Assembly (NCBI GenBank): GCA_022824205.1
Contig: JAJEAI010000095.1
Location: 1 to 64,000 of the forward strand
DNA length: 64,000 nt
Source: Candidatus Binatia bacterium
Lineage (GTDB): Bacteria; Desulfobacterota; Binatia; UBA9968; JAJDTQ01
Reading direction: 5' to 3'
This document shows, piece after piece, positions 1 to 64,000 of this stretch. Numbering within the stretch: the stretch's first letter is position 1; each line of letters begins with the position of its first letter. The translations under genes were made by a program, and so were the position numbers. The notes below the pieces were generated by a model. That model saw only the letters and a program-made list of their open reading frames with translations, had not been told where the DNA came from and did not search any database.

Positions 1-106
1 GCAGACCTCGCTACGCTCAGGACGAACGGAGGAAAGCTCCCACCTCCTTTCGAAACAGAGGAAGGTTCTCCCCACCACCGTTCGTCCTGAGCGTAGCGAG
101 GTCTGC
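1..106. repeat. 29-bp inverted repeat flanking a 48-bp centre
   Basis: Bases 1-29 are the exact reverse complement of 78-106. The core reads TTCGTCCTGAGCGTAGCGAG. Related copies lie at 36244-36292 and 47577-47633. The right arm continues into a GCGAAGTCGAAGGACGCC tail that is shared, with a few changes, by the 36.2 kb copy. This is a dispersed intergenic palindrome (REP-like) just upstream of the molybdenum hydroxylase gene. The transcript could form a long hairpin; no function is established. Confidence 0.8.
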
Positions 107-157
107 CGAGCGAAGTCGAAGGACGCCATTTTCAGACGAACCAACCGGAGGTGCAAC

Positions 158-2404
158 TTGGCCTATCAGACAGTCGGAAAGCCCATGCCGCGCATCGAGG
201 GCGCGGACAAAGTCACCGGCGCCACACGCTACGCCGCGGACCTGCCGATCCCCGAGTCGTTGTACGCCAAGGTGCTGCGCAGCCCGCTGCCCCACGCGCG
301 CATCCGCAAGATCGACACCAGCAAGGCCAAGGCGCTGGCGGGGGTCCACGCGGTGCTGACGGGAGCGGACTTGCCGGAGGTGTACGTGGGCCTGCGCATG
401 AAGGACATGCCGGTGTTGGCCAGGGACAAGGTACGGTTCGTGAGCGACCCGGTGGCCGCGGTGGCCGCGGACACGCCGGAGATCGCCGACGCGGCCCTGC
501 GCCTGATCGAGGTGGACTACGAGGAGCTGCCCGGCGTGTACGACCCGCTGGAGGCGCTGAAGCCGGGCACCGCGGCGCTGCACGACGCGCCGCGGGAGTA
601 CAAGAACGCGCCCCCGCTGGCCGAGGGCGTGGATACGGACCGGCCCAACGTCCAGTCCCATAGCGTGTGGCAGAACGGCGACCTCGACAGCGGTTTCGCC
701 GCCGCAGACCGGGTGTTCGAGAACACCTTCGCCACGCAACTGGCGCACCACGGCTACCTGGAGCCCCACGCCTGCACCGTGGCGGTGGACGAATCCGGCA
801 ACGTCGAGGTATGGGCCTCCAACAAGGGGCCGTTCGCGCTCAAGAACCGGTTGTGCGCGGACCTGGGCCTGGAACCCGAGAAGGTCAACGTCCACATCCT
901 CTCGGTGGGCGGCGACTTCGGCGGCAAGGCTTCCATGATCGACACGCCGGTGTGCTACTACCTGGCCAGGGAAACGGGCCGGCCGGTGCGCATGGTCCTC
1001 ACCTACACCGAGGAGATCGCCACCGCCGCGCACCGCCATCCGGCCGTCGTGACTCTGCGCACCGGGGTCAAGAACGACGGCACCATCACGGCCATCGAGG
1101 GCCACGTCACGTTCGCGGGCGGCGCCTATGCCGCTTGGAAGGCCAACCCCGAGATCACCGTGCTGGGCGCCCGGCGGCTGGCCAGCTACTACCGGGTGCC
1201 GGCCATCCGCATCGAGACCGTGTGCTCCTACACCAACCAGGTCCCCTGCACACAGACACGCACTCCGGGGAGTCCGCAGATCGTCTTCGCGGTGGAGTCC
1301 CAGATGGGGCACATGGCCCGAGAGATGGGCATCGACCCGGTGGACTTCCGCATGCGCAACCTGCTGGACCCCGGCGACGCCTCGCCGCTGGGCGCCAAGT
1401 GGGACGGCATCCTGGCCAAGGAAACCCTGGCCAAGGCCGTGGAAGCGTCCGGATGGCGCACCAGCCAGCCCGGACCCAACCGCGGCCGGGGCATCGCGCT
1501 TTACGAGCGCGGTGCCGGCGGCGGCAACGCCAACGCCGGCATCGACCTGGATGAAGACGGAACGGTCACTGTCCGCGTCGGCGTGCCCGACGTAGGCCCC
1601 GGAATCCACACCGCCATCGTCCAGATCGTCAGCGAGACCCTGGGCACCGCGCCCGAGACCATCCGCATCCAGGTGGAGGACACCGACAACTCCCCCTGGG
1701 ACCCCGGCACCGGCGGCAGCAAGTCCACCAACACCACCGGACACGCCGCCCACAAGGCCGCCCGCGAGGTCCACGAAATGCTCGCGGAGTGCGCCGCCAG
1801 GAAGCTCGGCTGCGCGCCCGACCAGGTGGGCCGGGTGGACGGCCGCTTCGCCGCGCCCGAGGGCGGCGAGCTGTCGTTTGCCGAGGTGGCCCGGGCCGCC
1901 ATCGCCGAGGGCGGCGGCTCGTTCCACCACGACACCCTCTTCGCCCCCGAGGGCCAGCCGCCCATCACCTCTTTCGCGGCCCAGGTGGCCGAAGTCGAGG
2001 TGGACCCGGAGACCGGCCAGGTGAAGGTGACCCGCATGACCACCGCCCATGACTCCGGCCGGATCATCAACCACCTCACCTACCAGGGCCAGATCGACGG
2101 CGGCGTGGTGAACGGCGTGGGCTTCGCGCTCATGGAAGACAACCCCATGTCCGACGGCAGGATCACCACCCTGAACCTGGGCGACTTCAAGCTCCCCTGC
2201 GCCAAGGACATCCCCCGGCTCGACACCGTGTTCGTCGACCAGGGCGAAGGCCCTGTCCCCTTCCAGGGCAAGGCCATCGGCGAGCTCCCCAACGTCCCCA
2301 CCGCCGCCGCCATCGCCAACGCCGTGGCCGACGCCACCGGCGCGCGCGTCTGCGACCTGCCGCTCACCGCGGAGAAGGTGTACGCGGCACTGAACGAATC
2401 GTAG
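158..2404 (+). CDS. Xanthine dehydrogenase/aldehyde oxidase family molybdopterin-binding large subunit
   Basis: A 748-residue protein matching the usual length of the Mo-cofactor subunit of molybdenum hydroxylases (CoxL/XdhB/aldehyde oxidase type). The N-terminal a/b-hammerhead domain (about residues 1-120, with RIEGADKVTGATRYAAD) is followed by the Mo-binding domains, with GGDFGGK near 250, an RTPGSPQ loop near 370 and a C-terminal GKAIGELPN segment carrying the expected catalytic Glu. The CO-dehydrogenase active loop is absent, so the substrate is probably an aldehyde or N-heterocycle. The start is TTG at 158, chosen because GGAGGTG at 147-153 sits 4 bases upstream. The FAD and 2Fe-2S subunits are not in the window, so they lie elsewhere or were lost. 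Confidence 0.9.
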   Translation: MAYQTVGKPMPRIEGADKVTGATRYAADLPIPESLYAKVLRSPLPHARIRKIDTSKAKALAGVHAVLTGADLPEVYVGLRMKDMPVLARDKVRFVSDPVAAVAADTPEIADAALRLIEVDYEELPGVYDPLEALKPGTAALHDAPREYKNAPPLAEGVDTDRPNVQSHSVWQNGDLDSGFAAADRVFENTFATQLAHHGYLEPHACTVAVDESGNVEVWASNKGPFALKNRLCADLGLEPEKVNVHILSVGGDFGGKASMIDTPVCYYLARETGRPVRMVLTYTEEIATAAHRHPAVVTLRTGVKNDGTITAIEGHVTFAGGAYAAWKANPEITVLGARRLASYYRVPAIRIETVCSYTNQVPCTQTRTPGSPQIVFAVESQMGHMAREMGIDPVDFRMRNLLDPGDASPLGAKWDGILAKETLAKAVEASGWRTSQPGPNRGRGIALYERGAGGGNANAGIDLDEDGTVTVRVGVPDVGPGIHTAIVQIVSETLGTAPETIRIQVEDTDNSPWDPGTGGSKSTNTTGHAAHKAAREVHEMLAECAARKLGCAPDQVGRVDGRFAAPEGGELSFAEVARAAIAEGGGSFHHDTLFAPEGQPPITSFAAQVAEVEVDPETGQVKVTRMTTAHDSGRIINHLTYQGQIDGGVVNGVGFALMEDNPMSDGRITTLNLGDFKLPCAKDIPRLDTVFVDQGEGPVPFQGKAIGELPNVPTAAAIANAVADATGARVCDLPLTAEKVYAALNES

Positions 2405-2512
2405 GGGGTAGAAATGCTGGACCCCTGTGCCGCCCGGTGTGGGGTCCGTTCTTCGCCACAGTCAGCTTCTGCATCTCGACAGGGAGTCCGATTCCGTTTT
2501 TCTGACGGATCG

Positions 2513-2542
2513 GATATCATAGTTCTAGATTCTCGATATCCG
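2513..2542. promoter_or_regulatory. Candidate VapBC operator: cggatatc-N14-gatatccg
   Basis: A perfect 8-bp inverted repeat with arms 2513-2520 and 2535-2542 lies 26 bases before the antitoxin start. VapBC-type modules are normally autoregulated by the antitoxin's ribbon-helix-helix domain binding such a palindrome. No strong -35/-10 pair is visible next to it. The function is inferred from position. Confidence 0.45.
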
Positions 2543-2568
2543 CACCCGGAGACATGCGGAGGTTTTCC

Positions 2569-2778
2569 ATGAGAAAAACCAGCGTTGACATCGACGATCA
2601 TCTGGTCCAACAGGTGCGCATGGTACTCGGAACATCGTCCATCAAGGAAACCATCGACTCGGCCTTGCGCGAGGTGCTGCGCGTCGACGCCCGGCGGCAG
2701 GAAATCCGTGCGCTCACGAAAATGGACGGGATGGACCTTGCCAACAAGAAGGTCATGGAGAAAGCGTGGCGCTCGTAA
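2569..2778 (+). CDS. vapB: VapB-family antitoxin (ribbon-helix-helix)
   Basis: A 69-residue type II antitoxin. The N-terminal MRKTSVDIDDHL strand followed by two helices (SSIKETIDSALREVLR) is the ribbon-helix-helix DNA-binding layout of VapB. The C-terminal tail (MDGMDLANKKVMEKAW) would contact and inhibit the toxin. An in-frame ATG 15 bases earlier (2554) was not chosen because GGAGG at 2558-2562 is correctly spaced for 2569. The gene is 19 bases upstream of the PIN-domain toxin gene, and the two are expected to be co-transcribed and autoregulated through the palindrome upstream. Confidence 0.85.
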   Translation: MRKTSVDIDDHLVQQVRMVLGTSSIKETIDSALREVLRVDARRQEIRALTKMDGMDLANKKVMEKAWRS

Positions 2779-2797
2779 ACGCGTTCGTCACGGTTTC

Positions 2798-3205
2798 ATG
2801 GCGTATCTGATCGACAAGAGCGCGCTAGCGCGCATGGAACATCCACGAGTCCAGGCGAGGCTCGTACCCCTCATCGAATCGGGTGAAGCTGCCACCTGCG
2901 CGATCATCGATCTGGAGGTTCTGTACTCTACACGGAACCACGCCGAGCATGAGCGTGTTCGCACTCGCCGCGAATTAGCTTACAAAAGGGTCGTGTTGAC
3001 AGACGGCATCTTCCGGAGGGCGATCGAAGTTCAAGGAATACTTGCCAGGAGAGGCAAGCACCGGTTGCCCATACCGGACCTGGTTATCGCTGCCGCGGCG
3101 GAGACCGCCCGGATGACGGTTCTCCACTACGACTCGGACTTCGACGTTATCGCGGCCGTAACCAATCAGGACGTGGAGTGGGTAGCTCGCCGGGGCTCCT
3201 TGTGA
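2798..3205 (+). CDS. vapC: VapC-family PIN-domain ribonuclease toxin
   Basis: A 135-residue PIN-domain protein. The four acidic positions that bind Mg/Mn in VapC toxins are present: Asp6 (YLIDKS), Glu in DLEVLYS near 40, Asp in PIPDLVIAAAA near 95, and Asp in YDSDFDVIA near 115. VapC toxins cleave tRNA or rRNA; the target of this one cannot be read from sequence. The start is the ATG giving MAYLIDKS, the usual PIN N-terminus; upstream codons in this frame are shadow sequence of vapB. The ribosome-binding site is weak, consistent with coupling to vapB. Confidence 0.85.
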   Translation: MAYLIDKSALARMEHPRVQARLVPLIESGEAATCAIIDLEVLYSTRNHAEHERVRTRRELAYKRVVLTDGIFRRAIEVQGILARRGKHRLPIPDLVIAAAAETARMTVLHYDSDFDVIAAVTNQDVEWVARRGSL

Positions 3206-3274
3206 CATCCACCGGCAACGCAGGCTGAGACACGTCCGACAGGTTGAAGGAGACGAAGGCCAAAGGGGAAATCA

Positions 3275-3469
3275 ATGGTCCTCACACGTGACTTCAAGGA
3301 GACCATCCAGGAGCGTCTCGAACACGATACCACCTTTCGCGAAGCCTTGCTCACGGAGGGAGTCGAATGTGTGCTTGGCGGTGACCTGAACACCGGTAAA
3401 GCCATCATCCGCGACTATATCGCACAGCTCACGTCAAATTCGCCAGGATCTCCTCGTCGGCCGCGCTGA
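3275..3469 (+). pseudogene. Truncated helix-turn-helix antitoxin (N-terminal part only)
   Basis: The 64-residue frame begins MVLTRDFKETIQERL and contains EGVECVLGGDLNTGKAIIRDYI. I recognise this as the N-terminus of small chromosomal antitoxins/transcriptional regulators usually around 100 residues long. After about residue 51 similarity stops and the tail (TSNSPGSPRRPR) is unrelated. The expected C-terminal HTH segment is missing, and the frame runs 41 bases into the 3' end of the convergent VOC gene. No partner toxin is adjacent. It is probably a remnant of a second toxin-antitoxin module, although a short expressed peptide cannot be excluded. Confidence 0.6.
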
Positions 3470-3884
3470 GGTCCACGGCCTTGCGGAACGGCTGGGGCCA
3501 GTCGATGCCGGTGGGCCAGTAGACTTCCACGGTGTTGCCGTCGGGGTCGTGGAAATAGATGCCGATGGCGTTGCCGTGGCTGGCGACGCGCTCGACCGGG
3601 ACGCCGCGTTCGAGGAAGTCGCGGTGGAAGGCCTTCAACTCGGCCAAGGTGCCGCAGCGGAAGGATAGCTGCGTGACGATGCTCGCACCGTTGGTGTCTT
3701 GTCGGCCGGGGCGCAACTGAAGCTCGTGGTGCTCCTGGTGGCGCTCCTGGGCGGTCATGAAGACGGTGCCGGTGTCGCTCTCGTCGCTGACGGTCAGACC
3801 CAGCACGTCACGGTAGAAGGCCTTGGAACGTTCGATGTCGTGGACCAGCAGGCCGACGTGGCCCAGGGATGATACCTTCGGCAT
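3429..3884 (-). CDS. VOC-superfamily protein (single-module dioxygenase/glyoxalase type)
   Basis: A 151-residue vicinal-oxygen-chelate protein with the N-terminal GHVGLLVHDIERSKAFYRDV signature. The three usual metal ligands appear present: His in the first strand (GHVGL), His in the HHELQL strand and Glu in GNTVEVY near residue 119. Such proteins catalyse ring cleavage, isomerisation or glutathione chemistry; the reaction here is not identifiable. It is the second gene of a minus-strand pair, 42 bases after the amidohydrolase gene, so the two may act on the same compound. Its 3' end overlaps the antitoxin remnant. Confidence 0.85.
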   Translation of the reverse strand: MPKVSSLGHVGLLVHDIERSKAFYRDVLGLTVSDESDTGTVFMTAQERHQEHHELQLRPGRQDTNGASIVTQLSFRCGTLAELKAFHRDFLERGVPVERVASHGNAIGIYFHDPDGNTVEVYWPTGIDWPQPFRKAVDLSAADEEILANLT

Positions 3885-3926
3885 GATGGGTTTCCTCCTG
3901 TCGTCTCCCCTTCCGCGCCGCTCGAC

Positions 3927-4955
3927 TCAGCCGTTGTAGAAGCGCTCGGCGTTGACGTAGAGGACCTTGTGCTTCTCGGTGTCCGATAGGTCCTCGCGTG
4001 CGTTCAACTCGTCGATGTCGCCGTAGAACTCGCCCTTGTGACGCTCGTGGGGATAGTCGGAGGCGAAAAAGATCCGGTCCTCGCCCACGAGTTGGAGCAC
4101 GGTGGGCAGGGTCTTCTCCTCCACCTCGCAACTGAAGTAGATGTTCCCGCCGCGCACGTATTCGCTCGGGCGCTTGGTGAGCACCGGGCACCAGCGCCTG
4201 CGTCGCTCGTAGTTCTCGTCCATGCGGTCCATCATGTAGGGGGCCCAGCCGGCGCCGGCCTCCAGAAAGGCGAAGCGCAGGTCGGGGAAACGCTCGAACA
4301 CGCCCTCGGTCATCATGTCGGTGAACTGGATGAGCTGGGACAACGGGTGCTCCAGGGTGTGGGTCTTGAAGAGGTTGTCGGAGTTGTCGATGCCGATGCG
4401 CTGACTCACCGCGCCGTGGATGGCCAGACAGCACCCGAGCCGCTGGGCTTCCTCGTAGAGCGGGTCGAAGTCGCGGTGGCCGTAGTGCTTGCCGGCGGCC
4501 GTCACCGACGGCAGCATGGCGCCGGGCATGCCCAGCTCGGTCACCGCGGCGCGGAGTTCCGTCACCGCCTCCGGTATGTTCTGGGCCGGGATCAGCGCCA
4601 CCGCGCGCAGGCGCTCGCTGGCCTGCATGAATTTCGCGTGCACCCAGCGGTTGTAGGCGCGGGCGATGGCCGCGGCATAGTCCCGGTCCTGGATCATGCC
4701 GCTGGCAAGACCCACCGACGGATACAGGTAGGAGGTCTCGATGCCGCAGCGGTCGAGAAACTCCACCCAGCGCTCGGCGTTGGGGTCGTCGTCCTCGGTG
4801 AGCCGCGAGAAACCGCGAACGAAGCCGTCGACGCTGGGGAACAGGGAATAGACGGTCCAGGGCAGTTGGTTGTAGGGCGGCTCGAAGAACTCCTTGATCT
4901 CTCCGGGATGCTCCATCACGTGGCCGTCGGCATCGACGGCGCGGTAGTTGCTCAT
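3927..4955 (-). CDS. Amidohydrolase family 2 (ACMSD-like) metal-dependent hydrolase/decarboxylase
   Basis: A 342-residue TIM-barrel protein of the ACMSD/2-pyrone-dicarboxylate-hydrolase group (PF04909). The N-terminal metal motif (DADGHVME), the mid-protein His of CLAIHGA and the C-terminal FASDYPH motif with the catalytic Asp are visible. Family members decarboxylate or hydrolyse aromatic breakdown products. The start is the ATG giving MSNYRAVDADGH, preceded by GGAGAGG; the 68 codons upstream in frame are non-coding-like. The gene leads a minus-strand pair with the VOC gene and is divergent from the M24-fold gene. Confidence 0.88.
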   Translation of the reverse strand: MSNYRAVDADGHVMEHPGEIKEFFEPPYNQLPWTVYSLFPSVDGFVRGFSRLTEDDDPNAERWVEFLDRCGIETSYLYPSVGLASGMIQDRDYAAAIARAYNRWVHAKFMQASERLRAVALIPAQNIPEAVTELRAAVTELGMPGAMLPSVTAAGKHYGHRDFDPLYEEAQRLGCCLAIHGAVSQRIGIDNSDNLFKTHTLEHPLSQLIQFTDMMTEGVFERFPDLRFAFLEAGAGWAPYMMDRMDENYERRRRWCPVLTKRPSEYVRGGNIYFSCEVEEKTLPTVLQLVGEDRIFFASDYPHERHKGEFYGDIDELNAREDLSDTEKHKVLYVNAERFYNG

Positions 4956-5049
4956 CTTCGTCCCCTCTCCTTCCGTGAACGCCGCTGGGCCGGGCGCGGT
5001 GGCCTTCCCTTGCGGAGCCTCCCGAGGCCGTTCCCGTGGCGCTCCGTCC

Positions 5050-5078
5050 ATCCTATTACCCCGCCTGAACCTTGACAA
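5050..5078 (-). promoter_or_regulatory. Candidate sigma-70-type promoter for the amidohydrolase gene
   Basis: On the minus strand TTGTCA (5078-5073) is separated by 17 bases from TAGGAT (5055-5050), about 95 bases before the amidohydrolase start. The -35 lies in a near-palindrome (CCTTGACAAGG) that also gives a plus-strand TTGACA toward the M24-fold gene, but I see no good plus-strand -10. Confidence 0.4.
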
Positions 5079-5100
5079 GGTCCGGCTCGTATGGCCATGT

Positions 5101-5125
5101 AGGGGCGGGTTTCGGACCCGCCCCC
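5101..5125. repeat. Short GC-rich palindrome (aggggcgggt...acccgcccc)
   Basis: Nine-base arms (5102-5110 and 5116-5124) surround a 5-base loop in the leader of the M24-fold gene. It resembles the GGGGCGACC-type hairpin at 6463-6497 and belongs to a dispersed intergenic palindrome family. It could act on the mRNA leader, but nothing shows this. Confidence 0.6.
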
Positions 5126-5172
5126 GTCGGGACAGATTCCTGATTCCCGCGGCCACCAAGGAGGTTTCTTAC

Positions 5173-6426
5173 ATGGCACCACAGTACGCGTCGAAGCTCA
5201 TCTACGGCAACGAGATATCGGACTGGCAGGAGCGGCTGAACACGGACCGCATGCGGCGGGAGCGAGCCGAGCGCGCCAAGCGCATCATGAAGGAGCACGG
5301 CATCCCGGCGCTGTTGGAAGCCAACTCGGCCAACATCCGCTACCTCACCGGCCTCAAGGGCTTCAACTACCCGATGTGCCGCTACACCCTCTTTTTCGCC
5401 GACCACGACCCGATCATGTACGAACACAGCGGCCATTTCCACCAGATGCCGGACCAGGCGCCGTGGATCAAGGAGTGGCGGCCGGCACGGGCCTGGCTCA
5501 CCGCGGCCTGCGGCATCGAGGCGGCCAAGGACGAGGCGCGGCAGTTCGCTGCCGACATCCACGACGAGCTCAAGAGCCGCGGCCTCCTAAAGGAGAAGAT
5601 CGGCTTCAGCGCCTTCGACGGCATCGCGCGCGAGGCGCTTACCAACGCCGGCGTCAAGAACTTGGTGGACTTCAGCCTGGTGATGAAGGAGATCCGCAAG
5701 ATCAAGACGGCCGACGAGATCGATTGCCTCAAGACCGCCGCGGCCATCGTGGAAGGCGTCTGGTACAGCATCTGGGAGAACGCCAAGCCGGGAGTGCGCG
5801 ACACCGAGCTATCGGGCATCGCCACCAAAGCGGGCTACGACATGGGCGCGGAGTCGGCGCCGCCCGGAGGCTGGCGCTCCGGACCCAGCACCTTCGACCG
5901 CGGCTTCCACCAGTCCAGCCGGCTGCTTCAGACCGGCGACCTGTTGTACGGCTCGCTCTGCGGCCTCACCTACCAGGGCTATGCCACCTGCACCTACCGG
6001 ACCTTCATCGTGGGCCGGAAGCCCAACGCCAAGGAGCAGGACTGGTACAAGCGGGTGCGGGACAGCATCGACGGGGTCATCGACGCCATCAAGCCGGGCG
6101 CCACCACGGCCGACGCCGCCAAGCACTTTCCGCCCGCCACGAGCTGGGGCTACGACGAGGAGTGCGAGGTGCTGGCCAGCGAGATCGGCCACGGCATCGG
6201 CCTCACCCAGGGAAGCACCAACTACGACATCCCGATCATCAACCGGCAGTGGTCCCTCAACTACCCGCAGGTGTTCGAGGAAGGCATGACCATCGCCATC
6301 GAGAGCCGCGAGGGCGAGACCCGCGTGGGCGGCGTGCGGTTGGAGAACATGGTGGTGGTGACCAAGGACGGCGCCGAGATCATGGACCACTTCCCGCGGG
6401 AGGAAATCCTGGTGGCGCCGCGCTAG
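5173..6426 (+). CDS. M24-fold (aminopeptidase P/creatinase-like) protein with altered metal site
   Basis: A 417-residue protein with an N-terminal creatinase-like domain (LLEANSANIRYLTGLKG) and a C-terminal pita-bread domain. The His (SEIGHGIGL) and two Glu ligands (AIESREG, RLENMVV) of the di-metal site are kept. The two Asp ligands fall on Leu/Ser near 261-262 and Cys273 (QGYATCTYRTF). A classical dinuclear aminopeptidase is therefore unlikely; a metal-free creatinase-like hydrolase is possible. The start is the ATG at 5173 with AAGGAGGT 7 bases upstream. The Asp-box propeller gene follows 140 bases downstream, and the two may be co-transcribed. Confidence 0.85.
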   Translation: MAPQYASKLIYGNEISDWQERLNTDRMRRERAERAKRIMKEHGIPALLEANSANIRYLTGLKGFNYPMCRYTLFFADHDPIMYEHSGHFHQMPDQAPWIKEWRPARAWLTAACGIEAAKDEARQFAADIHDELKSRGLLKEKIGFSAFDGIAREALTNAGVKNLVDFSLVMKEIRKIKTADEIDCLKTAAAIVEGVWYSIWENAKPGVRDTELSGIATKAGYDMGAESAPPGGWRSGPSTFDRGFHQSSRLLQTGDLLYGSLCGLTYQGYATCTYRTFIVGRKPNAKEQDWYKRVRDSIDGVIDAIKPGATTADAAKHFPPATSWGYDEECEVLASEIGHGIGLTQGSTNYDIPIINRQWSLNYPQVFEEGMTIAIESREGETRVGGVRLENMVVVTKDGAEIMDHFPREEILVAPR

Positions 6427-6462
6427 TGCGTTTTCGTCGCCAGCAGAGTGCGATGACCCGTA

Positions 6463-6497
6463 GGGGCGACCCGCGGTCGCCCGACCCGCGGTCGCCC
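6463..6497. repeat. Tandem 15-bp repeat with hairpin potential
   Basis: The unit GACCCGCGGTCGCCC occurs twice head to tail (6468-6482 and 6483-6497), preceded by GGGGCGACC, so each unit can fold on itself. It occupies the 140-base gap between the M24-fold and propeller genes and is followed by a GTCGAAGGACAC tail resembling the repeat at 1-120. It looks like a composite of dispersed palindromes. Confidence 0.65.
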
Positions 6498-6566
6498 CAC
6501 CCGCGTCGCAAAGCAAAGTCGAAGGACACTAAATCAATCGATCCGCACTCACGAAAGGAGAGAGCC

Positions 6567-7643
6567 ATGGGTGATTCACTCCGCTATTACGTGGCGTTCA
6601 ACGGCGGGCTCACCGTCTACGAGGACCGCGGCGGTGGGCTGGAGGTGAGCGCCGAGCATTTTCCCGGACAGACCGTGGACGGTCTGGCAGCCTGCAGGAC
6701 CCGGCCCGAGCGCGTCTTTGCCGCCGTGCCCTTCGACGGCGCCTACCGCAGTGACGACGCGGGCAAGAGCTGGCAGAGGGTCATCGAGGGCGACGCCCGC
6801 TGCTTCGCGGTGGATCCTCACGACGACGGCGTGGTCTATGCCGGACTCGGTCCGGTGCAGCTCATGCGCAGCGAGGACGGGGGCGACACCTGGGAGAACC
6901 TGGAAAGCCTGCAGCAGATGCCCGATGAGGTGCAGAACCAGTGGTGCGTCCCGGGACCGTACGTGGGCGTGCAGTTCCCGCACGTGTGCAACATCTTCAT
7001 CCATCCGGACGACGCCGACCTCGTTCTGCTGACGCTCGAACACGGTGGCGTCGTGCGCAGCGAGGACCGGGGCAAGACCTGGGTGGACGCCAGCAAGGGC
7101 ATCGACTACCTCGACATGCACCACATCTACAACTATCCGGGCAGCAAGGACCGCTACTACGTATCGTGCGCCCGGGGCTTCTTCCGCAGCGACGACCGCG
7201 GACGGCAGTGGCGCCGGGTCGAGGACGGCATGCCGTGGGGCTACACCGAGAAGTACAGCTACACCCACGACTGGTTCTTCCTGCCGGGCGACACCCCGCG
7301 GATGATGGTGTGCGGCGGGCGCGGCTCCCCCGGCGTGTGGCGCGGCGAGAGCACCAATCCCCACGGCGTGATCATGCTGAGCGATGACGAAGGTGGGACC
7401 TGGCGCACCGCCACCAACGGCATCGGCGAGATGATGCCATACATGCCGTGGACGCTGCAGCGCCATCCCGAAGACCCGGACACGGTCTTCGCCGCCATGG
7501 GCGACGGCTCCCGCGGCTTCGGCTTCGACCCCAAGGAGCGAGGCCTCGGGGCTCTCTACGTCACCCGCGACCGCGGCGACTCCTGGGAACCGGTGCTGGC
7601 GGAGATCCCGTCCGTGCTGACGGCCTGCGTGACGGCGCAGTAG
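6567..7643 (+). CDS. BNR/Asp-box beta-propeller protein (sialidase/photosystem-assembly-factor-like)
   Basis: A 358-residue protein built from propeller blades. Six Asp-box-like turns are visible: SDDAGKSW, SEDGGDTW, SEDRGKTW, SDDRGRQW, SDDEGGTW and TRDRGDSW. No signal peptide is evident (MGDSLRYYVAF...), so it is probably cytoplasmic. Asp-box propellers include sialidases, VPS10-like proteins and Ycf48-type assembly factors; no sialidase catalytic set is recognisable, so the role is unknown. The start is supported by AAAGGAGAG at 6554-6562. The upstream M24-fold gene may be its functional partner. Confidence 0.82.
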   Translation: MGDSLRYYVAFNGGLTVYEDRGGGLEVSAEHFPGQTVDGLAACRTRPERVFAAVPFDGAYRSDDAGKSWQRVIEGDARCFAVDPHDDGVVYAGLGPVQLMRSEDGGDTWENLESLQQMPDEVQNQWCVPGPYVGVQFPHVCNIFIHPDDADLVLLTLEHGGVVRSEDRGKTWVDASKGIDYLDMHHIYNYPGSKDRYYVSCARGFFRSDDRGRQWRRVEDGMPWGYTEKYSYTHDWFFLPGDTPRMMVCGGRGSPGVWRGESTNPHGVIMLSDDEGGTWRTATNGIGEMMPYMPWTLQRHPEDPDTVFAAMGDGSRGFGFDPKERGLGALYVTRDRGDSWEPVLAEIPSVLTACVTAQ

Positions 7644-7664
7644 CGAGAACAATCACCCGCATCC

Positions 7665-7703
7665 GAGCCGGAACGGACCGTTCGACGCTGTCCGGTCCGG
7701 CTC
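7665..7703 (+). terminator. Terminator-like hairpin after the propeller gene
   Basis: GAGCCGGAACGGAC (7665-7678) pairs with GTCCGGTCCGGCTC (7690-7703) over 14 bases with one mismatch and an 11-base loop, starting 22 bases after the stop codon. There is no U-tract, so if it ends transcription it probably does so weakly or with Rho. The rest of the 240-base gap shows nothing recognisable. Confidence 0.35.
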
Positions 7704-7883
7704 ACTTGCGCCGGCCGGTATCTCTTCGCACTCCTCGGTCCGCCCTTTGCCGGCACCCCTCCCTGCCCGCATCCTCCGCTCCCGTGACCCCGGACCTGTC
7801 CCGGTATCCGGAGCAGCGGGGCCGGGCCGCCCGGTCGCCGCGCACGGCAGACCGTTGCACGATTCTGTGGTAGACACACCGCC

Positions 7884-8894
7884 ATGAAAAAACTTCGACT
7901 CAGCCTGATCTCCGCCCGTTACGAACGCATCGCCCCGCTTCTCGACGGCACCACCTCGGTGGAAGGTGTCGACCTGGTGTGGACCCACTCGAATCCGTCC
8001 GAGACCTTCTGGCGGCAGCTCAGGTTCGGCGAGTTCGAGGTCTCCGAGATGTCCATGTCCTCCCTGCTCATCGCCAAGTCGCGCGGCCATGACATGGTGG
8101 CCATCCCCGTGTTCCCTTCCCGCCGCTTCATGCACATGGCGCTGTACGTTCACAAGGATTCCGGCATCGAGAACCCGTGCGAGCTGGCGGGAAAGCGCAT
8201 CGGCGTGGGCGAGTACCAGCAGACCGCGGCGCTGTGGACCCGCGGCACCCTGGAGCACGACTTCGGCGTATCGCAGTACGGCGTGGACTGGTACATGGAA
8301 CGGAGCGAGGAGTTGAGCCACGGCGGCGCCACCGGTTTCACGCCGCCGGAAGGGATCCGCTTCCACCGCATCCCCAAGGACAAGAGTCTCGTTTCGATGC
8401 TGGTGGACCGGGAGCTCGATACCGCCATGGTGCTGAGCGCCTTCCACGCCGAACGCAACGTCATCGACCGCTCCACCCACCATCGCCGCGAGGGAGACGC
8501 CGAAGCCGTGCGCCCGCTGTTCACCGACACCATGGCCGAGGGCCGGCGCTACGTCGAGGCCCACGGCTTCGTCCCCATCAACCACTGCTTCGTGATCCGC
8601 GGCGACGTGCACGAGAAGCACCCCTGGCTGGCCTTCAACCTCTACGCGGCCTTCGCCAAGGCCAAGGAGCACTGGCTCCAGCAACTGCCGCAGGCCATCC
8701 CGTCGGACCTCTTCTTCGGCGCGCAGTACCTGGAGCAGACCCGCGCCGTCGTCGGCCCGGACCCCTTCCCTTACGGCATCAAGGACAACGCGGCCATGCT
8801 CGAAACCCTCATCGACTACTCGTTCGAGCAGAAGCTCACCCCGCGCAAGCTGGAACTGGAAGAGATCTTCGCGCCCAGCACGCTGGACCTGTAA
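7884..8894 (+). CDS. 4,5-dihydroxyphthalate decarboxylase-like/periplasmic-binding-fold protein (copy 1)
   Basis: A 336-residue type 2 periplasmic-binding fold protein without a signal peptide (MKKLRLSLISARYERI), which favours a cytosolic enzyme or sensor of the dihydroxyphthalate-decarboxylase group over a transport component. Conserved features shared with the window's other two copies are EFEVSEMSMSSLL, AIPVFPSRRFMH, GKRIGVGEYQQTAALWTRG and GPDPFPYGI. The family is assigned by similarity to phthalate-pathway Pht5 proteins; the substrate is unknown. An aldo/keto reductase gene follows 58 bases downstream, probably in the same transcript. Confidence 0.8.
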   Translation: MKKLRLSLISARYERIAPLLDGTTSVEGVDLVWTHSNPSETFWRQLRFGEFEVSEMSMSSLLIAKSRGHDMVAIPVFPSRRFMHMALYVHKDSGIENPCELAGKRIGVGEYQQTAALWTRGTLEHDFGVSQYGVDWYMERSEELSHGGATGFTPPEGIRFHRIPKDKSLVSMLVDRELDTAMVLSAFHAERNVIDRSTHHRREGDAEAVRPLFTDTMAEGRRYVEAHGFVPINHCFVIRGDVHEKHPWLAFNLYAAFAKAKEHWLQQLPQAIPSDLFFGAQYLEQTRAVVGPDPFPYGIKDNAAMLETLIDYSFEQKLTPRKLELEEIFAPSTLDL

Positions 8895-8952
8895 GGAGCC
8901 GGGACATCGTACGCGCCGCGGTGGACACCGCCCGGCGGCGCAGGAACATCCC

Positions 8953-9945
8953 ATGGAAACCGCGATCTTCGGCACCACCGGCGAGGAGCTGTCCCGTATC
9001 GGGCTCGGCTGCTTCTCCATGTCGGGAGCTTACGGCTCGGCCGACGACACGGAGTCCATCGCCACCATCCACCGCGCCATCGACCTCGGGGTCACGCTGC
9101 TGGATACGTCGGCCAGCTACGGCCAGGGGCACAACCACCGTCTCATCGGCCAGGCCCTCAAGGGCGGCAAGCGCGACAAGGTCTTCATCCACTCCAAGAC
9201 CGGCACCATCCGGACCAACGACGGCTCATCGGTGGCGCAGGGCAGCGGCACGCCCGACCGGCTGCGCCAGGTCTGCGAGACCAGCCTCAAGAATCTCGGC
9301 ATCGAGACGCTGGATGCATTCTGCCTGTCCCGCGTCGATCCCACCGTGCCCATCGAGGAGTCCGTGGGCGCCATGGTCCGGCTGGTGGAGGACGGCAAGA
9401 CCCGTTTCATCGGCCTGTCGGAAGCCGCGCCCGGCACTTTGCGCCGGGCCATGAAGGTTCACGCGCTGGTATCGTTGCAGTACGAGTACTCACTGTGGAC
9501 CCGTGACGTTGAAGGAGGACACCTCGACGCGTGCGACGAGCTCGGCCTTGGGCTGATGGCCTATGCGCCGCTCGGCTACGGCTTCCTGGCCGGAACGGTG
9601 GGTGGCCGTGACGCGCTGGAGCAAGGCGACACGCGCCACAAGTTCCCGCGCTTCTCGGACGACAACGCCACCGCCAACCGCGAGCGCGTGGCGGCGATCC
9701 GGAAGGTCGCCGGCACCCACGACGCAACGCCGGCGCAGATCTGCATCGCCTGGGTGTTGGCCCGGGGCGCCAACGTCTTCCCCATCCCCGGCTGCAAGCG
9801 GCGCACTCACCTGGAAGAGAACCTCAAGGCCCTGGACATCGCGCTCACGGCCGAAGACCTCGCCGCGCTGGATGCGGCGTTTCCACCGGGCGCGGCCGCC
9901 GGCGACCGCTATCCACCCGACGGCATGGCGCGGGTCAATCTGTAG
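8953..9945 (+). CDS. Aldo/keto reductase with Ser at the catalytic-His position
   Basis: A 330-residue (beta/alpha)8 aldo/keto reductase. Asp51 and Tyr56 (LLDTSASYGQG) and Lys82 (HSKTG) of the catalytic tetrad are present. At the fourth position, where relatives read LHRVDP, this protein has CLSRVDP, placing Ser126 where the catalytic His should be. The C-terminal NADPH-binding region (NVFPIPGCKRRTHLEEN) is intact. The substitution may alter polarity or pH dependence of hydride transfer, or indicate a different chemistry. It is downstream of the decarboxylase-like gene and convergent with an LLM oxidoreductase gene. Confidence 0.88.
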   Translation: METAIFGTTGEELSRIGLGCFSMSGAYGSADDTESIATIHRAIDLGVTLLDTSASYGQGHNHRLIGQALKGGKRDKVFIHSKTGTIRTNDGSSVAQGSGTPDRLRQVCETSLKNLGIETLDAFCLSRVDPTVPIEESVGAMVRLVEDGKTRFIGLSEAAPGTLRRAMKVHALVSLQYEYSLWTRDVEGGHLDACDELGLGLMAYAPLGYGFLAGTVGGRDALEQGDTRHKFPRFSDDNATANRERVAAIRKVAGTHDATPAQICIAWVLARGANVFPIPGCKRRTHLEENLKALDIALTAEDLAALDAAFPPGAAAGDRYPPDGMARVNL

Positions 9946-10032
9946 GACGCCCAACCGCTGGCCGAGAGCATGGATGGGCCAGCCATGGCAGCGAACGGCA
10001 TCCGAGTCCGCCGGGGTACCCGTTGACGTTCT

Positions 10033-11046
10033 CTAACGGAACGCGGGCATGACTTCCCGCGCGAACAGGCGCATGGACTTCTCGACTTCCTCGTGCGGTA
10101 GCCCGCCGAAGTTGAAATTGTGGGTGAGGGTGTCGAAGTGGTAGTGGCACTGGGCGTTGCGGATGATCTCGATGCATTGCTCGGGAGTGCCGTAGAGGTT
10201 GCGGCCGGTTTCCAGCATACCCTGCCAGTCGTAAACGTACCCCGGCGGTGGCGGCGCCTTGCGCTGGATGCGCGAGATCGCCTCGTAGCGGTCGATGGCC
10301 TTCTCACCGGTCTCACGGGCCACCGCGGCGTTCTCGTTCACGTAGGTGCGCAGGTGGTACTGGCAGTGGTAGTCCGCGGGGTCGCGTCCCGTGGCCGCGA
10401 GGCCCTCGCGCCACGCCTCCACGCCAACGCGCACCTTGTCGGGTGGATGGGGATGCCCGACGGTCATGATGTGATAGCCGTGGCGCCCGGCCCACCCGAG
10501 TCCTTCGGGCGAGGTGCCGGCCACCCATATGAGCGGGAGCGGCTGCTGTACCGGCCGCGGGTACAGCGTGATCTCCTCGAACTTCCAGAAGTCCCCGTCG
10601 TGGCTGAAGCGTTCGCGGGTCCAGGCCTTGACGATGACGTCGTGGGCCTCCTGGTAGCGCGCGCGTCCCTCCTCCTGCGGCGTCTCGAAGACGCGGTAGT
10701 CCAGGGCCGTGTTGCCGAGCCCGATGCCGAACTCCAGACGACCGCCGGAAACGGCGTCCACCATGGCGTAGTCCTCGGCCACCTGCAGCGGATGGCGCAC
10801 GCTCAGGATGGCGATGCACGGACCCAGGCGAATGCGTGAGGTTCGGGCCGCGGCCGCCGCCAACATCACCGCCGGGTTGGCGACGAGGCCGCCGTAGCCC
10901 AGGAAGTGGTGTTCGTTGAACATGAAGCACTCGAACCCGAGATCCTCGGCCAGCTCGATCTGCTCCAGCATCTGCCGGTAGTAGACCTCGTAGGGCGGAT
11001 CCAGGTCCGGGAAGTGCGTGGAGAGGATGTTGACGTAGAATCGCAT
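10033..11046 (-). CDS. LLM-class flavin-dependent oxidoreductase (luciferase-like), copy 1
   Basis: A 337-residue luciferase-like TIM-barrel monooxygenase. FMN-type features are MFNEHHFLGYGG near residue 40, RIRLGPCIAILSVRHPLQVAEDYAMVD and GRLEFGIGLG. Relatives use reduced FMN supplied by a separate reductase to oxidise small organics; no reductase is adjacent. The start is the ATG giving MRFYVNIL, because the 21 upstream codons are not conserved-looking. A second LLM gene of a different subgroup lies 105 bases upstream on the same strand, so the pair may form an operon. Confidence 0.88.
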   Translation of the reverse strand: MRFYVNILSTHFPDLDPPYEVYYRQMLEQIELAEDLGFECFMFNEHHFLGYGGLVANPAVMLAAAAARTSRIRLGPCIAILSVRHPLQVAEDYAMVDAVSGGRLEFGIGLGNTALDYRVFETPQEEGRARYQEAHDVIVKAWTRERFSHDGDFWKFEEITLYPRPVQQPLPLIWVAGTSPEGLGWAGRHGYHIMTVGHPHPPDKVRVGVEAWREGLAATGRDPADYHCQYHLRTYVNENAAVARETGEKAIDRYEAISRIQRKAPPPPGYVYDWQGMLETGRNLYGTPEQCIEIIRNAQCHYHFDTLTHNFNFGGLPHEEVEKSMRLFAREVMPAFR

Positions 11047-11151
11047 GGGCCTGGGGTGTACCAGCCCGGCGGACCGCGTGGGGCAAGTCATGCAAAACGC
11101 CCACGCCACGGGCGAATGTCGCTCATGACGTGGGCGAAGTTTGCGGCGGCG

Positions 11152-12147
11152 CTACGCCCCGAACGCGGGCATCACCTTCTCGGCCAAGGCCTCCACGGTC
11201 TCCTCGTAGACGCGCCGGGCCGGCGTCAGCATGACGCCCTTGACGCCGGCGTCCGCCAGTTCCTCCAGGCGCGTGATGCACTCCTTGGGGGTGCCGGCGA
11301 TGGCGAAGCGGCGCACCAGATAGTCGGTGATCAACGCCGGATCGGAACGGTCCTCCATGGGCTTGGATTGATCGAAAGCCCCCATGAACTTCCGGATGCT
11401 CTCCATCTCTTCCTCGGGCACGGTCTCGAGGGTGGACTGGAAGTTGTGGTGCGCGCGGTTGGCGAGGCGGCGGCGCACGATCTGGCGCGCTTCGTCGCCG
11501 TCCTCCTTGATGCACACCATGCCGCAGGCCAGGGTGGCGATCTCGTCCGGCGAGCGCCCGGCCTCGGCCGCGCCCTCGGCGATGCGCGCCAGCGCCCAGC
11601 TCACGGCGCGAGGCTCCACCCCGCTCCCGAGGAACACGCCGTCGGCCGCCCGCCCCGCGAGCCGCAGGCCCTTGGGTCCCTCCATGGAGAGGTACACCGG
11701 CGTCGGCAGCACGCGGTAGTTCACGCTCACGCGGTTGTTGGGGGTCACAAGCTCTCCGCCCCGCAGGACGTCGCGGATGGTGCGCACCCCCTCCTCGAAC
11801 TCCTTGAGCCGGGTGGCCCTGCGGCCCATGGCGTACACGGGACCGTCGCCGGTGCCCAGGCCGAGCACGGCGCGGCCGTCGGAGATGTCGCTCAGGGTCG
11901 CGGCCGACCCCGCCAGGACGGTGGGGTCCTGGTAGACCATGTTGGTGACGGCCGTACCCAGTTTCAGACGGTTCGTGGCCACCGCGCAAACGGCCAGGAT
12001 CTGGAAAGGCTCCGGCGTGCTGAGCTGGCTGCACCCAAGGTAGATGCCCTCGTAACCGAGCTGCTCGGCGCGCACCACCCGGTCGCGGATCCGCGCCGCT
12101 TCCTTCAGGCCGCCGTTGGGACTGTGAAGACTGAACTGCATCTGCAT
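11152..12147 (-). CDS. LLM-class oxidoreductase, Mer-like (F420/FMN) subgroup, copy 2
   Basis: A 331-residue luciferase-like protein closer to the methylene-tetrahydromethanopterin reductase subgroup. It has EQLGYEGIYLG, LKLGTAVTNMVYQDPTVLAGSAATL and GRAVLGLGTGDGPVYAMGRR. The cofactor could be F420 or FMN; sequence alone does not decide. It has a recognisable promoter in the 211-base gap separating it from the divergent decarboxylase-like gene, suggesting co-evolution of the two. It is followed by the copy 1 LLM gene on the same strand. Confidence 0.86.
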   Translation of the reverse strand: MQMQFSLHSPNGGLKEAARIRDRVVRAEQLGYEGIYLGCSQLSTPEPFQILAVCAVATNRLKLGTAVTNMVYQDPTVLAGSAATLSDISDGRAVLGLGTGDGPVYAMGRRATRLKEFEEGVRTIRDVLRGGELVTPNNRVSVNYRVLPTPVYLSMEGPKGLRLAGRAADGVFLGSGVEPRAVSWALARIAEGAAEAGRSPDEIATLACGMVCIKEDGDEARQIVRRRLANRAHHNFQSTLETVPEEEMESIRKFMGAFDQSKPMEDRSDPALITDYLVRRFAIAGTPKECITRLEELADAGVKGVMLTPARRVYEETVEALAEKVMPAFGA

Positions 12148-12279
12148 GAAATCCCCCGAACGTTGATTCGACGATCATGGGCCGAACCTTGCGGTTTCCG
12201 CCCGACTTTGGAAAGCTGCCTTCGAAACCGGAGCGCTGCCGGAACCGGCGCAACGCGCAACCCCTCGCGCTCCTGCCAT

Positions 12280-12308
12280 ATCATATAAGCTGCACGCCGC
12301 CGATGCAA
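12280..12308 (-). promoter_or_regulatory. Candidate promoter of the minus-strand LLM genes
   Basis: TTGCAT (12308-12303), 17-base spacer, TATGAT (12285-12280) on the minus strand, about 130 bases before the LLM start at 12147. The AT-rich island around 12277-12289 stands out in GC-rich DNA and also offers TATAAG to the plus strand, but without a matching -35. Confidence 0.5.
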
Positions 12309-12358
12309 AATTCGCCCGGCAGACGCCCGCGGGACACCTTGCCACGGAGGAGACGACC

Positions 12359-13351
12359 TTGGGAAACATCTCATTGACCCTGGCCACCGGGCCGTACGAC
12401 CGCGTCGAAGCCATCGCCAAGGGCGAGGTGCGGCCCGAAGGCATCGACGTTACCTGCCTGCAGATACAGTCGCCGCCGGAGATCTTCACCCGCATGATGA
12501 AGGCCCGTGCCTTCGACCTGTGCGAAATGTCGCTGTCGACGTACCTGACCCGGCGTTCGCGCGGCTCGTTCCCGTTCATCGCGCTGCCGGTCTTTCCGTC
12601 GCGGCTCTTCCGCCATGCGTACGTTTACGTCAACCGCGAACAGGGCATCACCGAGCCCGCCGACCTCAACGGCAAGCGCGTGGGCGTCCAGGAGTACGGC
12701 CAGACCGCGGCCGTGTGGATACGCGGCATCCTGCGGCACCGCCACGGCGTCGACCTCTCCAGCATCCGTTGGGTCGAGGGCGGCGTCAACGCGCCGCGGC
12801 CGCCGGACGACGAGGTGGACCTGAGGCCGCTGGGCGGCCTGGACATCGAGACGGCCCCGGCGGACAAATCCATCAACGACCTGCTGGCGCAGGGCGACAT
12901 CGTCGCCTACCTCGGCGCCCGGCAGCCGGATTCCCTGGGAAAGAACCCGGCCATCGGCAGGTTGTTCCCGGATTACCGCCGGGCCGAACGGGAGTATTTC
13001 CAGGACACCGGCATCTTCCCCATCATGCACACCATCGTCATGCGCGAGGAGCTTCACACGCAACACCCGTGGATCGCCGAGACCATGTTCAAGGCCTTCC
13101 AGGCGGCCAAGGCATGGACCCTCAAGCACATGGGGTTTACCGGCACCATGGTGTACATGGTGCCCTGGCTCAACGCCGAGATGGACGAGATCCGCGAACT
13201 GTTCGGCGGCGACCCCTACCCCTACGGGGTGGAGGCCAACCGCGACACGCTGGAAACGTTCATGCAGTACCTCGTGGAGCAGGGGTTCGTGGCGGAGCCC
13301 GCGCCGTCACTGGAGGACCTGTTCACGCCCATTGTCGGGTGGGCGGAGTAG
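12359..13351 (+). CDS. 4,5-dihydroxyphthalate decarboxylase-like/periplasmic-binding-fold protein (copy 2)
   Basis: A 330-residue paralogue of the 7884 gene. It shares AFDLCEMSLSTYL, ALPVFPSRLFRHAYVY, GKRVGVQEYGQTAAVWIRG and GGDPYPYGVEAN. No signal peptide is seen, so it is probably cytosolic. The start is TTG at 12359, supported by GGAGG at 12346-12350; no ATG fits. Read divergently from the two LLM genes, it may handle the same compound class. Confidence 0.8.
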   Translation: MGNISLTLATGPYDRVEAIAKGEVRPEGIDVTCLQIQSPPEIFTRMMKARAFDLCEMSLSTYLTRRSRGSFPFIALPVFPSRLFRHAYVYVNREQGITEPADLNGKRVGVQEYGQTAAVWIRGILRHRHGVDLSSIRWVEGGVNAPRPPDDEVDLRPLGGLDIETAPADKSINDLLAQGDIVAYLGARQPDSLGKNPAIGRLFPDYRRAEREYFQDTGIFPIMHTIVMREELHTQHPWIAETMFKAFQAAKAWTLKHMGFTGTMVYMVPWLNAEMDEIRELFGGDPYPYGVEANRDTLETFMQYLVEQGFVAEPAPSLEDLFTPIVGWAE

Positions 13352-13381
13352 CGGGGCTCGTGGCGACTCATGGCCCCGCCT

Positions 13382-13523
13382 CCCCTGGATTCCCGCTTCC
13401 GATCGGGGTCGGGGGTGAACTTTCGCGGGAATCACCCATGTCGGCTTCAGCCGACACAAGGGGGGACGAAAATGGGGCGCCGGCCCCCAATGAGTCATTC
13501 CCGCGGAAGCGGGAATCCAGGGG
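13382..13523. repeat. MITE-like composite palindromic repeat, copy 1 (interrupted)
   Basis: The element begins CCCCTGGATTCCCGC and ends with its inverse GCGGGAATCCAGGGG; each end is itself an ATTCCCGC/GCGGGAAT palindrome. A central ATGTCGGC...GCCGAC hairpin follows the left end. The same layout recurs at 34743-34862. In this copy the left palindrome is interrupted by about 24 bases (13401-13424). It fills much of the 327-base gap 13352-13678; the rest holds a promoter candidate. Confidence 0.75.
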
Positions 13524-13575
13524 TGGGGGGTATGGCGGCCTCCTTGCCCGGCCCCACCCCGCCCGCGGAACCCGG

Positions 13576-13605
13576 TTGACACCGTCGCGGGGGAAAGCGT
13601 ACAAG
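13576..13605 (+). promoter_or_regulatory. Candidate promoter of the cupin-like gene
   Basis: TTGACA (13576-13581), 18-base spacer, TACAAG (13600-13605), about 75 bases before the cupin-like start. The -35 is a full consensus match and the -10 matches four of six. Confidence 0.5.
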
Positions 13606-13678
13606 GTACAAGGATTCGAACATGCGTATCCTCGGGCGGTTCGACCGGCCCGAAATTTGCTTTCAAAGGAGTGATACC

Positions 13679-14179
13679 ATGAGCCATACGTTAGAGCAGT
13701 TCGCGGCAGACTGTCATCGCATCCTCAAGGCGGAGCCCGGCCCCGAGGGGCGCCAGAAGGTGGTTACACTGGTCGCGGAGGTCTGCAACGACGACGATTT
13801 CATCGCACAGCACATCGAAGAGGACCAGCCGGAACGCAAGGTCATCTACGAGGACGAGGAACTCGGTTTCTGCATCCTGGCGCACCACAACAAGGGCGCC
13901 AAGGGCAGCAATCCCCACGATCACGGTCCCGCCTGGGCCATCTACGGCCAGGCCTCGGGCGAGACCGAAATGACCGACTGGGAGAAGGTCGAGCCCGCGG
14001 ACGACGGCAAGAAGGGCAAGGCCCGCAAGCTTCGCACCTACACCCTCAAGCGCGGCATGGCGCACCTTTACAACGAGGGGGATCTCCACTCGCCCTGGCG
14101 CGCCGACACCACCAAGCTGATCCGCATCGAGGGCAAGAACATGGAGAAGGTGAAGCGCTACCCCTACGAGGCGATCTGA
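13679..14179 (+). CDS. Cupin-like/thiol-dioxygenase-like small protein
   Basis: A 166-residue protein with a metal-site-like pattern: His residues in NPHDHGPAWAIYGQ near 80 and a third in DLHSPWRADTTKL near 145, resembling the layout of cysteine-dioxygenase-type cupins. I do not recognise a characterised orthologue, so dioxygenase activity is an inference. The start giving MSHTLEQFA is supported by AAAGGAGTG; 19 upstream in-frame codons are discarded. It stands alone between repeat element 1 and the TRAP operon, with its own promoter candidate. Confidence 0.7.
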   Translation: MSHTLEQFAADCHRILKAEPGPEGRQKVVTLVAEVCNDDDFIAQHIEEDQPERKVIYEDEELGFCILAHHNKGAKGSNPHDHGPAWAIYGQASGETEMTDWEKVEPADDGKKGKARKLRTYTLKRGMAHLYNEGDLHSPWRADTTKLIRIEGKNMEKVKRYPYEAI

Positions 14180-14322
14180 GGGCGCACGGCCCGACCCGCT
14201 CGAACGGGGCCGGCAAATGACGACCCACGGCTGATAAACACACGGGCGCCGCGGCTCCCCGCGGCAACCATGGCGCCCCCGCGCGGGAAGGTATGTCCCG
14301 ACGGGACAACCGGAGGTGTATG

Positions 14323-15339
14323 ATGCGAGTGAAGCCGTTCCTGAGAGTCTCTCTGCTGGCCCTGCTGCTGGCCGTGCCTGCCTGGACCCTTACCGCCGCG
14401 GCGCCCGCGGGCGCCAAGGAAGTGGTGCTCCGCGCCATCGCGGCGTGGCCCCTGAGCTGCGACTGCGACCTGATGTACAAGGAGTACATCAAGCGCGTGA
14501 ACAAGAACGGCAAGGGCGTCGTGCATGTGCGCCTCCTGGGCGGACCCGAGGTGGCCCCCGCCTTCGAGCAGTTCCAGGCCCTGCGCACCGGCATCGCCGA
14601 CATGACCCACTCGGCGGGTGCGTACTACGCCGGCGAGACCATCGAAGGCGCGGCCATGAGTCTGGTCAAGCCCGACGACATCTACAAGTGGCTCGAGGCG
14701 TTGCGCAAGACGGACGCCATGAAGATCATCAACGAGGCCTACGCCAAGAAATCGTCTACGCGTTTCGTCGGCATCCTGGTGGGCGGCACCGGGTTCCGCT
14801 TCCTCATGGCCAAGCCCATCGCGAGTCTCGACGACATCAAGGGCAAGCGCATCCGCGCCTCGGGCGCCCAGGACGCCCGCGCCATCCAGTATCTCGGCGG
14901 ATCGCCCCAGACCATCCCGGCCAACGAGCTGTACACGGCGCTGCAGCGCGGCGTGGTGGACGGCGCCTACCGGGCTCCCAACGACGCCTGGAGCTTCGGC
15001 GAGCGGGACGTCTACAAGGCCATGATCGCCACGCCCATGCAGCTTTCGCCGGGCGGCGTCTACATTGCCACGCGCGTGTGGGACAAGCTCCCGGAAGCCG
15101 CGAAAAAGGTGCTGTCCGACACCGCCGAAGGGATGGAGCGTGAAGTGCTGGACTATTACTACAACGCCGACCAGGCCTCGATCAAAAAGCTCCAGGCCAA
15201 CGGCATGAAGCTCATCGAGGTCGACGACGCCGCCAAGAAGCGGCTGGCCGCCGCGCGCAACGCCTACTGGGCCGACCTTCTCAAGCAGTCGCCCGACTAC
15301 GGGCCACGCATCCAGAAGGCCCTGGCGCCGTACAACTGA
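14323..15339 (+). CDS. dctP: TRAP transporter substrate-binding protein, DctP family
   Basis: A 338-residue periplasmic receptor with a clear signal peptide (MRVKPFLRVSLLALLLAVPA, cleavage after the AGA region). The mature part has the DctP fold features RIRASGAQDARAIQYLGGSP and the ALQRGVVDGAYRAP ligand-binding strand. The conserved Arg that binds substrate carboxylates in DctP proteins fits RIRASG near residue 185. The second of two tandem ATGs (14323) is chosen because GGAGG lies 6 bases upstream; 14320 is also possible. It heads a dctPQM operon, so it should deliver an organic acid to the permease encoded downstream. Confidence 0.9.
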   Translation: MRVKPFLRVSLLALLLAVPAWTLTAAAPAGAKEVVLRAIAAWPLSCDCDLMYKEYIKRVNKNGKGVVHVRLLGGPEVAPAFEQFQALRTGIADMTHSAGAYYAGETIEGAAMSLVKPDDIYKWLEALRKTDAMKIINEAYAKKSSTRFVGILVGGTGFRFLMAKPIASLDDIKGKRIRASGAQDARAIQYLGGSPQTIPANELYTALQRGVVDGAYRAPNDAWSFGERDVYKAMIATPMQLSPGGVYIATRVWDKLPEAAKKVLSDTAEGMEREVLDYYYNADQASIKKLQANGMKLIEVDDAAKKRLAAARNAYWADLLKQSPDYGPRIQKALAPYN

Positions 15340-15422
15340 GCCGAGCCTGCCCTACGTGAAGTGCGGCGACCGCCGGTCCGCGTGACGCGACCGACCGGCG
15401 GCCGCCGCCCACGGCTCGCCCC

Positions 15423-15938
15423 ATGCTGCAAACCCTGAGCCTTGCCTTCGACAAGGCGAACCGCGTGCTCAGCGCCGTCGCCGCCGCGTTCGTGGTGGTG
15501 ATGACGGTGTCCGTCCTTTACGACGTCTTCGCCCGTCTGATCTTCCGCGCGCCCACCATCTGGGTCATCGACATGAACGAATACCTGCTGGTGTACCTCA
15601 CCTTCGTTCCTGCCGCGTGGATCCTCATGAACGACCACCACGTGAAGGTCGAGCTGGTGACGGTACGGCTCAAGGCTCCGACACAACGCCGGCTGCGGGT
15701 CGTGACGGACGTCTTCGGGCTGATCTACTGCGTGGTGCTCACGTGGCAGGGCTGGGTGGTGGCGTGGCACGCGCTGGAGAACGGCTACCGCTTCTCCACC
15801 GCCCTCAACTTCCCCAAGTTCCCGGTACTGATCATCATTCCCATCGGGGCAGCCTGGCTGGCCCTGGGCTTCCTGTTCCGAATACTCGCCGGAGAGCGTG
15901 CGCACACGGAGATCACGCCCGGAGAAGGAGGTCTCTGA
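15423..15938 (+). CDS. dctQ: TRAP transporter small permease, DctQ family
   Basis: A 171-residue integral membrane protein with four predicted membrane segments (about residues 15-38, 48-68, 88-110, 132-152), the standard DctQ size and layout. It lies 83 bases after dctP, and its stop codon shares a base with the putative start of dctM, indicating translational coupling. DctQ pairs with DctM to form the sodium-driven permease. Confidence 0.88.
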   Translation: MLQTLSLAFDKANRVLSAVAAAFVVVMTVSVLYDVFARLIFRAPTIWVIDMNEYLLVYLTFVPAAWILMNDHHVKVELVTVRLKAPTQRRLRVVTDVFGLIYCVVLTWQGWVVAWHALENGYRFSTALNFPKFPVLIIIPIGAAWLALGFLFRILAGERAHTEITPGEGGL

Positions 15939-17251
15939 TTCTCCTCGATTGGTGGATCGTCCTGGTCGTCATGTTCGGCGCCCTCATGCTGCTGATGGCG
16001 TCGGGCATCCCCATCGCGTTCGCGTTCGGCGTGCTGAACGTCGGGTTCCTTTACGTGTTGGTGGGGCCGGGCGCGGTCCAGGCCGTGGCCCTGAGCAGCT
16101 TCACGAGCGTCGGCACCTTCGCGTTCATCGCCCTGCCCCTGTTCGTGCTGATGGGGGAGTTGGTGCTCCATTCGGGGCTTGCGGCCCTCGCCATAACCTC
16201 CATCGGCAAATGGCTGGGCAAGGTGCCCGGCCGCCTCGCGGTGCTGGCTGTGCTGGCGGGCACGGCCTTCGGCGCCGGCAGCGGCTCCAGCATGGCCAGC
16301 TCCGCCACCCTGGGAACGATCCTGATCCCGGAGATGCGCAAGCAGGGCTACGACACGGGCCTGGCCGTAGGCACCCTGGCTACTTCCGGCGGCCTTGCCG
16401 TGCTCATCCCGCCCAGCGCGCTCATGGTCATCTTCGGTGGCATCAGCCAGCTCTCGGTGGGCGACCTGCTGATCGGCGGCGTCCTGCCGGGACTGCTGCT
16501 GGCGTCGCTGCTGTTCGGCTATATCGTCATCGCCTGCACCATCTGGCCGCAGCTTGCTCCGGCGGTGGAGGTCGAGAAGGTGTCCTGGGGCGAGCGCATG
16601 GCCGCGCTCAAGTACTTCATGCCGCTGGTAGTGCTGGTGCTGGTGGTGCTGGGGTCCATCTTCATGGGCATCGCCACCCCCAGCGAGTCCGCCGCCATGG
16701 GCGTGGCCGGGGCCTTCTGCCTGGGACTGGCCTACCGGCGCCTGTCGTGGGCGATCCTGAAGTCATCGTTGCTGGGGACCGTGGAGGTCTCTGGCTTCGC
16801 CCTCCTCATCGTCACCAGCGCCACCGCCTTCAGCCAGATCCTGGCCCACTCCGGCGCGGCCATGGGCCTCTCCACCTTCGCCACGGAGCTGGCCGTGTCC
16901 CAGTGGATCATCATCGCCGCCATGCAGATCGTGATCCTCATCATGGGCGCGTTCATGGAGCCCATCTCCATCATGCTCATCACGGTGCCGATCTTCTTCC
17001 CCGTGATCCGCTCCCTGGGCCTCGACCCCCTGTGGTTCGCCATCGTCACCATGGTCAACATCGAGCTGTCCCTCATCACCCCGCCCTTCGGCATGAACCT
17101 CTTCGTACTCAAGGGCGTCTCCCCGCCGGACGTCACGCTCGGCGCCATCTACCGCGGCGTCATCCCCTTTGTGCTCATCAACATCATCGCGCTGGCCCTG
17201 GTGATGATGTTTCCGCCGATTGCGATTTGGCTACCGGGGCTGATGCGGTAG
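15938..17251 (+). CDS. dctM: TRAP transporter large permease, DctM family (probable ATT start)
   Basis: About 437 residues with roughly 12 membrane helices and DctM motifs (GSGSSMASSATLGTILIPEM, PPSALMVIFGG, TPSESAAMG, EPISIMLITVPIFFPV). No ATG, GTG or TTG is found at the right place in this frame. The ATG at 15971 would delete most of the first helix (LLDWWIVLVVMFGAL). AAGGAGG at 15925-15931 is ideally spaced for ATT at 15938, which overlaps the dctQ stop; CTG at 15935 is the alternative. The coding assignment is firm, the start is not. Confidence 0.85.
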   Translation: MLLDWWIVLVVMFGALMLLMASGIPIAFAFGVLNVGFLYVLVGPGAVQAVALSSFTSVGTFAFIALPLFVLMGELVLHSGLAALAITSIGKWLGKVPGRLAVLAVLAGTAFGAGSGSSMASSATLGTILIPEMRKQGYDTGLAVGTLATSGGLAVLIPPSALMVIFGGISQLSVGDLLIGGVLPGLLLASLLFGYIVIACTIWPQLAPAVEVEKVSWGERMAALKYFMPLVVLVLVVLGSIFMGIATPSESAAMGVAGAFCLGLAYRRLSWAILKSSLLGTVEVSGFALLIVTSATAFSQILAHSGAAMGLSTFATELAVSQWIIIAAMQIVILIMGAFMEPISIMLITVPIFFPVIRSLGLDPLWFAIVTMVNIELSLITPPFGMNLFVLKGVSPPDVTLGAIYRGVIPFVLINIIALALVMMFPPIAIWLPGLMR

Positions 17252-17276
17252 GCAGGAAAACGGAACGAGATCGGCC

Positions 17277-17297
17277 CCTCTCTCCCCACCAGAGAGG
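17277..17297 (+). terminator. Candidate intrinsic terminator after the TRAP operon
   Basis: CCTCTCT (17277-17283) pairs with AGAGAGG (17291-17297) around a 7-base loop, followed by the T-rich ATTTGGTTTCGTCTT, 25 bases after the dctM stop. The stem is short, so efficiency is uncertain. It lies between convergent genes. Confidence 0.4.
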
Positions 17298-17394
17298 ATT
17301 TGGTTTCGTCTTCAAGCCCCGGGCCGGCCAAGCGCCCGCATGACCGCGTCGGGTTCATGATCAATGACGGTCAGGAGCACGTGTCTTGGGTCGA

Positions 17395-18387
17395 TTACTC
17401 GTGCAACTCGACCTTCGGCAGCACCTCCCTCACCATCATCGCCATCGACTCCAGGATGCTGGCCTGGTCCAGGCCGGCGAAGTTCATTGAAAAGATCACG
17501 TAGTTGGCGCCGGTGTCGGCGATCTCCTGGATCTGCTCGATGCAACGGGCGGGGCCGCCGACCATCAGCATGCGCTCACGGTCGAGCTCGTCGTAGCCGC
17601 GGGGGCGCACGGACTTGCGCGCCTCGTAGTAACGGGCCATGGCGGGGCGGGCGCGGCGCCGGGCGGCGGCGTCGGACTCGGCCACGTGGGTGTGGATGGT
17701 CTGGCCCACGTCAAGGGCACCGGGGTCGTGACCGTTCTGGCTCAGGGTTTCCGTGTAGAACTCCACCTTCCGTTTCACCTCGGCCCAGTCCTTGCAGCTC
17801 GCGAAGGGGATGCCGAGGATGGGGTACCCTCGCTCTCCCGCTACCTGGTAGGAGCCTTGGCTCAGGGCGGCGAAGTACACGGGCGGCAATGGGCGCTGGA
17901 CCGGCTGTACGTTCAGCGAGACTTCGTCGATTTGGTGAAATCGCCCCTGGTAGGACACCTTCCCCTCGCGCCAAGCCATCTCCACGACTTCCAGGCTCTC
18001 CACCAGCAGGTCGCGGTTGTCCTGCTTGACGCCGAAGCCGACCAGTTCGGGCGGGGTGCCGCGGCCCACGCCGAAGTCGAGGCGGCCGCCGCTCAGCACA
18101 TCGATCATGGCGTATTCCTCGGCGGTCAGCACCGGATTCCGGTACGGCAGCAGCGCGACCGCGACACCCAGGCGGATGGTGTCGGTGCACGTGGCCGCGG
18201 CGGACATGAGCACGGTGGGCGACGGGATCACGCCGTGGAAGTCGAAGTGGTGTTCGCCGAACCAGAAGCACTCGTAGCCCAGGGACTCGCCGTGGCGGAC
18301 CTGTTCCAGCATCCGCTCGTAGTAGCCCTTGAGATCGAGCTTGAGTTCCGGGTCGTCGTCCCCGATGATGAATAGACCGAATTTCAT
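17395..18387 (-). CDS. LLM-class flavin-dependent oxidoreductase, copy 3
   Basis: A 330-residue luciferase-like protein of the same subgroup as copy 1: ESLGYECFWFGEHHF, TIRLGVAVALLPYRNPVLTAEEY and GRLDFGVGRGTP. The start giving MKFGLFIIG is chosen; a 247-codon upstream extension in frame is antisense to the sox genes. It has its own minus-strand promoter overlapping the divergent soxY promoter, and that promoter closely matches the one in front of the YeeE/YedE gene. It may therefore belong to the sulfur module, for example as an organosulfur monooxygenase; this is inference. Confidence 0.87.
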   Translation of the reverse strand: MKFGLFIIGDDDPELKLDLKGYYERMLEQVRHGESLGYECFWFGEHHFDFHGVIPSPTVLMSAAATCTDTIRLGVAVALLPYRNPVLTAEEYAMIDVLSGGRLDFGVGRGTPPELVGFGVKQDNRDLLVESLEVVEMAWREGKVSYQGRFHQIDEVSLNVQPVQRPLPPVYFAALSQGSYQVAGERGYPILGIPFASCKDWAEVKRKVEFYTETLSQNGHDPGALDVGQTIHTHVAESDAAARRRARPAMARYYEARKSVRPRGYDELDRERMLMVGGPARCIEQIQEIADTGANYVIFSMNFAGLDQASILESMAMMVREVLPKVELHE

Positions 18388-18402
18388 GGGTGTCCTCTTT
18401 CG

Positions 18403-18431
18403 TTGCGAGTTCAAGAGGCGTCTACTATAAA
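18403..18431 (+). promoter_or_regulatory. Promoter of the sox/fcc operon
   Basis: TTGCGA (18403-18408), 17-base spacer, TATAAA (18426-18431) on the plus strand, about 120 bases before soxY. It overlaps the minus-strand promoter of the LLM gene, so the two may compete or be co-regulated. Confidence 0.6.
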
Positions 18432-18453
18432 AACTGTGTGCGGCGCGCGGCAA
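18424..18453 (-). promoter_or_regulatory. Promoter of LLM copy 3, motif shared with the YeeE/YedE gene
   Basis: TTGCCG (18453-18448), 18-base spacer, TATAGT (18429-18424). On the plus strand the block reads TCTACTAT-N12-CGGCGCGCGGCAAGC (18421-18455); the same two blocks at identical spacing occur at 22574-22608. Confidence 0.6.
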
Positions 18454-18553
18454 GCAGCGGCCCCGCACACCCGAACAAGGCAAGCCGCCGTCCTGCCCTG
18501 GCGCATACGTCGCCACCGGCCCGCCGGCGGCACCAGGTCGAAGGCGCATTGGC

Positions 18554-18988
18554 ATGCACACTACTCGCAGGCAGTTGCTTTCTTTCGCGGGCGCGGCGCT
18601 GGCGGCGTTGGCGGCCGGTCCGGCAGGTCTCCTGCCTGTCCGGGTTGCGCGCGGGGCCAACGAGACCCAGCTCGCCATCGCGCTGTTCACCAAGGGCGCG
18701 CTGCCGCTGGAGGGCGGCGTCCTCATCGAAGCGCCGGAGATCGCCGACAACGGCGGGGCCGTACCGGTTCGGGTTTCGGCGGACGGAGCGCGGCGCATCG
18801 CGTTGTTCGCGGACGGCAACCCGAGTCCCGGGGTCGCCGTCTTCAGTTTCGGCAAATGGGTCAAGCCCGCGGCGTCGACCCGAATCCGGCTGGCCGGGAG
18901 CCAGAAGCTGATCGCGGTGGCGGAAATGGCCGACGGCACGTTCCGCGCAACCTCCCGCTCGATCAAGGTGACGGCGGGCGGCTGCTGA
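18554..18988 (+). CDS. soxY: Thiosulfate-oxidation carrier protein SoxY
   Basis: A 144-residue periplasmic sulfur carrier. The Tat-type leader TTRRQLLSFAGAALAALAAG is followed by the SoxY immunoglobulin-like domain and a C-terminal swinging arm KVTAGGC carrying the sulfur-binding Cys. Characterised SoxY proteins end GGCGG; here the stop codon follows directly after the Cys. SoxY works with SoxZ, encoded 60 bases downstream. The gene heads the operon soxY-soxZ-cytochrome c-fccB and has a good promoter. Confidence 0.9.
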   Translation: MHTTRRQLLSFAGAALAALAAGPAGLLPVRVARGANETQLAIALFTKGALPLEGGVLIEAPEIADNGGAVPVRVSADGARRIALFADGNPSPGVAVFSFGKWVKPAASTRIRLAGSQKLIAVAEMADGTFRATSRSIKVTAGGC

Positions 18989-19048
18989 TGGCCCGCCGCC
19001 ATTGGGATACATGAGATTGTTCGTGACGCAGGACACCAGGTAAGTGCA

Positions 19049-19378
19049 ATGCAGAAACCCCGACCACGCGTGAAACTGCCGAAGTCGGTGTCCAAGGGTG
19101 TTCCCTTCACCGTCAGGACCCGCATCACTCATCCCATGCACACGGGGCTCCGCCTCGGGCGTGACGGGAAACGCATTGCCCGGCGGATCATCAACAGGTT
19201 CGTGGTGCGCTACAACGGCGAGGAGGCGATCTCCGTGGATCTCGAACGAGCCGTGTCCGCCGATCCGTACTTCAGTTTCGAGATGGCCGTCCAGGAGTCG
19301 GGCGACATCGAATTCGAATGGGTCGATGACGATGGCTCCGTCCACCGCCTCGGCAGGCGGGTCGAGGTCAAGTCGTGA
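19049..19378 (+). CDS. soxZ: SoxZ, partner of the sulfur carrier SoxY
   Basis: A 109-residue SoxZ-type protein (RVKLPKSVSKGVPFTVRTRITHPMHTGLR, SFEMAVQESGDIEFEW). SoxZ has no leader of its own and is exported bound to SoxY by the Tat pathway, which fits the Tat leader on SoxY. Length matches the family. It lies 22 bases upstream of the diheme cytochrome gene. Confidence 0.92.
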   Translation: MQKPRPRVKLPKSVSKGVPFTVRTRITHPMHTGLRLGRDGKRIARRIINRFVVRYNGEEAISVDLERAVSADPYFSFEMAVQESGDIEFEWVDDDGSVHRLGRRVEVKS

Positions 19379-19400
19379 CGTTCCCGCATCTCCACGCCGC

Positions 19401-20117
19401 ATGATGAGCATGACGAAACCCGCGGGTTTCGCTTTGCTCGCGTTCGTACTTCTCTTCCTCCTCGTCGCCACCGGAGTCCGGGCCGCGGACGCGGAACGCG
19501 GGAAGATGATCTACCAGGAGTGCAAACGCTGCCATCAGGCGGGCCGCGGCGCCAAGCACCGCATCGGCCCGCACCTGAACGAACTGTTCGGCCGCCGCGC
19601 CGGTTCGCTGCCGGACTTCCGCTACTCTTCAGCCATGCGAAAGGCGGGAGCCGGCGGGCTGGTGTGGACCGAGGCGACCCTGGACGCCTTTCTGGCAAAC
19701 CCCCGGAAGACGGTGCCACGGTCGCGCATGAGCTACGACGGCATGACCGCAACGACCGACCGGGCGGATCTCCTGGCGTGGTTGCGCTCCCTGTCCGGCG
19801 GCCGGCTTCCGGCGGCGGAACCCACCATGACGGCCGCCGAATACGGCCTCGACCCGGGACTCCTCACCATCACGGGAGACCTCGAATACGGGGCCTACCT
19901 GGCCGGCGAGTGCGTCACTTGCCACCACGCCGGCGGAGCCGAACAAGGCATCCCATCCATCGCTGGTTGGCCGATCGAAGACTTCGTGATAACGCTACAT
20001 GCGTACAAGAATGGCAAAAGGCCGCATCAGGCCATGCAGACCATCGCCAAACGTTTGTCGGACGAGGAGATCGCCTCGCTGGCCGCCTATTTCGCGAGGC
20101 CGCTCAACGAGCCCTGA
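19401..20117 (+). CDS. Periplasmic diheme cytochrome c (FccA-like)
   Basis: A 238-residue exported protein with signal peptide (TKPAGFALLAFVLLFLLVAT) and two heme-attachment motifs, CKRCH near residue 38 and CVTCH near 173. The N-terminal domain resembles class I cytochrome c (GPHLNELFGRRAG, with a Met in SRMSYDGM as likely sixth ligand). The C-terminal domain resembles the cytochrome subunit of flavocytochrome c sulfide dehydrogenase. Its position 15 bases before fccB makes it the likely electron acceptor of FccB. Three nearby ATG codons (19401, 19404, 19410) are possible starts. Confidence 0.87.
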   Translation: MMSMTKPAGFALLAFVLLFLLVATGVRAADAERGKMIYQECKRCHQAGRGAKHRIGPHLNELFGRRAGSLPDFRYSSAMRKAGAGGLVWTEATLDAFLANPRKTVPRSRMSYDGMTATTDRADLLAWLRSLSGGRLPAAEPTMTAAEYGLDPGLLTITGDLEYGAYLAGECVTCHHAGGAEQGIPSIAGWPIEDFVITLHAYKNGKRPHQAMQTIAKRLSDEEIASLAAYFARPLNEP

Positions 20118-20132
20118 GTGAAAGGGGGAACC

Positions 20133-21422
20133 ATGTCGAAAAAGGAGAACAAGAACCGCGGCATGAGCCGGCGCCGCTTTCTGGCGTCAACGGCCGCAAC
20201 GTCGGCGGCACTGTGGGCATCGCCCATCCTCGGGCAAAACCGCCCGCGGGTGGTGGTGATCGGCGGCGGCGCCGGCGGAGCCACGGTCGCGCGCTACATC
20301 GCCAAGGACTCGAAAGGCGCCATCGACGTGACGCTGCTGGAGCCCACCCGGCGCTACTACACGTGCTTCTTCTCCAACCTCTACCTTGGCGGGTTCGTTG
20401 ATTTCGCATCCATCGGACATTCCTACGGGACCCTGGCGTCGGCCTACGGCATCAACGTGGTCCACGATTGGGCCATCTCCGTCGACCGCGACCGCAAGAC
20501 GGTGGGACTCGCGGGCGGCGGCAGCCTGCCGTACGACCGGCTGGTCCTGTCGCCGGGCATCGACTTTCGTCCGGGCTCGGTACGCGGCTGGGACCTGTCG
20601 CAACAGAACCGGATGCCGCACGCCTACAAGGCAGGCTCGCAAACGCAGCTCCTCAAGGCACAGGTCGCGGCCATGCGCCAGGGCGGCGTCTATTGCATGG
20701 TGGCGCCGCCGAATCCGTTCCGCTGCCCGCCGGGACCGTACGAACGGATCTCGATGGTCGCCCACACGTTGAAGCAGTCCAACCCGAAGGCGAAGATCCT
20801 CATTGTCGACCCCAAGGCCAAGTTTTCCAAGCAGGGGCTGTTCGAGGAGGGTTGGCAGCGCCACTACCCGGGCATGATCGAGCGCGTCGGCCCCGACTTC
20901 GGCGGCGACAAGGTCGAAGTGCGGCCCGGTTCCATGGAAGTGGTGATCGACGGCGAGGTGACCAAGGTGGACGTGTGCAACGTGATCCCGGCGCAGCAGG
21001 CGGGGCGCATCGCCGCGGTGGCCGGCATCACCAACGAAGCCGGCTGGGCACCGGTGGTGCCGCACACCATGCAAAGCCGGGCGGACGAGAACATCCACGT
21101 GCTCGGCGACTCCTCCCACCAGGGGGACATGCCCAAGTCCGGGTTCTCGGCCAACAGCCAGGCCAAGGTCTGCGCCATGGCGGTGCGCGCGGCGCTGACC
21201 GGCTCGAAGGCCTTTCCGGCGCGCTTCCGCAACACCTGCTGGTCGCTGATCGCAACCGACGACGGAGTCAAGGTCGGCGCCTCCTACAAGGCCACGGACG
21301 AGAAGATCGCCAAAACCGACGGCTTCATTTCGAAGACCGGAGAGAGCGCCGAGATACGCAAGGCCACTTATGAGGAATCGCTGGGCTGGTACGCGGCCAT
21401 CTCCAAGGACACCTTCGGGTAA
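20133..21422 (+). CDS. fccB: Flavocytochrome c sulfide dehydrogenase flavoprotein subunit FccB/SoxF
   Basis: A 429-residue flavoprotein. A Tat leader (MSRRRFLASTAATSAALWAS) precedes the FAD-binding VVVIGGGAGGATVARYI. The family's conserved RCPPGPYER segment and NTCWSLI near the C-terminus supply the redox Cys pair, and a C-terminal FCSD domain is present. FccB oxidises sulfide to polysulfide or sulfur and passes electrons to the diheme cytochrome encoded just upstream. ATG 20133 is preferred to GTG 20118 because AGGGGGA precedes it. With SoxYZ but no soxB, soxAX or soxCD in the window, the pathway here is incomplete. Confidence 0.9.
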   Translation: MSKKENKNRGMSRRRFLASTAATSAALWASPILGQNRPRVVVIGGGAGGATVARYIAKDSKGAIDVTLLEPTRRYYTCFFSNLYLGGFVDFASIGHSYGTLASAYGINVVHDWAISVDRDRKTVGLAGGGSLPYDRLVLSPGIDFRPGSVRGWDLSQQNRMPHAYKAGSQTQLLKAQVAAMRQGGVYCMVAPPNPFRCPPGPYERISMVAHTLKQSNPKAKILIVDPKAKFSKQGLFEEGWQRHYPGMIERVGPDFGGDKVEVRPGSMEVVIDGEVTKVDVCNVIPAQQAGRIAAVAGITNEAGWAPVVPHTMQSRADENIHVLGDSSHQGDMPKSGFSANSQAKVCAMAVRAALTGSKAFPARFRNTCWSLIATDDGVKVGASYKATDEKIAKTDGFISKTGESAEIRKATYEESLGWYAAISKDTFG

Positions 21423-21535
21423 TCCGCCCCATGCCGTGAACCGATGGCACGCGGGGGCGACCGCCGGCGGCCGCCCCCGCATTCCCTCTGGCAGGCTGTT
21501 GAGAACACGTCCAACCGGAGTTTTTCAACAGCCTG

Positions 21536-22543
21536 CTACAAGAACCGTCCCACTACTCGGGCCGACACCGCCATCGCCGTGAGCGCCAGCACCGCGGCGA
21601 TGCTCCCCGTGGACACGCCCGACAGTCCGGCCCCCACCGTGCACCCGCCCGCCAGGACGCCCCCCGTCCCCATCAACGCGGCGCCCGCCATGTAGCGGCC
21701 CGTCTGCCGCGGCCCTTCCAGGCTGGTCCAGCGGAACTCGCCCGCGCAGGTCGACGCCACCATGCTGCCGGCCACCACGCCGGCGGCCAGACCGGTGCCG
21801 AAGCCCGCGGGAATGGCGGTGGCCGCCATGGTCCAGAACAGGGTGTCGGCCATGGGTCCGGTGAAACCCAGGGACTGGAGCGGTACGGGATCGAAGTCGT
21901 CCAGGAGGACGAAGCCGGTGCCGACCCACCCCAGCGGCACCAGCAGGCCGATGACGGCGCCCATGGCCAGGTGCCGCGGCGCGGCACCGGAGCGGAACGC
22001 CACGATGGCGGCTGCGAGCGCCAGGCCCCAGGTCCACACTTCCCCGCCGGGCAGGGCCGTCAGCACCACCCTCCCGCCGGGATCCAGGGTCACTCCCGCG
22101 AGCGCCGAGCGCACCGGCGCCAGCACTCCCTTCATCATGGCGTAGGCGACCACCGCGAAAACCACCAGGACAAGGGCCGAGCGCAGGTTGCCGGAACCGG
22201 TGAGCACCGCGAGACGGGAGGCGCAACCGCCGCTGAGCACCATGCCGGCGCCGAACAGGGCGCCGCCCACGAGGACCGCGACCACCGGAAGGTCGGGAGC
22301 CAGGAACCGGTGCGCGTCAAAGGAGATCCACCCCGCGTCCGTAGCTCCCTGGGTGCCGGCAATGGCCAAGGCCAAGGCCAGGGCCCAGACGCCCAGCGCG
22401 GGCAGGCATTCGCTCCATTGCCCCACCAGGCTGCGCCGCAGGCAGAACCGGCTGCGTTGCGCCAGCACGCCGTAGACGGCGCCGAGCGCAAGGCCCAGCA
22501 CCACCGACGCCTGAAGCGGCGTGAGATACTCGAAACCGTCCAT
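21536..22543 (-). CDS. YeeE/YedE (TsuA-like) family sulfur-compound transporter
   Basis: A 335-residue membrane protein with about nine hydrophobic segments and the two duplicated Cys motifs typical of the family, VLSGGCASRLAVLTG and LAGGCTVGAGLSGV. TsuA-type members import thiosulfate through these Cys residues. The start giving MDGFEYLTPLQ has GAGGAGGG upstream; a 72-codon extension in frame is discarded. It is convergent with fccB, and its promoter shares a motif with LLM copy 3, supporting a role in sulfur handling. Confidence 0.87.
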   Translation of the reverse strand: MDGFEYLTPLQASVVLGLALGAVYGVLAQRSRFCLRRSLVGQWSECLPALGVWALALALAIAGTQGATDAGWISFDAHRFLAPDLPVVAVLVGGALFGAGMVLSGGCASRLAVLTGSGNLRSALVLVVFAVVAYAMMKGVLAPVRSALAGVTLDPGGRVVLTALPGGEVWTWGLALAAAIVAFRSGAAPRHLAMGAVIGLLVPLGWVGTGFVLLDDFDPVPLQSLGFTGPMADTLFWTMAATAIPAGFGTGLAAGVVAGSMVASTCAGEFRWTSLEGPRQTGRYMAGAALMGTGGVLAGGCTVGAGLSGVSTGSIAAVLALTAMAVSARVVGRFL

Positions 22544-22573
22544 TCCCTCCTCTTCCGTTCCGGGTTTCGAGGG

Positions 22574-22608
22574 TCTACTATGAACCTGAATCACGGCGCG
22601 CGGCAAGC
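22574..22608 (-). promoter_or_regulatory. Promoter of the YeeE/YedE gene, same motif as at 18421-18455
   Basis: Minus-strand TTGCCG (22606-22601), 18-base spacer, CATAGT (22582-22577), about 35 bases before the start codon. Both the TCTACTAT block and the CGGCGCGCGGCAAGC block match 18421-18455 exactly, 20 bases apart start to start in each case. Confidence 0.6.
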
Positions 22609-22712
22609 CGTGTCCCTGGTGTTGTGTTTCACAAACAGGTTTGCAAAGATGCGCCGGATTCTTGTCGCCGGCCGTGAACGTGTGCCCCTGCCGCCACAGA
22701 AGGGAGAGTACG

Positions 22713-23726
22713 ATGAGCGACAACGTGGTCTCGACCCCGACCCAGGAACGGTGCGTCACCTCCTACGCCGCGCGCACCCAGTACAAGCCCGGCGTGGTCC
22801 ACCCGGGCCACATCAAGGTCAAGGATGCCATCGACATTCACTGCCACGCCCACGCCGGCCAGCAGGACGCCCTGGACTTGGTGAAGAAGGCTTCCCGGGC
22901 CGAGATGAAGGCGATCCTGTTCAAGTCCATCGTCGGCAAGGCGGGGACGGCGGTCCGCGAGCTGCAAGGAAAGCTCGACGAGTGGGCCGCCGAGGATGGC
23001 GTGACCCCGGTGGCCTTGTTCGCCGGCTTCGTGTGCGGCCGGAATGACGACCCGGTGTCGGCGGAGCTGGCCGAGAAGGCCATCGACGACGGCGTCGTCG
23101 CCCTGTGGCTGCCGGTGTTCAATCACGCCAACACCATGCACATCGTCGGCAGCCGCCGGGAGCTCATCGAGCACGACATGAACGCCCAGGGGTGGCTCGG
23201 TCCGCTGTCCTGGGAGAAGGCCCTGGAACACGGCCGCTACAACCTCGACGAGTCGGGCGAACTGAAGCCGGAGGTCAAGGACATCATCCGGCTGTGCGTG
23301 GAGCGGGACGTGGCGCTGTTCTTCGGCCACCCCACCCACAAGGAGATATTCAAGATCGCCGAGGAGGCCCACAAGGTCGGACTCCAGCGGCTGGTCATCG
23401 ACCATCCCTACAGCCCCTTCCTCGACGTGGCCGTGGAGCAGATGAAGGAGCTGGCGCCACTGGGGGTGCTGTTCAACTTCACCTTCGACGAGCTGTCCCC
23501 GCTCCTCGGCGTCGATCCGCAGATCATGTACAACACCATCCGCGAGGTCGGGGTCGATCACTTCGCGCTGTCCAGCGACGCGGGTGAACCCCTGTTCCCG
23601 GACTCGGTGGAGGCCATGCGCCTCATCCGCGGCTACATGGAAGCCTTCGGCCTGAACGACGACGAACTATACACGGTCTGCACCCGCAACCCGGCGCGGG
23701 TCGTGGGCATGGAGATTGCCGGCTAG
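22713..23726 (+). CDS. DUF6282-type TIM-barrel (amidohydrolase-like) protein
   Basis: A 337-residue protein with an N-terminal metal-like motif AIDIHCHAHAG near residue 45, FFGHPTHKEIF and VIDHPYSP in the middle, and DHFALSSDAGEP near 290, a layout of metal-dependent TIM-barrel hydrolases. I recognise it as the DUF6282 type; the substrate is unknown. AAGGGAGAG precedes the ATG. It is divergent from the YeeE/YedE gene and is separated by 263 bases, including a palindromic repeat, from the MNIO operon, so it is probably a separate unit. Confidence 0.75.
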   Translation: MSDNVVSTPTQERCVTSYAARTQYKPGVVHPGHIKVKDAIDIHCHAHAGQQDALDLVKKASRAEMKAILFKSIVGKAGTAVRELQGKLDEWAAEDGVTPVALFAGFVCGRNDDPVSAELAEKAIDDGVVALWLPVFNHANTMHIVGSRRELIEHDMNAQGWLGPLSWEKALEHGRYNLDESGELKPEVKDIIRLCVERDVALFFGHPTHKEIFKIAEEAHKVGLQRLVIDHPYSPFLDVAVEQMKELAPLGVLFNFTFDELSPLLGVDPQIMYNTIREVGVDHFALSSDAGEPLFPDSVEAMRLIRGYMEAFGLNDDELYTVCTRNPARVVGMEIAG

Positions 23727-23775
23727 CTGGCTAGCTCCCTCCCAGGCTCCCTCGGATTACCCCTCTCCCACGACT

Positions 23776-23824
23776 CCTGGATTCCCGCTTCCGCGGGAAT
23801 GACGTATTGGAGGGCCGGGAATGA
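23776..23824. repeat. ATTCCCGC/GCGGGAAT palindromic repeat with GGAGGGCCGGGAATGAC tail
   Basis: A perfect 20-base palindrome (23781-23800) preceded by CTGG and followed by a tail that matches the copy at 34903-34950 almost base for base. It sits between the DUF6282 gene and the MNIO operon. No good promoter is visible in the remaining gap up to 23989. Confidence 0.8.
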
Positions 23825-23989
23825 CCGTTTTTCCCCGACCGGGGACTAAAGTTCAGCGAACACCACTCGATTAGTATCCGTGAGGGCGTTGCGCGCGGTG
23901 AACGGCGGCGCGGCGCCCGCGAAGTCCGGCGCGTGCCGGGCGCGCGGCCAGTGCCGCGCTCATGATTCCATTTCGAGTCGGGAGGTTCC

Positions 23990-24877
23990 ATGAACAGTCC
24001 ATTTCCATCCGAGTCACCCCTCATCGGCATCGGTTTCCGTGTTCCCATCGCCAAGTGGACGCTGGCGAACCTGCATCGCTTCGACGTGCTGGAGATCACG
24101 GTGGACCATTACATCAAGGGAGGCGAGTACGTGCGCCGGGCCATCCGCAATCTGGTGGACCGGGTCCCCCTCGTGCTCCACGGCGTGGGGCTCTCCATCG
24201 GCACCGACGCTCCCCTGGACGAGGCATACCTCGACGCGGTGGCCGAGGCCGTCGACGACCTGAAGGTCCCGTCCTACAGCGAACATCTCGCGTGGACCAA
24301 GGTTCCCGGCATCGACCTCGCCAACCTGCTGCCAGTGCCCAAGACGCGCGCCGCCGCGGACATGCTCATCCCCAAGATCGAGCGTATCCAGGCGCGCTTG
24401 CCGGTGCCCTTCTCCATCGAGAACATCTCGTACGTCTTCGACTTCCCGGACGCGGAGATGAGCGACGCGGAATTTTTCAACCTGCTGTTCCGCGAGACCG
24501 GCGTGGAGATGCTACTGGACGTTGAGAACCTTTTCGTCAACGCCTCGAACCACGCCGTCGACCCGCTGGCCTTTCTCGAGCAATTGCCCGAAGGCGTGGT
24601 CACCGGGGTGCACGCGGCCGGGGGACCGCTCGTCCGCCGGCCCTACCTCGACGTCCCCTTCCACGCCGACAACCACAGCCACCCGGTGCCGCAACAGGCA
24701 CTGGATCTGCTCGAATACGCCCTCGACCGCCAACGTCCCCGGACCGTGATCCTGGAGCGGGACAACGACTACGAGCAGGGCGAAGAGCTTCTGGCGGACG
24801 TGACGCGCATTCGCCGGCAGGCGGCGAGGGCCGCCTCCTCAACGGAAGGGAGCGTGACCGATGTACCGGCTTATTGA
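23990..24877 (+). CDS. MNIO-family (DUF692) multinuclear iron oxidative enzyme
   Basis: A 295-residue TIM-barrel protein of the DUF692/MNIO family (MbnB, TglH, BufB relatives), which uses two or three iron ions to modify ribosomally made peptides, usually at Cys or Asp/Asn. Family ligands are recognisable: His64 (LVLHGVGLSIG), His99 (YSEHLAW), Glu144 (SIENISY), Asp177 and Asn180 (LLDVENLFVN), His208 (GVHAAGG), Asp227 and His229 (HADNHSHPVP) and Glu256 (ILERDND). The start has GGGAGG upstream. It overlaps the partner gene by 17 bases and leads an operon with an ABC exporter, so a modified exported peptide is the likely product. Confidence 0.88.
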   Translation: MNSPFPSESPLIGIGFRVPIAKWTLANLHRFDVLEITVDHYIKGGEYVRRAIRNLVDRVPLVLHGVGLSIGTDAPLDEAYLDAVAEAVDDLKVPSYSEHLAWTKVPGIDLANLLPVPKTRAAADMLIPKIERIQARLPVPFSIENISYVFDFPDAEMSDAEFFNLLFRETGVEMLLDVENLFVNASNHAVDPLAFLEQLPEGVVTGVHAAGGPLVRRPYLDVPFHADNHSHPVPQQALDLLEYALDRQRPRTVILERDNDYEQGEELLADVTRIRRQAARAASSTEGSVTDVPAY

Positions 24878-25730
24878 CAGGCAAACCCATCTACTCCGGC
24901 ATCTGACCAGCCCGGCCCTCATCTTCGGAACCCCCGACCTCGATTCCGCGGCCCGAGACCCGGAGCTTCAGGGCATGGACGTGGGCCGGCTCCGGTTGGA
25001 GGCGGAGTTCTCCTACAACAAGCGCATGGGGCGCATCCGCCAGACCTTCGATCGCACGGCCACGCTGCTGGGACACGGATTCTCGGCCCTCACCCGCGAC
25101 TACGCCGCCGCGTGCCCGCCGTTGACCTACGAGCGTTACCCGGATGCCGAACGCTTCTTCGAACGGTTTCTGGCGCCGGCCGTCCACGAACCGCCGGGCC
25201 CGCCCTGGGCCGCGGACGTGGCCGCCATCGAGTTGGCCCTGGCTCGGGCGCGGACCCTGCGCCCCGCGGCCATGGAGGGCGAAGCGTTGGCGGCGCGTCC
25301 CCAAGCCCCCGGTTTCTGGTACCGCACGCATCCGTGCGCGGGGCTCGTGAAGTGCCGCCACGACGTGCGTGCCTTGTTCGAGCCCGCCCGAGCCCGAGCG
25401 CCGGTGACGGAACGGAGGGTGCACATGGTCGTGCTGGCGGTCAAGGGACGGCGACGTCCCAAGGTCCTGGAGTTGGCGCCGGAGGCCTTCGCGCTCCTGG
25501 AGGCCTCCCGCGAATGGAGTCCGCTGTCATCCGGTGCAACCCCGACCGACGACGACGCGGTCCATCCCGCGACCGGCCGGGCGGTCGATGATGCAGGCGA
25601 TCCGGCGCAGGATTCGGAAAACGGCGGCACGGACGACAACGAAACCCGCCGAGAGATGGTCAAGCAACTGGCGGCGCAAGGGCTCGCACTGGTGAGCATC
25701 GATGATACCCGCGACCCGGCACACGCTTGA
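24861..25730 (+). CDS. Putative MNIO partner protein (DUF2063/BufC-like)
   Basis: A 289-residue protein whose gene overlaps the MNIO gene by 17 bases. The N-terminal helical part (EFSYNKRMGRIRQTFDR, then ALTRDYAAACPPLTYE and DVAAIELALARARTL) resembles the DUF2063-type partner proteins of MNIO enzymes, which bind the precursor peptide and present it to the enzyme. The middle holds His and Cys residues (RTHPCAGLVKCRHD). Residues about 225-260 are Asp-rich and low-complexity. The family call rests on pattern and context, so it is moderate. Confidence 0.65.
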   Translation: MYRLIDRQTHLLRHLTSPALIFGTPDLDSAARDPELQGMDVGRLRLEAEFSYNKRMGRIRQTFDRTATLLGHGFSALTRDYAAACPPLTYERYPDAERFFERFLAPAVHEPPGPPWAADVAAIELALARARTLRPAAMEGEALAARPQAPGFWYRTHPCAGLVKCRHDVRALFEPARARAPVTERRVHMVVLAVKGRRRPKVLELAPEAFALLEASREWSPLSSGATPTDDDAVHPATGRAVDDAGDPAQDSENGGTDDNETRREMVKQLAAQGLALVSIDDTRDPAHA

Positions 25731-27642
25731 GAACCGCCGCCCGGCCGGCGCGGGCACCCGGAGCGCGGGAGCCCCCGGCCGGCCGAAACCGCGGGTGGAC
25801 GCCGGCGGCGAGCCGGCGGAGACCGCGCCGAAACCCGCCGCCGCGGAAGACGCGGAGTTCTCGCTCGCGTCCGTCGCAAAGCAGGTGTTTCACAACAAGG
25901 CTGTCTTCGGGCCGTTGGTGGCGGCGTCCTTCTTCGTCAACCTCCTGGGCTACCTCTACCCCTTCGCCTTCCTGATCATCATAGACAAGGTCCTGTCCAA
26001 CCGGGGCGCCGCCACCCTCGACGTCATCATCGTCAGCCTGCTCTTCTTCCTGCTGTTCGAAGCCGTCCTGCGCGCGGCGCGCCACCGGGCGCTACGCGGC
26101 GCCGTGCGGGAGATGGACCGCACTCTGCTGTCGCGGCTCATCCGGCACTCGCTGGAGCTCCCGGCCTCCTTCTACCTCCGCAACACCCCGGTGGAGACCC
26201 TCTCCCGCATCGAGGAACTGCAGCAACTGCGCCGGTTCCTCACCAACGCCGTGGTGTTCGTGTTCGTCGACATCCTGTTCGTGCTCGTCTTCCTGGCGTT
26301 GATGCTGCATTTCAGCCTGACGCTGTCGATGGTCATCCTGGCCTCCCTGCCCCTCTACATCGCTCCGGCCTTCGTGGTGATGCCCACGCTGCGGCGATGG
26401 AGCCGGCGGACCCGCGGCAGCCGGCGGGAAAGCAACGAGGCGGTGCTCGACACCTTCACCGGCATCGAGACCGTCAAGGGCATGAACGAGGTGAAGGCCC
26501 AGGAAGCGTTCCTCGTCGACCAGGTGGACGCGGCGATCGCATCGGAGGAGGACACGCAAGACCTGCGCGAATCCATGACCCAGTACAACCAGTTCGTGAA
26601 CCGGTTCGCCACCGCCGGACTGCTCTGGTTCGGCGCCTCCATGGTCCTGGACGGCCAACTCAGCCTGGGGCAGCTCGTGGCGGTCAACCTGGTCAACATG
26701 CGCTTTTCCCAGCCCATGATGCGCCTGTGCCTGTTCGTGTATGACTTCGGCCGGTCGCGCGGCTTGGTGAAGGAACTGGGGACCGTGCTGAACGAGGAGA
26801 CCGAGCGCCAGGGCGGCCACCTGGTCCGACTGTCCGGTTTCAAGGGGGGCATCCGCTTCGAGGACGTCCGCTTCCGCTATCCGGACACGGACCGCATGGC
26901 GCTCGACGGTGTGACCTTCGACGTCGCACCCGGCGAGACGGTGGGCATCGCGGGGCCCTCCGGCTCGGGCAAGAGCACGGTGAGCCGCCTCATTCAGAGG
27001 CTCTACCTCGCCAACGAGGGACGCGTGCTCCTGGACGGCGTGGACGCGGCCGTCATCGACCCGGCCTGGCTGCGCGGCCACATCGGTGCCGTGGAGCAGG
27101 ACTATCCCATCTTCCGGCGCAGCATCGCCGACAACATCGCGCTGGGGCCGGGGGAACGCCAGATGCCTCGGGTGACAGCGGCGGCCAAAGCGGCATGTGT
27201 CCACGAGTTCATCACCCGCATGCCCAAGGGCTACGCCACCCGCATCGGCGCCCGCGGAAGCCTTCTCTCGGGCGGTGAACGGCAACGGCTGGCGCTGGCG
27301 CGCGGGCTGTTTCACGCGCGCACGTTGCTCATTCTGGACGAGGCCACGAGTGCGCTGGACAAGCAGGACGAGCTGCGCATCCAGCAGAACCTGCGGGCGC
27401 TGGCGCAGGGACGGACGGTCGTCGTCATCGCCCACCGGTTGTCCGCGTTGCGCCAGGTGGACCGCATCCTCTGCCTGGACCGCGGGAAGATCACCGAGCA
27501 GGGAACGCCCGCGGAACTGCTCCGCGGCAACGGCTACTTCGCGGACATGGTGCGCCGGGAAGCCGACTTGATGCAGGCCTTGGCGGGGCCGCGCCCGGCG
27601 ACGGCCGCGGGCTCGGGAGAAAGGGAGGAACGCAATGGATAG
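25702..27642 (+). CDS. Type-I-secretion-like ABC exporter (fused permease-ATPase)
   Basis: A 646-residue half-exporter. After about 50 disordered Pro/Ala-rich residues come six membrane helices (about 65-330) related to the HlyB/LapB group (LPASFYLRNTPVETLSRIEEL, LRRFLTNAVVF). An ATPase domain follows with Walker A GPSGSGKST near 420, Q-loop VEQDYPIF, signature LSGGERQRLALARG near 523, Walker B LLILDEAT and H-loop IAHRLS. No C39 peptidase domain is present, so it would not itself cut a double-Gly leader. It overlaps the partner gene by 29 bases. No membrane-fusion protein or outer-membrane factor is nearby. Confidence 0.87.
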   Translation: MIPATRHTLENRRPAGAGTRSAGAPGRPKPRVDAGGEPAETAPKPAAAEDAEFSLASVAKQVFHNKAVFGPLVAASFFVNLLGYLYPFAFLIIIDKVLSNRGAATLDVIIVSLLFFLLFEAVLRAARHRALRGAVREMDRTLLSRLIRHSLELPASFYLRNTPVETLSRIEELQQLRRFLTNAVVFVFVDILFVLVFLALMLHFSLTLSMVILASLPLYIAPAFVVMPTLRRWSRRTRGSRRESNEAVLDTFTGIETVKGMNEVKAQEAFLVDQVDAAIASEEDTQDLRESMTQYNQFVNRFATAGLLWFGASMVLDGQLSLGQLVAVNLVNMRFSQPMMRLCLFVYDFGRSRGLVKELGTVLNEETERQGGHLVRLSGFKGGIRFEDVRFRYPDTDRMALDGVTFDVAPGETVGIAGPSGSGKSTVSRLIQRLYLANEGRVLLDGVDAAVIDPAWLRGHIGAVEQDYPIFRRSIADNIALGPGERQMPRVTAAAKAACVHEFITRMPKGYATRIGARGSLLSGGERQRLALARGLFHARTLLILDEATSALDKQDELRIQQNLRALAQGRTVVVIAHRLSALRQVDRILCLDRGKITEQGTPAELLRGNGYFADMVRREADLMQALAGPRPATAAGSGEREERNG

Positions 27643-27775
27643 CACGGAACGGGACCTCCGCGTCCTTCCCGTGGCGGGACGGTGCCTGCGGCTGTTGGGC
27701 CGCTACGTCGTGTTGATGGCGCGCTACGCGGTGGTGGTGACGCTGGACGGCCTCTTGCGCCGGATCCGTCTCTGA
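27635..27775 (+). CDS. 46-residue Arg-rich amphipathic small protein
   Basis: This short gene overlaps the exporter stop by 8 bases and ends 5 bases before the SDR gene. AGGGAGGAA lies directly before its ATG, one of the better ribosome-binding sites in the operon. It begins MDSTERDLRVLPVAG and continues with RCLRLLGRYVVLMARYAVVV and LDGLLRRIRL, an amphipathic or membrane-seeking helix with one Cys (residue 17) and eight Arg. No homologue is recognised. It could be the MNIO substrate peptide, an exporter accessory subunit or a leader for the SDR. A typical MNIO precursor would have more Cys, which weighs against the first option. Confidence 0.6.
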   Translation: MDSTERDLRVLPVAGRCLRLLGRYVVLMARYAVVVTLDGLLRRIRL

Positions 27776-27780
27776 CGCTC

Positions 27781-28608
27781 ATGGACCTCGGCATCAGGGG
27801 CCGGAGCGCACTGGTCTTCGGAGGATCTCGCGGCATCGGCCGGGCCGTAGCCGGAGCGTTGGCGGCCGAGGGCGCCGACGTCGCGGTGTGCGCGCGCAAG
27901 GAATGGGCGGCGCGACAGGTCGCGGCCGAGGCCGTGGAACGGGGGCGCGTCAAGGCCAAGGGCTACCCGCTGGAGGCGTGGGACGAAGCATCGGCCAGCG
28001 CCCAGGTAGACCGGATCGTGGGTGACTTCGGCGCCATCGACATCCTGTTCGGCATCGCCCGGCACACCTTGCCGGACCCCGAACAGGGCAACCCGGGAGC
28101 GCCCTCATGGAGTGCGCGGCTCGACGAAGGCTTCCTGCGCTTCAGGGCGCTCACGGAAGCCCTCCTTCCCGACATGCGGCGCCGGCGTTGGGGGCGCGTC
28201 CTCTGGATGGTTCCATGGCCGGAGACCCGCGACAGCGCCGAGGCGAGCGTTCGCGCGGCAACCGGGGCCGCGCTCACGGCTTGGTTGCATTGCGCCGCCG
28301 CGGAAGTCGCCCGCGAAAACGTGACCGTCAACGTCATGAGGCCGCCGCCGGTCTGGCGGCGGCCCGGGCGCGCCGGTCGATTGCGGCCCGAGTCGGGTTC
28401 GGCACCGGGCGGGGCAGGTCCGCCGCTTGCAGGGACGGGCACCCGGGACAGGGACCCTTCCCGGGCGAACGAGGTTCATTCGGCCGCGGAGATAGCCGCG
28501 GTGGCGGCCTTCCTCTTGAGCGACCTCGCGCGGAGCGTGTGCGGCACGACCGTGGAACTGGGTGCCGCCATGACCCCGCCGCGGTACCCTAACGACCCGC
28601 CGCCATAA
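27781..28608 (+). CDS. SDR-fold protein lacking the catalytic Ser-Tyr-Lys
   Basis: A 275-residue Rossmann-fold protein with an intact NAD(P) motif (GGSRGIGRAVAGAL) near residue 14. The catalytic region is degenerate: where SDRs have Ser, Tyr-x-x-x-Lys, this reads VLWMVPWP and SVRAATGAALTAW, with no Tyr or Lys at the expected places. A Pro/Gly/Arg-rich insert (about 200-235) precedes the C-terminal IAAVAAFLLSDLARSV. It is probably a non-catalytic nucleotide-binding protein or has different chemistry. It is last in the MNIO operon, 5 bases after the small-protein gene. Confidence 0.8.
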   Translation: MDLGIRGRSALVFGGSRGIGRAVAGALAAEGADVAVCARKEWAARQVAAEAVERGRVKAKGYPLEAWDEASASAQVDRIVGDFGAIDILFGIARHTLPDPEQGNPGAPSWSARLDEGFLRFRALTEALLPDMRRRRWGRVLWMVPWPETRDSAEASVRAATGAALTAWLHCAAAEVARENVTVNVMRPPPVWRRPGRAGRLRPESGSAPGGAGPPLAGTGTRDRDPSRANEVHSAAEIAAVAAFLLSDLARSVCGTTVELGAAMTPPRYPNDPPP

Positions 28609-28620
28609 CGGAACGAAACG

Positions 28621-29481
28621 TCAGTAGCCCTGCTCCAGTACCCAGTTGGCGATCTCCAGCCGGCGGGCGAACCAGACGTCGCTGAAGCCCTTGGCGTACT
28701 TGATGAACTCGTCGATGATCTTGGTGCGGTAGGGCACGCCGGAGACGAACGGGTGCAGATTGAACGCGAAGAACTTGGGCGCGCCCTGCTCGCCCTCCCA
28801 GTAAAGGTAGTCGAACTGGTCCTTCATGATCTGGAGCAGGTCCCGAGGCGTGCGGCCGCCGCCGTAGGTGGAGTAGTCGTTGCACCCCGGCACGTTGTAC
28901 GGCACCACCGCGACCTTGCGGCCGCCGGCCTCGACCGTGTACGGGACGTCCGAATTGAGCGGGTCGGCCCACCACACGAAGCCGGCCTCCGCCACCAGGT
29001 CCAGGGTGTTGTCGGTGGACGCGTGGCCGGGCGACAGATACCCGGTGGGAGGCGCGCCGAGCACGTTCTTGAAGGCGGCCACCGTATCCTGGATGGACTT
29101 CCGCTCTTCCTCCCGCGTGTACATGAACGCGTACTCGTGCTCGTAGCACTCCGAGGAGAACTCGTGCCCCTGGCCCTGGAACTCCCTGCACTCGTCAGGG
29201 AACTGCTCCACCTTCTTGCCGTTCATCAGGAAGGTGACCTTGAGGTTGTGCCGCTCGAACATGTCCATGATGCGCCAGATGCCGACCCGGTCGCCGTACT
29301 CGCGCTCGGTGACGGCGGCCATGTTCTGTTTGAAGACGGCGTTTTCCGGCGGCAGAGGATGGCTCACGCGCTGGAGTGAACCGCGGGTGGCGTAGTTGTC
29401 GGGCCACACTTCCCACGGGATGATGAAAGTGACGCAAATCTTGGCATTGTCCGGCCACTGGATGGGGCGCGGTCTGGGCAT
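28621..29481 (-). CDS. Polysaccharide-deacetylase-fold hydrolase (PuuE-like)
   Basis: A 286-residue NodB-fold protein. Features include WRIMDMFERHNLKVTFLMNG, the metal-site-like HEFSSECYEHEYAF with several His/Glu and GYLSPGHASTDNTLDLV. This form resembles the cytosolic allantoinase/peptidoglycan-deacetylase-like subgroup and lacks a signal peptide (MPRPRPIQWPDN), so an amide hydrolase in nitrogen metabolism is as likely as a cell-wall enzyme. The start with GAGGAG upstream is preferred to a 23-codon extension. A good promoter lies about 70 bases upstream. Confidence 0.85.
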   Translation of the reverse strand: MPRPRPIQWPDNAKICVTFIIPWEVWPDNYATRGSLQRVSHPLPPENAVFKQNMAAVTEREYGDRVGIWRIMDMFERHNLKVTFLMNGKKVEQFPDECREFQGQGHEFSSECYEHEYAFMYTREEERKSIQDTVAAFKNVLGAPPTGYLSPGHASTDNTLDLVAEAGFVWWADPLNSDVPYTVEAGGRKVAVVPYNVPGCNDYSTYGGGRTPRDLLQIMKDQFDYLYWEGEQGAPKFFAFNLHPFVSGVPYRTKIIDEFIKYAKGFSDVWFARRLEIANWVLEQGY

Positions 29482-29549
29482 GGTGCAATCTCCTCTCGTG
29501 TGATGACGCTGGGCGTCCGTGCGCGGAGCTGGGAAGCAACGCGGCTCCA

Positions 29550-29578
29550 AATATAGCCAGCGCGGGTTTGTTGGGCAA
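29550..29578 (-). promoter_or_regulatory. Promoter of the deacetylase-fold gene
   Basis: Minus-strand TTGCCC (29578-29573), 17-base spacer, TATATT (29555-29550), in the 191-base divergent gap before the small membrane protein and transglycosylase genes. Confidence 0.55.
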
Positions 29579-29672
29579 ACTACCCTGGAGACCTTGGAGT
29601 TTACCCATACCTGTTCAAAATCTGTTGATTTTCATTGCGACAGCGGTCAGAGTGGCCGCGAGGAGAACGAGA

Positions 29673-29858
29673 ATGGCGAACGGAGCGGAGGAACGCGTCA
29701 CACGGCTGGAGACGACCTTCGGATCGACGCTGCCACACTTGGCCACGAAGGCCGATCTCTCCAGGCTGGAGACCAAGATCGTGTTGGGGGCCGTTTCGAT
29801 TCTTGCGGGCCTCATCGCCATCATCGTGAGATTGTTTACGCAGGTTCACCCACACTGA
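29673..29858 (+). CDS. Small single-pass membrane protein with coiled-coil N-terminus
   Basis: A 61-residue protein: MANGAEERVTRLETTFGSTL begins an amphipathic segment with heptad-like Leu/Ala-Thr-Lys pattern (LATKADLSRLETK), followed by one membrane helix (IVLGAVSILAGLIAIIVRLF). The layout resembles small DUF1640/XhlA-like membrane anchors. GAGGAGAACG gives the ribosome-binding site. Its stop overlaps the start of the transglycosylase gene by one base (TGATG), so the two are translationally coupled and may act together at the envelope. Confidence 0.65.
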   Translation: MANGAEERVTRLETTFGSTLPHLATKADLSRLETKIVLGAVSILAGLIAIIVRLFTQVHPH

Positions 29859-31138
29859 TGAGAAGGCCTCCGACCGCGACGTGCTCTCGGCGCAAGGGCT
29901 CGGTCTTGGCAGCCTTGGTATGCGCGGTCTCGGTCGCGGGTGCTTCGCCGTCCGGTTCCCCGGCCGAGCAACTCTCCGCCGACCACGCGGCCTATCGGTC
30001 CTTCGTCCGTGATTTCCGCGCGGTGGCATTGCGGCGCGGCATCCCGGAAGCGCTCTACGACCGCGCGTTCCGCGGCCTCGCCCCGGACCCGGAAGTCATC
30101 GAAAAGAGCAACCGGCAGCCGGAGTTCGTGCTGCCGGCGTCCCAGTACGTCGCCCTGGTGGTCACCGACACGCGTGTAAACGACGGCCGCGCCAAGCTGT
30201 CGGAGCTTGCCGCCGACCTGGAGCGAATCGAGGGCCGGTACGGAGTGGACCGCCACGTGCTGGCGGCCATCTGGGGCCTGGAGACGCTGTACGGCAAGCT
30301 GCGCGGCAAGCGCAACGTCATCCGCTCGCTCTCCACCCTGGCCTACAAGGGGCGCCGGGCCAAGTTCGGACGCAACCAACTGCTGGCGGCCCTCGACATC
30401 CTCAAGGCCGGCGACATCACCGTCGAACGGATGACCGGCTCGTGGGCCGGCGCCATGGGGCACACGCAGTTCATTCCCACGAGCTACAAGGCCTACGCGG
30501 TGGACTTCACCGGCGACGGCCGGCGCGACATCTGGGACAACCCGAGGGACGCGCTGGCATCCGCGGCCAACTATCTGCGCGGCAACGGGTGGGTTCCGGG
30601 CAGGCCTTGGGGCCACCGGGTCGTCGTTCCGGAAGGGTTCGACGCCGGGCTCGCCGGCAAGAAGGGGGAGCGGAGCATCCGGGAGTGGGCGAAACTGGGA
30701 CTTCGGCGAGCCGGCGGCGGGGCGTTGCCACATCCCGAGGAGCGGGCGTTCCTGGACCTTCCGGCGGGAGTTCGTGGACCCGCTTTCCTGCTGCGACGGA
30801 ATTTCCGCGCCATCATGCGCTACAACCCGGCGCACAAGTATGCCTTGGCGATCGGGCACCTTTCGGACCGGTTGCGCGGCGAGGAGGGCGCCCTCAACTG
30901 GCCCGACGGCATCGGCCCCATCGCCGAATCGGAGCGCAAGGAGATGCAACGGCTACTGGCCGGGCGGGGATACGACATCGGAGAGATCGACGGAATCATC
31001 GGCCCGAAGACGCGGGCGGCCATACGGGACTATCAGGCGGAGAAGAAGCGGCGCGTGGACGGGTTTCCGCGGCGGGAGATCCTGGAGTTGCTGCGTGCGG
31101 ATGCGCGCGGTGGGGGTGGGAAGGCACGCCCGGACTAG
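29858..31138 (+). CDS. MltB-family lytic murein transglycosylase with peptidoglycan-binding domain
   Basis: A 426-residue exported enzyme. An N-terminal hydrophobic leader (GSVLAALVCAVSVAGASP) is followed by the MltB catalytic domain with the active-site Glu in AAIWGLETLYGKLRG near residue 150 and SWAGAMGHTQFIPTSY. A C-terminal PG_binding_1 domain (GYDIGEIDGIIGPKTRAAIR) near 380-420 anchors it to peptidoglycan. It cleaves the glycan with 1,6-anhydro end formation. The start at 29858 is fixed by the one-base overlap with the small membrane protein gene. Confidence 0.92.
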   Translation: MRRPPTATCSRRKGSVLAALVCAVSVAGASPSGSPAEQLSADHAAYRSFVRDFRAVALRRGIPEALYDRAFRGLAPDPEVIEKSNRQPEFVLPASQYVALVVTDTRVNDGRAKLSELAADLERIEGRYGVDRHVLAAIWGLETLYGKLRGKRNVIRSLSTLAYKGRRAKFGRNQLLAALDILKAGDITVERMTGSWAGAMGHTQFIPTSYKAYAVDFTGDGRRDIWDNPRDALASAANYLRGNGWVPGRPWGHRVVVPEGFDAGLAGKKGERSIREWAKLGLRRAGGGALPHPEERAFLDLPAGVRGPAFLLRRNFRAIMRYNPAHKYALAIGHLSDRLRGEEGALNWPDGIGPIAESERKEMQRLLAGRGYDIGEIDGIIGPKTRAAIRDYQAEKKRRVDGFPRREILELLRADARGGGGKARPD

Positions 31139-31165
31139 GGGTGGTGGTGTCGGTACAACGCAGCA

Positions 31166-31297
31166 GTAGGGGTGCCCCGGAAATCTGGAGACGGCCCTGC
31201 GTGAGATTCCACTTTCTGCGTCGCACGAAACGGGGTGGTTGATCGGGATCGAGACTTACGTCCGCCCACCGTCAACAGATTTCCGGGGCACCCCTAC
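31166..31297. repeat. 132-bp element bounded by 21-bp inverted repeats
   Basis: GTAGGGGTGCCCCGGAAATC at 31166 is the inverse of the sequence ending 31297 (arms 31166-31186 and 31277-31297, perfect), extending outward with one mismatch through CGCAGC/GAGCAGC. The interior of about 90 bases shows no gene. The whole may be a small non-autonomous element or a large structured RNA. It lies in the 373-base gap 31139-31511. Confidence 0.65.
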
Positions 31298-31305
31298 CGC
31301 TGCTC

Positions 31306-31382
31306 TGCGCACGCCTGGGACCGGGGTTCCGGGGGGTAGTCGTAGGTGCTGTCCTGTTTTGCGCACGCCTGGGACCGGGGTT
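31306..31382. repeat. 23-bp direct repeat (tgcgcacgcctgggaccggg)
   Basis: Two exact copies at 31306-31328 and 31360-31382, 54 bases apart, just beyond the inverted-repeat element. No gene is visible here; the gap ends with a candidate promoter for the alpha/beta-hydrolase-fold gene. Confidence 0.7.
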
Positions 31383-31410
31383 TGTGTCGGCGGCGAATTG
31401 GCGGGCGGGG

Positions 31411-31439
31411 TTGCGTACCTGCGTTGCGTGTCCTATCGT
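31411..31439 (+). promoter_or_regulatory. Candidate promoter of the hydrolase-fold/ATPase pair
   Basis: TTGCGT (31411-31416), 17-base spacer, TATCGT (31434-31439), about 70 bases before the start at 31512. Confidence 0.4.
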
Positions 31440-31511
31440 CGGCAGGGCAGACGCGAGCGTGGGTCATGCGGGTGTGCCCGCCACCAAGCATATGAACAAC
31501 TGGAGATTGAA

Positions 31512-32345
31512 ATGCCCTTAGCGAAGCTGGATGGGGTGGACATCTACTATGAGAGGGAGGGCGCGGGGGAGCCGGTGCTGTTCGTGCCGGCCTCCTGGTG
31601 GCCGTTGGATCCGTGGAAGCTTCAGGTGGTGCCGGCCTTGAGCCGGCGCTGGGAGACGATCATCATGGACTGCCGCGGCACCGGTCGCAGCAGCGCACCC
31701 GACGACGGCTACACCGTCAGCCGGTTCGCCGAGGACTGCGCGGCGTTGCTGGAACACCTCGGGATCACGCGCTGCCACGTGGTGGGGTTTGCCATCGGGG
31801 GCCAGATCCTCCAGGCCCTGGCCATCGACCGCCCGGACCTGGTGGCCACGCTCACCATGACAGCCACCGGCCCCGGTTCCCGCAATCTGGTCGGCGGGGC
31901 GCGCGAGGTGTCCCCGGGGACCCACGCCCAGATCCGGGAGATGGGATTCGAGCAGTACATCAAGTCCCACGTGGACAACGACGGCATGGCGTTCAACCCG
32001 ACCTTCTACCACGCGAACCGCGCCGCGGCCGCCGCGCTCGCGGACGCCTTGTGGTCGGGCCAGTCCACGGTGGAGATGTTCCGCAGTCATGAGCGCGCGC
32101 GTCTCACCTGGGACAGTCTGGCCATGGCGCCACGGGTCGGGGTGCCGTCGATGGTGCTGTGCGGCGAGGACGACAAGGTGGAACGGCAGGGCAGCACGCC
32201 CGTGGACACGGCCCGGCGCCTGGGACAGGCGATACCCGGGGCGGAACTGGCGCTCATACCGGGCGTGCGCCACATGACCTTCTGGGACGGCACCGGCGCC
32301 ATCGACGCACTGGAGGATTTCCTGGCGCGCCATCCGATCGGATAG
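31512..32345 (+). CDS. Alpha/beta-hydrolase-fold protein lacking the nucleophilic Ser
   Basis: A 277-residue alpha/beta-hydrolase fold protein. The nucleophile elbow, normally G-x-S-x-G-G, reads VVGFAIGGQ, placing Ala94 where the catalytic Ser should be. The acid (CGEDDKVERQ) and the His (GVRHMTFWDG) positions look preserved. Family members with a lost nucleophile may act as lyases, cofactor-free oxygenases, binding proteins or receptors. The start giving MPLAKLDGVDIYY matches family N-termini. The ABC ATPase gene follows 23 bases downstream. Confidence 0.85.
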   Translation: MPLAKLDGVDIYYEREGAGEPVLFVPASWWPLDPWKLQVVPALSRRWETIIMDCRGTGRSSAPDDGYTVSRFAEDCAALLEHLGITRCHVVGFAIGGQILQALAIDRPDLVATLTMTATGPGSRNLVGGAREVSPGTHAQIREMGFEQYIKSHVDNDGMAFNPTFYHANRAAAAALADALWSGQSTVEMFRSHERARLTWDSLAMAPRVGVPSMVLCGEDDKVERQGSTPVDTARRLGQAIPGAELALIPGVRHMTFWDGTGAIDALEDFLARHPIG

Positions 32346-32368
32346 GTCGCTACCTTCCGGAGGCCCTC

Positions 32369-33439
32369 ATGCTCCAGGTCAAGGAACTGCAAAAGATATT
32401 CAGTGTCGGCGGGAACGAGGTGGCGGCGCTGGGCGGCGTCACGCAAGGCGTCGAGGAAGGGGAGTTCTTTGTCCTGTTGGGGCCCAGCGGCTCGGGCAAG
32501 ACCACGCTCCTGCGCTGCGTCGCCGGGCTGGAGACGCCCGACGCCGGCGAGATCGAGATCGACGGCGCCACCGTCTTCTCCACGAGCCGGGGAATCACCG
32601 CACCCCCCGAGGACCGGAAGATCGGCATGGTCTTCCAGTCCTACGCCATCTGGCCCCACATGACCGTCTTCCAGAACGTGGCGTTGCCGCTCACGCGCGG
32701 GCGCAAGAAGATCGACAAGTCCCTGGTGCGGGAACGCGTTCACGAGTCGCTGAAGATGGTGCAACTGGAGGACTACGCCGAGCGGCCGTCGCCGCTCCTG
32801 AGCGGCGGCCAGCAGCAGCGGGTGGCGCTGGCGCGTGCCCTGGCGGTGAACCCTAAGCTGCTGCTGATGGACGAGCCCTTGAGCAACCTCGACGCGCGCC
32901 TGCGGGAGGAGATGCGCGTCCAGATCCGCGAACTCGCCAAGCGCCTCAACATCACCGTGCTGTACGTCACCCACGACCAGGTGGAGGCCATGGTGGTGGC
33001 CGACCGCATCGCGGTCATGAGCCTGGGCGCCATCGTGTCCGTGGGCAGTCCCGAAGAACTCTACGAGGGGCCGGCCAACCGGGTGGTGGCCGAGTTCTTC
33101 GGCTCCATCAACTGGCTGGAGGGGGAGACGAAGGCCGGCGGAACCGTGGAGACGAAGATGGGGACGCTGAAGGCCGCACAGGCCGACCGCCCCGGCCTCA
33201 CCGGCACCCTGGGAATCCGCCCCGAGGACCTGGAGTTGAGCCCCGCGCCCACCGGCCGGGACAACGAGTTCCCGGGAGAGCTGGTTTCCAGGACCTACCT
33301 CGGCGACCTCTTCGTTCACGAGGTGCGCGTGTCCGGGACCGTGCTGCAGGTCAAGACCATGGACAAGGCTCCGGTCAGCGACAAGGTCTACGTTACCCTG
33401 CCGAAGGAGCGCCTCAAGTTCTTCCCTCAGTCCGTGTAG
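32369..33439 (+). CDS. ABC transporter ATP-binding protein (Fe3+/polyamine type)
   Basis: A 356-residue ATPase of the FbpC/PotA group. Walker A is GPSGSGKTT near 40, Q-loop VFQSYAIWPHMTV, signature LSGGQQQRVALARAL near 140, Walker B LLLMDEPLSNLDA and H-loop YVTHDQVEAM. A C-terminal TOBE-like domain follows (about 245-356, TLGIRPEDLELSPA). It is preceded by the hydrolase-fold gene and has no permease beside it. It is the only such ATPase in the window and could energise the two binding-protein/permease pairs at 39.5-42.4 and 55.5-58.5 kb. Confidence 0.9.
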   Translation: MLQVKELQKIFSVGGNEVAALGGVTQGVEEGEFFVLLGPSGSGKTTLLRCVAGLETPDAGEIEIDGATVFSTSRGITAPPEDRKIGMVFQSYAIWPHMTVFQNVALPLTRGRKKIDKSLVRERVHESLKMVQLEDYAERPSPLLSGGQQQRVALARALAVNPKLLLMDEPLSNLDARLREEMRVQIRELAKRLNITVLYVTHDQVEAMVVADRIAVMSLGAIVSVGSPEELYEGPANRVVAEFFGSINWLEGETKAGGTVETKMGTLKAAQADRPGLTGTLGIRPEDLELSPAPTGRDNEFPGELVSRTYLGDLFVHEVRVSGTVLQVKTMDKAPVSDKVYVTLPKERLKFFPQSV

Positions 33440-33542
33440 CGCAGCGCCCGGGGAATGCGTTGACGAAGACGCGCGGGCGCCCCGTCGGCGCCAAGGCGCG
33501 ATGACCGGCCGTGGCGGGCGTCACCCGCCGCCCCCGGCGCCG

Positions 33543-34493
33543 TCACGCCGGCGGCGCGAACAACTCGTCCACGCTCAACCGGCGCGTGGTCACGGCCTGT
33601 TCCGACGCGTACAGCAGCATGGTGTCCAGCGCGTGGCGTTGCCCTTCCACCGAGTACGGGAACGGGTCCCGTCCCAGCACCTTCTCGTCTTCCTCGATGG
33701 CTTCGCCGTACCAGGCGAGGTAGGAGCGCCGCGGGTCGCGCATGTATTCGAGACCGCGGACCTTCGCTTCCTCGAAAGCCCGCAGCAGAGTTTCGGCCAC
33801 CCAGGGATGCCGCCGGAGGATCTCGTCCTTGATGACCACGGTGTGGCGCAGGGGATAGATGCCCGTGCGCCGGTAGTAGTCCGCCTCCACCTCCCGGTAG
33901 TCGGGCCAGAGCCGGCGCCCCACGCTCTGGCCGGCGCGGAACGCCGACCCGATGGTGGGCAGCATGTAAGCGTCGATCTCGCCCGCTTCGAGCATCTCCG
34001 TGACGCGGCGGCCGGCGGGAGCCTGCTCGACGTGCAGCCACTCAGGCGGCTCCCAGGGCGACACCTGCTCCCTGGAGTTGGTGATCCACCGAATCTCGCC
34101 GGGCGCCACGCCGTGCTCATGCTTGAGGACCCCGCGCATCCACACGGCTATGGGATTGAAGTGGGCCTGGAGACCGATGCGCTTGCCGCGCAGGTCCTCG
34201 GGGCGTTCGATGCCGGCCTCGGCGTGCACCACAACCGCGCCGTGACAGAACTTCACGTGGGGAAACACCGGGATCGCCGTCACCGGCACGCCGCGGCTCT
34301 TCCAACCCAGGAAAACCCCCATCTGCAGTTCGCACGCGTCGAACTCAAGACCGCGAGTGAAGCGGGCATGGCGTTCGGGAGAGGCCAAGGGGATCACCTC
34401 CAGGTCGATACCCGGGGTGGCCACCTTGCCCTCGATGAGGAAGCGGGTGCGGTCGTAGTCGCCGCACGAGAGCGTCAATCGCAGGTTCGCCAT
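33543..34493 (-). CDS. 4,5-dihydroxyphthalate decarboxylase-like/periplasmic-binding-fold protein (copy 3)
   Basis: A 316-residue member of the same family as 7884 and 12359, more divergent. Shared features are LEFDACELQMGVFLGWKS, AIPVFPHVKFCHGAVVV, GKRIGLQAHFNPIAVWMRG and GRDPFPYSVEGQ. No signal peptide is visible after choosing MANLRLTLSCGDYDRT as start. It is convergent with the ATPase gene. The gap to the next gene upstream (34494-35007) is filled with palindromic repeats and holds no gene. Confidence 0.78.
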   Translation of the reverse strand: MANLRLTLSCGDYDRTRFLIEGKVATPGIDLEVIPLASPERHARFTRGLEFDACELQMGVFLGWKSRGVPVTAIPVFPHVKFCHGAVVVHAEAGIERPEDLRGKRIGLQAHFNPIAVWMRGVLKHEHGVAPGEIRWITNSREQVSPWEPPEWLHVEQAPAGRRVTEMLEAGEIDAYMLPTIGSAFRAGQSVGRRLWPDYREVEADYYRRTGIYPLRHTVVIKDEILRRHPWVAETLLRAFEEAKVRGLEYMRDPRRSYLAWYGEAIEEDEKVLGRDPFPYSVEGQRHALDTMLLYASEQAVTTRRLSVDELFAPPA

Positions 34494-34676
34494 GGCCGTC
34501 GAGATACACCAGGGGCAGCCGCGTCGCAAGGCACGCCGGTCCCCGCGCGACACGCGGCGGACACGGTCCGGGAAACGGTTGACGGTCGTCGGCCGTTGTT
34601 GCTAGTGACGGTGGCAAAGCGCGGCCTGTACGCGAACGGGCGTTGGCTCGGAAACCGGAACGCCCTTCGAAACGTG

Positions 34677-34926
34677 ATTCCCGCGGAAGCGGGAATCACG
34701 GAGGGACGGGGCCGCGGCATTGGAGCCGCCACACCCCCCACCCCCCTGGATTCCCGCTTCCGCGGGAATCACCCATGTCGGCTCTCGGCCGACATACAGG
34801 GGGATGAAATGGAGACTTCGGCCCCCCAACACGTCATTCCCGCGGAAGCGGGAATCCAGGGGTGGTGGTGTGGCGGTCCCATTGCCCCAGGCCCGACACC
34901 GCCTGGATTCCCGCTTCCGCGGGAAT
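34677..34926. repeat. Array of four ATTCCCGC/GCGGGAAT palindromes including MITE-like copy 2
   Basis: Twenty-base palindromes at 34677-34696, 34750-34769, 34836-34855 and 34907-34926 alternate in orientation (GGAAG centre, CTTCC centre). The middle pair bounds the 120-base composite 34743-34862, whose ends CCCCTGG and CCAGGGG and central ATGTCGGC/GCCGACAT hairpin match the element at 13382-13523. The alternating orientation and unequal spacing exclude a CRISPR array. The array occupies most of the 514-base gap 34494-35007; the rest shows nothing recognisable. Confidence 0.85.
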
Positions 34927-35007
34927 CACGTGTTGGAGGGCCGGGAATGACGAAGACGGACGTGTGTAACTACCTGAGTTCATCGGACGAGAGAAAGGCC
35001 ATCGGTA

Positions 35008-36099
35008 ATGGGTAAGCAGTTTTTCGAGTTCATGACGCACTGGGACTCGCCCCGGCCCATCTGGTTCAAGCGGGACGAGGATGAGCTGATCGGCACGCAA
35101 CGGAGCGGCGGGCGCCCGATGCCGCGCATCAAGCCGTTCGACTTGGTCAACGGGGCCACGAACCGGCCGGGAGTGAAGCCGCCGGTGCTGTGGCACGGGC
35201 AGGACGGCATCATCGAAGCCCACGTGCTCGACGGGCCGGAGCCGGTCTTCCACCGCCCGGCGGACTACGACGTGCTCGTGTTCCAGTTCACCGGCAACGG
35301 CGCGGCCGAGACCGAGTTCGGCGAGTTCCAGTTGTCGCCGGGGTACTCGATGCACGTGCCGGCGGGCGTGTCGTACCGGATGATCGGGGCGCCGGGCTGC
35401 CGGCAACTGGTGGTCAAGGCGCACAAGCCGGTGCGCACGACCCTCGACCCCGCGACCCCGTTGACGCGAACGGAGTTTCGCGCGCACGCGGCCGGCGAGC
35501 CCGCGGAGCCGCGGGCGGTCGCCATCCCGCCGCGCACGGACCGGATTCTCGAGGTCACGGACTTCTGGGACCCGGCACTGGAGCCCATCGTCATCGAGCG
35601 CGACCACGCCAGCCTCGTGGGCTGCGTCACCTTCGAGCGCGGCAAGAGCCGCGAGGTCACGGTGATGCGCGTATTCGATTACTTCACCGGGATGACCGGC
35701 AAGGGCGGAGGACCGGGACCACAACAGTACGAGAGCGAGGACTTCCGCACGGACACCTACAACACCACGGGACAGCAGAACGGCTTCCACCGGGGCATGG
35801 ACGACGACGAGATCTGGTTCCAGTTCCGCGGGCACGCCACCAACGACACCGAATGGGGTGTGCACGAGTTGGACCCGGGCGAGATGGGCTATGTACCCCG
35901 GGGCATCGCGCACCGCATCACCGGCGGCGAGGGCTTCCTGCGCTACGTGTTCTATTTCCGCCACCCCATGCACCCCCGGGCGGACTCCTTCGGTCCGCGG
36001 GCGGGAACGGATTTCGAGGTGGAGGCCGTCTCGTTCGAGGAGCTTCCGGCGCTGGCCGAGGCCAAGGCCCGGGAAGCGGCGAACCCGAGACGCGGTTGA
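35008..36099 (+). CDS. Bicupin protein, homogentisate-dioxygenase-like (copy 1)
   Basis: A 363-residue double-cupin protein. The first cupin has FHRPADYDVLVFQFTGNGA and PGYSMHVPAGVSYRM near residues 90-130; the second has FHRGMDDDEIWFQFRGHA and PGEMGYVPRGIAHRI near 260-310. It is homologous to the protein encoded at 43410-44543 (shared EFMTHW/EFMTTW start and FxxFDxxN). The HmgA-like fold suggests ring-cleaving dioxygenase or isomerase activity, but the iron ligands cannot be assigned securely. It ends 8 bases before a full-consensus promoter that drives the next operon, so it is probably a separate transcript. Confidence 0.78.
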   Translation: MGKQFFEFMTHWDSPRPIWFKRDEDELIGTQRSGGRPMPRIKPFDLVNGATNRPGVKPPVLWHGQDGIIEAHVLDGPEPVFHRPADYDVLVFQFTGNGAAETEFGEFQLSPGYSMHVPAGVSYRMIGAPGCRQLVVKAHKPVRTTLDPATPLTRTEFRAHAAGEPAEPRAVAIPPRTDRILEVTDFWDPALEPIVIERDHASLVGCVTFERGKSREVTVMRVFDYFTGMTGKGGGPGPQQYESEDFRTDTYNTTGQQNGFHRGMDDDEIWFQFRGHATNDTEWGVHELDPGEMGYVPRGIAHRITGGEGFLRYVFYFRHPMHPRADSFGPRAGTDFEVEAVSFEELPALAEAKAREAANPRRG

Positions 36100-36107
36100 T
36101 TCCTCGG

Positions 36108-36135
36108 TTGACAGTTGCTTTGAGGGGCCTATAAT
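36108..36135 (+). promoter_or_regulatory. Consensus sigma-70-type promoter of the 36.3-42.4 kb operon
   Basis: TTGACA (36108-36113), 16-base spacer, TATAAT (36130-36135): both hexamers are full consensus. The start codon is 194 bases away, leaving a long leader containing a dispersed palindromic repeat. Confidence 0.75.
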
Positions 36136-36243
36136 CCGCTGTGGCCGGCGATGAGGTCCTTCGACTGCGCCATGCGAAGCCTGTCCCGAGCCTGTCGCCG
36201 GGGTCAGGGCGAACGCGCGGTACGCCGCATCCTTTCCCTGTCA

Positions 36244-36292
36244 CCGGTCGCCCCGAGCGTGGCGAGGTCCGCCGAGCGAAGTCGGAGGACGC
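36244..36292. repeat. Dispersed repeat related to 79-127
   Basis: A 49-base block ending GCGAAGTCGGAGGACGCC matches 79-127 with about five to six differences. It lies in the long leader of the operon, 36 bases upstream of the M24-fold start. At 1-157 the same repeat also sits just before a start codon. Confidence 0.65.
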
Positions 36293-36328
36293 CGTCCGGG
36301 AAACCGCGCGAATCGAAAGAGCGTAACC

Positions 36329-37525
36329 ATGGCTGAAACCGAACTGATTCCCTCTCTCTCCCTCGCCGAACGCGATCGTCGCCACAAGCTCGTGCGCGAG
36401 AAGATGGCCGAGGCCGGGATCGACGTGCTGCTGCTGTCGGCCAACACCAGCCGTTGGGAGCAGGTCATGGCGGATTCCCGCTACGTGACCGGCATCGGCG
36501 GGTTCGCGACGGAGGTGTTCACGGTCTTTCCGGCCGAGGGGCCCTTGACCGCGTACGTGTTCAATCGCGCAAACTGGTGGAAGCGGGTGCAGGATTGGGT
36601 CGAGGACGTGAGGGACGGACGCAACCGCTGGGCCGAGGACGCGGTGGCGCGGCTGCGGGAACTGGGCTTCAGGAACGGCCGCCTGGGCATCTCCGGCCTC
36701 TCGGGCCTGATCCGCACCCCTGACGGCATCGTCGCCCACACCACGGTGGAGGCGCTGCGGCAGGCGTTTCCAGACGCCGAGATGGTGAACGCCACGAGCC
36801 TCATGCAGGAGGTCCGCGCCATCAAGAGCGCCGAGGAGATCGGCTGCATGGAGCGCTCCATGGAGATCATCGAGCGCATGATCGAAGCCATGACCGAAGG
36901 GGCGCGGGAAGGCGTGTCCGAGAAGGAGCTCTACGCGGACATGGCCCACGTGATGCTGCGCAACGGCGGCGAGCTGCCGACGCTCTTCTTCCTGGGTTCG
37001 GGACCCGGTGAAACCCAGAGTTCCTTCGTCCCCACGAACCGCGTGATCCGGCGCGGCGACCGCGTCGTCAACGAGATCGAGGCGAAGTACTGCGGGTACG
37101 CGGCGCAGGCCGTGCGCCCGATGCTGCTGGGCGAGCCCGACGCGACGTTCCGGGAGTTGATGGACATTTCGTGCGCGTGCTTCCATGCGATCCTCGGCGA
37201 CATGAAGCCAGGGGTCACGTTCGGGACGCTGTTCGACACGTACATGAAGACGGTGGAGGAACACGGGGACGGCAAGTACACGTGGAGCCACCCGATGATG
37301 CACGCCCGCGGGCTGGGCGACGACGGACCCGCGCTCATGGGCGACGCCGACGTGGAGCGGTTCCGGAAGATCCAGCTCGCCGCCGGCATGGTGTTCATCC
37401 TGAAGCCGCGCATCCGCATGGCCGCGGGCAAGGACCATACGAGCATCGGCGACACCGTGGTGGTGACCGAAGACGGTGCCCGCCGGCTGGGGTCCAGCGA
37501 TCTCGATCTGATCACGGTCGGGTGA
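36329..37525 (+). CDS. M24-fold protein with almost entirely lost metal site
   Basis: A 398-residue pita-bread-fold protein with an N-terminal creatinase-like domain (GIDVLLLSANTSRWEQVM). Of the five metal ligands of M24 aminopeptidases, only the His appears kept (PMMHARGLGD). The others read Glu in VVNEIEA, Gln in GYAAQAVRP, Lys in FILKPRI and Gly in TSIGDTVVV. A metallopeptidase is unlikely; a creatinase-like hydrolase or a non-enzymatic role is possible. It is first in a five-gene operon (LLM, cyclodeaminase-like, ABC binding protein, ABC permease) behind the consensus promoter. The ribosome-binding site is weak. Confidence 0.82.
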   Translation: MAETELIPSLSLAERDRRHKLVREKMAEAGIDVLLLSANTSRWEQVMADSRYVTGIGGFATEVFTVFPAEGPLTAYVFNRANWWKRVQDWVEDVRDGRNRWAEDAVARLRELGFRNGRLGISGLSGLIRTPDGIVAHTTVEALRQAFPDAEMVNATSLMQEVRAIKSAEEIGCMERSMEIIERMIEAMTEGAREGVSEKELYADMAHVMLRNGGELPTLFFLGSGPGETQSSFVPTNRVIRRGDRVVNEIEAKYCGYAAQAVRPMLLGEPDATFRELMDISCACFHAILGDMKPGVTFGTLFDTYMKTVEEHGDGKYTWSHPMMHARGLGDDGPALMGDADVERFRKIQLAAGMVFILKPRIRMAAGKDHTSIGDTVVVTEDGARRLGSSDLDLITVG

Positions 37526-37553
37526 CAGCCTGTAGCGGCACCTCGCGAGTATC

Positions 37554-38501
37554 ATGGAATTCGGCCTGCTGCTGCACACGCGGGACCTCATCCGGAACGA
37601 CGGTCCGGCCTCCTTCGACACGCTCTGGCAACAGGCGGAGCAGGCCGAGGAGGCGGGATACCACCACATCTGGCTGGGCGACAGCGTCACGATCCTCAAC
37701 CGCGCCCGCGGCGACGCCCTCACCACCATGGCCGCCCTGGCGTGCAAGACCGAGCGCATACGGCTCGGCGCCGTGCCCTTCCTCGGCGCGCTGCGCAATC
37801 CCGTGCTCCTGGCCCATGCCCTGGCCACCGTGGACGTCATCTCCCAGGGGCGCGTGATCCTGGCCGTGAGCGTGGGCCCGACGCGCGACTACATCCAGCG
37901 ACAGTTCGAGGCGTGCGGCGTGCCCGCGGGCGAGAAGGCCGGCCGCCTGAGCGAGACCATCACGCTCATGCGGCGGCTCTGGACCGAGGAGTCGTTCGCC
38001 TACGAGGGCAAGTACTTCCACTTCGAGGAGATCGGCGTCCTGCCCAAGCCGGTGCAACGGCCCGGCATCCCCATCTGGATCGCCGCCGACCGGAACGAGA
38101 CCGGATTCAGGCGCGTGGGCCGGCTCGGCGACGGATGGGTGACCCTGGTCTCGTCCCTGGACGATTTCCGCGAGAACCGCGGCAAGATCGAGCAATACGC
38201 CGCCGCCTGCGGCCGGCCCGGCGCCGTGGGCGCGTCCGCCCTCTACGCGACGCTGCGCATGGACCGGGACGGCGAGACCGCCCGCGACGACGGCTGGGCG
38301 TGGATGGAGGCATTCTTCCGCCAGCCCAGGGCCAGGCTCGAGTACCACTTGACCATCTTCGGAACACCGGACGAGTGCGCCCAGCGGCTGCGGGGATACG
38401 CGCGGAGCGGGCTCACCGCGCTGATCATCCGCATCGCGTCCGACGACCCGGCGAAACAGACCCGGCTGATATTCGAGGAGTTGCGCCCGCGGCTCGCGTG
38501 A
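37554..38501 (+). CDS. LLM-class flavin-dependent oxidoreductase, copy 4
   Basis: A 315-residue luciferase-like protein: EEAGYHHIWLGDSVTIL, RIRLGAVPFLGALRNPVLLAHALATVD, GRVILAVSVGPTRDYIQ and the C-terminal FGTPDECAQRLRGYARSGLT. It lies 28 bases after the M24-fold gene and 53 before the cyclodeaminase-like gene in the same operon. FMN is the probable cofactor; the substrate is presumably what the downstream ABC system imports. No flavin reductase gene is present in the operon. Confidence 0.88.
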   Translation: MEFGLLLHTRDLIRNDGPASFDTLWQQAEQAEEAGYHHIWLGDSVTILNRARGDALTTMAALACKTERIRLGAVPFLGALRNPVLLAHALATVDVISQGRVILAVSVGPTRDYIQRQFEACGVPAGEKAGRLSETITLMRRLWTEESFAYEGKYFHFEEIGVLPKPVQRPGIPIWIAADRNETGFRRVGRLGDGWVTLVSSLDDFRENRGKIEQYAAACGRPGAVGASALYATLRMDRDGETARDDGWAWMEAFFRQPRARLEYHLTIFGTPDECAQRLRGYARSGLTALIIRIASDDPAKQTRLIFEELRPRLA

Positions 38502-38554
38502 AAGGCGATGGGACCGCGACGCAACACAGGAGGGGATGGAGGCAGCGGCATCTC

Positions 38555-39496
38555 ATGACGGTCCTGCTCAGAAGCTCCGAGGTGGAAGACCTCCTGGACC
38601 TGAAAACCGCCATGGCGGTGCTTGAAGAGACCTACGTGGACCAGGCCAACGGGCAGGTGAAGGCCATCCCACCCTTGCGCCTCATGGACCGCGGCATTCG
38701 CCTGGTGGCGGGCGGCCTCGAACAGCCCGACCGGGTGGGGGTCCGGCTCAGTCCCACGGGCGGAGACGCCGTGGCGCTGCTCTACGAAATGAGCTCGGGC
38801 AGGCTCCTCTCGCTCATGAACTACCCCTTCAGCGAACTGCGCATCGCCGCCACCGTGGGGCTGGCGCTGGACCGCCTTGCTCCGCCGGACAGCAAGTCCG
38901 CCGCGCTCATCGGCAGCGGGCGCCTCGCCCCTTCCCTGCTCCAGGCGGCCACGGGGCTGCGGCCCATCGAGCGCGTGCGCGTCTACAGCCGCGGCGCGGA
39001 GCGGCGGGAGGCGTTCGCGCGGCAGGCTTCGAGCGACTTCGGCATCGACGTGGCGGCGGTCTCCGACCCGGGCGACGCCCTCGCCGGCGCGGACGTGGTG
39101 CTCGTGAGCACCAACTCGCCGGAGCCGGCCCTGCGCGGCGCGTGGCTGCGGCCGGGGCAACCCGTCTTCGGCTGCGGCCGACCCAACGAGTTCGACGACG
39201 ACACCTATCTCGGGGCGTCGCTGATCGTGGTGTCGAGCAAGACGCATGAGCTGGGCTACTACGACACCCGACTCGACCAGCCGCTCATCCGGCTCTCCCG
39301 GGAGGGACGGATCGCCTGGGACGACGTCGTGGAACTGGGTCGACTGGTGACCCTCGAAGGTCCGCCGCCGGGCCTGAACGACGGCATCGCGGTTTTCAGG
39401 GAGTCTCAGGGAGGGTACAGTGACGTGGCGTTGGCGAGCTTTGCCTACGAAGAGGCCGTGCGCCAGGGCCGCGGGCAGACCATCGTGCTGGATTGA
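38555..39496 (+). CDS. Ornithine cyclodeaminase/mu-crystallin family protein
   Basis: A 313-residue NAD(P)-dependent protein of the OCD/mu-crystallin family (LDLKTAMAVLEETYVDQANG at the N-terminus, SAALIGSGRLAPSLLQAATG dinucleotide motif near 125, ADVVLVSTNSPEPAL). The dinucleotide motif reads GSGRLA where relatives usually have GxGxQA. Family activities include ornithine cyclodeamination, ketimine reduction and alanine dehydrogenation, so an amino- or imino-acid substrate is likely. Third gene of the operon, 57 bases before the binding-protein gene. Confidence 0.85.
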   Translation: MTVLLRSSEVEDLLDLKTAMAVLEETYVDQANGQVKAIPPLRLMDRGIRLVAGGLEQPDRVGVRLSPTGGDAVALLYEMSSGRLLSLMNYPFSELRIAATVGLALDRLAPPDSKSAALIGSGRLAPSLLQAATGLRPIERVRVYSRGAERREAFARQASSDFGIDVAAVSDPGDALAGADVVLVSTNSPEPALRGAWLRPGQPVFGCGRPNEFDDDTYLGASLIVVSSKTHELGYYDTRLDQPLIRLSREGRIAWDDVVELGRLVTLEGPPPGLNDGIAVFRESQGGYSDVALASFAYEEAVRQGRGQTIVLD

Positions 39497-39553
39497 ACTC
39501 ACGGCGGCCATCCCCGGAAACGGAGGGCCATGGCCCCGTCCAAGGAGGAAACC

Positions 39554-40678
39554 ATGAGGAACTTGCGTAAGGGAACAATGAGGGCGTTGCTCGTCGCGGC
39601 GCTGCTATGCCTTGCCATGGCGGCGGGCTCCGGTCCGGCGGCGGCGGCCGACCGGACGGCCGCTCTCGACGAGTTGATCAAGGCCGCCAAGGCCGAGGGC
39701 GGGACGGTCATCGCCCACTCCGTCCTCGAGGATGTCCGTGCGAGAAAGGAAGTCCTCGCGGCGATGAAGAAGATGTACGGCATCGACGTGAAGTGGGAAT
39801 ACGTCGACTTTCCCAACCAGAACCGTTTCGCCGCCCGGTTGATGAAGGAAGCCAAGGCCGGCCGTCAGCCTTCGACGGACGTGTTCAACGGCACGCAGTC
39901 CACGATCCCGCGGCTTCTGAAGGCCAACATGCTGGCGGAGGTCGACAACTGGCGCGAGGTCTATCCGCGCATCCCCGAGGACGCCATCGTGCCCGGGGGC
40001 GGGGCCATTCCCGAGCACACGCGCATCGGCGGCTTCGCCTACAACACGCGGCTGGTGCCCGAGGACAAGGTGCCCAGCAAGCTGGAAGACCTGCTGGACC
40101 CCTTCTGGAAGGGCAAGCTGGCCTCCACCACCTACGCCGCGGTGTGGGACCGCGCCAGCGTGAGCCAGCAGGGCACCTTCGATGAGGAAAAGGCGGCGCG
40201 CATCCGCGGCCTGCTGTCGGAGATGGTCAAGAAGGGACACATCGTCGGCCTCATCGGCTGCGGCGACGAGAACCGCATCGCCAGCGGCGAGTTCGTCGGG
40301 CTGGCGATGATGTGCAGCGCCAACAACGTCTGGAAAGGGGCGGCCAAGGGCGCGCCGCTGAAGATGGCCTACATCGAGGAAACCAGCAACCTGACCCACT
40401 CGTACATGGGGCTGCTGAAGCAGGCCAAGTATCCCAACACGGCAAAGCTGTTCATGGTGTTCATGCAGACGCCCGAGGGACAGGCGCTCAACCGGAAGTG
40501 GGAACTGGCGGACACGAGCTTCTATCCCGAGAACAACATGTACAAGATCGCCAAGGACCTCAGGGACCGGGGCGTGGCGCCGCCGTACATCAGCATCCCG
40601 ACCTACATGAAGGTCAAGCCGACGGTGGAGAAGTGGAAGGGCGAGTACAAGAAGATCCTGGTGGGTCAGAAGAAGTAG
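39554..40678 (+). CDS. ABC transporter extracellular solute-binding protein (family 1, iron/polyamine type)
   Basis: A 374-residue exported receptor. The signal peptide (MRNLRKGTMRALLVAALLCL to AAAAD) precedes a type 2 binding fold (LDELIKAAKAEGGTVIAHSV, TDVFNGTQSTIPRLL, GGFAYNTRLVPEDKVP). ATG 39554 is preferred over 39530 because AAGGAGGAA sits directly upstream. The fused permease follows 18 bases later, so the two form one transporter; the ATPase must be supplied from elsewhere, possibly from 32369-33439. The neighbouring enzymes suggest an organic rather than an iron ligand. Confidence 0.88.
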   Translation: MRNLRKGTMRALLVAALLCLAMAAGSGPAAAADRTAALDELIKAAKAEGGTVIAHSVLEDVRARKEVLAAMKKMYGIDVKWEYVDFPNQNRFAARLMKEAKAGRQPSTDVFNGTQSTIPRLLKANMLAEVDNWREVYPRIPEDAIVPGGGAIPEHTRIGGFAYNTRLVPEDKVPSKLEDLLDPFWKGKLASTTYAAVWDRASVSQQGTFDEEKAARIRGLLSEMVKKGHIVGLIGCGDENRIASGEFVGLAMMCSANNVWKGAAKGAPLKMAYIEETSNLTHSYMGLLKQAKYPNTAKLFMVFMQTPEGQALNRKWELADTSFYPENNMYKIAKDLRDRGVAPPYISIPTYMKVKPTVEKWKGEYKKILVGQKK

Positions 40679-40696
40679 ATTCCCGAGGCCGGCTTT

Positions 40697-42442
40697 GTGG
40701 ACACCACCGTAACAGCGGACAGACCGGCGGGCGCGCGCCTGGGGCGTTTCCTGGGCGCGCGCTTCGCCCTCATCGCCTTCACCGGCGCGGTGCTGTCCGT
40801 GGTCCTGGTCCTGCTGGCGGTGATCCTGGACATCGCTTTCCAGGACCCGCTGGATTCCTCGGTCTATACCCTCAAGAACTTCAGCGACCTCTACCTGGAC
40901 CCCTTCGTCTACGGGGCGTTGTACAACACGGCCGTTTTCACGGCGGTGACGGTGTTCGTCGCCCTTGTCTTCGCCGTGCCCATCGCGTGGCTGGCGGAGC
41001 GTACCGACCTCCCCGGCCGGAGCCTCGTGTTCCCGCTGATGACCGCCAGCGCCATCATCCCGGGGACCTTCGGCGCCCTGGGCTGGCTGTTCATGTTCCA
41101 TCCGCGGATCGGCACCATCAATCACTGGCTGATGGACCTGCTGCCGTTCATCGACTCCCCGCCCATCAACATCGTCTCGGTGTCGGGCATGGGGTTCATC
41201 TCGGGGCTGGGGCTCTCGTCGCTGGCGTTCATCATGCTGGCGGCCACGTTCCGCGCCATGGACCCGGCCCTGGAGGAGAGCGCGCAGATCCATGGCCTGA
41301 GTTTCCCCCAGCGCATCTGGCACGTGACGCTGCCGCTCATGTGGCCCGGCATCCTGGCCGCGGGCATCTACATCGGCACCATCGGCCTCGCCTCGTTCGA
41401 CGTCCCCGCCATCATCGGCATGGCGAACCGCATCTTCACCTTCAGCACCTTCGTCTTCAACGAGGCGGATCCGCAGGAAGGCCCGCCGAACTTCAGCATC
41501 GTCGGCGCCGCAAGCGTGCTGATGATCGTGGTGGGGCTATTGCTGAGTTGGTGGTATCTGAAGGTGATCGGCCGCTCCCACCGCTACACGGTGGTCACCG
41601 GCAAGAGCTACCGTCCCAACATCGTCCCGCTGGGGCGGTGGTGGATCGTGGGTTGGGCGTTCATCGGCATCAAGCTGGGGCTGGGCATCGTGTTCCCGTT
41701 CCTGGCCCTGGTGTGGGCCTCGCTGATGCCCTACTTCCAGCCGTTCTCCATGCAGGCACTGGCGTTCGTGTCACTGGACAACTTCCGCCAGATTCCTTGG
41801 GACATCTTCTGGATGGCCACCAAGAACACGGCGATCCTGACCCTGACCGTGCCCACGATCCTGATGTTCGTCGGGCTGGCGATCTCGTGGGTGGTGATCC
41901 GCTCCGGGTTCCGCTACGCGTGGCTGGTGGACATGATCGCGTTCCTGCCCCACGCGGTCCCCAACCTCATCTTCTCCGTGGCCATCCTGGTCATCGCGCT
42001 GTTCTGGATCCCGGAGTACATCCCGTTCTACAACACCGTGTACATCATCCTGGTGGTCTTCGTGATCGCGCGCATCAGCTTCCCCACGCGGGTCTACAAC
42101 AACGCCCTGCTGCAGATTCACAAGGAGCTGGACGAAGCCGCCTACGTCTCGGGCCTCGGCCCCTTCGGCGTGCTGCGGAACATCCTGGTGCCGCTGCTGG
42201 CGCCGGCGACGCTCTACGCCTGGATCTGGGTCGCGCTGCTGTCATACCGGGAGCTGACCCTGGCGGCCTTCCTGACCGCCAAGGACAACCAGACCCTGCC
42301 CACGCTGGTGCTGAGCTTCGTCACCCGCGGCGAGTCCACCGTGGCGGCGGCCATCTCCCTGCTGCTGCTGGCCTTCATGGTGCCGCTGGTGGTGCTGTAC
42401 TTCTTCTTCGGCCGCCGCACGTTGCAACTGGGCGGCGCGTAA
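40697..42442 (+). CDS. ABC transporter fused permease (FbpB/SfuB-like, two permease domains)
   Basis: A 581-residue protein with about 12 membrane segments and two permease domains. The EAA loops appear as LEESAQIHGLSFPQRIW near 205 and LDEAAYVSGLGPFGVLR near 480. This duplicated layout is typical of iron/thiamine/polyamine-type transporters. The start is GTG at 40697, with GAGG at 40685-40688. It ends the operon and is convergent, 6 bases apart, with the first bicupin gene of the minus strand. A second homologous fused permease lies at 55544-57370. Confidence 0.88.
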   Translation: MDTTVTADRPAGARLGRFLGARFALIAFTGAVLSVVLVLLAVILDIAFQDPLDSSVYTLKNFSDLYLDPFVYGALYNTAVFTAVTVFVALVFAVPIAWLAERTDLPGRSLVFPLMTASAIIPGTFGALGWLFMFHPRIGTINHWLMDLLPFIDSPPINIVSVSGMGFISGLGLSSLAFIMLAATFRAMDPALEESAQIHGLSFPQRIWHVTLPLMWPGILAAGIYIGTIGLASFDVPAIIGMANRIFTFSTFVFNEADPQEGPPNFSIVGAASVLMIVVGLLLSWWYLKVIGRSHRYTVVTGKSYRPNIVPLGRWWIVGWAFIGIKLGLGIVFPFLALVWASLMPYFQPFSMQALAFVSLDNFRQIPWDIFWMATKNTAILTLTVPTILMFVGLAISWVVIRSGFRYAWLVDMIAFLPHAVPNLIFSVAILVIALFWIPEYIPFYNTVYIILVVFVIARISFPTRVYNNALLQIHKELDEAAYVSGLGPFGVLRNILVPLLAPATLYAWIWVALLSYRELTLAAFLTAKDNQTLPTLVLSFVTRGESTVAAAISLLLLAFMVPLVVLYFFFGRRTLQLGGA

Positions 42443-42448
42443 GCCAGC

Positions 42449-43312
42449 CTATCCGGCCTGCGCCACCTGCTCCGCGCGGCTGGTGTACTCCTGCGAGAGC
42501 GCCAGCGGGTTCCGGGTGTAGAGGATGATGCGCGTGGTGAGCATGTCGCCGATGTTCCGGTGCGAGCAGCCGGGCGGAATCCACAGCATGTCGCCGGTGT
42601 CGAGCATGAACTCGCCTTGGGTGGTGCGCGTGCCGCGCTGTCCGGTCAACTGGAACGCGACTTCGTCCTGGTTGAAACCGCGGTGGTAGATGCGCTGGGA
42701 ATCGGCGCGGACGGTCATCTCCACCATCAGGTCCTCGTTCTCGATGAGCTCGAAGTGCCGGCCGCCCGACGGCCCTTCGTCCACCTGGTCCAGCACCTCC
42801 GAGGGCTTGAGCACCAGGCATTCCGCCGCGGTGGTGCGCTCGTCCTTGGCCGGGTACCCCTTGGCCACGTGCAGGGGCTCGCGGGTGTACACCACCAGGC
42901 GGGTGCCGCCCGCGGGATTGGCGCGCGCCACCCCCGGAGGCAGCGCCAGCACCTCCCCCTGAGCCAGCTCGAAGTCCCCTTTCGCGGTGGGCACTTTGCC
43001 GGAGCCGCCCACCTGGACGCACACCAGGTGCCGGTCCCGCGAGGCCGCGGCGGGCTCGGCAAAGGCGCCGGTCACCAGCTCGATGCTGACGTCGTCATTG
43101 GACAGCACCGGAAGGCGGCGCTCTTCGCCGTTCTCCCCCGGAAGGGACGTCGTCAACACGCTCAGGGGCTTCAACAGCAAACACGGACGTTCGAACGTCT
43201 CGGTGCAGTTGATGACGTCCCTGTCCTCGTCGATCTCTTTCCACTCGCGCTCGGGCTCGTGGCCGCCGAGGTTGCCGATAAAGGAATAGGTGTTGATCTC
43301 CTTGATGGCCAT
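42449..43312 (-). CDS. Bicupin protein (copy 2)
   Basis: A 287-residue double-cupin protein. Cupin 1 includes GDFELAQGEVLALPPGVARAN near 120-140; cupin 2 includes IYHRGFNQDEVAFQLTGQRG, EFMLDTGDMLWIPPGCSHRN near 210-255. The latter resembles the substrate-binding cupin of homogentisate-type dioxygenases with His-containing strands. The start giving MAIKEINTYSFIG follows the usual spacing from GGAGGG. It is second of a minus-strand pair, 97 bases after copy 3, so the two may form a hetero-oligomer or act in sequence. Confidence 0.78.
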   Translation of the reverse strand: MAIKEINTYSFIGNLGGHEPEREWKEIDEDRDVINCTETFERPCLLLKPLSVLTTSLPGENGEERRLPVLSNDDVSIELVTGAFAEPAAASRDRHLVCVQVGGSGKVPTAKGDFELAQGEVLALPPGVARANPAGGTRLVVYTREPLHVAKGYPAKDERTTAAECLVLKPSEVLDQVDEGPSGGRHFELIENEDLMVEMTVRADSQRIYHRGFNQDEVAFQLTGQRGTRTTQGEFMLDTGDMLWIPPGCSHRNIGDMLTTRIILYTRNPLALSQEYTSRAEQVAQAG

Positions 43313-43409
43313 GTGGTGTCCCTCCTTCGCGTGCGTCTTTAACGATTCTTCCCGCGGCTGCCGGCATGAGCCGCCCGGCACCGACCCCGCGCGTCTCGCC
43401 GCGTCGCCT

Positions 43410-44543
43410 TCAGGCGTTGGCCGCGGTCTTCCACCAGTCGGCTTCCTTGTGCACCGTGCTCTCCACCGTGAACGTGCTGTTGTAGACGTGCCGCGTAGGA
43501 TCGATGGGCACGTGCCAGCGCAGCTTGCTGTAGAAGTTCAGGCGCAGGAACTCCTCGCTGTCCGGCGGCACGCTGATGACGCTGTGGGAGATGCCCAGCG
43601 GGATGATGGTGATCTCGCCGGGAGACACGGCCACGTTCTCGAACTCGGAGAGGTCGAGGGCGTCGCCGCGGAACTGGATGCGCACCTCCTCGCTCTGCAG
43701 CGCGCGGTGGAAGGCGAACTGCTCGTCCTGCATGTTGTAGGTGCGCACGCGCATGCTCTGGGACTCCATCAGCGCCAGCAGCGCGGCTTCGCCGCCGGCT
43801 TTCCCCAGCACCATGGTGAAGTGGTCGAAGGCGCGCAGCTTGCGGATGCCGCTCTCCTGCTGCTTCGGCTTGAGCGTGGAAACGCCCACCAGGGAGTCGT
43901 ACTCGCGCTCCACCACCGTGAGGTCGTCGGGGCCGTCGTCCCAGAAGTGCATCTTCTCGATGACCTGTCCGCGGACGTTCTCGTTGGGCGCCTCCAGGCC
44001 ACTCCAGTTGGGGCCGCCGTGGCGCTTCACGACGAACGATTGGTGGCTCGTGTACTGCTCTTCGTCCAGGACGTAGTCCACGGCCTCGCGGTTGATGCAG
44101 AAGTAGCGCAGGCTGTCGTCGCGTCCGATGGAGCGATGGGAGATGCCCCCGGGGACCAGCATCACCTCGCCCGGCGTCATCTCGTAGACGCCGAACTCCG
44201 TCTCCACGGTGGTGTTGCCGCAGAACTGGAAGTAGACCATGTCGCAGTCGACGTAGCGGTGGAACGCGTCCTGGACGCCCACCACGCTCTCGGCGCCGAT
44301 GCGGTGGTTCTCGTTCTCCAGGAACACCAGCGCCTGGTTGGGCACGTTGAGCATGTCGAACGGCCGGAACTTGGGGGTGTAGCGGGTGCTCCGGGCCGTG
44401 CTCATCAGGCCCGCCTTCTTCCGCTCCGACCACGCTGCCAGCCCGGGCCTGGGGAAGTCCTTCCACGTGGTCATGAACTCACCGATGTCTTTCTGGGCGT
44501 AGACCTTCTTCTCCGCGGCTTCGATCTGTTCCTTGGTGGCCAT
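43410..44543 (-). CDS. Bicupin protein, homogentisate-dioxygenase-like (copy 3)
   Basis: A 377-residue double-cupin protein closely related to copy 1 (GEFMTTWKDFPRP, FRPFDMLNVPN, DMVYFQFCGNTTVETEFGVY, PGEVMLVPGGISHRS). The second cupin has FAFHRALQSEEVRIQFRGDA and PGEITIIPLGISHSV. Annotated relatives are called homogentisate 1,2-dioxygenase-like, but the activity is unproven. The 83 codons upstream in frame are not coding-like and the ATG at 44543 is kept. It leads the bicupin pair, with a promoter candidate about 80 bases upstream. Confidence 0.78.
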   Translation of the reverse strand: MATKEQIEAAEKKVYAQKDIGEFMTTWKDFPRPGLAAWSERKKAGLMSTARSTRYTPKFRPFDMLNVPNQALVFLENENHRIGAESVVGVQDAFHRYVDCDMVYFQFCGNTTVETEFGVYEMTPGEVMLVPGGISHRSIGRDDSLRYFCINREAVDYVLDEEQYTSHQSFVVKRHGGPNWSGLEAPNENVRGQVIEKMHFWDDGPDDLTVVEREYDSLVGVSTLKPKQQESGIRKLRAFDHFTMVLGKAGGEAALLALMESQSMRVRTYNMQDEQFAFHRALQSEEVRIQFRGDALDLSEFENVAVSPGEITIIPLGISHSVISVPPDSEEFLRLNFYSKLRWHVPIDPTRHVYNSTFTVESTVHKEADWWKTAANA

Positions 44544-44623
44544 GGGTGCGTCCTCCGAGGCAGGGAGCGAGGCTACGGTTGCCGACGGTCTCCCCTGCCC
44601 TTGTTTGTCCGTGACACGCATGG

Positions 44624-44653
44624 ACGATACATCACCCGACCCAGGGTTGGCAA
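44624..44653 (-). promoter_or_regulatory. Candidate promoter of the bicupin pair
   Basis: Minus-strand TTGCCA (44653-44648), 18-base spacer, TATCGT (44629-44624), with its -10 about 80 bases before the start at 44543. The TTGCC-type -35 and 18-base spacing resemble the promoters at 18.4 and 22.6 kb. Confidence 0.45.
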
Positions 44654-44693
44654 TACGACCGGCGGCCCCGTTTCCCCACCCCGCACCGCCTGG

Positions 44694-44713
44694 AGTCCCG
44701 TTTCCGCGGGAAT
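44694..44713. repeat. Diverged ATTCCCGC-family palindrome
   Basis: AGTCCCGTTTCCGCGGGAAT differs from the 20-base palindrome of the other copies at two positions and is preceded by the same CCTGG. It lies in the 316-base divergent gap 44544-44859, between the two promoter candidates; nothing else is recognisable there. Confidence 0.65.
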
Positions 44714-44748
44714 GACGATTCGGGTGTTGGCAGAGCGCGCCTCCGGGT

Positions 44749-44777
44749 TTGACCGGCAGCGTGCAACGCAGTATGTG
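44749..44777 (+). promoter_or_regulatory. Candidate promoter of the SDR/VOC cluster
   Basis: TTGACC (44749-44754), 17-base spacer, TATGTG (44772-44777), about 80 bases before the first SDR start. The -10 is weak. Confidence 0.35.
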
Positions 44778-44859
44778 CAAGTGTATCTTCAACCGGACCG
44801 CCCGTCTCCGGGTATCCTCCCGAAGGGCGGCCGTGACATTGACTCGTCAGGAGACCCGA

Positions 44860-45663
44860 ATGCGCTTGAAGGACAAGATCGCCATCGTCACCGGCGCCAA
44901 CGCCGAGTTCGGCAGCATCATCAGCAAGGCCTTCGCCGCCGAGGGCGCGGACGTGGTGTGCGCGGACTGGAAGCAGGAGGACGCGGACGCCGCGGCGGAG
45001 CGCGTGCGCGCGGCAGGCCGCAATGCTCTGGCCGTGGGCGTGGACTTGCGTGAGAAGGAAGAAGTCGAAGCCATGGTGCGGCGCACGGTGGAGACCTACG
45101 GCCGGCTCGACATCCTCGTCAACGCTACCGCGCGCCCGCATCACCAGGAGTTCCTGAATTTCAAGGAAGAGGACTTCGACGACACGCTGGCGCGCGGCGT
45201 CAAGCCCTACTTCCTCACGGGGCAGGCCGCGGCCAACGAGATGGTCAAGCGGCGCTACGGCAAGATCGTGAACCTCACGTCCATCGTGGCCAAGCTGGGG
45301 CCGGGGCAGGCCGTGGACTGGGCCGCCGACCGCGGCGCGGTGGATGGGCTCACGCGCTCCATGGCCCACGCCCTGGGCTTCTGGGGCATCAACGTCAACG
45401 GCGTCGCGCGCGGCAACACCCAGCGGCCGCCGTACTCGGAAGGGGTGCTGGAGCGGCTCCGGCGCCTCCCCCTGGGCCGCACCGAGTACCCGGAGGACAT
45501 GGGTCCGCCCACGGTGTTCCTGGCCTCGGACGACGCCGCCTACATCACCGGCACGGTGCTCTACGTGGACGGCGGCTATACCGTAGCCGCCGTCACCGAC
45601 GACCGCTTCCGACCGGAGTGGGCCAAGGCGGGCGCGCAGGGGTGGGACCCCGGCACCGCGTGA
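44860..45663 (+). CDS. SDR-family protein with Trp/Arg replacing the catalytic Tyr/Lys (copy A)
   Basis: A 267-residue SDR. The nucleotide motif TGANAEFGSII near 11-21 and NATA near 88 are family-like, although the glycine motif is altered. Catalytic Ser141 (NLTSIVAKLG) is kept, but the YxxxK pair reads W154-AAD-R158 (VDWAADRGAVDGL). The same Tyr-to-Trp and Lys-to-Arg change occurs in the next gene. The chemistry may differ from classical SDRs; a cofactor-binding or dehydratase-like role is possible. The start giving MRLKDKIAIVTG is chosen over a 37-codon extension. Confidence 0.85.
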   Translation: MRLKDKIAIVTGANAEFGSIISKAFAAEGADVVCADWKQEDADAAAERVRAAGRNALAVGVDLREKEEVEAMVRRTVETYGRLDILVNATARPHHQEFLNFKEEDFDDTLARGVKPYFLTGQAAANEMVKRRYGKIVNLTSIVAKLGPGQAVDWAADRGAVDGLTRSMAHALGFWGINVNGVARGNTQRPPYSEGVLERLRRLPLGRTEYPEDMGPPTVFLASDDAAYITGTVLYVDGGYTVAAVTDDRFRPEWAKAGAQGWDPGTA

Positions 45664-45834
45664 ACGAAGCGCCGGGATCCGGCGACGGGACGACCATGCC
45701 GCCCGTCCGGCAAGAACGACGCGGCCGACGGCCAAGATGACTCACGGATTCACAGGCTTGTTTGGGACGCGGCACACCAGGAGCGTCCAGACCCGGTTGG
45801 CGCCGGGACATACAAGCACACGAGGAGTTACGGT

Positions 45835-46662
45835 ATGAGACTTGAAGACAAGATCGCGGTGGTGACCGGGGTGGGCGCCCGTATCGGCGGCGTCGTGGCC
45901 CCGGCGTACGCCCGTGAAGGCGCGCACGTCGTGGCCGTGGACGAAGACCCGGACAAGGCCGAAGCGGTGGCGGCCCAGGTCAAGGAGCTGGGAAGAAACT
46001 CGCTGGCCCTGCAGGTGGACGTCACCGACAAGGCCGCGGTGGACGAGATGGTGCGACGGGTGGTCTCGGAGTTCGGCGGCATCGACATCCTCTTCAACGG
46101 CACCGGCACGGCCCACAACCAGGGATTCCTGACCTTCAAGGAAGAGGACTTCGACCACGCGCTGGCCGTGGGGCTCAAGGCCTTCTTCCTCACCTGCCAG
46201 GCCGTGGGCCGGCAGATGGCGGAACAGGGCCGCGGCGGCAAGATCGTCAACCTGTCCTCCATCGTCGGCCGGCTGGGGTCCGGCGAGGCGGCGGCCTGGT
46301 GCACCACGCGCTCGGGGGTGGACGCCATGAACCGCGCCATCGCCCAGGCGCTGGGCTACTACGGCGTCAACGTGAACTGCCTGGTGCACGGCGGCATGGA
46401 ATCGATCCCCTACGCCCACGAGGTGGAACGGGCCGAGCGGCGCCGGCGCATCCCGTTCGGGCGCATGGGCAAGGCGGAGGACCTCATCGGCGGCGCCATC
46501 TTCCTCGCCAGCGACGAGTCCGACTTCGTCACCGGGGAAAGTTTGTACGTGGACGGCGGCTACACCACCGCCGCGGTCACCGAGGACGGCTACCGTCCGG
46601 AATGGGCGCGCGCCGCGCATACGGCGGAGGGGCCGCGCAAGGACAAGTACGCCCGGCCGTAG
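45835..46662 (+). CDS. SDR-family protein with Trp/Arg replacing the catalytic Tyr/Lys (copy B)
   Basis: A 275-residue SDR strongly similar to copy A (shared FLTFKEEDFDHAL/FLNFKEEDFDDTL and GGAIFLASDESDFVTGESLY). Ser142 (LSSIVGRLG) is present, but the active pair reads W155-CTT-R159 (AAWCTTRSGVDAM). The two probably arose by duplication and may form a heteromer. It is 171 bases after copy A and 31 before a two-module VOC gene. The ATG is directly preceded by an AGGAGTTACGGT ribosome-binding site. Confidence 0.86.
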   Translation: MRLEDKIAVVTGVGARIGGVVAPAYAREGAHVVAVDEDPDKAEAVAAQVKELGRNSLALQVDVTDKAAVDEMVRRVVSEFGGIDILFNGTGTAHNQGFLTFKEEDFDHALAVGLKAFFLTCQAVGRQMAEQGRGGKIVNLSSIVGRLGSGEAAAWCTTRSGVDAMNRAIAQALGYYGVNVNCLVHGGMESIPYAHEVERAERRRRIPFGRMGKAEDLIGGAIFLASDESDFVTGESLYVDGGYTTAAVTEDGYRPEWARAAHTAEGPRKDKYARP

Positions 46663-46693
46663 GACGCAAGACTCCCACAAGGAGACCGGAACC

Positions 46694-47551
46694 ATGAGCA
46701 CGAACGACGCTCCCGTTGTCCGACTCGATCACGGCGTGGTGCCCACCAACGACCTGGGACTGTCCATCGTGTTCCTCACCCAGGTCCTGGGAGCCGATTT
46801 CCGCCGGCTGGTGAACGCCAACCTGCGCGGGCTCAACCGCGAGGTCCCGGAAATGGCGTTCTTCGTGCTCGCCAACCACGGGGGCTTCGGCTACGCCCTC
46901 CAGGGAGAGCCCATTCCCAAGCCCATCCGTCCCATGGAAGGACCGGTGTGGGGACTGGAACTGAACGAACGGAGCCTGGAGGAAGCGGCGGAGCTTCTGC
47001 GCGAACGCAACGTTCCCGTCGATGGCCCGGTGGAGTACCCGGCGTCGAGTCCCATCGCGGGGTCGCTCTGGATACGGGAGCCCGGCGAGTTCGTCTTCGA
47101 GCTGTCGGCAAGGCGGGAGGACCAGCGCTGCTCCGACCCGGGCCAAGGCCATCTGGGGTTATGCCGCCTCAGCCATGTACGCCTGGAGGTGACCGATCTG
47201 GCTCAGGCGGAGGACTGGTACCGGAACACGCTGGGACTGGTGGACACGGACCAGGTGCCGGGCGACGACCAGTTGACGCTGTCGATCGCCGATACCGGGC
47301 AACTCTTCATCCTGCGCCAGGTGCCGGAGATGACCCAGCGGAGCCACTACTCGCGCGGTCCCCACGTGGACGTGAAGGTGGCCATCGGCGACTACGACGC
47401 CTTCGTGTCCGGGCTGACCAACGTCGAGCGGTACTGGGGGCCGTTCGGCGACCGTATCCCATGGCACGAGCCGGACATGCAGACGGTCTACTTCTACGAC
47501 CCCTTCGGCAACCGACTGCAAGTAGGCGAGAACCGGGGACATCCGCATTAG
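46694..47551 (+). CDS. Two-module VOC protein (extradiol-dioxygenase-like)
   Basis: A 285-residue protein with two VOC modules: residues about 8-140 (RLDHGVVPTNDLGLSIVFL) and 155-280 (RLSHVRLEVTDLAQAEDWY), the layout of type I extradiol ring-cleavage dioxygenases. In the C-terminal module one His is in the LSHVRLEV strand and another in RGPHVDVKV. The third-ligand strand, usually ending in Glu, reads NRLQVGEN, with Gln. Metal binding, and hence dioxygenase activity, is uncertain. It belongs to the SDR/VOC/NicX-like cluster. Confidence 0.82.
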   Translation: MSTNDAPVVRLDHGVVPTNDLGLSIVFLTQVLGADFRRLVNANLRGLNREVPEMAFFVLANHGGFGYALQGEPIPKPIRPMEGPVWGLELNERSLEEAAELLRERNVPVDGPVEYPASSPIAGSLWIREPGEFVFELSARREDQRCSDPGQGHLGLCRLSHVRLEVTDLAQAEDWYRNTLGLVDTDQVPGDDQLTLSIADTGQLFILRQVPEMTQRSHYSRGPHVDVKVAIGDYDAFVSGLTNVERYWGPFGDRIPWHEPDMQTVYFYDPFGNRLQVGENRGHPH

Positions 47552-47576
47552 GAGGCCGTTGAAAAACACGGTTGGC

Positions 47577-47633
47577 GCCCTTCGACTTCGCTTCGCTACG
47601 CTCAGGGCGAACGGTTGAGTTGAGGTAACTCAA
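47577..47633. repeat. Dispersed palindromic repeat and short hairpin
   Basis: CCCTTCGACTTCGCTTCGCT and the following TACGCTCAGGGCGAACGG correspond to the repeat at 78-120 in inverse orientation. Next to it, TTGAGTT (47615-47621) pairs with AACTCAA (47627-47633) around a 5-base loop. A partial second match (CTCAGGACGAACGG) follows near 47670. The region separates the VOC gene from the M29-like gene (212-base gap). Confidence 0.65.
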
Positions 47634-47763
47634 TGAAAATTCCATTCGTCCCGCGCGTTGTCGGAGGGCTCAGGACGAACGGTAAGGACTTCCCGGGCAG
47701 GCCCCTGGCAACATGCGTCACACCTCATGCGTCACACCTCTTATCCGAGACAAGGACACGCAC

Positions 47764-48873
47764 ATGATCGACTATGACATCGCGGACATGATGGACGGCG
47801 TCAAGAACATGATCGAGGCGTCGGACATCCGCCCCGGCGACCAAGTGCTGCTGCTGGCCGACCGCCGCAGCGACGCTGCCTCCATGGAAGCCATCTCCGC
47901 CGGGCTCAAGTTCATGGGGGCCGAGCCCATGTCGCTCATCACCGAGCCCATCTCGCGGTACGGCCGGGTGCCCCAGGCGGTGCTTGAGGCCATGCACGCC
48001 TGTGACGTGGTGATCTGGGTGTGGCCCGTGTTCATCACCTTCACGCCGGGCCACCGGGCCTTGGGGCGCAAGCGCGAGGAGAGCGGCACGCAGCTCCAGG
48101 AGCAGCGCATGAAGCCGTATTTCATCTACTTCGAGGGCACGCCGGGCCTGCTTGCGCGGGACTACGCCCGCTTCCCCAACCCGGTGCTGTGGAAGCTCGC
48201 CGAGAAGGTCCGGGAGGTGGTGGCCGCGGGCAAGGTGGTGCGCATCGAGGACGACTTCGGCAGCCGTCTCACCGCCACCTACGACGGCACCCGGCTGTAC
48301 GGCATGCAGTTCCGGGCCGGCGACCCTCCCGGCCGCTGCCACTTCCCGTGGGGCCGCTGCGGCGTGTTCAACGGCAGCGGCAAGGCCGACGGCGAGGTCT
48401 ACCTGAGCTGCGTGCAGGGGGTGGCGGGAGAGCTGCCCGCGCCCATGAAGTGGGTGGTAAAGGACAGCGAAGTGGTGGAAGCCGAGGGCGGCGAGCTGGC
48501 CGAGGAATGCCGGCAGCTCTTCAAGAACGTGCCGGGCTCCAACCGGCTGGTGGAGATCATGTTCGGCTACCACCCCAAGGCCTCCATCCAGCACGGCATC
48601 GCCGACCCCATGCACTGGGAGCTGATCAGCAAGATGCCGTGGGTGGGCCTGGGAACGGACCGCAAGAACCCGGACTTCCGCCACGTGGACGGCTCGGTGA
48701 TGAACGCGCGGCTCTACATCGACGACCGGCCCATCGTGCACGAGCAGGGCATGCTCGACCGCTCGCTGCTGCACCACCCCGAGGTGCTGGAAGCGGCCTC
48801 CGCCTACGGCGACCCCTACCAGGTGCTCGCGCCGGTCTCCCACAACGCCCACGGCTCCGGCACCCTGTGGTGA
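47764..48873 (+). CDS. M29 aminopeptidase-fold/2,5-dihydroxypyridine dioxygenase (NicX)-like protein
   Basis: A 369-residue protein of the M29/NicX group. The C-terminal FGYHPKASIQHGIADPMHWEL and NPDFRHVDGSVMNARLYIDD segments hold His and Asp residues at positions matching the iron ligands of NicX (a His followed by His-x-Asp). NicX opens the ring of 2,5-dihydroxypyridine in nicotinate degradation; some relatives are metal aminopeptidases. With SDR and VOC genes around it, the ring-cleavage option is favoured but not proven. The start is the ATG giving MIDYDIADMM, with 17 upstream codons discarded. Confidence 0.75.
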   Translation: MIDYDIADMMDGVKNMIEASDIRPGDQVLLLADRRSDAASMEAISAGLKFMGAEPMSLITEPISRYGRVPQAVLEAMHACDVVIWVWPVFITFTPGHRALGRKREESGTQLQEQRMKPYFIYFEGTPGLLARDYARFPNPVLWKLAEKVREVVAAGKVVRIEDDFGSRLTATYDGTRLYGMQFRAGDPPGRCHFPWGRCGVFNGSGKADGEVYLSCVQGVAGELPAPMKWVVKDSEVVEAEGGELAEECRQLFKNVPGSNRLVEIMFGYHPKASIQHGIADPMHWELISKMPWVGLGTDRKNPDFRHVDGSVMNARLYIDDRPIVHEQGMLDRSLLHHPEVLEAASAYGDPYQVLAPVSHNAHGSGTLW

Positions 48874-48897
48874 CGGACTCGGGAGGAGAAACAAGCC

Positions 48898-49320
48898 ATG
48901 GCGCGTATCCGGACTTTCGATCATTGCGGTTTCGTCGTCGAGGACATTCCGCGGGCGCACCGCTTCTACGAGGACCTGCTGGGCGCCAAACCGTTGCGCA
49001 TCCAGAACCTCAACACGCACCGGCTCTACAAGGGCTTCCCGGTGATGTCCTTCGTGGAGATGGGCGGACACCGGTTCGAGATCTGCCTGGCGCAGGAACC
49101 GCTGGCGCCGCAAGGACAGGCCGCGATGCCGCGCATCGGCTTCCTGCTCACCGAAGCCGCCATGAACGATCTGCTGGAGCAGTTGCGCCGCAGCGACACG
49201 CCCTACGAGGGGCCCGTGACCTATCCGCCGGAGGTGCCTCTCGACCGCACCATCCGGGTGCGCGACGCGGACGACAACATCCTGGAGTTCTCGGTGCGCA
49301 AGGAAGGGGCGCCATCGTGA
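48898..49320 (+). CDS. VOC-superfamily protein (single module, copy A)
   Basis: A 140-residue VOC protein: TFDHCGFVVEDIPRAHRFYEDLLGA near the N-terminus and DADDNILEFSVRKEG at the C-terminus, so the His and Glu ligands of the two end strands are present. It lies 24 bases after the M29/NicX-like gene, and its stop overlaps the start of the next VOC gene by four bases (GTGA). The two single-module proteins may pair to form the four-module metal site of VOC dimers. Confidence 0.83.
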   Translation: MARIRTFDHCGFVVEDIPRAHRFYEDLLGAKPLRIQNLNTHRLYKGFPVMSFVEMGGHRFEICLAQEPLAPQGQAAMPRIGFLLTEAAMNDLLEQLRRSDTPYEGPVTYPPEVPLDRTIRVRDADDNILEFSVRKEGAPS

Positions 49321-49769
49321 TCCGCTACGAAGACATCAGCCATCTCGCCATGGAGGTCACCGACCTGGAAGCGGCGGAACGGTTCTACGCCGGCGCCTTG
49401 GGCATGGAATTGATCTGCCGCGATGAGGGCGAACTGGGCAACGGACGGCTCATCCTCAAAAACGGCACGGGCCAGCTCCTGTTCCTGGAGAAGGTCCACG
49501 AACTGTCCCAGCGCTCGCGCTTCTCCGGACCCGACTCCGGCAACGTACCGGACCCCGGCGCCGGGCTGCGCTACAAGGGGGCGCATCTCGCCATGAGCGT
49601 CGGCTCGATCGAGGAATACGACGAGATCTACGAGAAGCTGGAAGCCCACGGCGCCTACCTCGAAGGGGACCTGCGCGCCGCGCAGCGCGCCCCCGGCGAG
49701 AAGAGCGTCTATCTCTACGATCCCGCCGGGAACCGGCTGCAGCTCATCATCCTGCCTGCGACAGAGTGA
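49317..49769 (+). CDS. VOC-superfamily protein (single module, copy B)
   Basis: A 150-residue VOC protein (ISHLAMEVTDLEAAERFY, KGAHLAMSVGSIEEYDEIY, DPAGNRLQLIIL). The final strand has Gln where copy A has Glu, like the two-module VOC protein at 46694. The start is GTG at 49317 within the GTGA overlap; GGAAGGGG lies upstream. Translational coupling suggests a functional pair with copy A. Confidence 0.82.
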   Translation: MIRYEDISHLAMEVTDLEAAERFYAGALGMELICRDEGELGNGRLILKNGTGQLLFLEKVHELSQRSRFSGPDSGNVPDPGAGLRYKGAHLAMSVGSIEEYDEIYEKLEAHGAYLEGDLRAAQRAPGEKSVYLYDPAGNRLQLIILPATE

Positions 49770-49885
49770 GCCCGTGAGTGCAGTGTGCCGGAGAACCGTG
49801 ACGAACCTTGTGAAGACGGCGCTGCTCGTGTTGAGCCTCGTACCCGATTGAAGTGAGCCGCGGTCAATCCGCGTATAGGAATCGC

Positions 49886-51934
49886 ATGCCGTACATCGTC
49901 GCCGTGGATATCGGAGGCACCTTCACCGACCTGGTCGGCTTCGATCATGACACCGGCGAGGCAATCTACACGAAAAGTCCGACGACGTACGGGAACTTCG
50001 TCGACGGAATTCTCGACTGCTTCGACAAGGCAGGCCTGGCGCCCGCCGAGGCCAACTTTCTCAATCACGGCACCACGCTGGTCATCAACTCCCTGATCCA
50101 GCGGCGCGGGGCCAAGTGCGCCCTCGTGACCTCTGCGGGTTTCCGCGACGTTCTTGAAATCGCCCGCGCCAACCGGCCCGACCCCTTTGATCTGCACTAC
50201 CGGCGGGATGAACCCCTGATCCCGCGCGAGTTGCGTTTCGAAGTGCCCGAGCGGATCGACGCACACGGTGACGTGCTGGTGCCGCTCGACGCCGGCGCCC
50301 TCGAAGCCGTCGCGGAGGAGTTGAAGCGGCTCGATATCGAGGCGGTCGCGGTCTTTTTCATGAGCTCGTATCTCAACCCGGAGCACGAAGAACAGGCGGC
50401 GGATATCCTCAAGCGATTGCTGCCCGGTGTCTACGTCACCCACAGCACCGAGTTGACGCGCGAATGGTACGAGTACGAACGTACCTCGACGGTGGCGGCC
50501 AACGCTTACGTGGGGCCGCAGGTGAACACCTACGTCCGCCGTCTGGAGGACGAGTTCCGCTCACGAGGCTACGGCGGCTCGCTCTTCATGATGGGCTCCA
50601 ACGGCGGACTGCTGTCGGTGGACCGTACCTGCCGGCAACCCGTCGGGCTGGTGGAATCCGGACCCATCGGGGGATGCATCGGCGCCGGCGCCTATGCCGA
50701 AGCGCTGGACATCCAAAACGTCGTGGCCTTCGACATGGGCGGCACCACGGCGAAATGCGCCCTGGTCGAACACGGCCGCTACAGCGTGGAGTCGGTCTAT
50801 TACGTGAACGGCTACGTGCGCGGCTTTCCCATCAAGTGGCCGGTCATCGACATCGTGGAAGTCGGATCGGGCGGCGGCTCCATCGCGTGGCTGGACGACC
50901 AGAGCCGGTTGCACGTAGGACCCCAAAGCGCCGGGGCCGCTCCGGGACCGGTCTGCTACCAGCGCGGCGGCACCGAGCCCACGGTCACCGATGCGAATCT
51001 CGTGCTCGGCCGGCTCAACCCTGATCGGTTTCTCGGCGGCGAGATGAGCTTGGGAGTCGAGTCGGCGCGCTGGGCCATTGCCGCGAAGACGGCGGAACCG
51101 CTCGGTTACAAGGGTGAAGCCGGGTTGATCCGCACCGCCGATGGCATCGTGTCCATCGCCACCGTGCTGATGGCCGGCGCGATCCGCCAGGTCTCGGTCG
51201 AACGCGGGCTAGACCCGCGCGATTTCGTCCTGTTCGCCTATGGCGGCGGCGGGCCGCTGCATGCCTCCGCGCTGGCGCGTGAACTGTCCATCCCGGCCAT
51301 CGTCGTCCCGCCGGAGCCCGGCAACTTCTCCGCCATCGGGATGCTCCTGGCGGACGCGCGGGTCGATGCGTCGGAGACTTTCACCGGCATCCTCGACGAC
51401 GCGCTGGCAGCGGCAATGGACGGCGGCTTCCGGGGCATGGAAGGCGATACCGCGGACATCCTGCGCCGGGACTTCGGCGCCGCCGACGTCTATTTCGAGC
51501 GCAAGGCGGAAATGCGCTACCACGGCCAGCGGCACAACATCCATGTGCCCGTCACGGGTCTGCGGGCCTTAGCCGAGATCAGGGCCGCCTTCGAGCGCGA
51601 CTACAAGCGCCGCTACGGCCACGCGGACTCGAAAGCGCCCACGGAGTTCCAGGCCCTTCACCTCTCGGCCTTCGCCCGGCTGCGGCGCCCGGACATCGCG
51701 AACCTGCGGCGCACGATGCCCGCCGGCGGAATGCCGGAACACACGCGACCCGTCTACTTCGGAGTCACCGAAGGCACGGTGGAAACGGTGATCTACGACC
51801 GCGACGGACTGGAGCCGGGGTTCGCGGCCCAGGGACCCGCGGTCATCGAGGAGTACGGCTCGACAACCCTGATCCGGCCGGGCGACCGCTTCCAGGTCGG
51901 AGAGATGGGCGAGATCCGCATCGAGTGCGGTTAG
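49886..51934 (+). CDS. hyuA: Hydantoinase/oxoprolinase family protein, HyuA type
   Basis: A 682-residue protein with the N-terminal ATPase-fold motif VDIGGTFTDLVGFD, the family FLNHGTTLVINSLIQRRG segment, VAFDMGGTTAKCALV and the DFVLFAYGGGGPLHA region. HyuA with HyuB (18 bases downstream) forms ATP-dependent hydantoinases, oxoprolinases or acetone-carboxylase-like enzymes; the true substrate cannot be told from sequence. The start giving MPYIVAVDIGG is used; 11 codons upstream are discarded. A 116-base gap separates it from the VOC pair, so co-transcription with that cluster is possible but unclear. Confidence 0.9.
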   Translation: MPYIVAVDIGGTFTDLVGFDHDTGEAIYTKSPTTYGNFVDGILDCFDKAGLAPAEANFLNHGTTLVINSLIQRRGAKCALVTSAGFRDVLEIARANRPDPFDLHYRRDEPLIPRELRFEVPERIDAHGDVLVPLDAGALEAVAEELKRLDIEAVAVFFMSSYLNPEHEEQAADILKRLLPGVYVTHSTELTREWYEYERTSTVAANAYVGPQVNTYVRRLEDEFRSRGYGGSLFMMGSNGGLLSVDRTCRQPVGLVESGPIGGCIGAGAYAEALDIQNVVAFDMGGTTAKCALVEHGRYSVESVYYVNGYVRGFPIKWPVIDIVEVGSGGGSIAWLDDQSRLHVGPQSAGAAPGPVCYQRGGTEPTVTDANLVLGRLNPDRFLGGEMSLGVESARWAIAAKTAEPLGYKGEAGLIRTADGIVSIATVLMAGAIRQVSVERGLDPRDFVLFAYGGGGPLHASALARELSIPAIVVPPEPGNFSAIGMLLADARVDASETFTGILDDALAAAMDGGFRGMEGDTADILRRDFGAADVYFERKAEMRYHGQRHNIHVPVTGLRALAEIRAAFERDYKRRYGHADSKAPTEFQALHLSAFARLRRPDIANLRRTMPAGGMPEHTRPVYFGVTEGTVETVIYDRDGLEPGFAAQGPAVIEEYGSTTLIRPGDRFQVGEMGEIRIECG

Positions 51935-51952
51935 GGCGAACACGGGGAAACG

Positions 51953-53680
51953 ATGAGCAAGACCATCGCCACCGACGTGCCGGACATCCAGCAGCGGATC
52001 GACCCCATCACGCTCGAGGTGATCCGCTGCGGCGTCGTTTCCATCACCAACCAGATCGACGCCAACATCACGCGCACGGCGTTCAGTTCGTACGTCTACG
52101 AGTACAAGGACTTCGCCGTCGGCCTGGTGGACGTTAACGGGCAACTCGTGGCCCAGTCCACCGGCGGCATGCCGCCCTTCGTCGCCGATGCCGTGGGTAC
52201 CGCGGTGCGTGACGGCCTCCGGATATACGGTCGGGAAAGGCTCTTCGACGGCGACGTGGTCGTGTGCAACCATCCGGCGGTGCAGGGACAGCACCTCAAC
52301 AACACCGTCATGTACACGCCCATCTACGGCGGCCCGGCGCGTTCGACGTTGCTGGGATTCTTCGCCCTCAACGTCCACTGGATCGACATCGGCGGCGTGA
52401 TGCACGGCTCCACCGACATCTTCATGGAAGGTCTGCAGCTCCGCACCATCAAGCTCTGGTCCAAGGGCGAACCCGTCGAGGAAATCTACCGCATCATCGA
52501 GAACAACACGCGCATGCCGGTGGACGTGATGGGCGACATCTCGGCCCAGCTCGCGGGCTGTTTGCTGGGCCGAGATCTCACCCTGACGCTCGCCGACAGG
52601 TACGGCGCCGAGACCTATTTCGCCGCGGTCGAGACCATCATGGCTCAAGGCGAGACGTCTTCACGCGCCCGCATCCGCGAAATCCCGGACGGGACCTACG
52701 AAAGTGAAGCGTTCCTGGACGACGACTCCCTGGGCACCGACCCCGTGCCCATCCACGTCAGGGTCGCCGTCGAAGGCGAGGAGATGACCATCGACTTCTC
52801 CGGGCTCGCCGATCAGGTGCCGGGTCCGGTGAACTCGGGCTACTTCGGCGGCGGCGTCACCGCCGCGCGGGTCGCCTTCAAATACCTCATCGCCCCGCGC
52901 GAGCCCGCCAACGAAGGCGTCTTCCGTCCGCTCAAGCTGATCCTGCCGGAGGGCAAGATCCTGAGCGCTCGGCCCGACGCGCCCATGCTCAACTACTCCA
53001 CGCCCTTCCCCACCGTCATCGATACGGTCATCCGTTGTCTGGAGGATGCACTCCCGCACCTCGCCACCGGCGCCCATTTCGGCACCCATTCGGGATTCAT
53101 GATGCATGGACACTGGGCCGACGGGAGGCGCTTTCACGGCCACGACAGCGGGCACGGCGGCTGGGGCGCGGGCGACGGCCACGACGGCTCGGGTCCTTTC
53201 CGAACCATGGCGCACGGCGACACGCGGCTGATCCCCATGGAGTTGCAGGAGTCGCTGTTGCCGTTCCGCGTGCGTTCCCTCTCGCTGCGCGAGGATTCCG
53301 GCGGACCCGGGAAGTTCCGCGGCGGCTTGGGCTTCCGTAAGGAGTACGAGATCAGCCATCCCTGCACCCTCAATACGAACCTCGACCGCAGGAAGTGCCC
53401 ACCCTGGGGCGTGCGTGGCGGCAAGGCGGCGGAGCCGGGCTGCATCACCATCATCAAGGCATCGGGCGAAACCGAGATCATGGGCAAGGCGCGGAACTAC
53501 AAGCTTCAGCCCGGCGACCGGGTGACCCTGGAGACCGGCGGAGGCGGCGGCTGGGGGCCGCCGGAGGAGCGGGCGTTTGAACTGATCCAGCGCGACCTCG
53601 ACCGAGGCTACATTACGGCCGAGCGCGCGGTGCGGGACTACGGGGTCCGTATCGAAGGCGCCCGGGTGGTGCGAGAGTAA
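51953..53680 (+). CDS. hyuB: Hydantoinase B/oxoprolinase family protein, HyuB type
   Basis: A 575-residue HyuB-family subunit (RIDPITLEVIRCGVVSI, ITRTAFSSYVYEYKDFAVGL, VVCNHPAVQGQHLNN, GGPGKFRGGLGFRKEYE). A His/Asp/Gly-rich loop (RRFHGHDSGHGGWGAGDGH) near 395-415 could be a metal site. Its C-terminal GDRVTLETGGGGGWGPPEER is the family signature. It is coupled to hyuA (18-base gap); the two subunits should form one complex. The gene is followed by a hairpin and a gapdh remnant on the other strand. Confidence 0.9.
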   Translation: MSKTIATDVPDIQQRIDPITLEVIRCGVVSITNQIDANITRTAFSSYVYEYKDFAVGLVDVNGQLVAQSTGGMPPFVADAVGTAVRDGLRIYGRERLFDGDVVVCNHPAVQGQHLNNTVMYTPIYGGPARSTLLGFFALNVHWIDIGGVMHGSTDIFMEGLQLRTIKLWSKGEPVEEIYRIIENNTRMPVDVMGDISAQLAGCLLGRDLTLTLADRYGAETYFAAVETIMAQGETSSRARIREIPDGTYESEAFLDDDSLGTDPVPIHVRVAVEGEEMTIDFSGLADQVPGPVNSGYFGGGVTAARVAFKYLIAPREPANEGVFRPLKLILPEGKILSARPDAPMLNYSTPFPTVIDTVIRCLEDALPHLATGAHFGTHSGFMMHGHWADGRRFHGHDSGHGGWGAGDGHDGSGPFRTMAHGDTRLIPMELQESLLPFRVRSLSLREDSGGPGKFRGGLGFRKEYEISHPCTLNTNLDRRKCPPWGVRGGKAAEPGCITIIKASGETEIMGKARNYKLQPGDRVTLETGGGGGWGPPEERAFELIQRDLDRGYITAERAVRDYGVRIEGARVVRE

Positions 53681-53693
53681 CGGCCCGCGACAC

Positions 53694-53711
53694 GACGGTT
53701 GCGCGACCGTC
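53694..53711 (+). terminator. Terminator-like hairpin after hyuB
   Basis: GACGGT (53694-53699) and ACCGTC (53706-53711) form a 6-base stem with a 6-base loop, 14 bases after the hyuB stop. There is no U-tract, so function is doubtful. Confidence 0.25.
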
Positions 53712-53763
53712 GGCGGTGTCTCCCGACCGCCTTCGATCATGGCGAATGCACGGGGCGAGGCCG

Positions 53764-54015
53764 TCAAGCCCCCTCTCTTTCGGCCATCATGACGACCAGG
53801 TCCGCCACACGGCAACTGTAGCCCCATTCGTTGTCGCACCATGACAGGACCTTCACCATTCTCTCGTCCAGGGCGACCGTGGAGAGTCCGTCGACGATGG
53901 AAGAAGCGGCATTCCCCTTGAAGTCGCTCGATACCAGCGGCTGGTCGCAGTACTCCAGTATCCCGTTCAAGGGACCCTCGGCGGCTTCCGCCAGGGCGGC
54001 GTTGACGTCGTCCGT
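53764..54015 (-). pseudogene. gap: C-terminal remnant of glyceraldehyde-3-phosphate dehydrogenase
   Basis: The frame reads TDDVNAALAEAAEGPLNGIL, then EYCDQPLVSSDFKGN, SSIVDGLSTVALDERMVKVL, SWCDNEWGYSCRVADL and the stop. This is the last 80 or so residues of GAPDH (normally about 335 residues). The rest, including the NAD domain and catalytic Cys, is missing: upstream of about 54015 the sequence belongs to another gene read in a different frame. Conserved family residues such as YDNEWGY have changed to CDNEWGY. It is a gene fragment, probably non-functional. Confidence 0.8.
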
Positions 54016-54311
54016 CCAGCCGCTTCCTCATGAACGGGTCCATAAAAGGTGCCCATCAACCCGCCGAAAGAGTAGGAGCCCAACTCCGCGTCCACGAGAA
54101 TTCCGTCGTTGTAGTAGGGGACTGCATGTCCTCTTTCGCCCAGTCCGAGCCTGGTGACAACGCCATCCGTCAACCGGTGCGGGCCGAGAACGTCCTTCAG
54201 CCGGTATGACCACGCCTTGCCGGCCCTCTCCACGACCGCCAGAACGTGGTCCGGCACACTCTGACCATACCAAAGGAAGTCGATATCGATGGTGTCGGTC
54301 GGACCGGACAT
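53967..54311 (-). CDS. Hypothetical protein with tail overlapping the gapdh remnant
   Basis: A 114-residue frame beginning MSGPTDTIDIDFLWYGQSVP and containing VVERAGKAWSYRLKDVLG, AVPYYNDGILVDAELGSYS and FGGLMGTFYG. No family is recognised. Its last 15 or so residues lie on the gapdh remnant in another frame, suggesting the original C-terminus was replaced or truncated by the same rearrangement. It is 41 bases after the MetE-like gene on the same strand. No clear ribosome-binding site is visible before the ATG. Confidence 0.45.
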   Translation of the reverse strand: MSGPTDTIDIDFLWYGQSVPDHVLAVVERAGKAWSYRLKDVLGPHRLTDGVVTRLGLGERGHAVPYYNDGILVDAELGSYSFGGLMGTFYGPVHEEAAGRTTSTPPWRKPPRVP

Positions 54312-54352
54312 TTGTTGGGTATAGTAAATCCCGTCTCGCGACCCGTGACAGG

Positions 54353-55504
54353 TCAGGCGTCGCTCCACACGTCGTGCGCGACTTCCACCATGCGTGCAAG
54401 CTTGGCTTCTTCGTCGGCTTCGGCGAGCGGGTTGCCCTTGACCGAGCTGGCGAAGCCGCACTGGGGCGCCAGGGCGAGGCGTTCGAGGGGAGCGTAGCGG
54501 GCGGCGTCGTCGATGCGGCGCTTGAGATGGTCGGCGGATTCGAGGGTCGGGCCCTTGGTGGAGACGATGCCCAGGGCGACGACCTTGCCGGCGGGGAGGA
54601 AGCGCAGGGGCTCGAAGGTGCCGGCGCGGGGGGTGTCGTATTCGAGAAAGTAGCCCTGGACGTTGATCTCGTTGAAGAGCACTTCTGCCACGGGATCGTA
54701 GCCGCCGGCGGCGGCCCACAGTCCCTCGCGGTTGCCGCGGCACTGGTGCATGGTGACGGTGACGTCCTCGGGCAGGCCTTCGAGGGCCTGGTTGATGCGG
54801 CGTGCGTACTCGGCCAGTACGGCTTGGGAACCCGAGCCCCAGGAGCGGAACACGTCCTCGTAGGTGGGATCGCACAGGAACGGGATGGCCACGTCGTCGA
54901 GCTGGATGTAGCGCGCGCCGGCGTTCACCAACGCGGCCAACTCTTGGCGGTAGGCGGCCACAAGGTCCTCCCAGAAGGCATCCACGTCAGTGTACACGGA
55001 ACCCCGGACCCCCGGGTCGCCGCCGGCGAAGCAATAGACCACGGGTGGCGCGGGGATGGTGACCTTGGGCTTGGCGTCGGTGTTGGCCTCGAGGAACTCG
55101 AAGGCACGGACGACGGCGCTGGGACGCCAGCGTATCCTGCCTTCCACCCACACCACGGTGAAGTCCTGCTGCTTGGCTTCCTCGTTGCGCCAACCGAAGG
55201 GAGAGGAGGCGCCTTGGCGGGTGGCGGAGAACCCATCCCACGTCATCATCAACTCGCTGAACCAGCTTCGGCGGCGAAACTCCCCGTCCGTGGCCGACCG
55301 CAGCCCCACGCGCTTCTGCAGCGCGATGACGTCCCGGACGAAACCGTCCTCGATGCGCGCCAGCTCTTCGTTGCCGTGGGGGCCGAGGTTGCTCTCGGCC
55401 GTGTCCGGCCCCAGGAGGCGCACCCTGGCGTCCTTGAGCCCGGCCGGACGCAAGAGGCTGCCGACGTGGTCGGCGCGGAAAGGGGGCGTGGTTCTGGCGG
55501 TCAT
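54353..55504 (-). CDS. MetE-like cobalamin-independent methyltransferase/alkyl-thiol transferase family protein
   Basis: A 383-residue protein of the MetE C-terminal/UroD-like barrel. The zinc-site features are present: His and Cys in TMHQCRGNR near residue 253 and Cys in ALAPQCGFASS near 345, with an acidic residue in FNEINVQGY between. Such single-domain proteins act as methionine synthase variants, archaeal-type MetE or CoM-dependent transferases. Methyl-donor or thiol specificity cannot be read here. It follows the ABC permease gene by 39 bases, so it may metabolise the imported compound. Confidence 0.87.
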   Translation of the reverse strand: MTARTTPPFRADHVGSLLRPAGLKDARVRLLGPDTAESNLGPHGNEELARIEDGFVRDVIALQKRVGLRSATDGEFRRRSWFSELMMTWDGFSATRQGASSPFGWRNEEAKQQDFTVVWVEGRIRWRPSAVVRAFEFLEANTDAKPKVTIPAPPVVYCFAGGDPGVRGSVYTDVDAFWEDLVAAYRQELAALVNAGARYIQLDDVAIPFLCDPTYEDVFRSWGSGSQAVLAEYARRINQALEGLPEDVTVTMHQCRGNREGLWAAAGGYDPVAEVLFNEINVQGYFLEYDTPRAGTFEPLRFLPAGKVVALGIVSTKGPTLESADHLKRRIDDAARYAPLERLALAPQCGFASSVKGNPLAEADEEAKLARMVEVAHDVWSDA

Positions 55505-55543
55505 ACCGTCGCCGGCCTCGACCTTGTTCCCGGGTTCGCTCCG

Positions 55544-57370
55544 CTAACGGACGTCCAGCCCATGGCGGCGGCTGAGCTTGTAGAAGAGGCTGGCCAGGAC
55601 AACGGTGCCGACGCTGATGCCCAGGGCGAAAGCCGACAGACTCCCTACGTGGCCGTTGTCCCAAAGCTCCCAAATGACCACGGAGATCACCTCGGAGCCG
55701 GGGCTGTAGAGCAACAGCGCGACGGACAGCTCCCGGATGGTGATGAGGAAGATGTAGATCCAACCGGCGAAAAGCGCCGGCATCATCAGCGGGACCATGA
55801 TCTTCCGCGCCACGTTGCCCCAGCTCGCGCCGCTGGCGGTGGCGCTTTCCTCCAGTTCCTTGTGGATGCCGATGAGGCCGGCATGGCTGAAGCGCATGGC
55901 GTAGGGCAGATAGCGTGCCGAAAACGCGATGACCAGGATCCAGATGGTGCCGTACACGGGAATCGGCACCACGAGGTAGGTCTGCAGGACGGCCACCCCC
56001 ATGACGATGCCCGGGAACACCAGCGGCACCATGGTCAACCGGTCCAGGTGCCAGCGCATCTTGATGTTGGTGCGCGTCACCAGCCAAGCGGTGACGAACG
56101 CCACGCCCACGCAGGCGGTGGCGGACACCATGCTGATGGTGACGTTGTTGGTGATGGAGCGCAGGATCTTGTCATCGCTGAACGCTTCCACGTAGTTGTT
56201 CAGGGTGAACATGGAGAGCGCGTCCCATGAGGGCACCACGAGGTAGGGCATGAAGCTCGACCAGATCAGCGCGGTGAGCGGCAGAAGCTGGAGCATCGGC
56301 AGACCCAGCAAGGCCAAGCCGCCCAGCCAGCGCCACCGTCCCAGGTCCTTGCGCCGGGGCTGAAACCCCTTGCCGGTGATGGTGGTGAACCGGTGCGCGT
56401 GCTGGGTGACGCGATAGTACGGAACCAGGCAAAGGGCCACCAGGGCGATGAGCAGCACGGAATAGGCGCTGGCGTAGCCGTACTCGGGCACGAACCCCTC
56501 GATCAACTGGAGGTAGATCTGCGTGGTCATGACCTCGATGCCCGCGGGAAGACCGACCAGCGCGGGAATCTCGAAGGCCTCCATGCTGCGGATGAAGGTG
56601 AGGATCAGCACCGAGAGAAGGCTGGGCATGGCCATGGGCAGGGTCACCTTCCAGAACACCTGCCAGTCGCTGCTGCCGGCCACCACCGCGGCCTCCTCCA
56701 GCGACGGGTCCATGGACCGGAACGGCGTCGCCATGAGCAGGAACACGATGGGGGTCCAGAGGAAGCCCTCCACAAGGATCATGCCGCTCATGGAGAAGAG
56801 GTTGAAGAGGGGCATGATGCCGGTGACCGATTTCACGGCCATGTTGATGAAGCCCGCCTCCGGCCCCAGCAGCAGGATCCAGCCGATAACCTTGACCAGC
56901 CCCGGGACGGCGAACGATACGAAAGCCGCCAGGTAGGCAACGGCGCGGAACGGCGCGTTGCTGCGCTCCGCAAGCCAAGCCATGGCGGTGCCGAAGACAA
57001 GCGCCCAGGCGGCGCTGCCCACGGAAAACACGACGGAGTTCCAGATCAGCGTCTGGAACTCGTCCAGCCCCTCGAAGATATCGAAGTAATTCTGAATCGT
57101 CAGACCGATGATGTCCGAGTCTTCGGAAGGAACGAAACTCGAATAGATGATGAAAACCAGGGGCGGGATGACGAGATACAGGAGCACGAGCGCGCAGGGT
57201 ATGAACAACCACAGGGGAAAGTCACGGCCCTGCCTGCTGGGACGGAGGACATCGAGAAATGCCCAGGCTCCGCTCCTGGTCGGACCGGACTCCTTGAACG
57301 CTGCTTCGTCTCTGCTCAACGGTGGAAATTCCTGGTGACGGCCGGTCCCGTACACAGTGGTCGCGTGCAA
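55544..57370 (-). CDS. ABC transporter fused permease (two permease domains), second copy
   Basis: A protein of about 590-608 residues with around 12 membrane segments and two EAA loops (LEEAAVVAGSSDWQVFWKV near 230 and LEESATASGASWGNVARKI near 525), homologous in layout to the permease at 40697. The start is uncertain: TTG 57370 gives the longest frame but has no ribosome-binding site. TTG 57319 has AGGA 10 bases upstream and still keeps every membrane segment. It follows the binding-protein gene by about 91 bases and, like the first copy, has no ATPase gene beside it. Confidence 0.85.
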   Translation of the reverse strand: MHATTVYGTGRHQEFPPLSRDEAAFKESGPTRSGAWAFLDVLRPSRQGRDFPLWLFIPCALVLLYLVIPPLVFIIYSSFVPSEDSDIIGLTIQNYFDIFEGLDEFQTLIWNSVVFSVGSAAWALVFGTAMAWLAERSNAPFRAVAYLAAFVSFAVPGLVKVIGWILLLGPEAGFINMAVKSVTGIMPLFNLFSMSGMILVEGFLWTPIVFLLMATPFRSMDPSLEEAAVVAGSSDWQVFWKVTLPMAMPSLLSVLILTFIRSMEAFEIPALVGLPAGIEVMTTQIYLQLIEGFVPEYGYASAYSVLLIALVALCLVPYYRVTQHAHRFTTITGKGFQPRRKDLGRWRWLGGLALLGLPMLQLLPLTALIWSSFMPYLVVPSWDALSMFTLNNYVEAFSDDKILRSITNNVTISMVSATACVGVAFVTAWLVTRTNIKMRWHLDRLTMVPLVFPGIVMGVAVLQTYLVVPIPVYGTIWILVIAFSARYLPYAMRFSHAGLIGIHKELEESATASGASWGNVARKIMVPLMMPALFAGWIYIFLITIRELSVALLLYSPGSEVISVVIWELWDNGHVGSLSAFALGISVGTVVLASLFYKLSRRHGLDVR

Positions 57371-57461
57371 TCACCGGCAACCCGAGGGCGGGGCTGTACC
57401 CTGCCCTCGGGTTGCACGATCAACTGCACGGGGCGCACCGGAGGATCGCCCGTGAAGTCCA

Positions 57462-58496
57462 TCAGCGGCGGCCGATTGAACGCAACTGCTTGTTGAGTTT
57501 CTTGGAAATCCTGTTGTAAGCCTTCGAGCTCATTCCCCGTTCGGGGTACACGCGCTTGAACGGATAGTCCAGCCACGCCATTCCGTAGTGGAACTTCTGC
57601 AGGATCTTCTGTCCTTCGATCAGGACGAAGTTGGTAAGCAGAAGCGCGGCATGGGGGTGCGGCGAATTCGCGAAGATCGCGGAACCGCCGGCGTTGGTCG
57701 GGACTTCGTCCAAGGCGTTCCATCCGATCGGCGCACCCTCGGCGATCTTCACGAGCGCGTGATTGCGGAACACCGAAGGCGACACCACGAACTCGCCGGA
57801 GATGATCAGGTCGCGAGTGGCCGTACCCGAGATCTTCACGAGCTTGACCTGCTGCTTCTTGAGCTGCTCGACATATTCCTCGCCCTTGACGTTGATCATG
57901 CTCGACAGCATCCGGTCGCCCGTGCTCTGCACGCTCATGACGATCTTGCCCTTGAGTTCCGGGTTCAGGAGGTCGTCGAAGCTCTTGGGCGCCTTCTCCT
58001 TGGGCATCTTGTCGGTGTTGTATCCGAGGCCGATGAAGGACTCGCGGTCCGTGACCCACCATACCCCGCCGCTCTTGGCCTTGGTCTGGTGCTCATCCGG
58101 CCACCTCTTGTGCTCCGGGCTGCTGTAGGGCGTGATGATGTTCCGCTCGCGGAGCAACTGCAGGATGCCCGGGGTGCTCTCGATGGCATCCACGAGGTAT
58201 TTGCCGGCCTTGTACTCGGCGAGGATCTTGGCGGCAATGTCCTTGCTGCCCGCCCGATAGACTTCGATCTTCACGTCCGGGTATTTCTTGGCGAACTCCG
58301 CCTGGATGGTCTTGTAGGATTTGCCGCTCAGCGACGTGTACCAGACCACCTTGCCTTCCTTCTTGGCACCCTCCTCCAGCATCTTGTGGTAATCCGCTCC
58401 CTTGTAGTTGGCCAGCTTTTTGACGGCCTCGCTCTGGCCCCACGCCGCGGACACGGTCAGGAAAAGAAGCGCAACGGTCAGGTATAATGCCTTCAT
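57462..58496 (-). CDS. ABC transporter extracellular solute-binding protein, second copy
   Basis: A 344-residue receptor with signal peptide (MKALYLTVALLFLTVSAAWG) and an iron/polyamine-type binding fold (GKVVWYTSLSGKSYKTIQAE, AESTPGIL-like core, WWVTDRESFIGLGYNTDKMP, ASGEFVV-like strand). ATG 58496 is preceded by AGGAGGACATCC. It heads the minus-strand operon binding protein-permease-MetE-like-hypothetical, driven by a promoter candidate about 90 bases upstream. The ligand is unknown. Confidence 0.88.
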   Translation of the reverse strand: MKALYLTVALLFLTVSAAWGQSEAVKKLANYKGADYHKMLEEGAKKEGKVVWYTSLSGKSYKTIQAEFAKKYPDVKIEVYRAGSKDIAAKILAEYKAGKYLVDAIESTPGILQLLRERNIITPYSSPEHKRWPDEHQTKAKSGGVWWVTDRESFIGLGYNTDKMPKEKAPKSFDDLLNPELKGKIVMSVQSTGDRMLSSMINVKGEEYVEQLKKQQVKLVKISGTATRDLIISGEFVVSPSVFRNHALVKIAEGAPIGWNALDEVPTNAGGSAIFANSPHPHAALLLTNFVLIEGQKILQKFHYGMAWLDYPFKRVYPERGMSSKAYNRISKKLNKQLRSIGRR

Positions 58497-58583
58497 AAGG
58501 ATGTCCTCCTGTCGGGTTTGACTCCTGTGGAAGCTTGGCGCGCGCACGCGCGGGCACCTACTCTTGCATACGCTCAACGCCGT

Positions 58584-58611
58584 TCTATGGCACGGGCCGT
58601 CAGCTTGTCAA
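58584..58611 (-). promoter_or_regulatory. Candidate promoter of the binding-protein/permease/MetE-like operon
   Basis: Minus-strand TTGACA (58611-58606), 16-base spacer, CATAGA (58589-58584), in the 164-base divergent gap to the MBL-fold gene. The -35 is full consensus, the -10 weak. Confidence 0.4.
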
Positions 58612-58660
58612 ACGGAATGCATTGGGCGAAGATGGGTGCGGTTCCGGGAAGGCTGGAAAG

Positions 58661-59455
58661 ATGCGTGCAGCGCTCCGTATCACGATCACGGTCACCCTTT
58701 TCCTCGTGTTTTGCCACGGCGCCCTCTTCGCCGCCTGCAAGGAGGAAGGCTTCGCGGGCCGTTTCTTCCGGCCCGCGCATGCCGCCGCGCCCGACGCCAC
58801 CCTGCACTACTTCGGCCACAGCTTCTTCCAACTCGTCACCAGCCGGGGCACGCGCATCGTCATGGACCCGCTGGCGCCGGGCTGGTACCCCACGCCGGAC
58901 GTAACCGCGGAAGCCGTCACCATCGGCCGGGAGCACCAGAACCATAACTGGATACCCATCGTGCGCGGCCGGCCGCTGATTCTCCGGGGTCTCCGGGAGA
59001 CCACCTACGCATACGAATGGAACCAGGTCCGCACCACGGTCAAGGACGTCTTGATCTACAGCGTGCCCATCTACGTAAGCCGTCCCGACGGCGACCTCTT
59101 CAAGGGAGCGGCGTTCGTCTACGACCTCGGGCGGCTGTGCGTCGCGCACCTGGGTGACTTGGCCCACCGGCTCACGGCCAGGCAACTGAAGCAGTTCGGC
59201 AAGGTGGACGTGGCGCTGGTGCCCATCGGCGGACGCACCACCATGGGGCCTCGGACCGCCCGCGGCGTGGTCGAACAACTCAAGCCGAAGATCGCGATCC
59301 CCATGCACTACCGCGACGACCTCGAGCGCGTGCGCATCTTCACCGAGGGCTTCCCCACGCGCACCGTGCCGGAGGGCACCCTGGTTGTCAGCAAGGCGGC
59401 GCTGCCGCGCAAGACGGAAATCGTCGTGCTGGGCTATCGCGGGGGACCGTTCTAG
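58661..59455 (+). CDS. Metallo-beta-lactamase-fold (UlaG-like) protein with altered metal motif, exported
   Basis: A 264-residue protein with an N-terminal hydrophobic leader (LRITITVTLFLVFCHGALFA) and an MBL fold (ATLHYFGHSFFQLVTSRG, RIVMDPLAPGWYP). The hallmark HxHxDH motif reads R90-E-H92-Q-N94-H95, so the first His is Arg and the Asp is Asn. Later metal-site residues (CVAHLGDLAH, IPMHYRDD) look kept. The site may hold one metal or none. Start ATG 58661 gives the leader directly; 42 upstream codons are discarded. It stands alone before the TAXI-TRAP genes. Confidence 0.82.
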   Translation: MRAALRITITVTLFLVFCHGALFAACKEEGFAGRFFRPAHAAAPDATLHYFGHSFFQLVTSRGTRIVMDPLAPGWYPTPDVTAEAVTIGREHQNHNWIPIVRGRPLILRGLRETTYAYEWNQVRTTVKDVLIYSVPIYVSRPDGDLFKGAAFVYDLGRLCVAHLGDLAHRLTARQLKQFGKVDVALVPIGGRTTMGPRTARGVVEQLKPKIAIPMHYRDDLERVRIFTEGFPTRTVPEGTLVVSKAALPRKTEIVVLGYRGGPF

Positions 59456-59505
59456 CTAGTTCGAGGTCGAGTCATGCGGCTCTTTGCGCTAACACTCTTT
59501 GCGGT

Positions 59506-59534
59506 TGACTGGGACGCTGTTCCATCCTATTTTA
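59506..59534 (+). promoter_or_regulatory. Promoter of the TAXI-TRAP operon
   Basis: TTGACT (59506-59511), 17-base spacer, TATTTT (59529-59534), about 75 bases before the binding-protein start. Both hexamers match sigma-70 consensus well. Confidence 0.6.
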
Positions 59535-59610
59535 CGCGGATTCGTCGGGCGGCGCCTTGGTGGTATACAGCGGCCAGCGCGCCGCGTAACAACCAGTTCA
59601 GGAGGTTTTC

Positions 59611-60594
59611 ATGAGAAGCTTGAGACTCAAGGGGTTGCTGGTGGCGGTCGCGGTGGCGGCCATGGCGTGGGCGGCGGGGCCGCAGCGGGCGACCGCGGCC
59701 GAGATGCCATCGAGCCTGGAGATCGGCGGCGCCAGCATCGGCGGAGCCTTCTACGTGGTGGCGGGCGGCGTGGCCAAGCTGCTGGAAGAGAACATGAAGA
59801 TCCCGGTGACCGCGGCGGTGACCGAGGGCTCGCGCGAGAACGTACGCCTTATCGACCGCAAGCAGATCTTCATGGGCGTCATCGCGTCGAACAACTCGTA
59901 CCCCGCGTACCACGGAGTCCTGACGTTCAAGAAGAAGCACCCCCTGGCCCTGGTCATGGGCCTTTACCCCAACGCCTTCACGCTTCACACACTGCCCGGC
60001 AGTCCCGTCAACTCGTTCGCCGACCTCAAGGGGAAACGCGTGGGCGTGGGCACCGGCCGGACTTGGGATGCCTTCATGGTGCCCCTGATGAAGGCCCACG
60101 GATTGACCTACAAGAAGGACTTCAAGCCCGTGTACGCGGGTATGAGCGACCTGTACACGCAGCTCGGCGACGGCAACATCGTCGCCATGCCGACCATGGT
60201 CTCCGGGCTGAGCCCGATCCCCGCGGCGTTGCGCCTGCACGCCGAGAAGGGCGCGCGGTACCTGCCGCCGGAGCCCCAGGCGGTGGAGAAGATGGTCAAG
60301 CAGTTCCCGTACATGACGCGGCAAACCATTCCGGCGAGCACGCCCACCTTCGAGAAGGCCGTCGAGACCTTCGACATCGGCGGCCCTCTCCTCACCGTCC
60401 GCGCGGACGCCGACGAGGAACTGGTCTACCGGGTCATCAAGATGATTCACGAGAACCTGGACAAGCTGGCGGAGGACGTGCGCTACTTCAAGTACGCACA
60501 GATCAACCCGGCGGTGCTGACCACCCAGATCGGGGTCCCCTATCATCCGGGAGCCGTGCGCTACTGGAAGGAAGCCGGACTCTGGAAGAAGTAG
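59611..60594 (+). CDS. TAXI-family TRAP transporter solute-binding protein
   Basis: A 327-residue exported receptor. The signal peptide (MRSLRLKGLLVAVAVAAMAW to ATAAE) is followed by the TAXI signature region (LEIGGASIGGAFYVVAGGVA) and the C-terminal GVPYHPGAVRYWKEAGLWKK. TAXI receptors bind dicarboxylates or amino acids and work with fused DctQM permeases, as encoded 146 bases downstream. TTCAGGAGG lies before the ATG. Confidence 0.9.
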   Translation: MRSLRLKGLLVAVAVAAMAWAAGPQRATAAEMPSSLEIGGASIGGAFYVVAGGVAKLLEENMKIPVTAAVTEGSRENVRLIDRKQIFMGVIASNNSYPAYHGVLTFKKKHPLALVMGLYPNAFTLHTLPGSPVNSFADLKGKRVGVGTGRTWDAFMVPLMKAHGLTYKKDFKPVYAGMSDLYTQLGDGNIVAMPTMVSGLSPIPAALRLHAEKGARYLPPEPQAVEKMVKQFPYMTRQTIPASTPTFEKAVETFDIGGPLLTVRADADEELVYRVIKMIHENLDKLAEDVRYFKYAQINPAVLTTQIGVPYHPGAVRYWKEAGLWKK

Positions 60595-60684
60595 GCCTCA
60601 TCGTCACGTGACCACGGCAATGGGACCGACGGCGCCCGTCCGCGGCGCCGCCGGTCCGATGCCGCCGGTCCAGTACCGACCAAG

Positions 60685-60753
60685 GACATCGACGTGCTCT
60701 TTCATACGGGCGCCGTGGGGGATTGGAAGGAGGCGGGGCTGTGGAAGCAATAG
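60685..60753 (+). pseudogene. 3' remnant of a second TAXI receptor gene
   Basis: In frame, 60685-60753 reads DIDVLFHTGAVGDWKEAGLW then KQ and a stop. It parallels the C-terminus of the intact receptor (VPYHPGAVRYWKEAGLWKK). No upstream part of the second gene is visible between 60595 and 60664. The fragment's GGAGG (60729-60733) now serves as the ribosome-binding site for the permease start at 60741, and its stop lies inside the permease gene. Confidence 0.65.
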
Positions 60754-62651
60754 GCCGGATCATCACCCGGCTGCTGGCGATCGGACTGTCGGCTTACGCG
60801 GTCTGGAACGCCTTCAGTCCGTTGCCGCCCCTTCAGGAACGCAGCCTTTTCCTGCTGGTTCTGTTCGCCTTGTTGTTCCTCACCCAGGCGACGGAGCGCG
60901 AGCGCCCGACCCAGGTGGCGCTGGATCTCTTCTGGCTGGCGCTCAGTCTGGCGACCTTCGGCTACGTCTTCATCGAGCACGAGGAGATCGCCTTCAAGTC
61001 GGGGCTCGTCACCCAGACCGACCTGGTGCTGGGGGTGATCTGTGTCATCGTGGTGCTCGAGGCCACCCGGCGGATCGTCGGCATGGCGCTGGTGATCACC
61101 GCGTTGGTGTTCCTGGTCTACGTCTTCTACGGCCAGCATCTGCCGCGGTGGGTGGGGGGCCACGGCGGCTTCGACCTGGACCGCATCGTCACCACCGTCT
61201 ACCTGTCCGGCAACGGCGTCTTCGGGGTCGCCACCTACATCACCTTCAAGTTCGTGTTCCTGTTCGTGATGTTCGGCAAGCTGCTGGAAGCCACCGGCGC
61301 GCTGGCGTTCATCATGGAGTTCACCCGTTCCCTGGTGGGGAGATACCGCGGCGGCCCCGCAATGATGGCCGTGGTCTCCAGCGGCATGATGGGATCGGTG
61401 AGCGGCAGCGCCGTGGCCAACGTCATGGTCACGGGTTCCATTACCATCCCCCTCATGAAACGAGTGGGCTTCCAGCCCCACGTGGCCGGGGCGGTGGAGG
61501 CGGCCGCGTCCACGGGCGGGCAGTTCATGCCTCCGGTGATGGGTGCCGCGGCGTTCCTCATGATGCAGTTCCTGGCGGTGGACTACCTCCAGATCGTCAA
61601 GGCCGCCCTCATTCCGGCCGTGTTGTACTTCATCGGTGTGCTGGCGGGCGTCTACTTCTACGCGTTGCGCTCCGGGCTTACGGGTTTGCCGAAGAGTGAA
61701 CTGACGAGCATCCGGGAAGTCGTGCGCGAGCCCCAGGGGCTGACGTTCATCGCCGGCATCGGCCTGCTCATCGTGCTGCTGCTGCTGCGCATGTCGCCGG
61801 TCCAGGCGGTGCTGAGGGCCATGGCCGTCATCGCGGTGCTGGGAGTGGGCATCGCGGCCATCTCCATGTTTTTCCGGGACCGGGGCGCGTTCGTGAAGAC
61901 GGCCCCCGCAGGAGCCTGGAGCGCCATCAAGAAAGGCATCGACGTATTCGAGGGCACCGGCCGGGACTTCGTCACCCTGGGCACCGCCGTGGCCTGCGTC
62001 GGCATCATCATGGGCACCATTCTGATGACCGGCCTGGCCACGCGTTTCTCGGGTCTCGTCATCGGCATGGCCGGCGGCGACCTGACCATTATCCTGCTGC
62101 TCACCATGTTCGCGTCCATGATCCTGGGCATGGGACTGCCCACCAGCATCGCGTATATCATCCTGGCCCTGATGGTGGCGCCCGTGCTCATCAAGGTGGG
62201 CGTCTGGCCCATGGCCGCGCACCTCTTCATTTTCTTTTCCGGCATGCTGTCCATGGTGACGCCGCCGGTGGCCCTGGCCGCCTATGCCGGGGCTACCGTC
62301 GCGGGCAGCGACTTCTGGCGCACAAGTCTGTTCGCGGGCCTGATTTCGCTGCCGGTGTACATTTTGCCCTATGCCTTCGTCTTCGGCACGCCGTTGCTGA
62401 TGCGGGGCCACCCCGTGGATATCGTTCTGACCACGGCGACGGCGGCCGCTGGGGTCATCCTCAACGCCTATGCCTTGGTGGGCGACTTCAAGGACCGGAG
62501 AGAAGCCGTGGAGCGGATCGTCGTGTTCGCGGCCGCCATCATGCTCATCGCCCCGGGCGCGATGACCGACATCGTCGGCATGATCCTGGCCGGGGCCGGG
62601 TTGGCGCGGCCGCTGCTGCGGCGCATGTCCACGGCCAACGCCGCGGGGTAA
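60741..62651 (+). CDS. TRAP transporter fused permease (DctQM, TAXI-associated)
   Basis: A 636-residue fused permease: about four N-terminal helices (DctQ-like, 10-120) joined to a DctM-like part with motifs GSVSGSAVANVMVTGSITIP, GGQFMPPVMGAAAFLM and ILGMGLPTSIAYIILALM. It forms one sodium-driven transporter with the TAXI receptor. GTG 60741 is chosen because GGAGG lies 7 bases upstream; a TTG 18 bases earlier is less likely. The gene overlaps the end of the receptor remnant by 13 bases. Confidence 0.9.
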   Translation: MEAIGRIITRLLAIGLSAYAVWNAFSPLPPLQERSLFLLVLFALLFLTQATERERPTQVALDLFWLALSLATFGYVFIEHEEIAFKSGLVTQTDLVLGVICVIVVLEATRRIVGMALVITALVFLVYVFYGQHLPRWVGGHGGFDLDRIVTTVYLSGNGVFGVATYITFKFVFLFVMFGKLLEATGALAFIMEFTRSLVGRYRGGPAMMAVVSSGMMGSVSGSAVANVMVTGSITIPLMKRVGFQPHVAGAVEAAASTGGQFMPPVMGAAAFLMMQFLAVDYLQIVKAALIPAVLYFIGVLAGVYFYALRSGLTGLPKSELTSIREVVREPQGLTFIAGIGLLIVLLLLRMSPVQAVLRAMAVIAVLGVGIAAISMFFRDRGAFVKTAPAGAWSAIKKGIDVFEGTGRDFVTLGTAVACVGIIMGTILMTGLATRFSGLVIGMAGGDLTIILLLTMFASMILGMGLPTSIAYIILALMVAPVLIKVGVWPMAAHLFIFFSGMLSMVTPPVALAAYAGATVAGSDFWRTSLFAGLISLPVYILPYAFVFGTPLLMRGHPVDIVLTTATAAAGVILNAYALVGDFKDRREAVERIVVFAAAIMLIAPGAMTDIVGMILAGAGLARPLLRRMSTANAAG

Positions 62652-62773
62652 TTCGAGAGCACGACCGGGCAGGCGTGACGACGGCCAGTGTGGTGTCTGG
62701 TTAATTCGCAGCATAATATGCGGAGGATTTTTCGTCGTCGGCAAGGCGCGATGACGAGCAGTGGCGGGTTCGG

Positions 62774-63121
62774 GTGGAGGGGAACCCGCACGTGATTCCG
62801 GGGCAGAAGCCGGGCACGCACCTGCGGAACCTGAACGATCCCTGGGGCCGGATACGCAGGAGCGCGAAGCTCGACGACGTGCGGCTTCACGACTGCCGCC
62901 ACTCGTTCGCGTCGCGGGCGCTGGCGCTGGGCGAGGGGCTGACCATGATCAGGAAGCTCCTGGGTCACACGAAGGTGGAGACCACCGCGCGGTACGCGCA
63001 CCTGGCGCGGGAGTCGGTGCGCGAGTCCGCCGTCCGCATATCCGACAGCATCGCCGCCGACATCCTCAGGGGATACCGAGTGGACGGCGGGGACGAAGCC
63101 CCGGCCGGGACGGCGACGTGA
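62774..63121 (+). pseudogene. C-terminal fragment of a tyrosine recombinase/phage integrase
   Basis: A 115-residue frame with the C-terminal half of the catalytic domain: RLHDCRHSFASRALALGEG holds the H-x-x-R box, and KLLGHTKVETTARYAHL holds the H and nucleophilic Tyr. The N-terminal DNA-binding domain and the first catalytic Arg are absent, so integrase activity is not expected. Similarity begins at about 62783 (PHVIPGQKPGTHLRNL). It is probably a leftover of an integrated element; no att site is recognisable nearby. Confidence 0.75.
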
Positions 63122-63243
63122 TCCCTGGATCGTCCGGGCCGGCCCGGTCCGTGGTCCGCGGGTACTCTGCCGGTGAGGGTGTTTCCGGTACGGAGACGCG
63201 AGCCTGAAGGGGGCGGAAATCATCCCCTGCCGGAGGCCGTCGG

Positions 63244-64000
63244 ATGCGCCAACTCGACCTGTTCCAGGACAGTCCCCGCACGGTCGCGCTGAACGTGTTG
63301 CGCGAAGCTGTCTTGGCGCGCAATGCCCCCGGAGCCGGCATCGCCCTCGAACGGCTCCTGAACCTCGCCCCTGACCATGAGAGGGCAAGCGACGCCGGGA
63401 CGCTCATTGCGGTCCTGGAGGCGCCCGCGCCCGAGGGCCCCGACGAGGGAATCGAATGGCTTCACGCCCTTGAGCGGGAATGGCGCCCCGCCGCGATGCG
63501 CTTGCTCGGGAGCGGCGACGGCCGGGATTTCCTGGCGCCGGTGTGGCGCTGCATCGGCGGGGCGCTCGGCCCGCGGCCCTTCGATCCCGTCCATCCCGAA
63601 CTCCACGCGAGTTGGGCCTACCGGAAAGGGCAGGACTGGGAGAACCTGAAACGCTCGGTGCTGGACGTGCCGGAGCACGAAACGACGCCCGCGCTGCTCG
63701 CGCGGCTGGCGGAAGCGGAATACCGGTTGGGCGACCGCACGCGGGCCTTCGGGCACTGGTTCGAACTCTGCTGGCGAGCCCCCGCGGTTCTCCGGGGGCT
63801 GGTGGACGATCCCGGCTTCCCTGACGCCGACGTTGCCGCGGCATGGGGCGCCGCGCAGGATCAGGACGTGGAGCCGGAGCTGTCGCCCGAGTGGTTCCCC
63901 GCCTGGATGCTGCTTCAGGAGCCCTCGCTGGCCGCCGGACTCCCGCCCTGTGGCGAGAACCACGGGCCGCGCCGGGCCTTCGACGTGGTCCGCGACCTCT
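63244..64000 (+). CDS. Hypothetical TPR-like protein, incomplete at the window end
   Basis: An open frame of 252 codons runs off the window. It begins MRQLDLFQDSPRTVALNVLR, with GGAGG at 63232-63236 seven bases upstream. It is rich in Ala/Leu/Arg helices with Trp (GIEWLHALEREWRPAAMRLL, EAEYRLGDRTRAFGHWFELC), suggesting TPR-like or other helical repeats. No family is recognised. The strong ribosome-binding site and high-GC codon pattern support it as real. Whether it is linked to the integrase fragment upstream is unknown. Confidence 0.6.
   Translation, partial: MRQLDLFQDSPRTVALNVLREAVLARNAPGAGIALERLLNLAPDHERASDAGTLIAVLEAPAPEGPDEGIEWLHALEREWRPAAMRLLGSGDGRDFLAPVWRCIGGALGPRPFDPVHPELHASWAYRKGQDWENLKRSVLDVPEHETTPALLARLAEAEYRLGDRTRAFGHWFELCWRAPAVLRGLVDDPGFPDADVAAAWGAAQDQDVEPELSPEWFPAWMLLQEPSLAAGLPPCGENHGPRRAFDVVRDL

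Follow-up and report, generated by a model that had tools for sequence, protein, structure and literature searches.

The window, by which we mean the whole stretch of 64,000 nucleotides analyzed here from a Candidatus Binatia contig, contains an operon of five reading frames encoding an MNIO enzyme, its partner protein, an ABC exporter, a 46-residue product and a protein with an SDR fold (Table 1). As stated in the preliminary description, consecutive frames overlap by 17 bp (24861-24877), 29 bp (25702-25730) and 8 bp (27635-27642), and a 5-bp gap (27776-27780) separates the 46-aa ORF from the SDR gene. The order MNIO-partner-ABC-SDR is kept among relatives, and thus this arrangement is not due to chance. 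Genes for a DUF6282 protein and a polysaccharide deacetylase flank the operon at every native locus within contig reach. Upstream of the operon (20118-22561) lies a flavoprotein gene with a twin-arginine-like start, the product of which by eye resembles sulfide dehydrogenase flavoproteins, together with a gene for a YeeE/YedE-type sulphur transporter (PF04143); both are also kept in locus L037.

Table 1. Genes of the operon in the window and candidate precursor genes located elsewhere in the same genome
Feature	Position	Strand	Basis
MNIO (DUF692, PF05114) enzyme, 295 aa	23990-24877	+	PF05114, E=1.9e-73
MNIO partner, PME type 2 (predicted fold), 289 aa	24861-25730	+	AlphaFold model and Foldseek
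HlyB-like ABC exporter (permease and ATPase), 646 aa	25702-27642	+	PF00664, PF00005, TIGR01846
46-aa ORF	27635-27775	+	Orthologues; position of hlyD in complete clusters
SDR-fold protein, 275 aa	27781-28608	+	PF00106, 79.8 bits; Rossmann motif GGSRGIG
Candidate precursor	C115:69859-70227
Candidate precursor	C115:70253-70843
Candidate precursor	C158:10331-10576

Components of the MNIO operon

The first gene product is an unambiguous member of the PF05114 superfamily (profile search, 247 bits against a cut-off of 25) and the sole PF05114 match in the 4.8-Mb assembly. Its best NCBIfam model is BufB (201 bits, equivalog cut-off 310), followed by HvfB (186 bits, cut-off 360); it is nearest to these two families by score yet falls below both equivalog cut-offs, and its relation to MbnB (33 bits, cut-off 325) is only distant. 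The metal-site motifs DHY, HG, SEH, ENIS, DVEN, H208, DxH and ERD are conserved in the subfamily, and their His, Asp and Glu residues are invariant in alignment A4 and align with those of 3bww, TglH (8hci) and MbnB (7dz9). The enzyme is present in eight of the nine genus genomes. In the ninth (G007), which is 76% complete, precursors are present and no MNIO was detected. Across the genus the frames are intact, with identities of 79-94% for the MNIO (94% in G003 and G006) and 72-90% for the ABC protein; the one MNIO pair scored has a dN/dS of about 0.2. Relatives occur in alphaproteobacterial bins (68% identity at L036 and 60% at L038), and a plasmid collection yielded only distant MNIOs, below 37% identity among the matches listed. 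No DUF2282 or DoxX match was found among eight proteins scanned around the operon, in line with the reported absence of bufferin companions.

The partner protein matches no Pfam family above cut-off, DUF2063 reaching 14.5 bits against 27.2. The best Foldseek match of its AlphaFold model (pLDDT 80) is TglI of the TglHI complex (8hi7_A, E=1.1e-5, probability 1.00), followed by 8hci_A (E=4e-4) and then by MbnC chains at E ~1. By its modelled fold, the partner is a PME type 2 in the terms of PMC12452194, that is, a protein with a TglI/NGO1945-related fold that lacks the DUF2063 signature found in the PME type 1 partners of bufferin/captophorin clusters. The model consists of a DUF2063-like helical domain and an RRE-like domain, and the protein is predicted to bind the precursor leader. 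A profile of the partner matched the window's own genome alone in a phylum sample (395 genomes), and two genomes among 385 alphaproteobacteria sampled from the class.

The exporter scores best with the HlyB model TIGR01846 (532 bits, below the subfamily cut-off of 725). The preliminary description had reported a type-I-secretion-like exporter without a C39 domain joined to the MNIO and partner genes, and this holds for the window copy. However, a C39-like domain is kept in the homologues L032, L034, L036, L038 and L041, and its loss is therefore not a trait common to homologous exporters. Judging from its sequence (14 bits against a cut-off of 22, and on inspection no Cys at the expected site), the domain is degenerate in these relatives; a peptidase C39 with catalytic Cys and His, as in C39 bacteriocin exporters, was not found.

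The SDR-fold protein retains the nucleotide-binding motif and lacks the catalytic YxxxK of classical SDRs in an alignment with FabG, nor is YxxxK conserved among nine orthologues. Its retention in nine operon copies could reflect a pseudo-enzyme or unusual chemistry.

The hlyD-tauD locus and candidate (Xaa-Cys)n precursors

Homologues of HlyD and TauD are encoded as an adjacent pair in all nine genus genomes. The HlyD protein of L037 matches TIGR01843 with 346 bits (cut-off 209), and its counterpart in the window's genome, 72% identical, is encoded on contig C158, at a locus other than the operon. TauD of L037 matches PF02668 (105 bits, cut-off 27), and in the HxD...H motif the HAD and the distal His are invariant in five sequences. 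The genome also encodes an outer-membrane efflux protein (OEP, 102.8 bits), which completes the type I secretion set of an HlyB-type ABC protein, an HlyD-type adaptor and an OEP.

A candidate precursor gene lies just upstream of hlyD-tauD in five genomes, that of the window (G000) and G001, G003, G006 and G007. In G004 the precursor remains at this second locus and hlyD-tauD lie within the MNIO operon (MNIO-partner-HlyB-HlyD-TauD-SDR), one copy of which is directly preceded by a (GC)n precursor gene. Components of a single system thus move between the two loci. A binning error does not explain the split, since G004 is a single contig and both loci of G001 lie about 60 kb apart on one contig of 4.09 Mb. 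Complete clusters were found at L041 of G004 (precursor-MNIO-partner-HlyB-HlyD-TauD-SDR) and at L036 of an alphaproteobacterium (precursor-S9 peptidase-MNIO-partner-HlyB-HlyD-TauD). Genes for a phage terminase GpA, a C5 methylase and an integrase core occur near L041 (G004:C1:3715000-3732000), and a phage-type integrase gene lies about 1.4 kb downstream of the L036 cluster. These neighbors suggest horizontal movement, with the pathway traveling between Binatia and alphaproteobacteria. The gene between precursor and MNIO at L036 (6389-7978) belongs to the prolyl-oligopeptidase family (S9), and its product is a candidate leader peptidase. Next to the precursor-hlyD-tauD locus, genes for STAS and GPP34 (Golgi phosphoprotein 3 family) proteins recur constantly (L138 2102-3100 and syntenic loci).

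The first lead to the precursors came from L041: the second MNIO gene of G004 has upstream of it an ORF that encodes the run HGCGCGCGCGCGCGCGCGCGCGC. The pattern (GGN TGY)5 matched the window's own genome, G001, G004 and G008, where the reversed control gave zero matches; its only other matches, in G045, were discarded as GGGTGT simple repeats, which the reversed control also matched. Precursor profile A2, built from leader and repeat with hand-trimmed rows, matched all nine genus genomes (best E of each from 1e-19 to 4e-7) and gave nothing below E=0.02 in 49 order and class genomes.

We read out 20 precursors, of which 19 belong to the genus and the other to the alphaproteobacterial locus L036; the C158 protein of the window's genome is 81 aa long. 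All but one contain 10-20 Cys and begin at a clear ATG or GTG codon; the exception, a copy in G003 with a GTG inside the leader, looks decayed. The N-terminus is an acidic leader that on inspection has no signal-like hydrophobic stretch and carries the motif …PWxLDxxxxDLDLE[IV]H, in which the Trp precedes the first Cys by exactly 16 residues in 20 of 20 sequences. The core consists of some 10-17 consecutive Gly/Ser/Ala-Cys dipeptides, with Gly most often preceding Cys, then Ser or Ala, and an acidic tail follows in most. The repeats draw on the full set of Gly (four), Cys (two) and Ser (six) codons, which argues for selection on the protein rather than a DNA microsatellite. Beyond the repeat the proteins are modular: those of L077, L145 and L146 have a common C-terminal domain (...MDPVAEMTGQHYDP...IQNAVDSIRQSLHN), and others end in Gly/Ala-rich segments.

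Two precursors that were scanned matched no Pfam or NCBIfam family above cut-off. The precursors have neither the Sec signal peptide nor the DUF2282, Lys-Cys or Cys-Lys type sequence of bufferin/captophorin precursors, and inspection revealed no recognizable RTX repeats. In the window's genome no precursor adjoins the MNIO gene, and the pairing of the two therefore rests on relatives; none was found near the MNIO gene at L038 and none was seen at L164. A short ORF hidden upstream of the MNIO gene in the window, raised in the preliminary description, was rejected as a precursor, as the region 23727-23989 aligns poorly among relatives and holds no conserved ORF.

Two alphaproteobacterial genomes (G437 and G840) encode a short peptide directly upstream of a related MNIO (48-49% identity to that of the window). 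These peptides end in DSCGCSCGCGE or DSCSCGCGCG and have a common leader, GIVEWQIQ[ST][IV]ASAADETN, with the Trp 17 residues before the first Cys; the MNIO gene is followed by genes for a type-2-like partner and a glycosyltransferase. The peptides of L156 and L163 are 45 to 48 aa long. In all, an MNIO-partner pair followed by a glycosyltransferase of one family occurs in three alphaproteobacteria (L038 9597-10952, L156 10473-12332, and L163), possibly a variant with a glycosylated product.

A proposed split pathway and its alternatives

The genomic association of the precursors with the MNIO system is strong. We consider it likely, with a probability of roughly 0.8, that the operon is the maturase and pump half of an (Xaa-Cys)n pathway split over two or more loci. 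We infer that substrate recognition, chemistry and export of these proteins would proceed as follows. Precursors encoded in trans, three of them in the window's genome (contigs C115 and C158), carry a leader marked by the invariant Trp and by a motif of the DLDLE[IV]H type. The type-2 partner would bind this leader and present the repeat to the MNIO, which is predicted to oxidize successive Cys residues, most likely to 5-thiooxazoles. The product would leave the cytoplasm through HlyB from the operon, the unlinked HlyD encoded next to the precursor gene, and a TolC-like protein. The TauD-type Fe/2OG dioxygenase encoded beside hlyD may tailor the product further, and the SDR-fold protein is probably accessory.

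The nearest characterized MNIOs make 5-thiooxazole (PMC13097082), and by analogy this is our best guess for the Cys product here, with the reservation that these relatives work with type-1 partners and on Lys-Cys or other motifs. FonBC reportedly favors Cys residues followed by a small amino acid, as a rule Gly (PMC13097082), a preference with which (Gly-Cys)n agrees, as it offers Gly after Cys at most positions. According to the main text of a survey of the family, PME type 2 partners accompany precursors without a signal peptide (PMC12452194); such precursors fit export by HlyB-HlyD rather than Sec. A metal-binding role of the product is likewise a guess by analogy. More tentatively, with the odds somewhat against it, up to 17 consecutive Gly/Ser/Ala-Cys dipeptides might become a near-continuous chain of Cys-derived heterocycles, probably 5-thiooxazoles, in a protein-sized, metal-binding product secreted by the type I route.

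The 46-aa ORF was considered as a possible conserved short gene. Its frame is conserved in four species, with orthologues of exactly 46 aa at L040, L033 and L034, but it is not universal: the L032 version is frameshifted, and at L039 (G003) and L042 (G006) it is absent, the ABC stop codon nearly abutting the SDR start. In G004 its position is occupied by hlyD and tauD, and at L041 hlyD likewise overlaps the end of the ABC gene by 8 bp. Two of the orthologues weakly resemble the HlyD N-terminus of L041 (shuffle p ~0.002, the best of 16 comparisons and a value partly aided by common first residues). The label of an Arg-rich peptide describes the product poorly, as its conserved part is a hydrophobic segment like a membrane anchor, with no core. 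On this sequence evidence the ORF is probably a remnant of hlyD or, less likely, encodes a small membrane protein.

The latter could be a subunit that replaces the HlyD anchor or regulates the exporter where hlyD has moved, which is compatible with the split pathway. The hlyD start site, the hydrophobic segment, the constant length in four species and a dN/dS of 0.26 for the closest pair speak for such a subunit; in other pairs the ratio is near or above 1. We nevertheless regard it as rather unlikely, given that two close relatives have lost the ORF, that a third has a frameshift in it, and that these genomes still carry a full-length HlyD elsewhere.

A different reading leaves the MNIO with another substrate and takes the (Xaa-Cys)n proteins as unmodified, metallothionein-like metal scavengers exported by HlyB-HlyD. 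CXC arrays do bind metals, and in most of the genus the precursor gene is linked to hlyD-tauD and not to the MNIO gene. However, the precursor lies directly upstream of the MNIO at L041, L156 and L163 and is near-linked at L036, the spacing from leader to first Cys is constant, as is typical of RiPP leaders, the partner has the leader-binding fold of TglI, and no other MNIO exists in the genome. We thus judge this reading improbable.

The preliminary description proposed that the 46-residue peptide itself is the precursor, which the MNIO would modify and the neighboring ABC protein would export. It is encoded in the operon, is translationally coupled and of constant length in four species, and has a GRC motif conserved in each of them. 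This proposal is now very hard to sustain, and we rejected it: the ORF is missing from G003 and G006 in spite of their closely similar MNIOs, frameshifted in L032 and absent from clusters that carry hlyD, whose position it takes; its dN/dS values range from 0.26 to above 1, its sequence is anchor-like, and genuine Cys-repeat proteins are encoded elsewhere in the same genomes. Operons without the small ORF and Cys-rich precursors at other sites are two findings that the preliminary description had itself named as refuting. Least probable of all is that the operon is a decayed, inactive remnant, as the missing hlyD and tauD, the SDR without catalytic residues and the lost C39-like domain might indicate, because the MNIO and ABC frames are intact and conserved across the genus, the scored MNIO pair has a low dN/dS, and hlyD-tauD and precursors are intact elsewhere in each genome.

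Comparison with known systems

Among characterized systems, bufferins/captophorins (Buf1, Buf2, oxazolin/HvfA, fontiphorin) have the closest MNIO by NCBIfam score (BufB/HvfB type), Cys-rich repeat substrates with Cys-Gly dyads, as in EGKCG, and partners with DUF2063-like and RRE-like parts. The split pathway differs from them in having a PME type 2 instead of PME1, no Sec signal peptide, an (Xaa-Cys)n core where theirs is EGKCG or DUF2282, a type I exporter, additional TauD and SDR proteins and an operon without DoxX. It resembles the pearlin/3-thiaglutamate system (TglH-TglI) in the partner fold, the signal-less leader precursor and the predicted action of the MNIO on Cys. TglA carries a single added C-terminal Cys, whereas the precursors described here are protein-sized and have long internal Cys repeats. 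With methanobactin (MbnA-MbnB-MbnC) it would share an MNIO and partner that act on the Cys residues of a leader peptide; however, MbnB is a distant relative, the operon encodes neither an MbnB equivalog nor an MbnC partner, and the precursors are unlike MbnA. The HlyB-like ABC protein, an HlyD above the NCBIfam cut-off and an OEP recall type I secretion (HlyB-HlyD-TolC), although HlyB and HlyD are here encoded at separate loci, the substrates lack recognizable RTX repeats and the predicted cargo is a modified-peptide precursor.

A further related group is adjamnio-I, a set of 100 predicted precursors encoded beside an MNIO and a PME type 2 (PMC12452194). By the description in the main text of that survey, the two are alike in size and Cys content (122-293 aa, 8-21 Cys), the lack of a signal peptide and the type of partner, and on this description the (Xaa-Cys)n precursors might overlap with the adjamnio-I family; the same main text does not present ABC, HlyD or TauD genes or Gly-Cys repeats for adjamnio-I, nor does it mention ABC transporters, HlyD, TauD, type I secretion or Gly-Cys repeats for MNIO systems in general. 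The earlier suggestion of a different class of MNIO cluster looks justified, as neither this main text (PMC12452194) nor the captophorin paper, as far as these sources go, describes one of this kind. A literature search returned no paper on MNIO enzymes and type I secretion together, and none in which DUF692 appears alongside HlyD and TauD. Within the limits of these sources, and with adjamnio-I compared by description, the system appears new in substrate, export and gene organization.

MNIO enzymes are a fast-growing family of peptide modifiers, and to our knowledge no modified-peptide pathway has been studied in Candidatus Binatia. If the proposed pathway is correct, it would show that the genes of an MNIO cluster may be distributed over separate loci, and it would tie MNIO chemistry to both a TauD dioxygenase and a type I exporter. 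Should the 17-dipeptide reading be true, we know of no denser heterocycle array in any MNIO product and of no earlier MNIO pathway that uses type I secretion. The main text of the 2025 survey notes that many MNIO substrates are hard to identify without a small ORF nearby (PMC12452194); here the likely substrate is located in trans and carries a testable leader motif. If the proposal holds, (Gly-Cys)n proteins, in which a single run can hold as many as 17 Cys, would be good models for studying processivity and dense arrays of metal-binding heterocycles.
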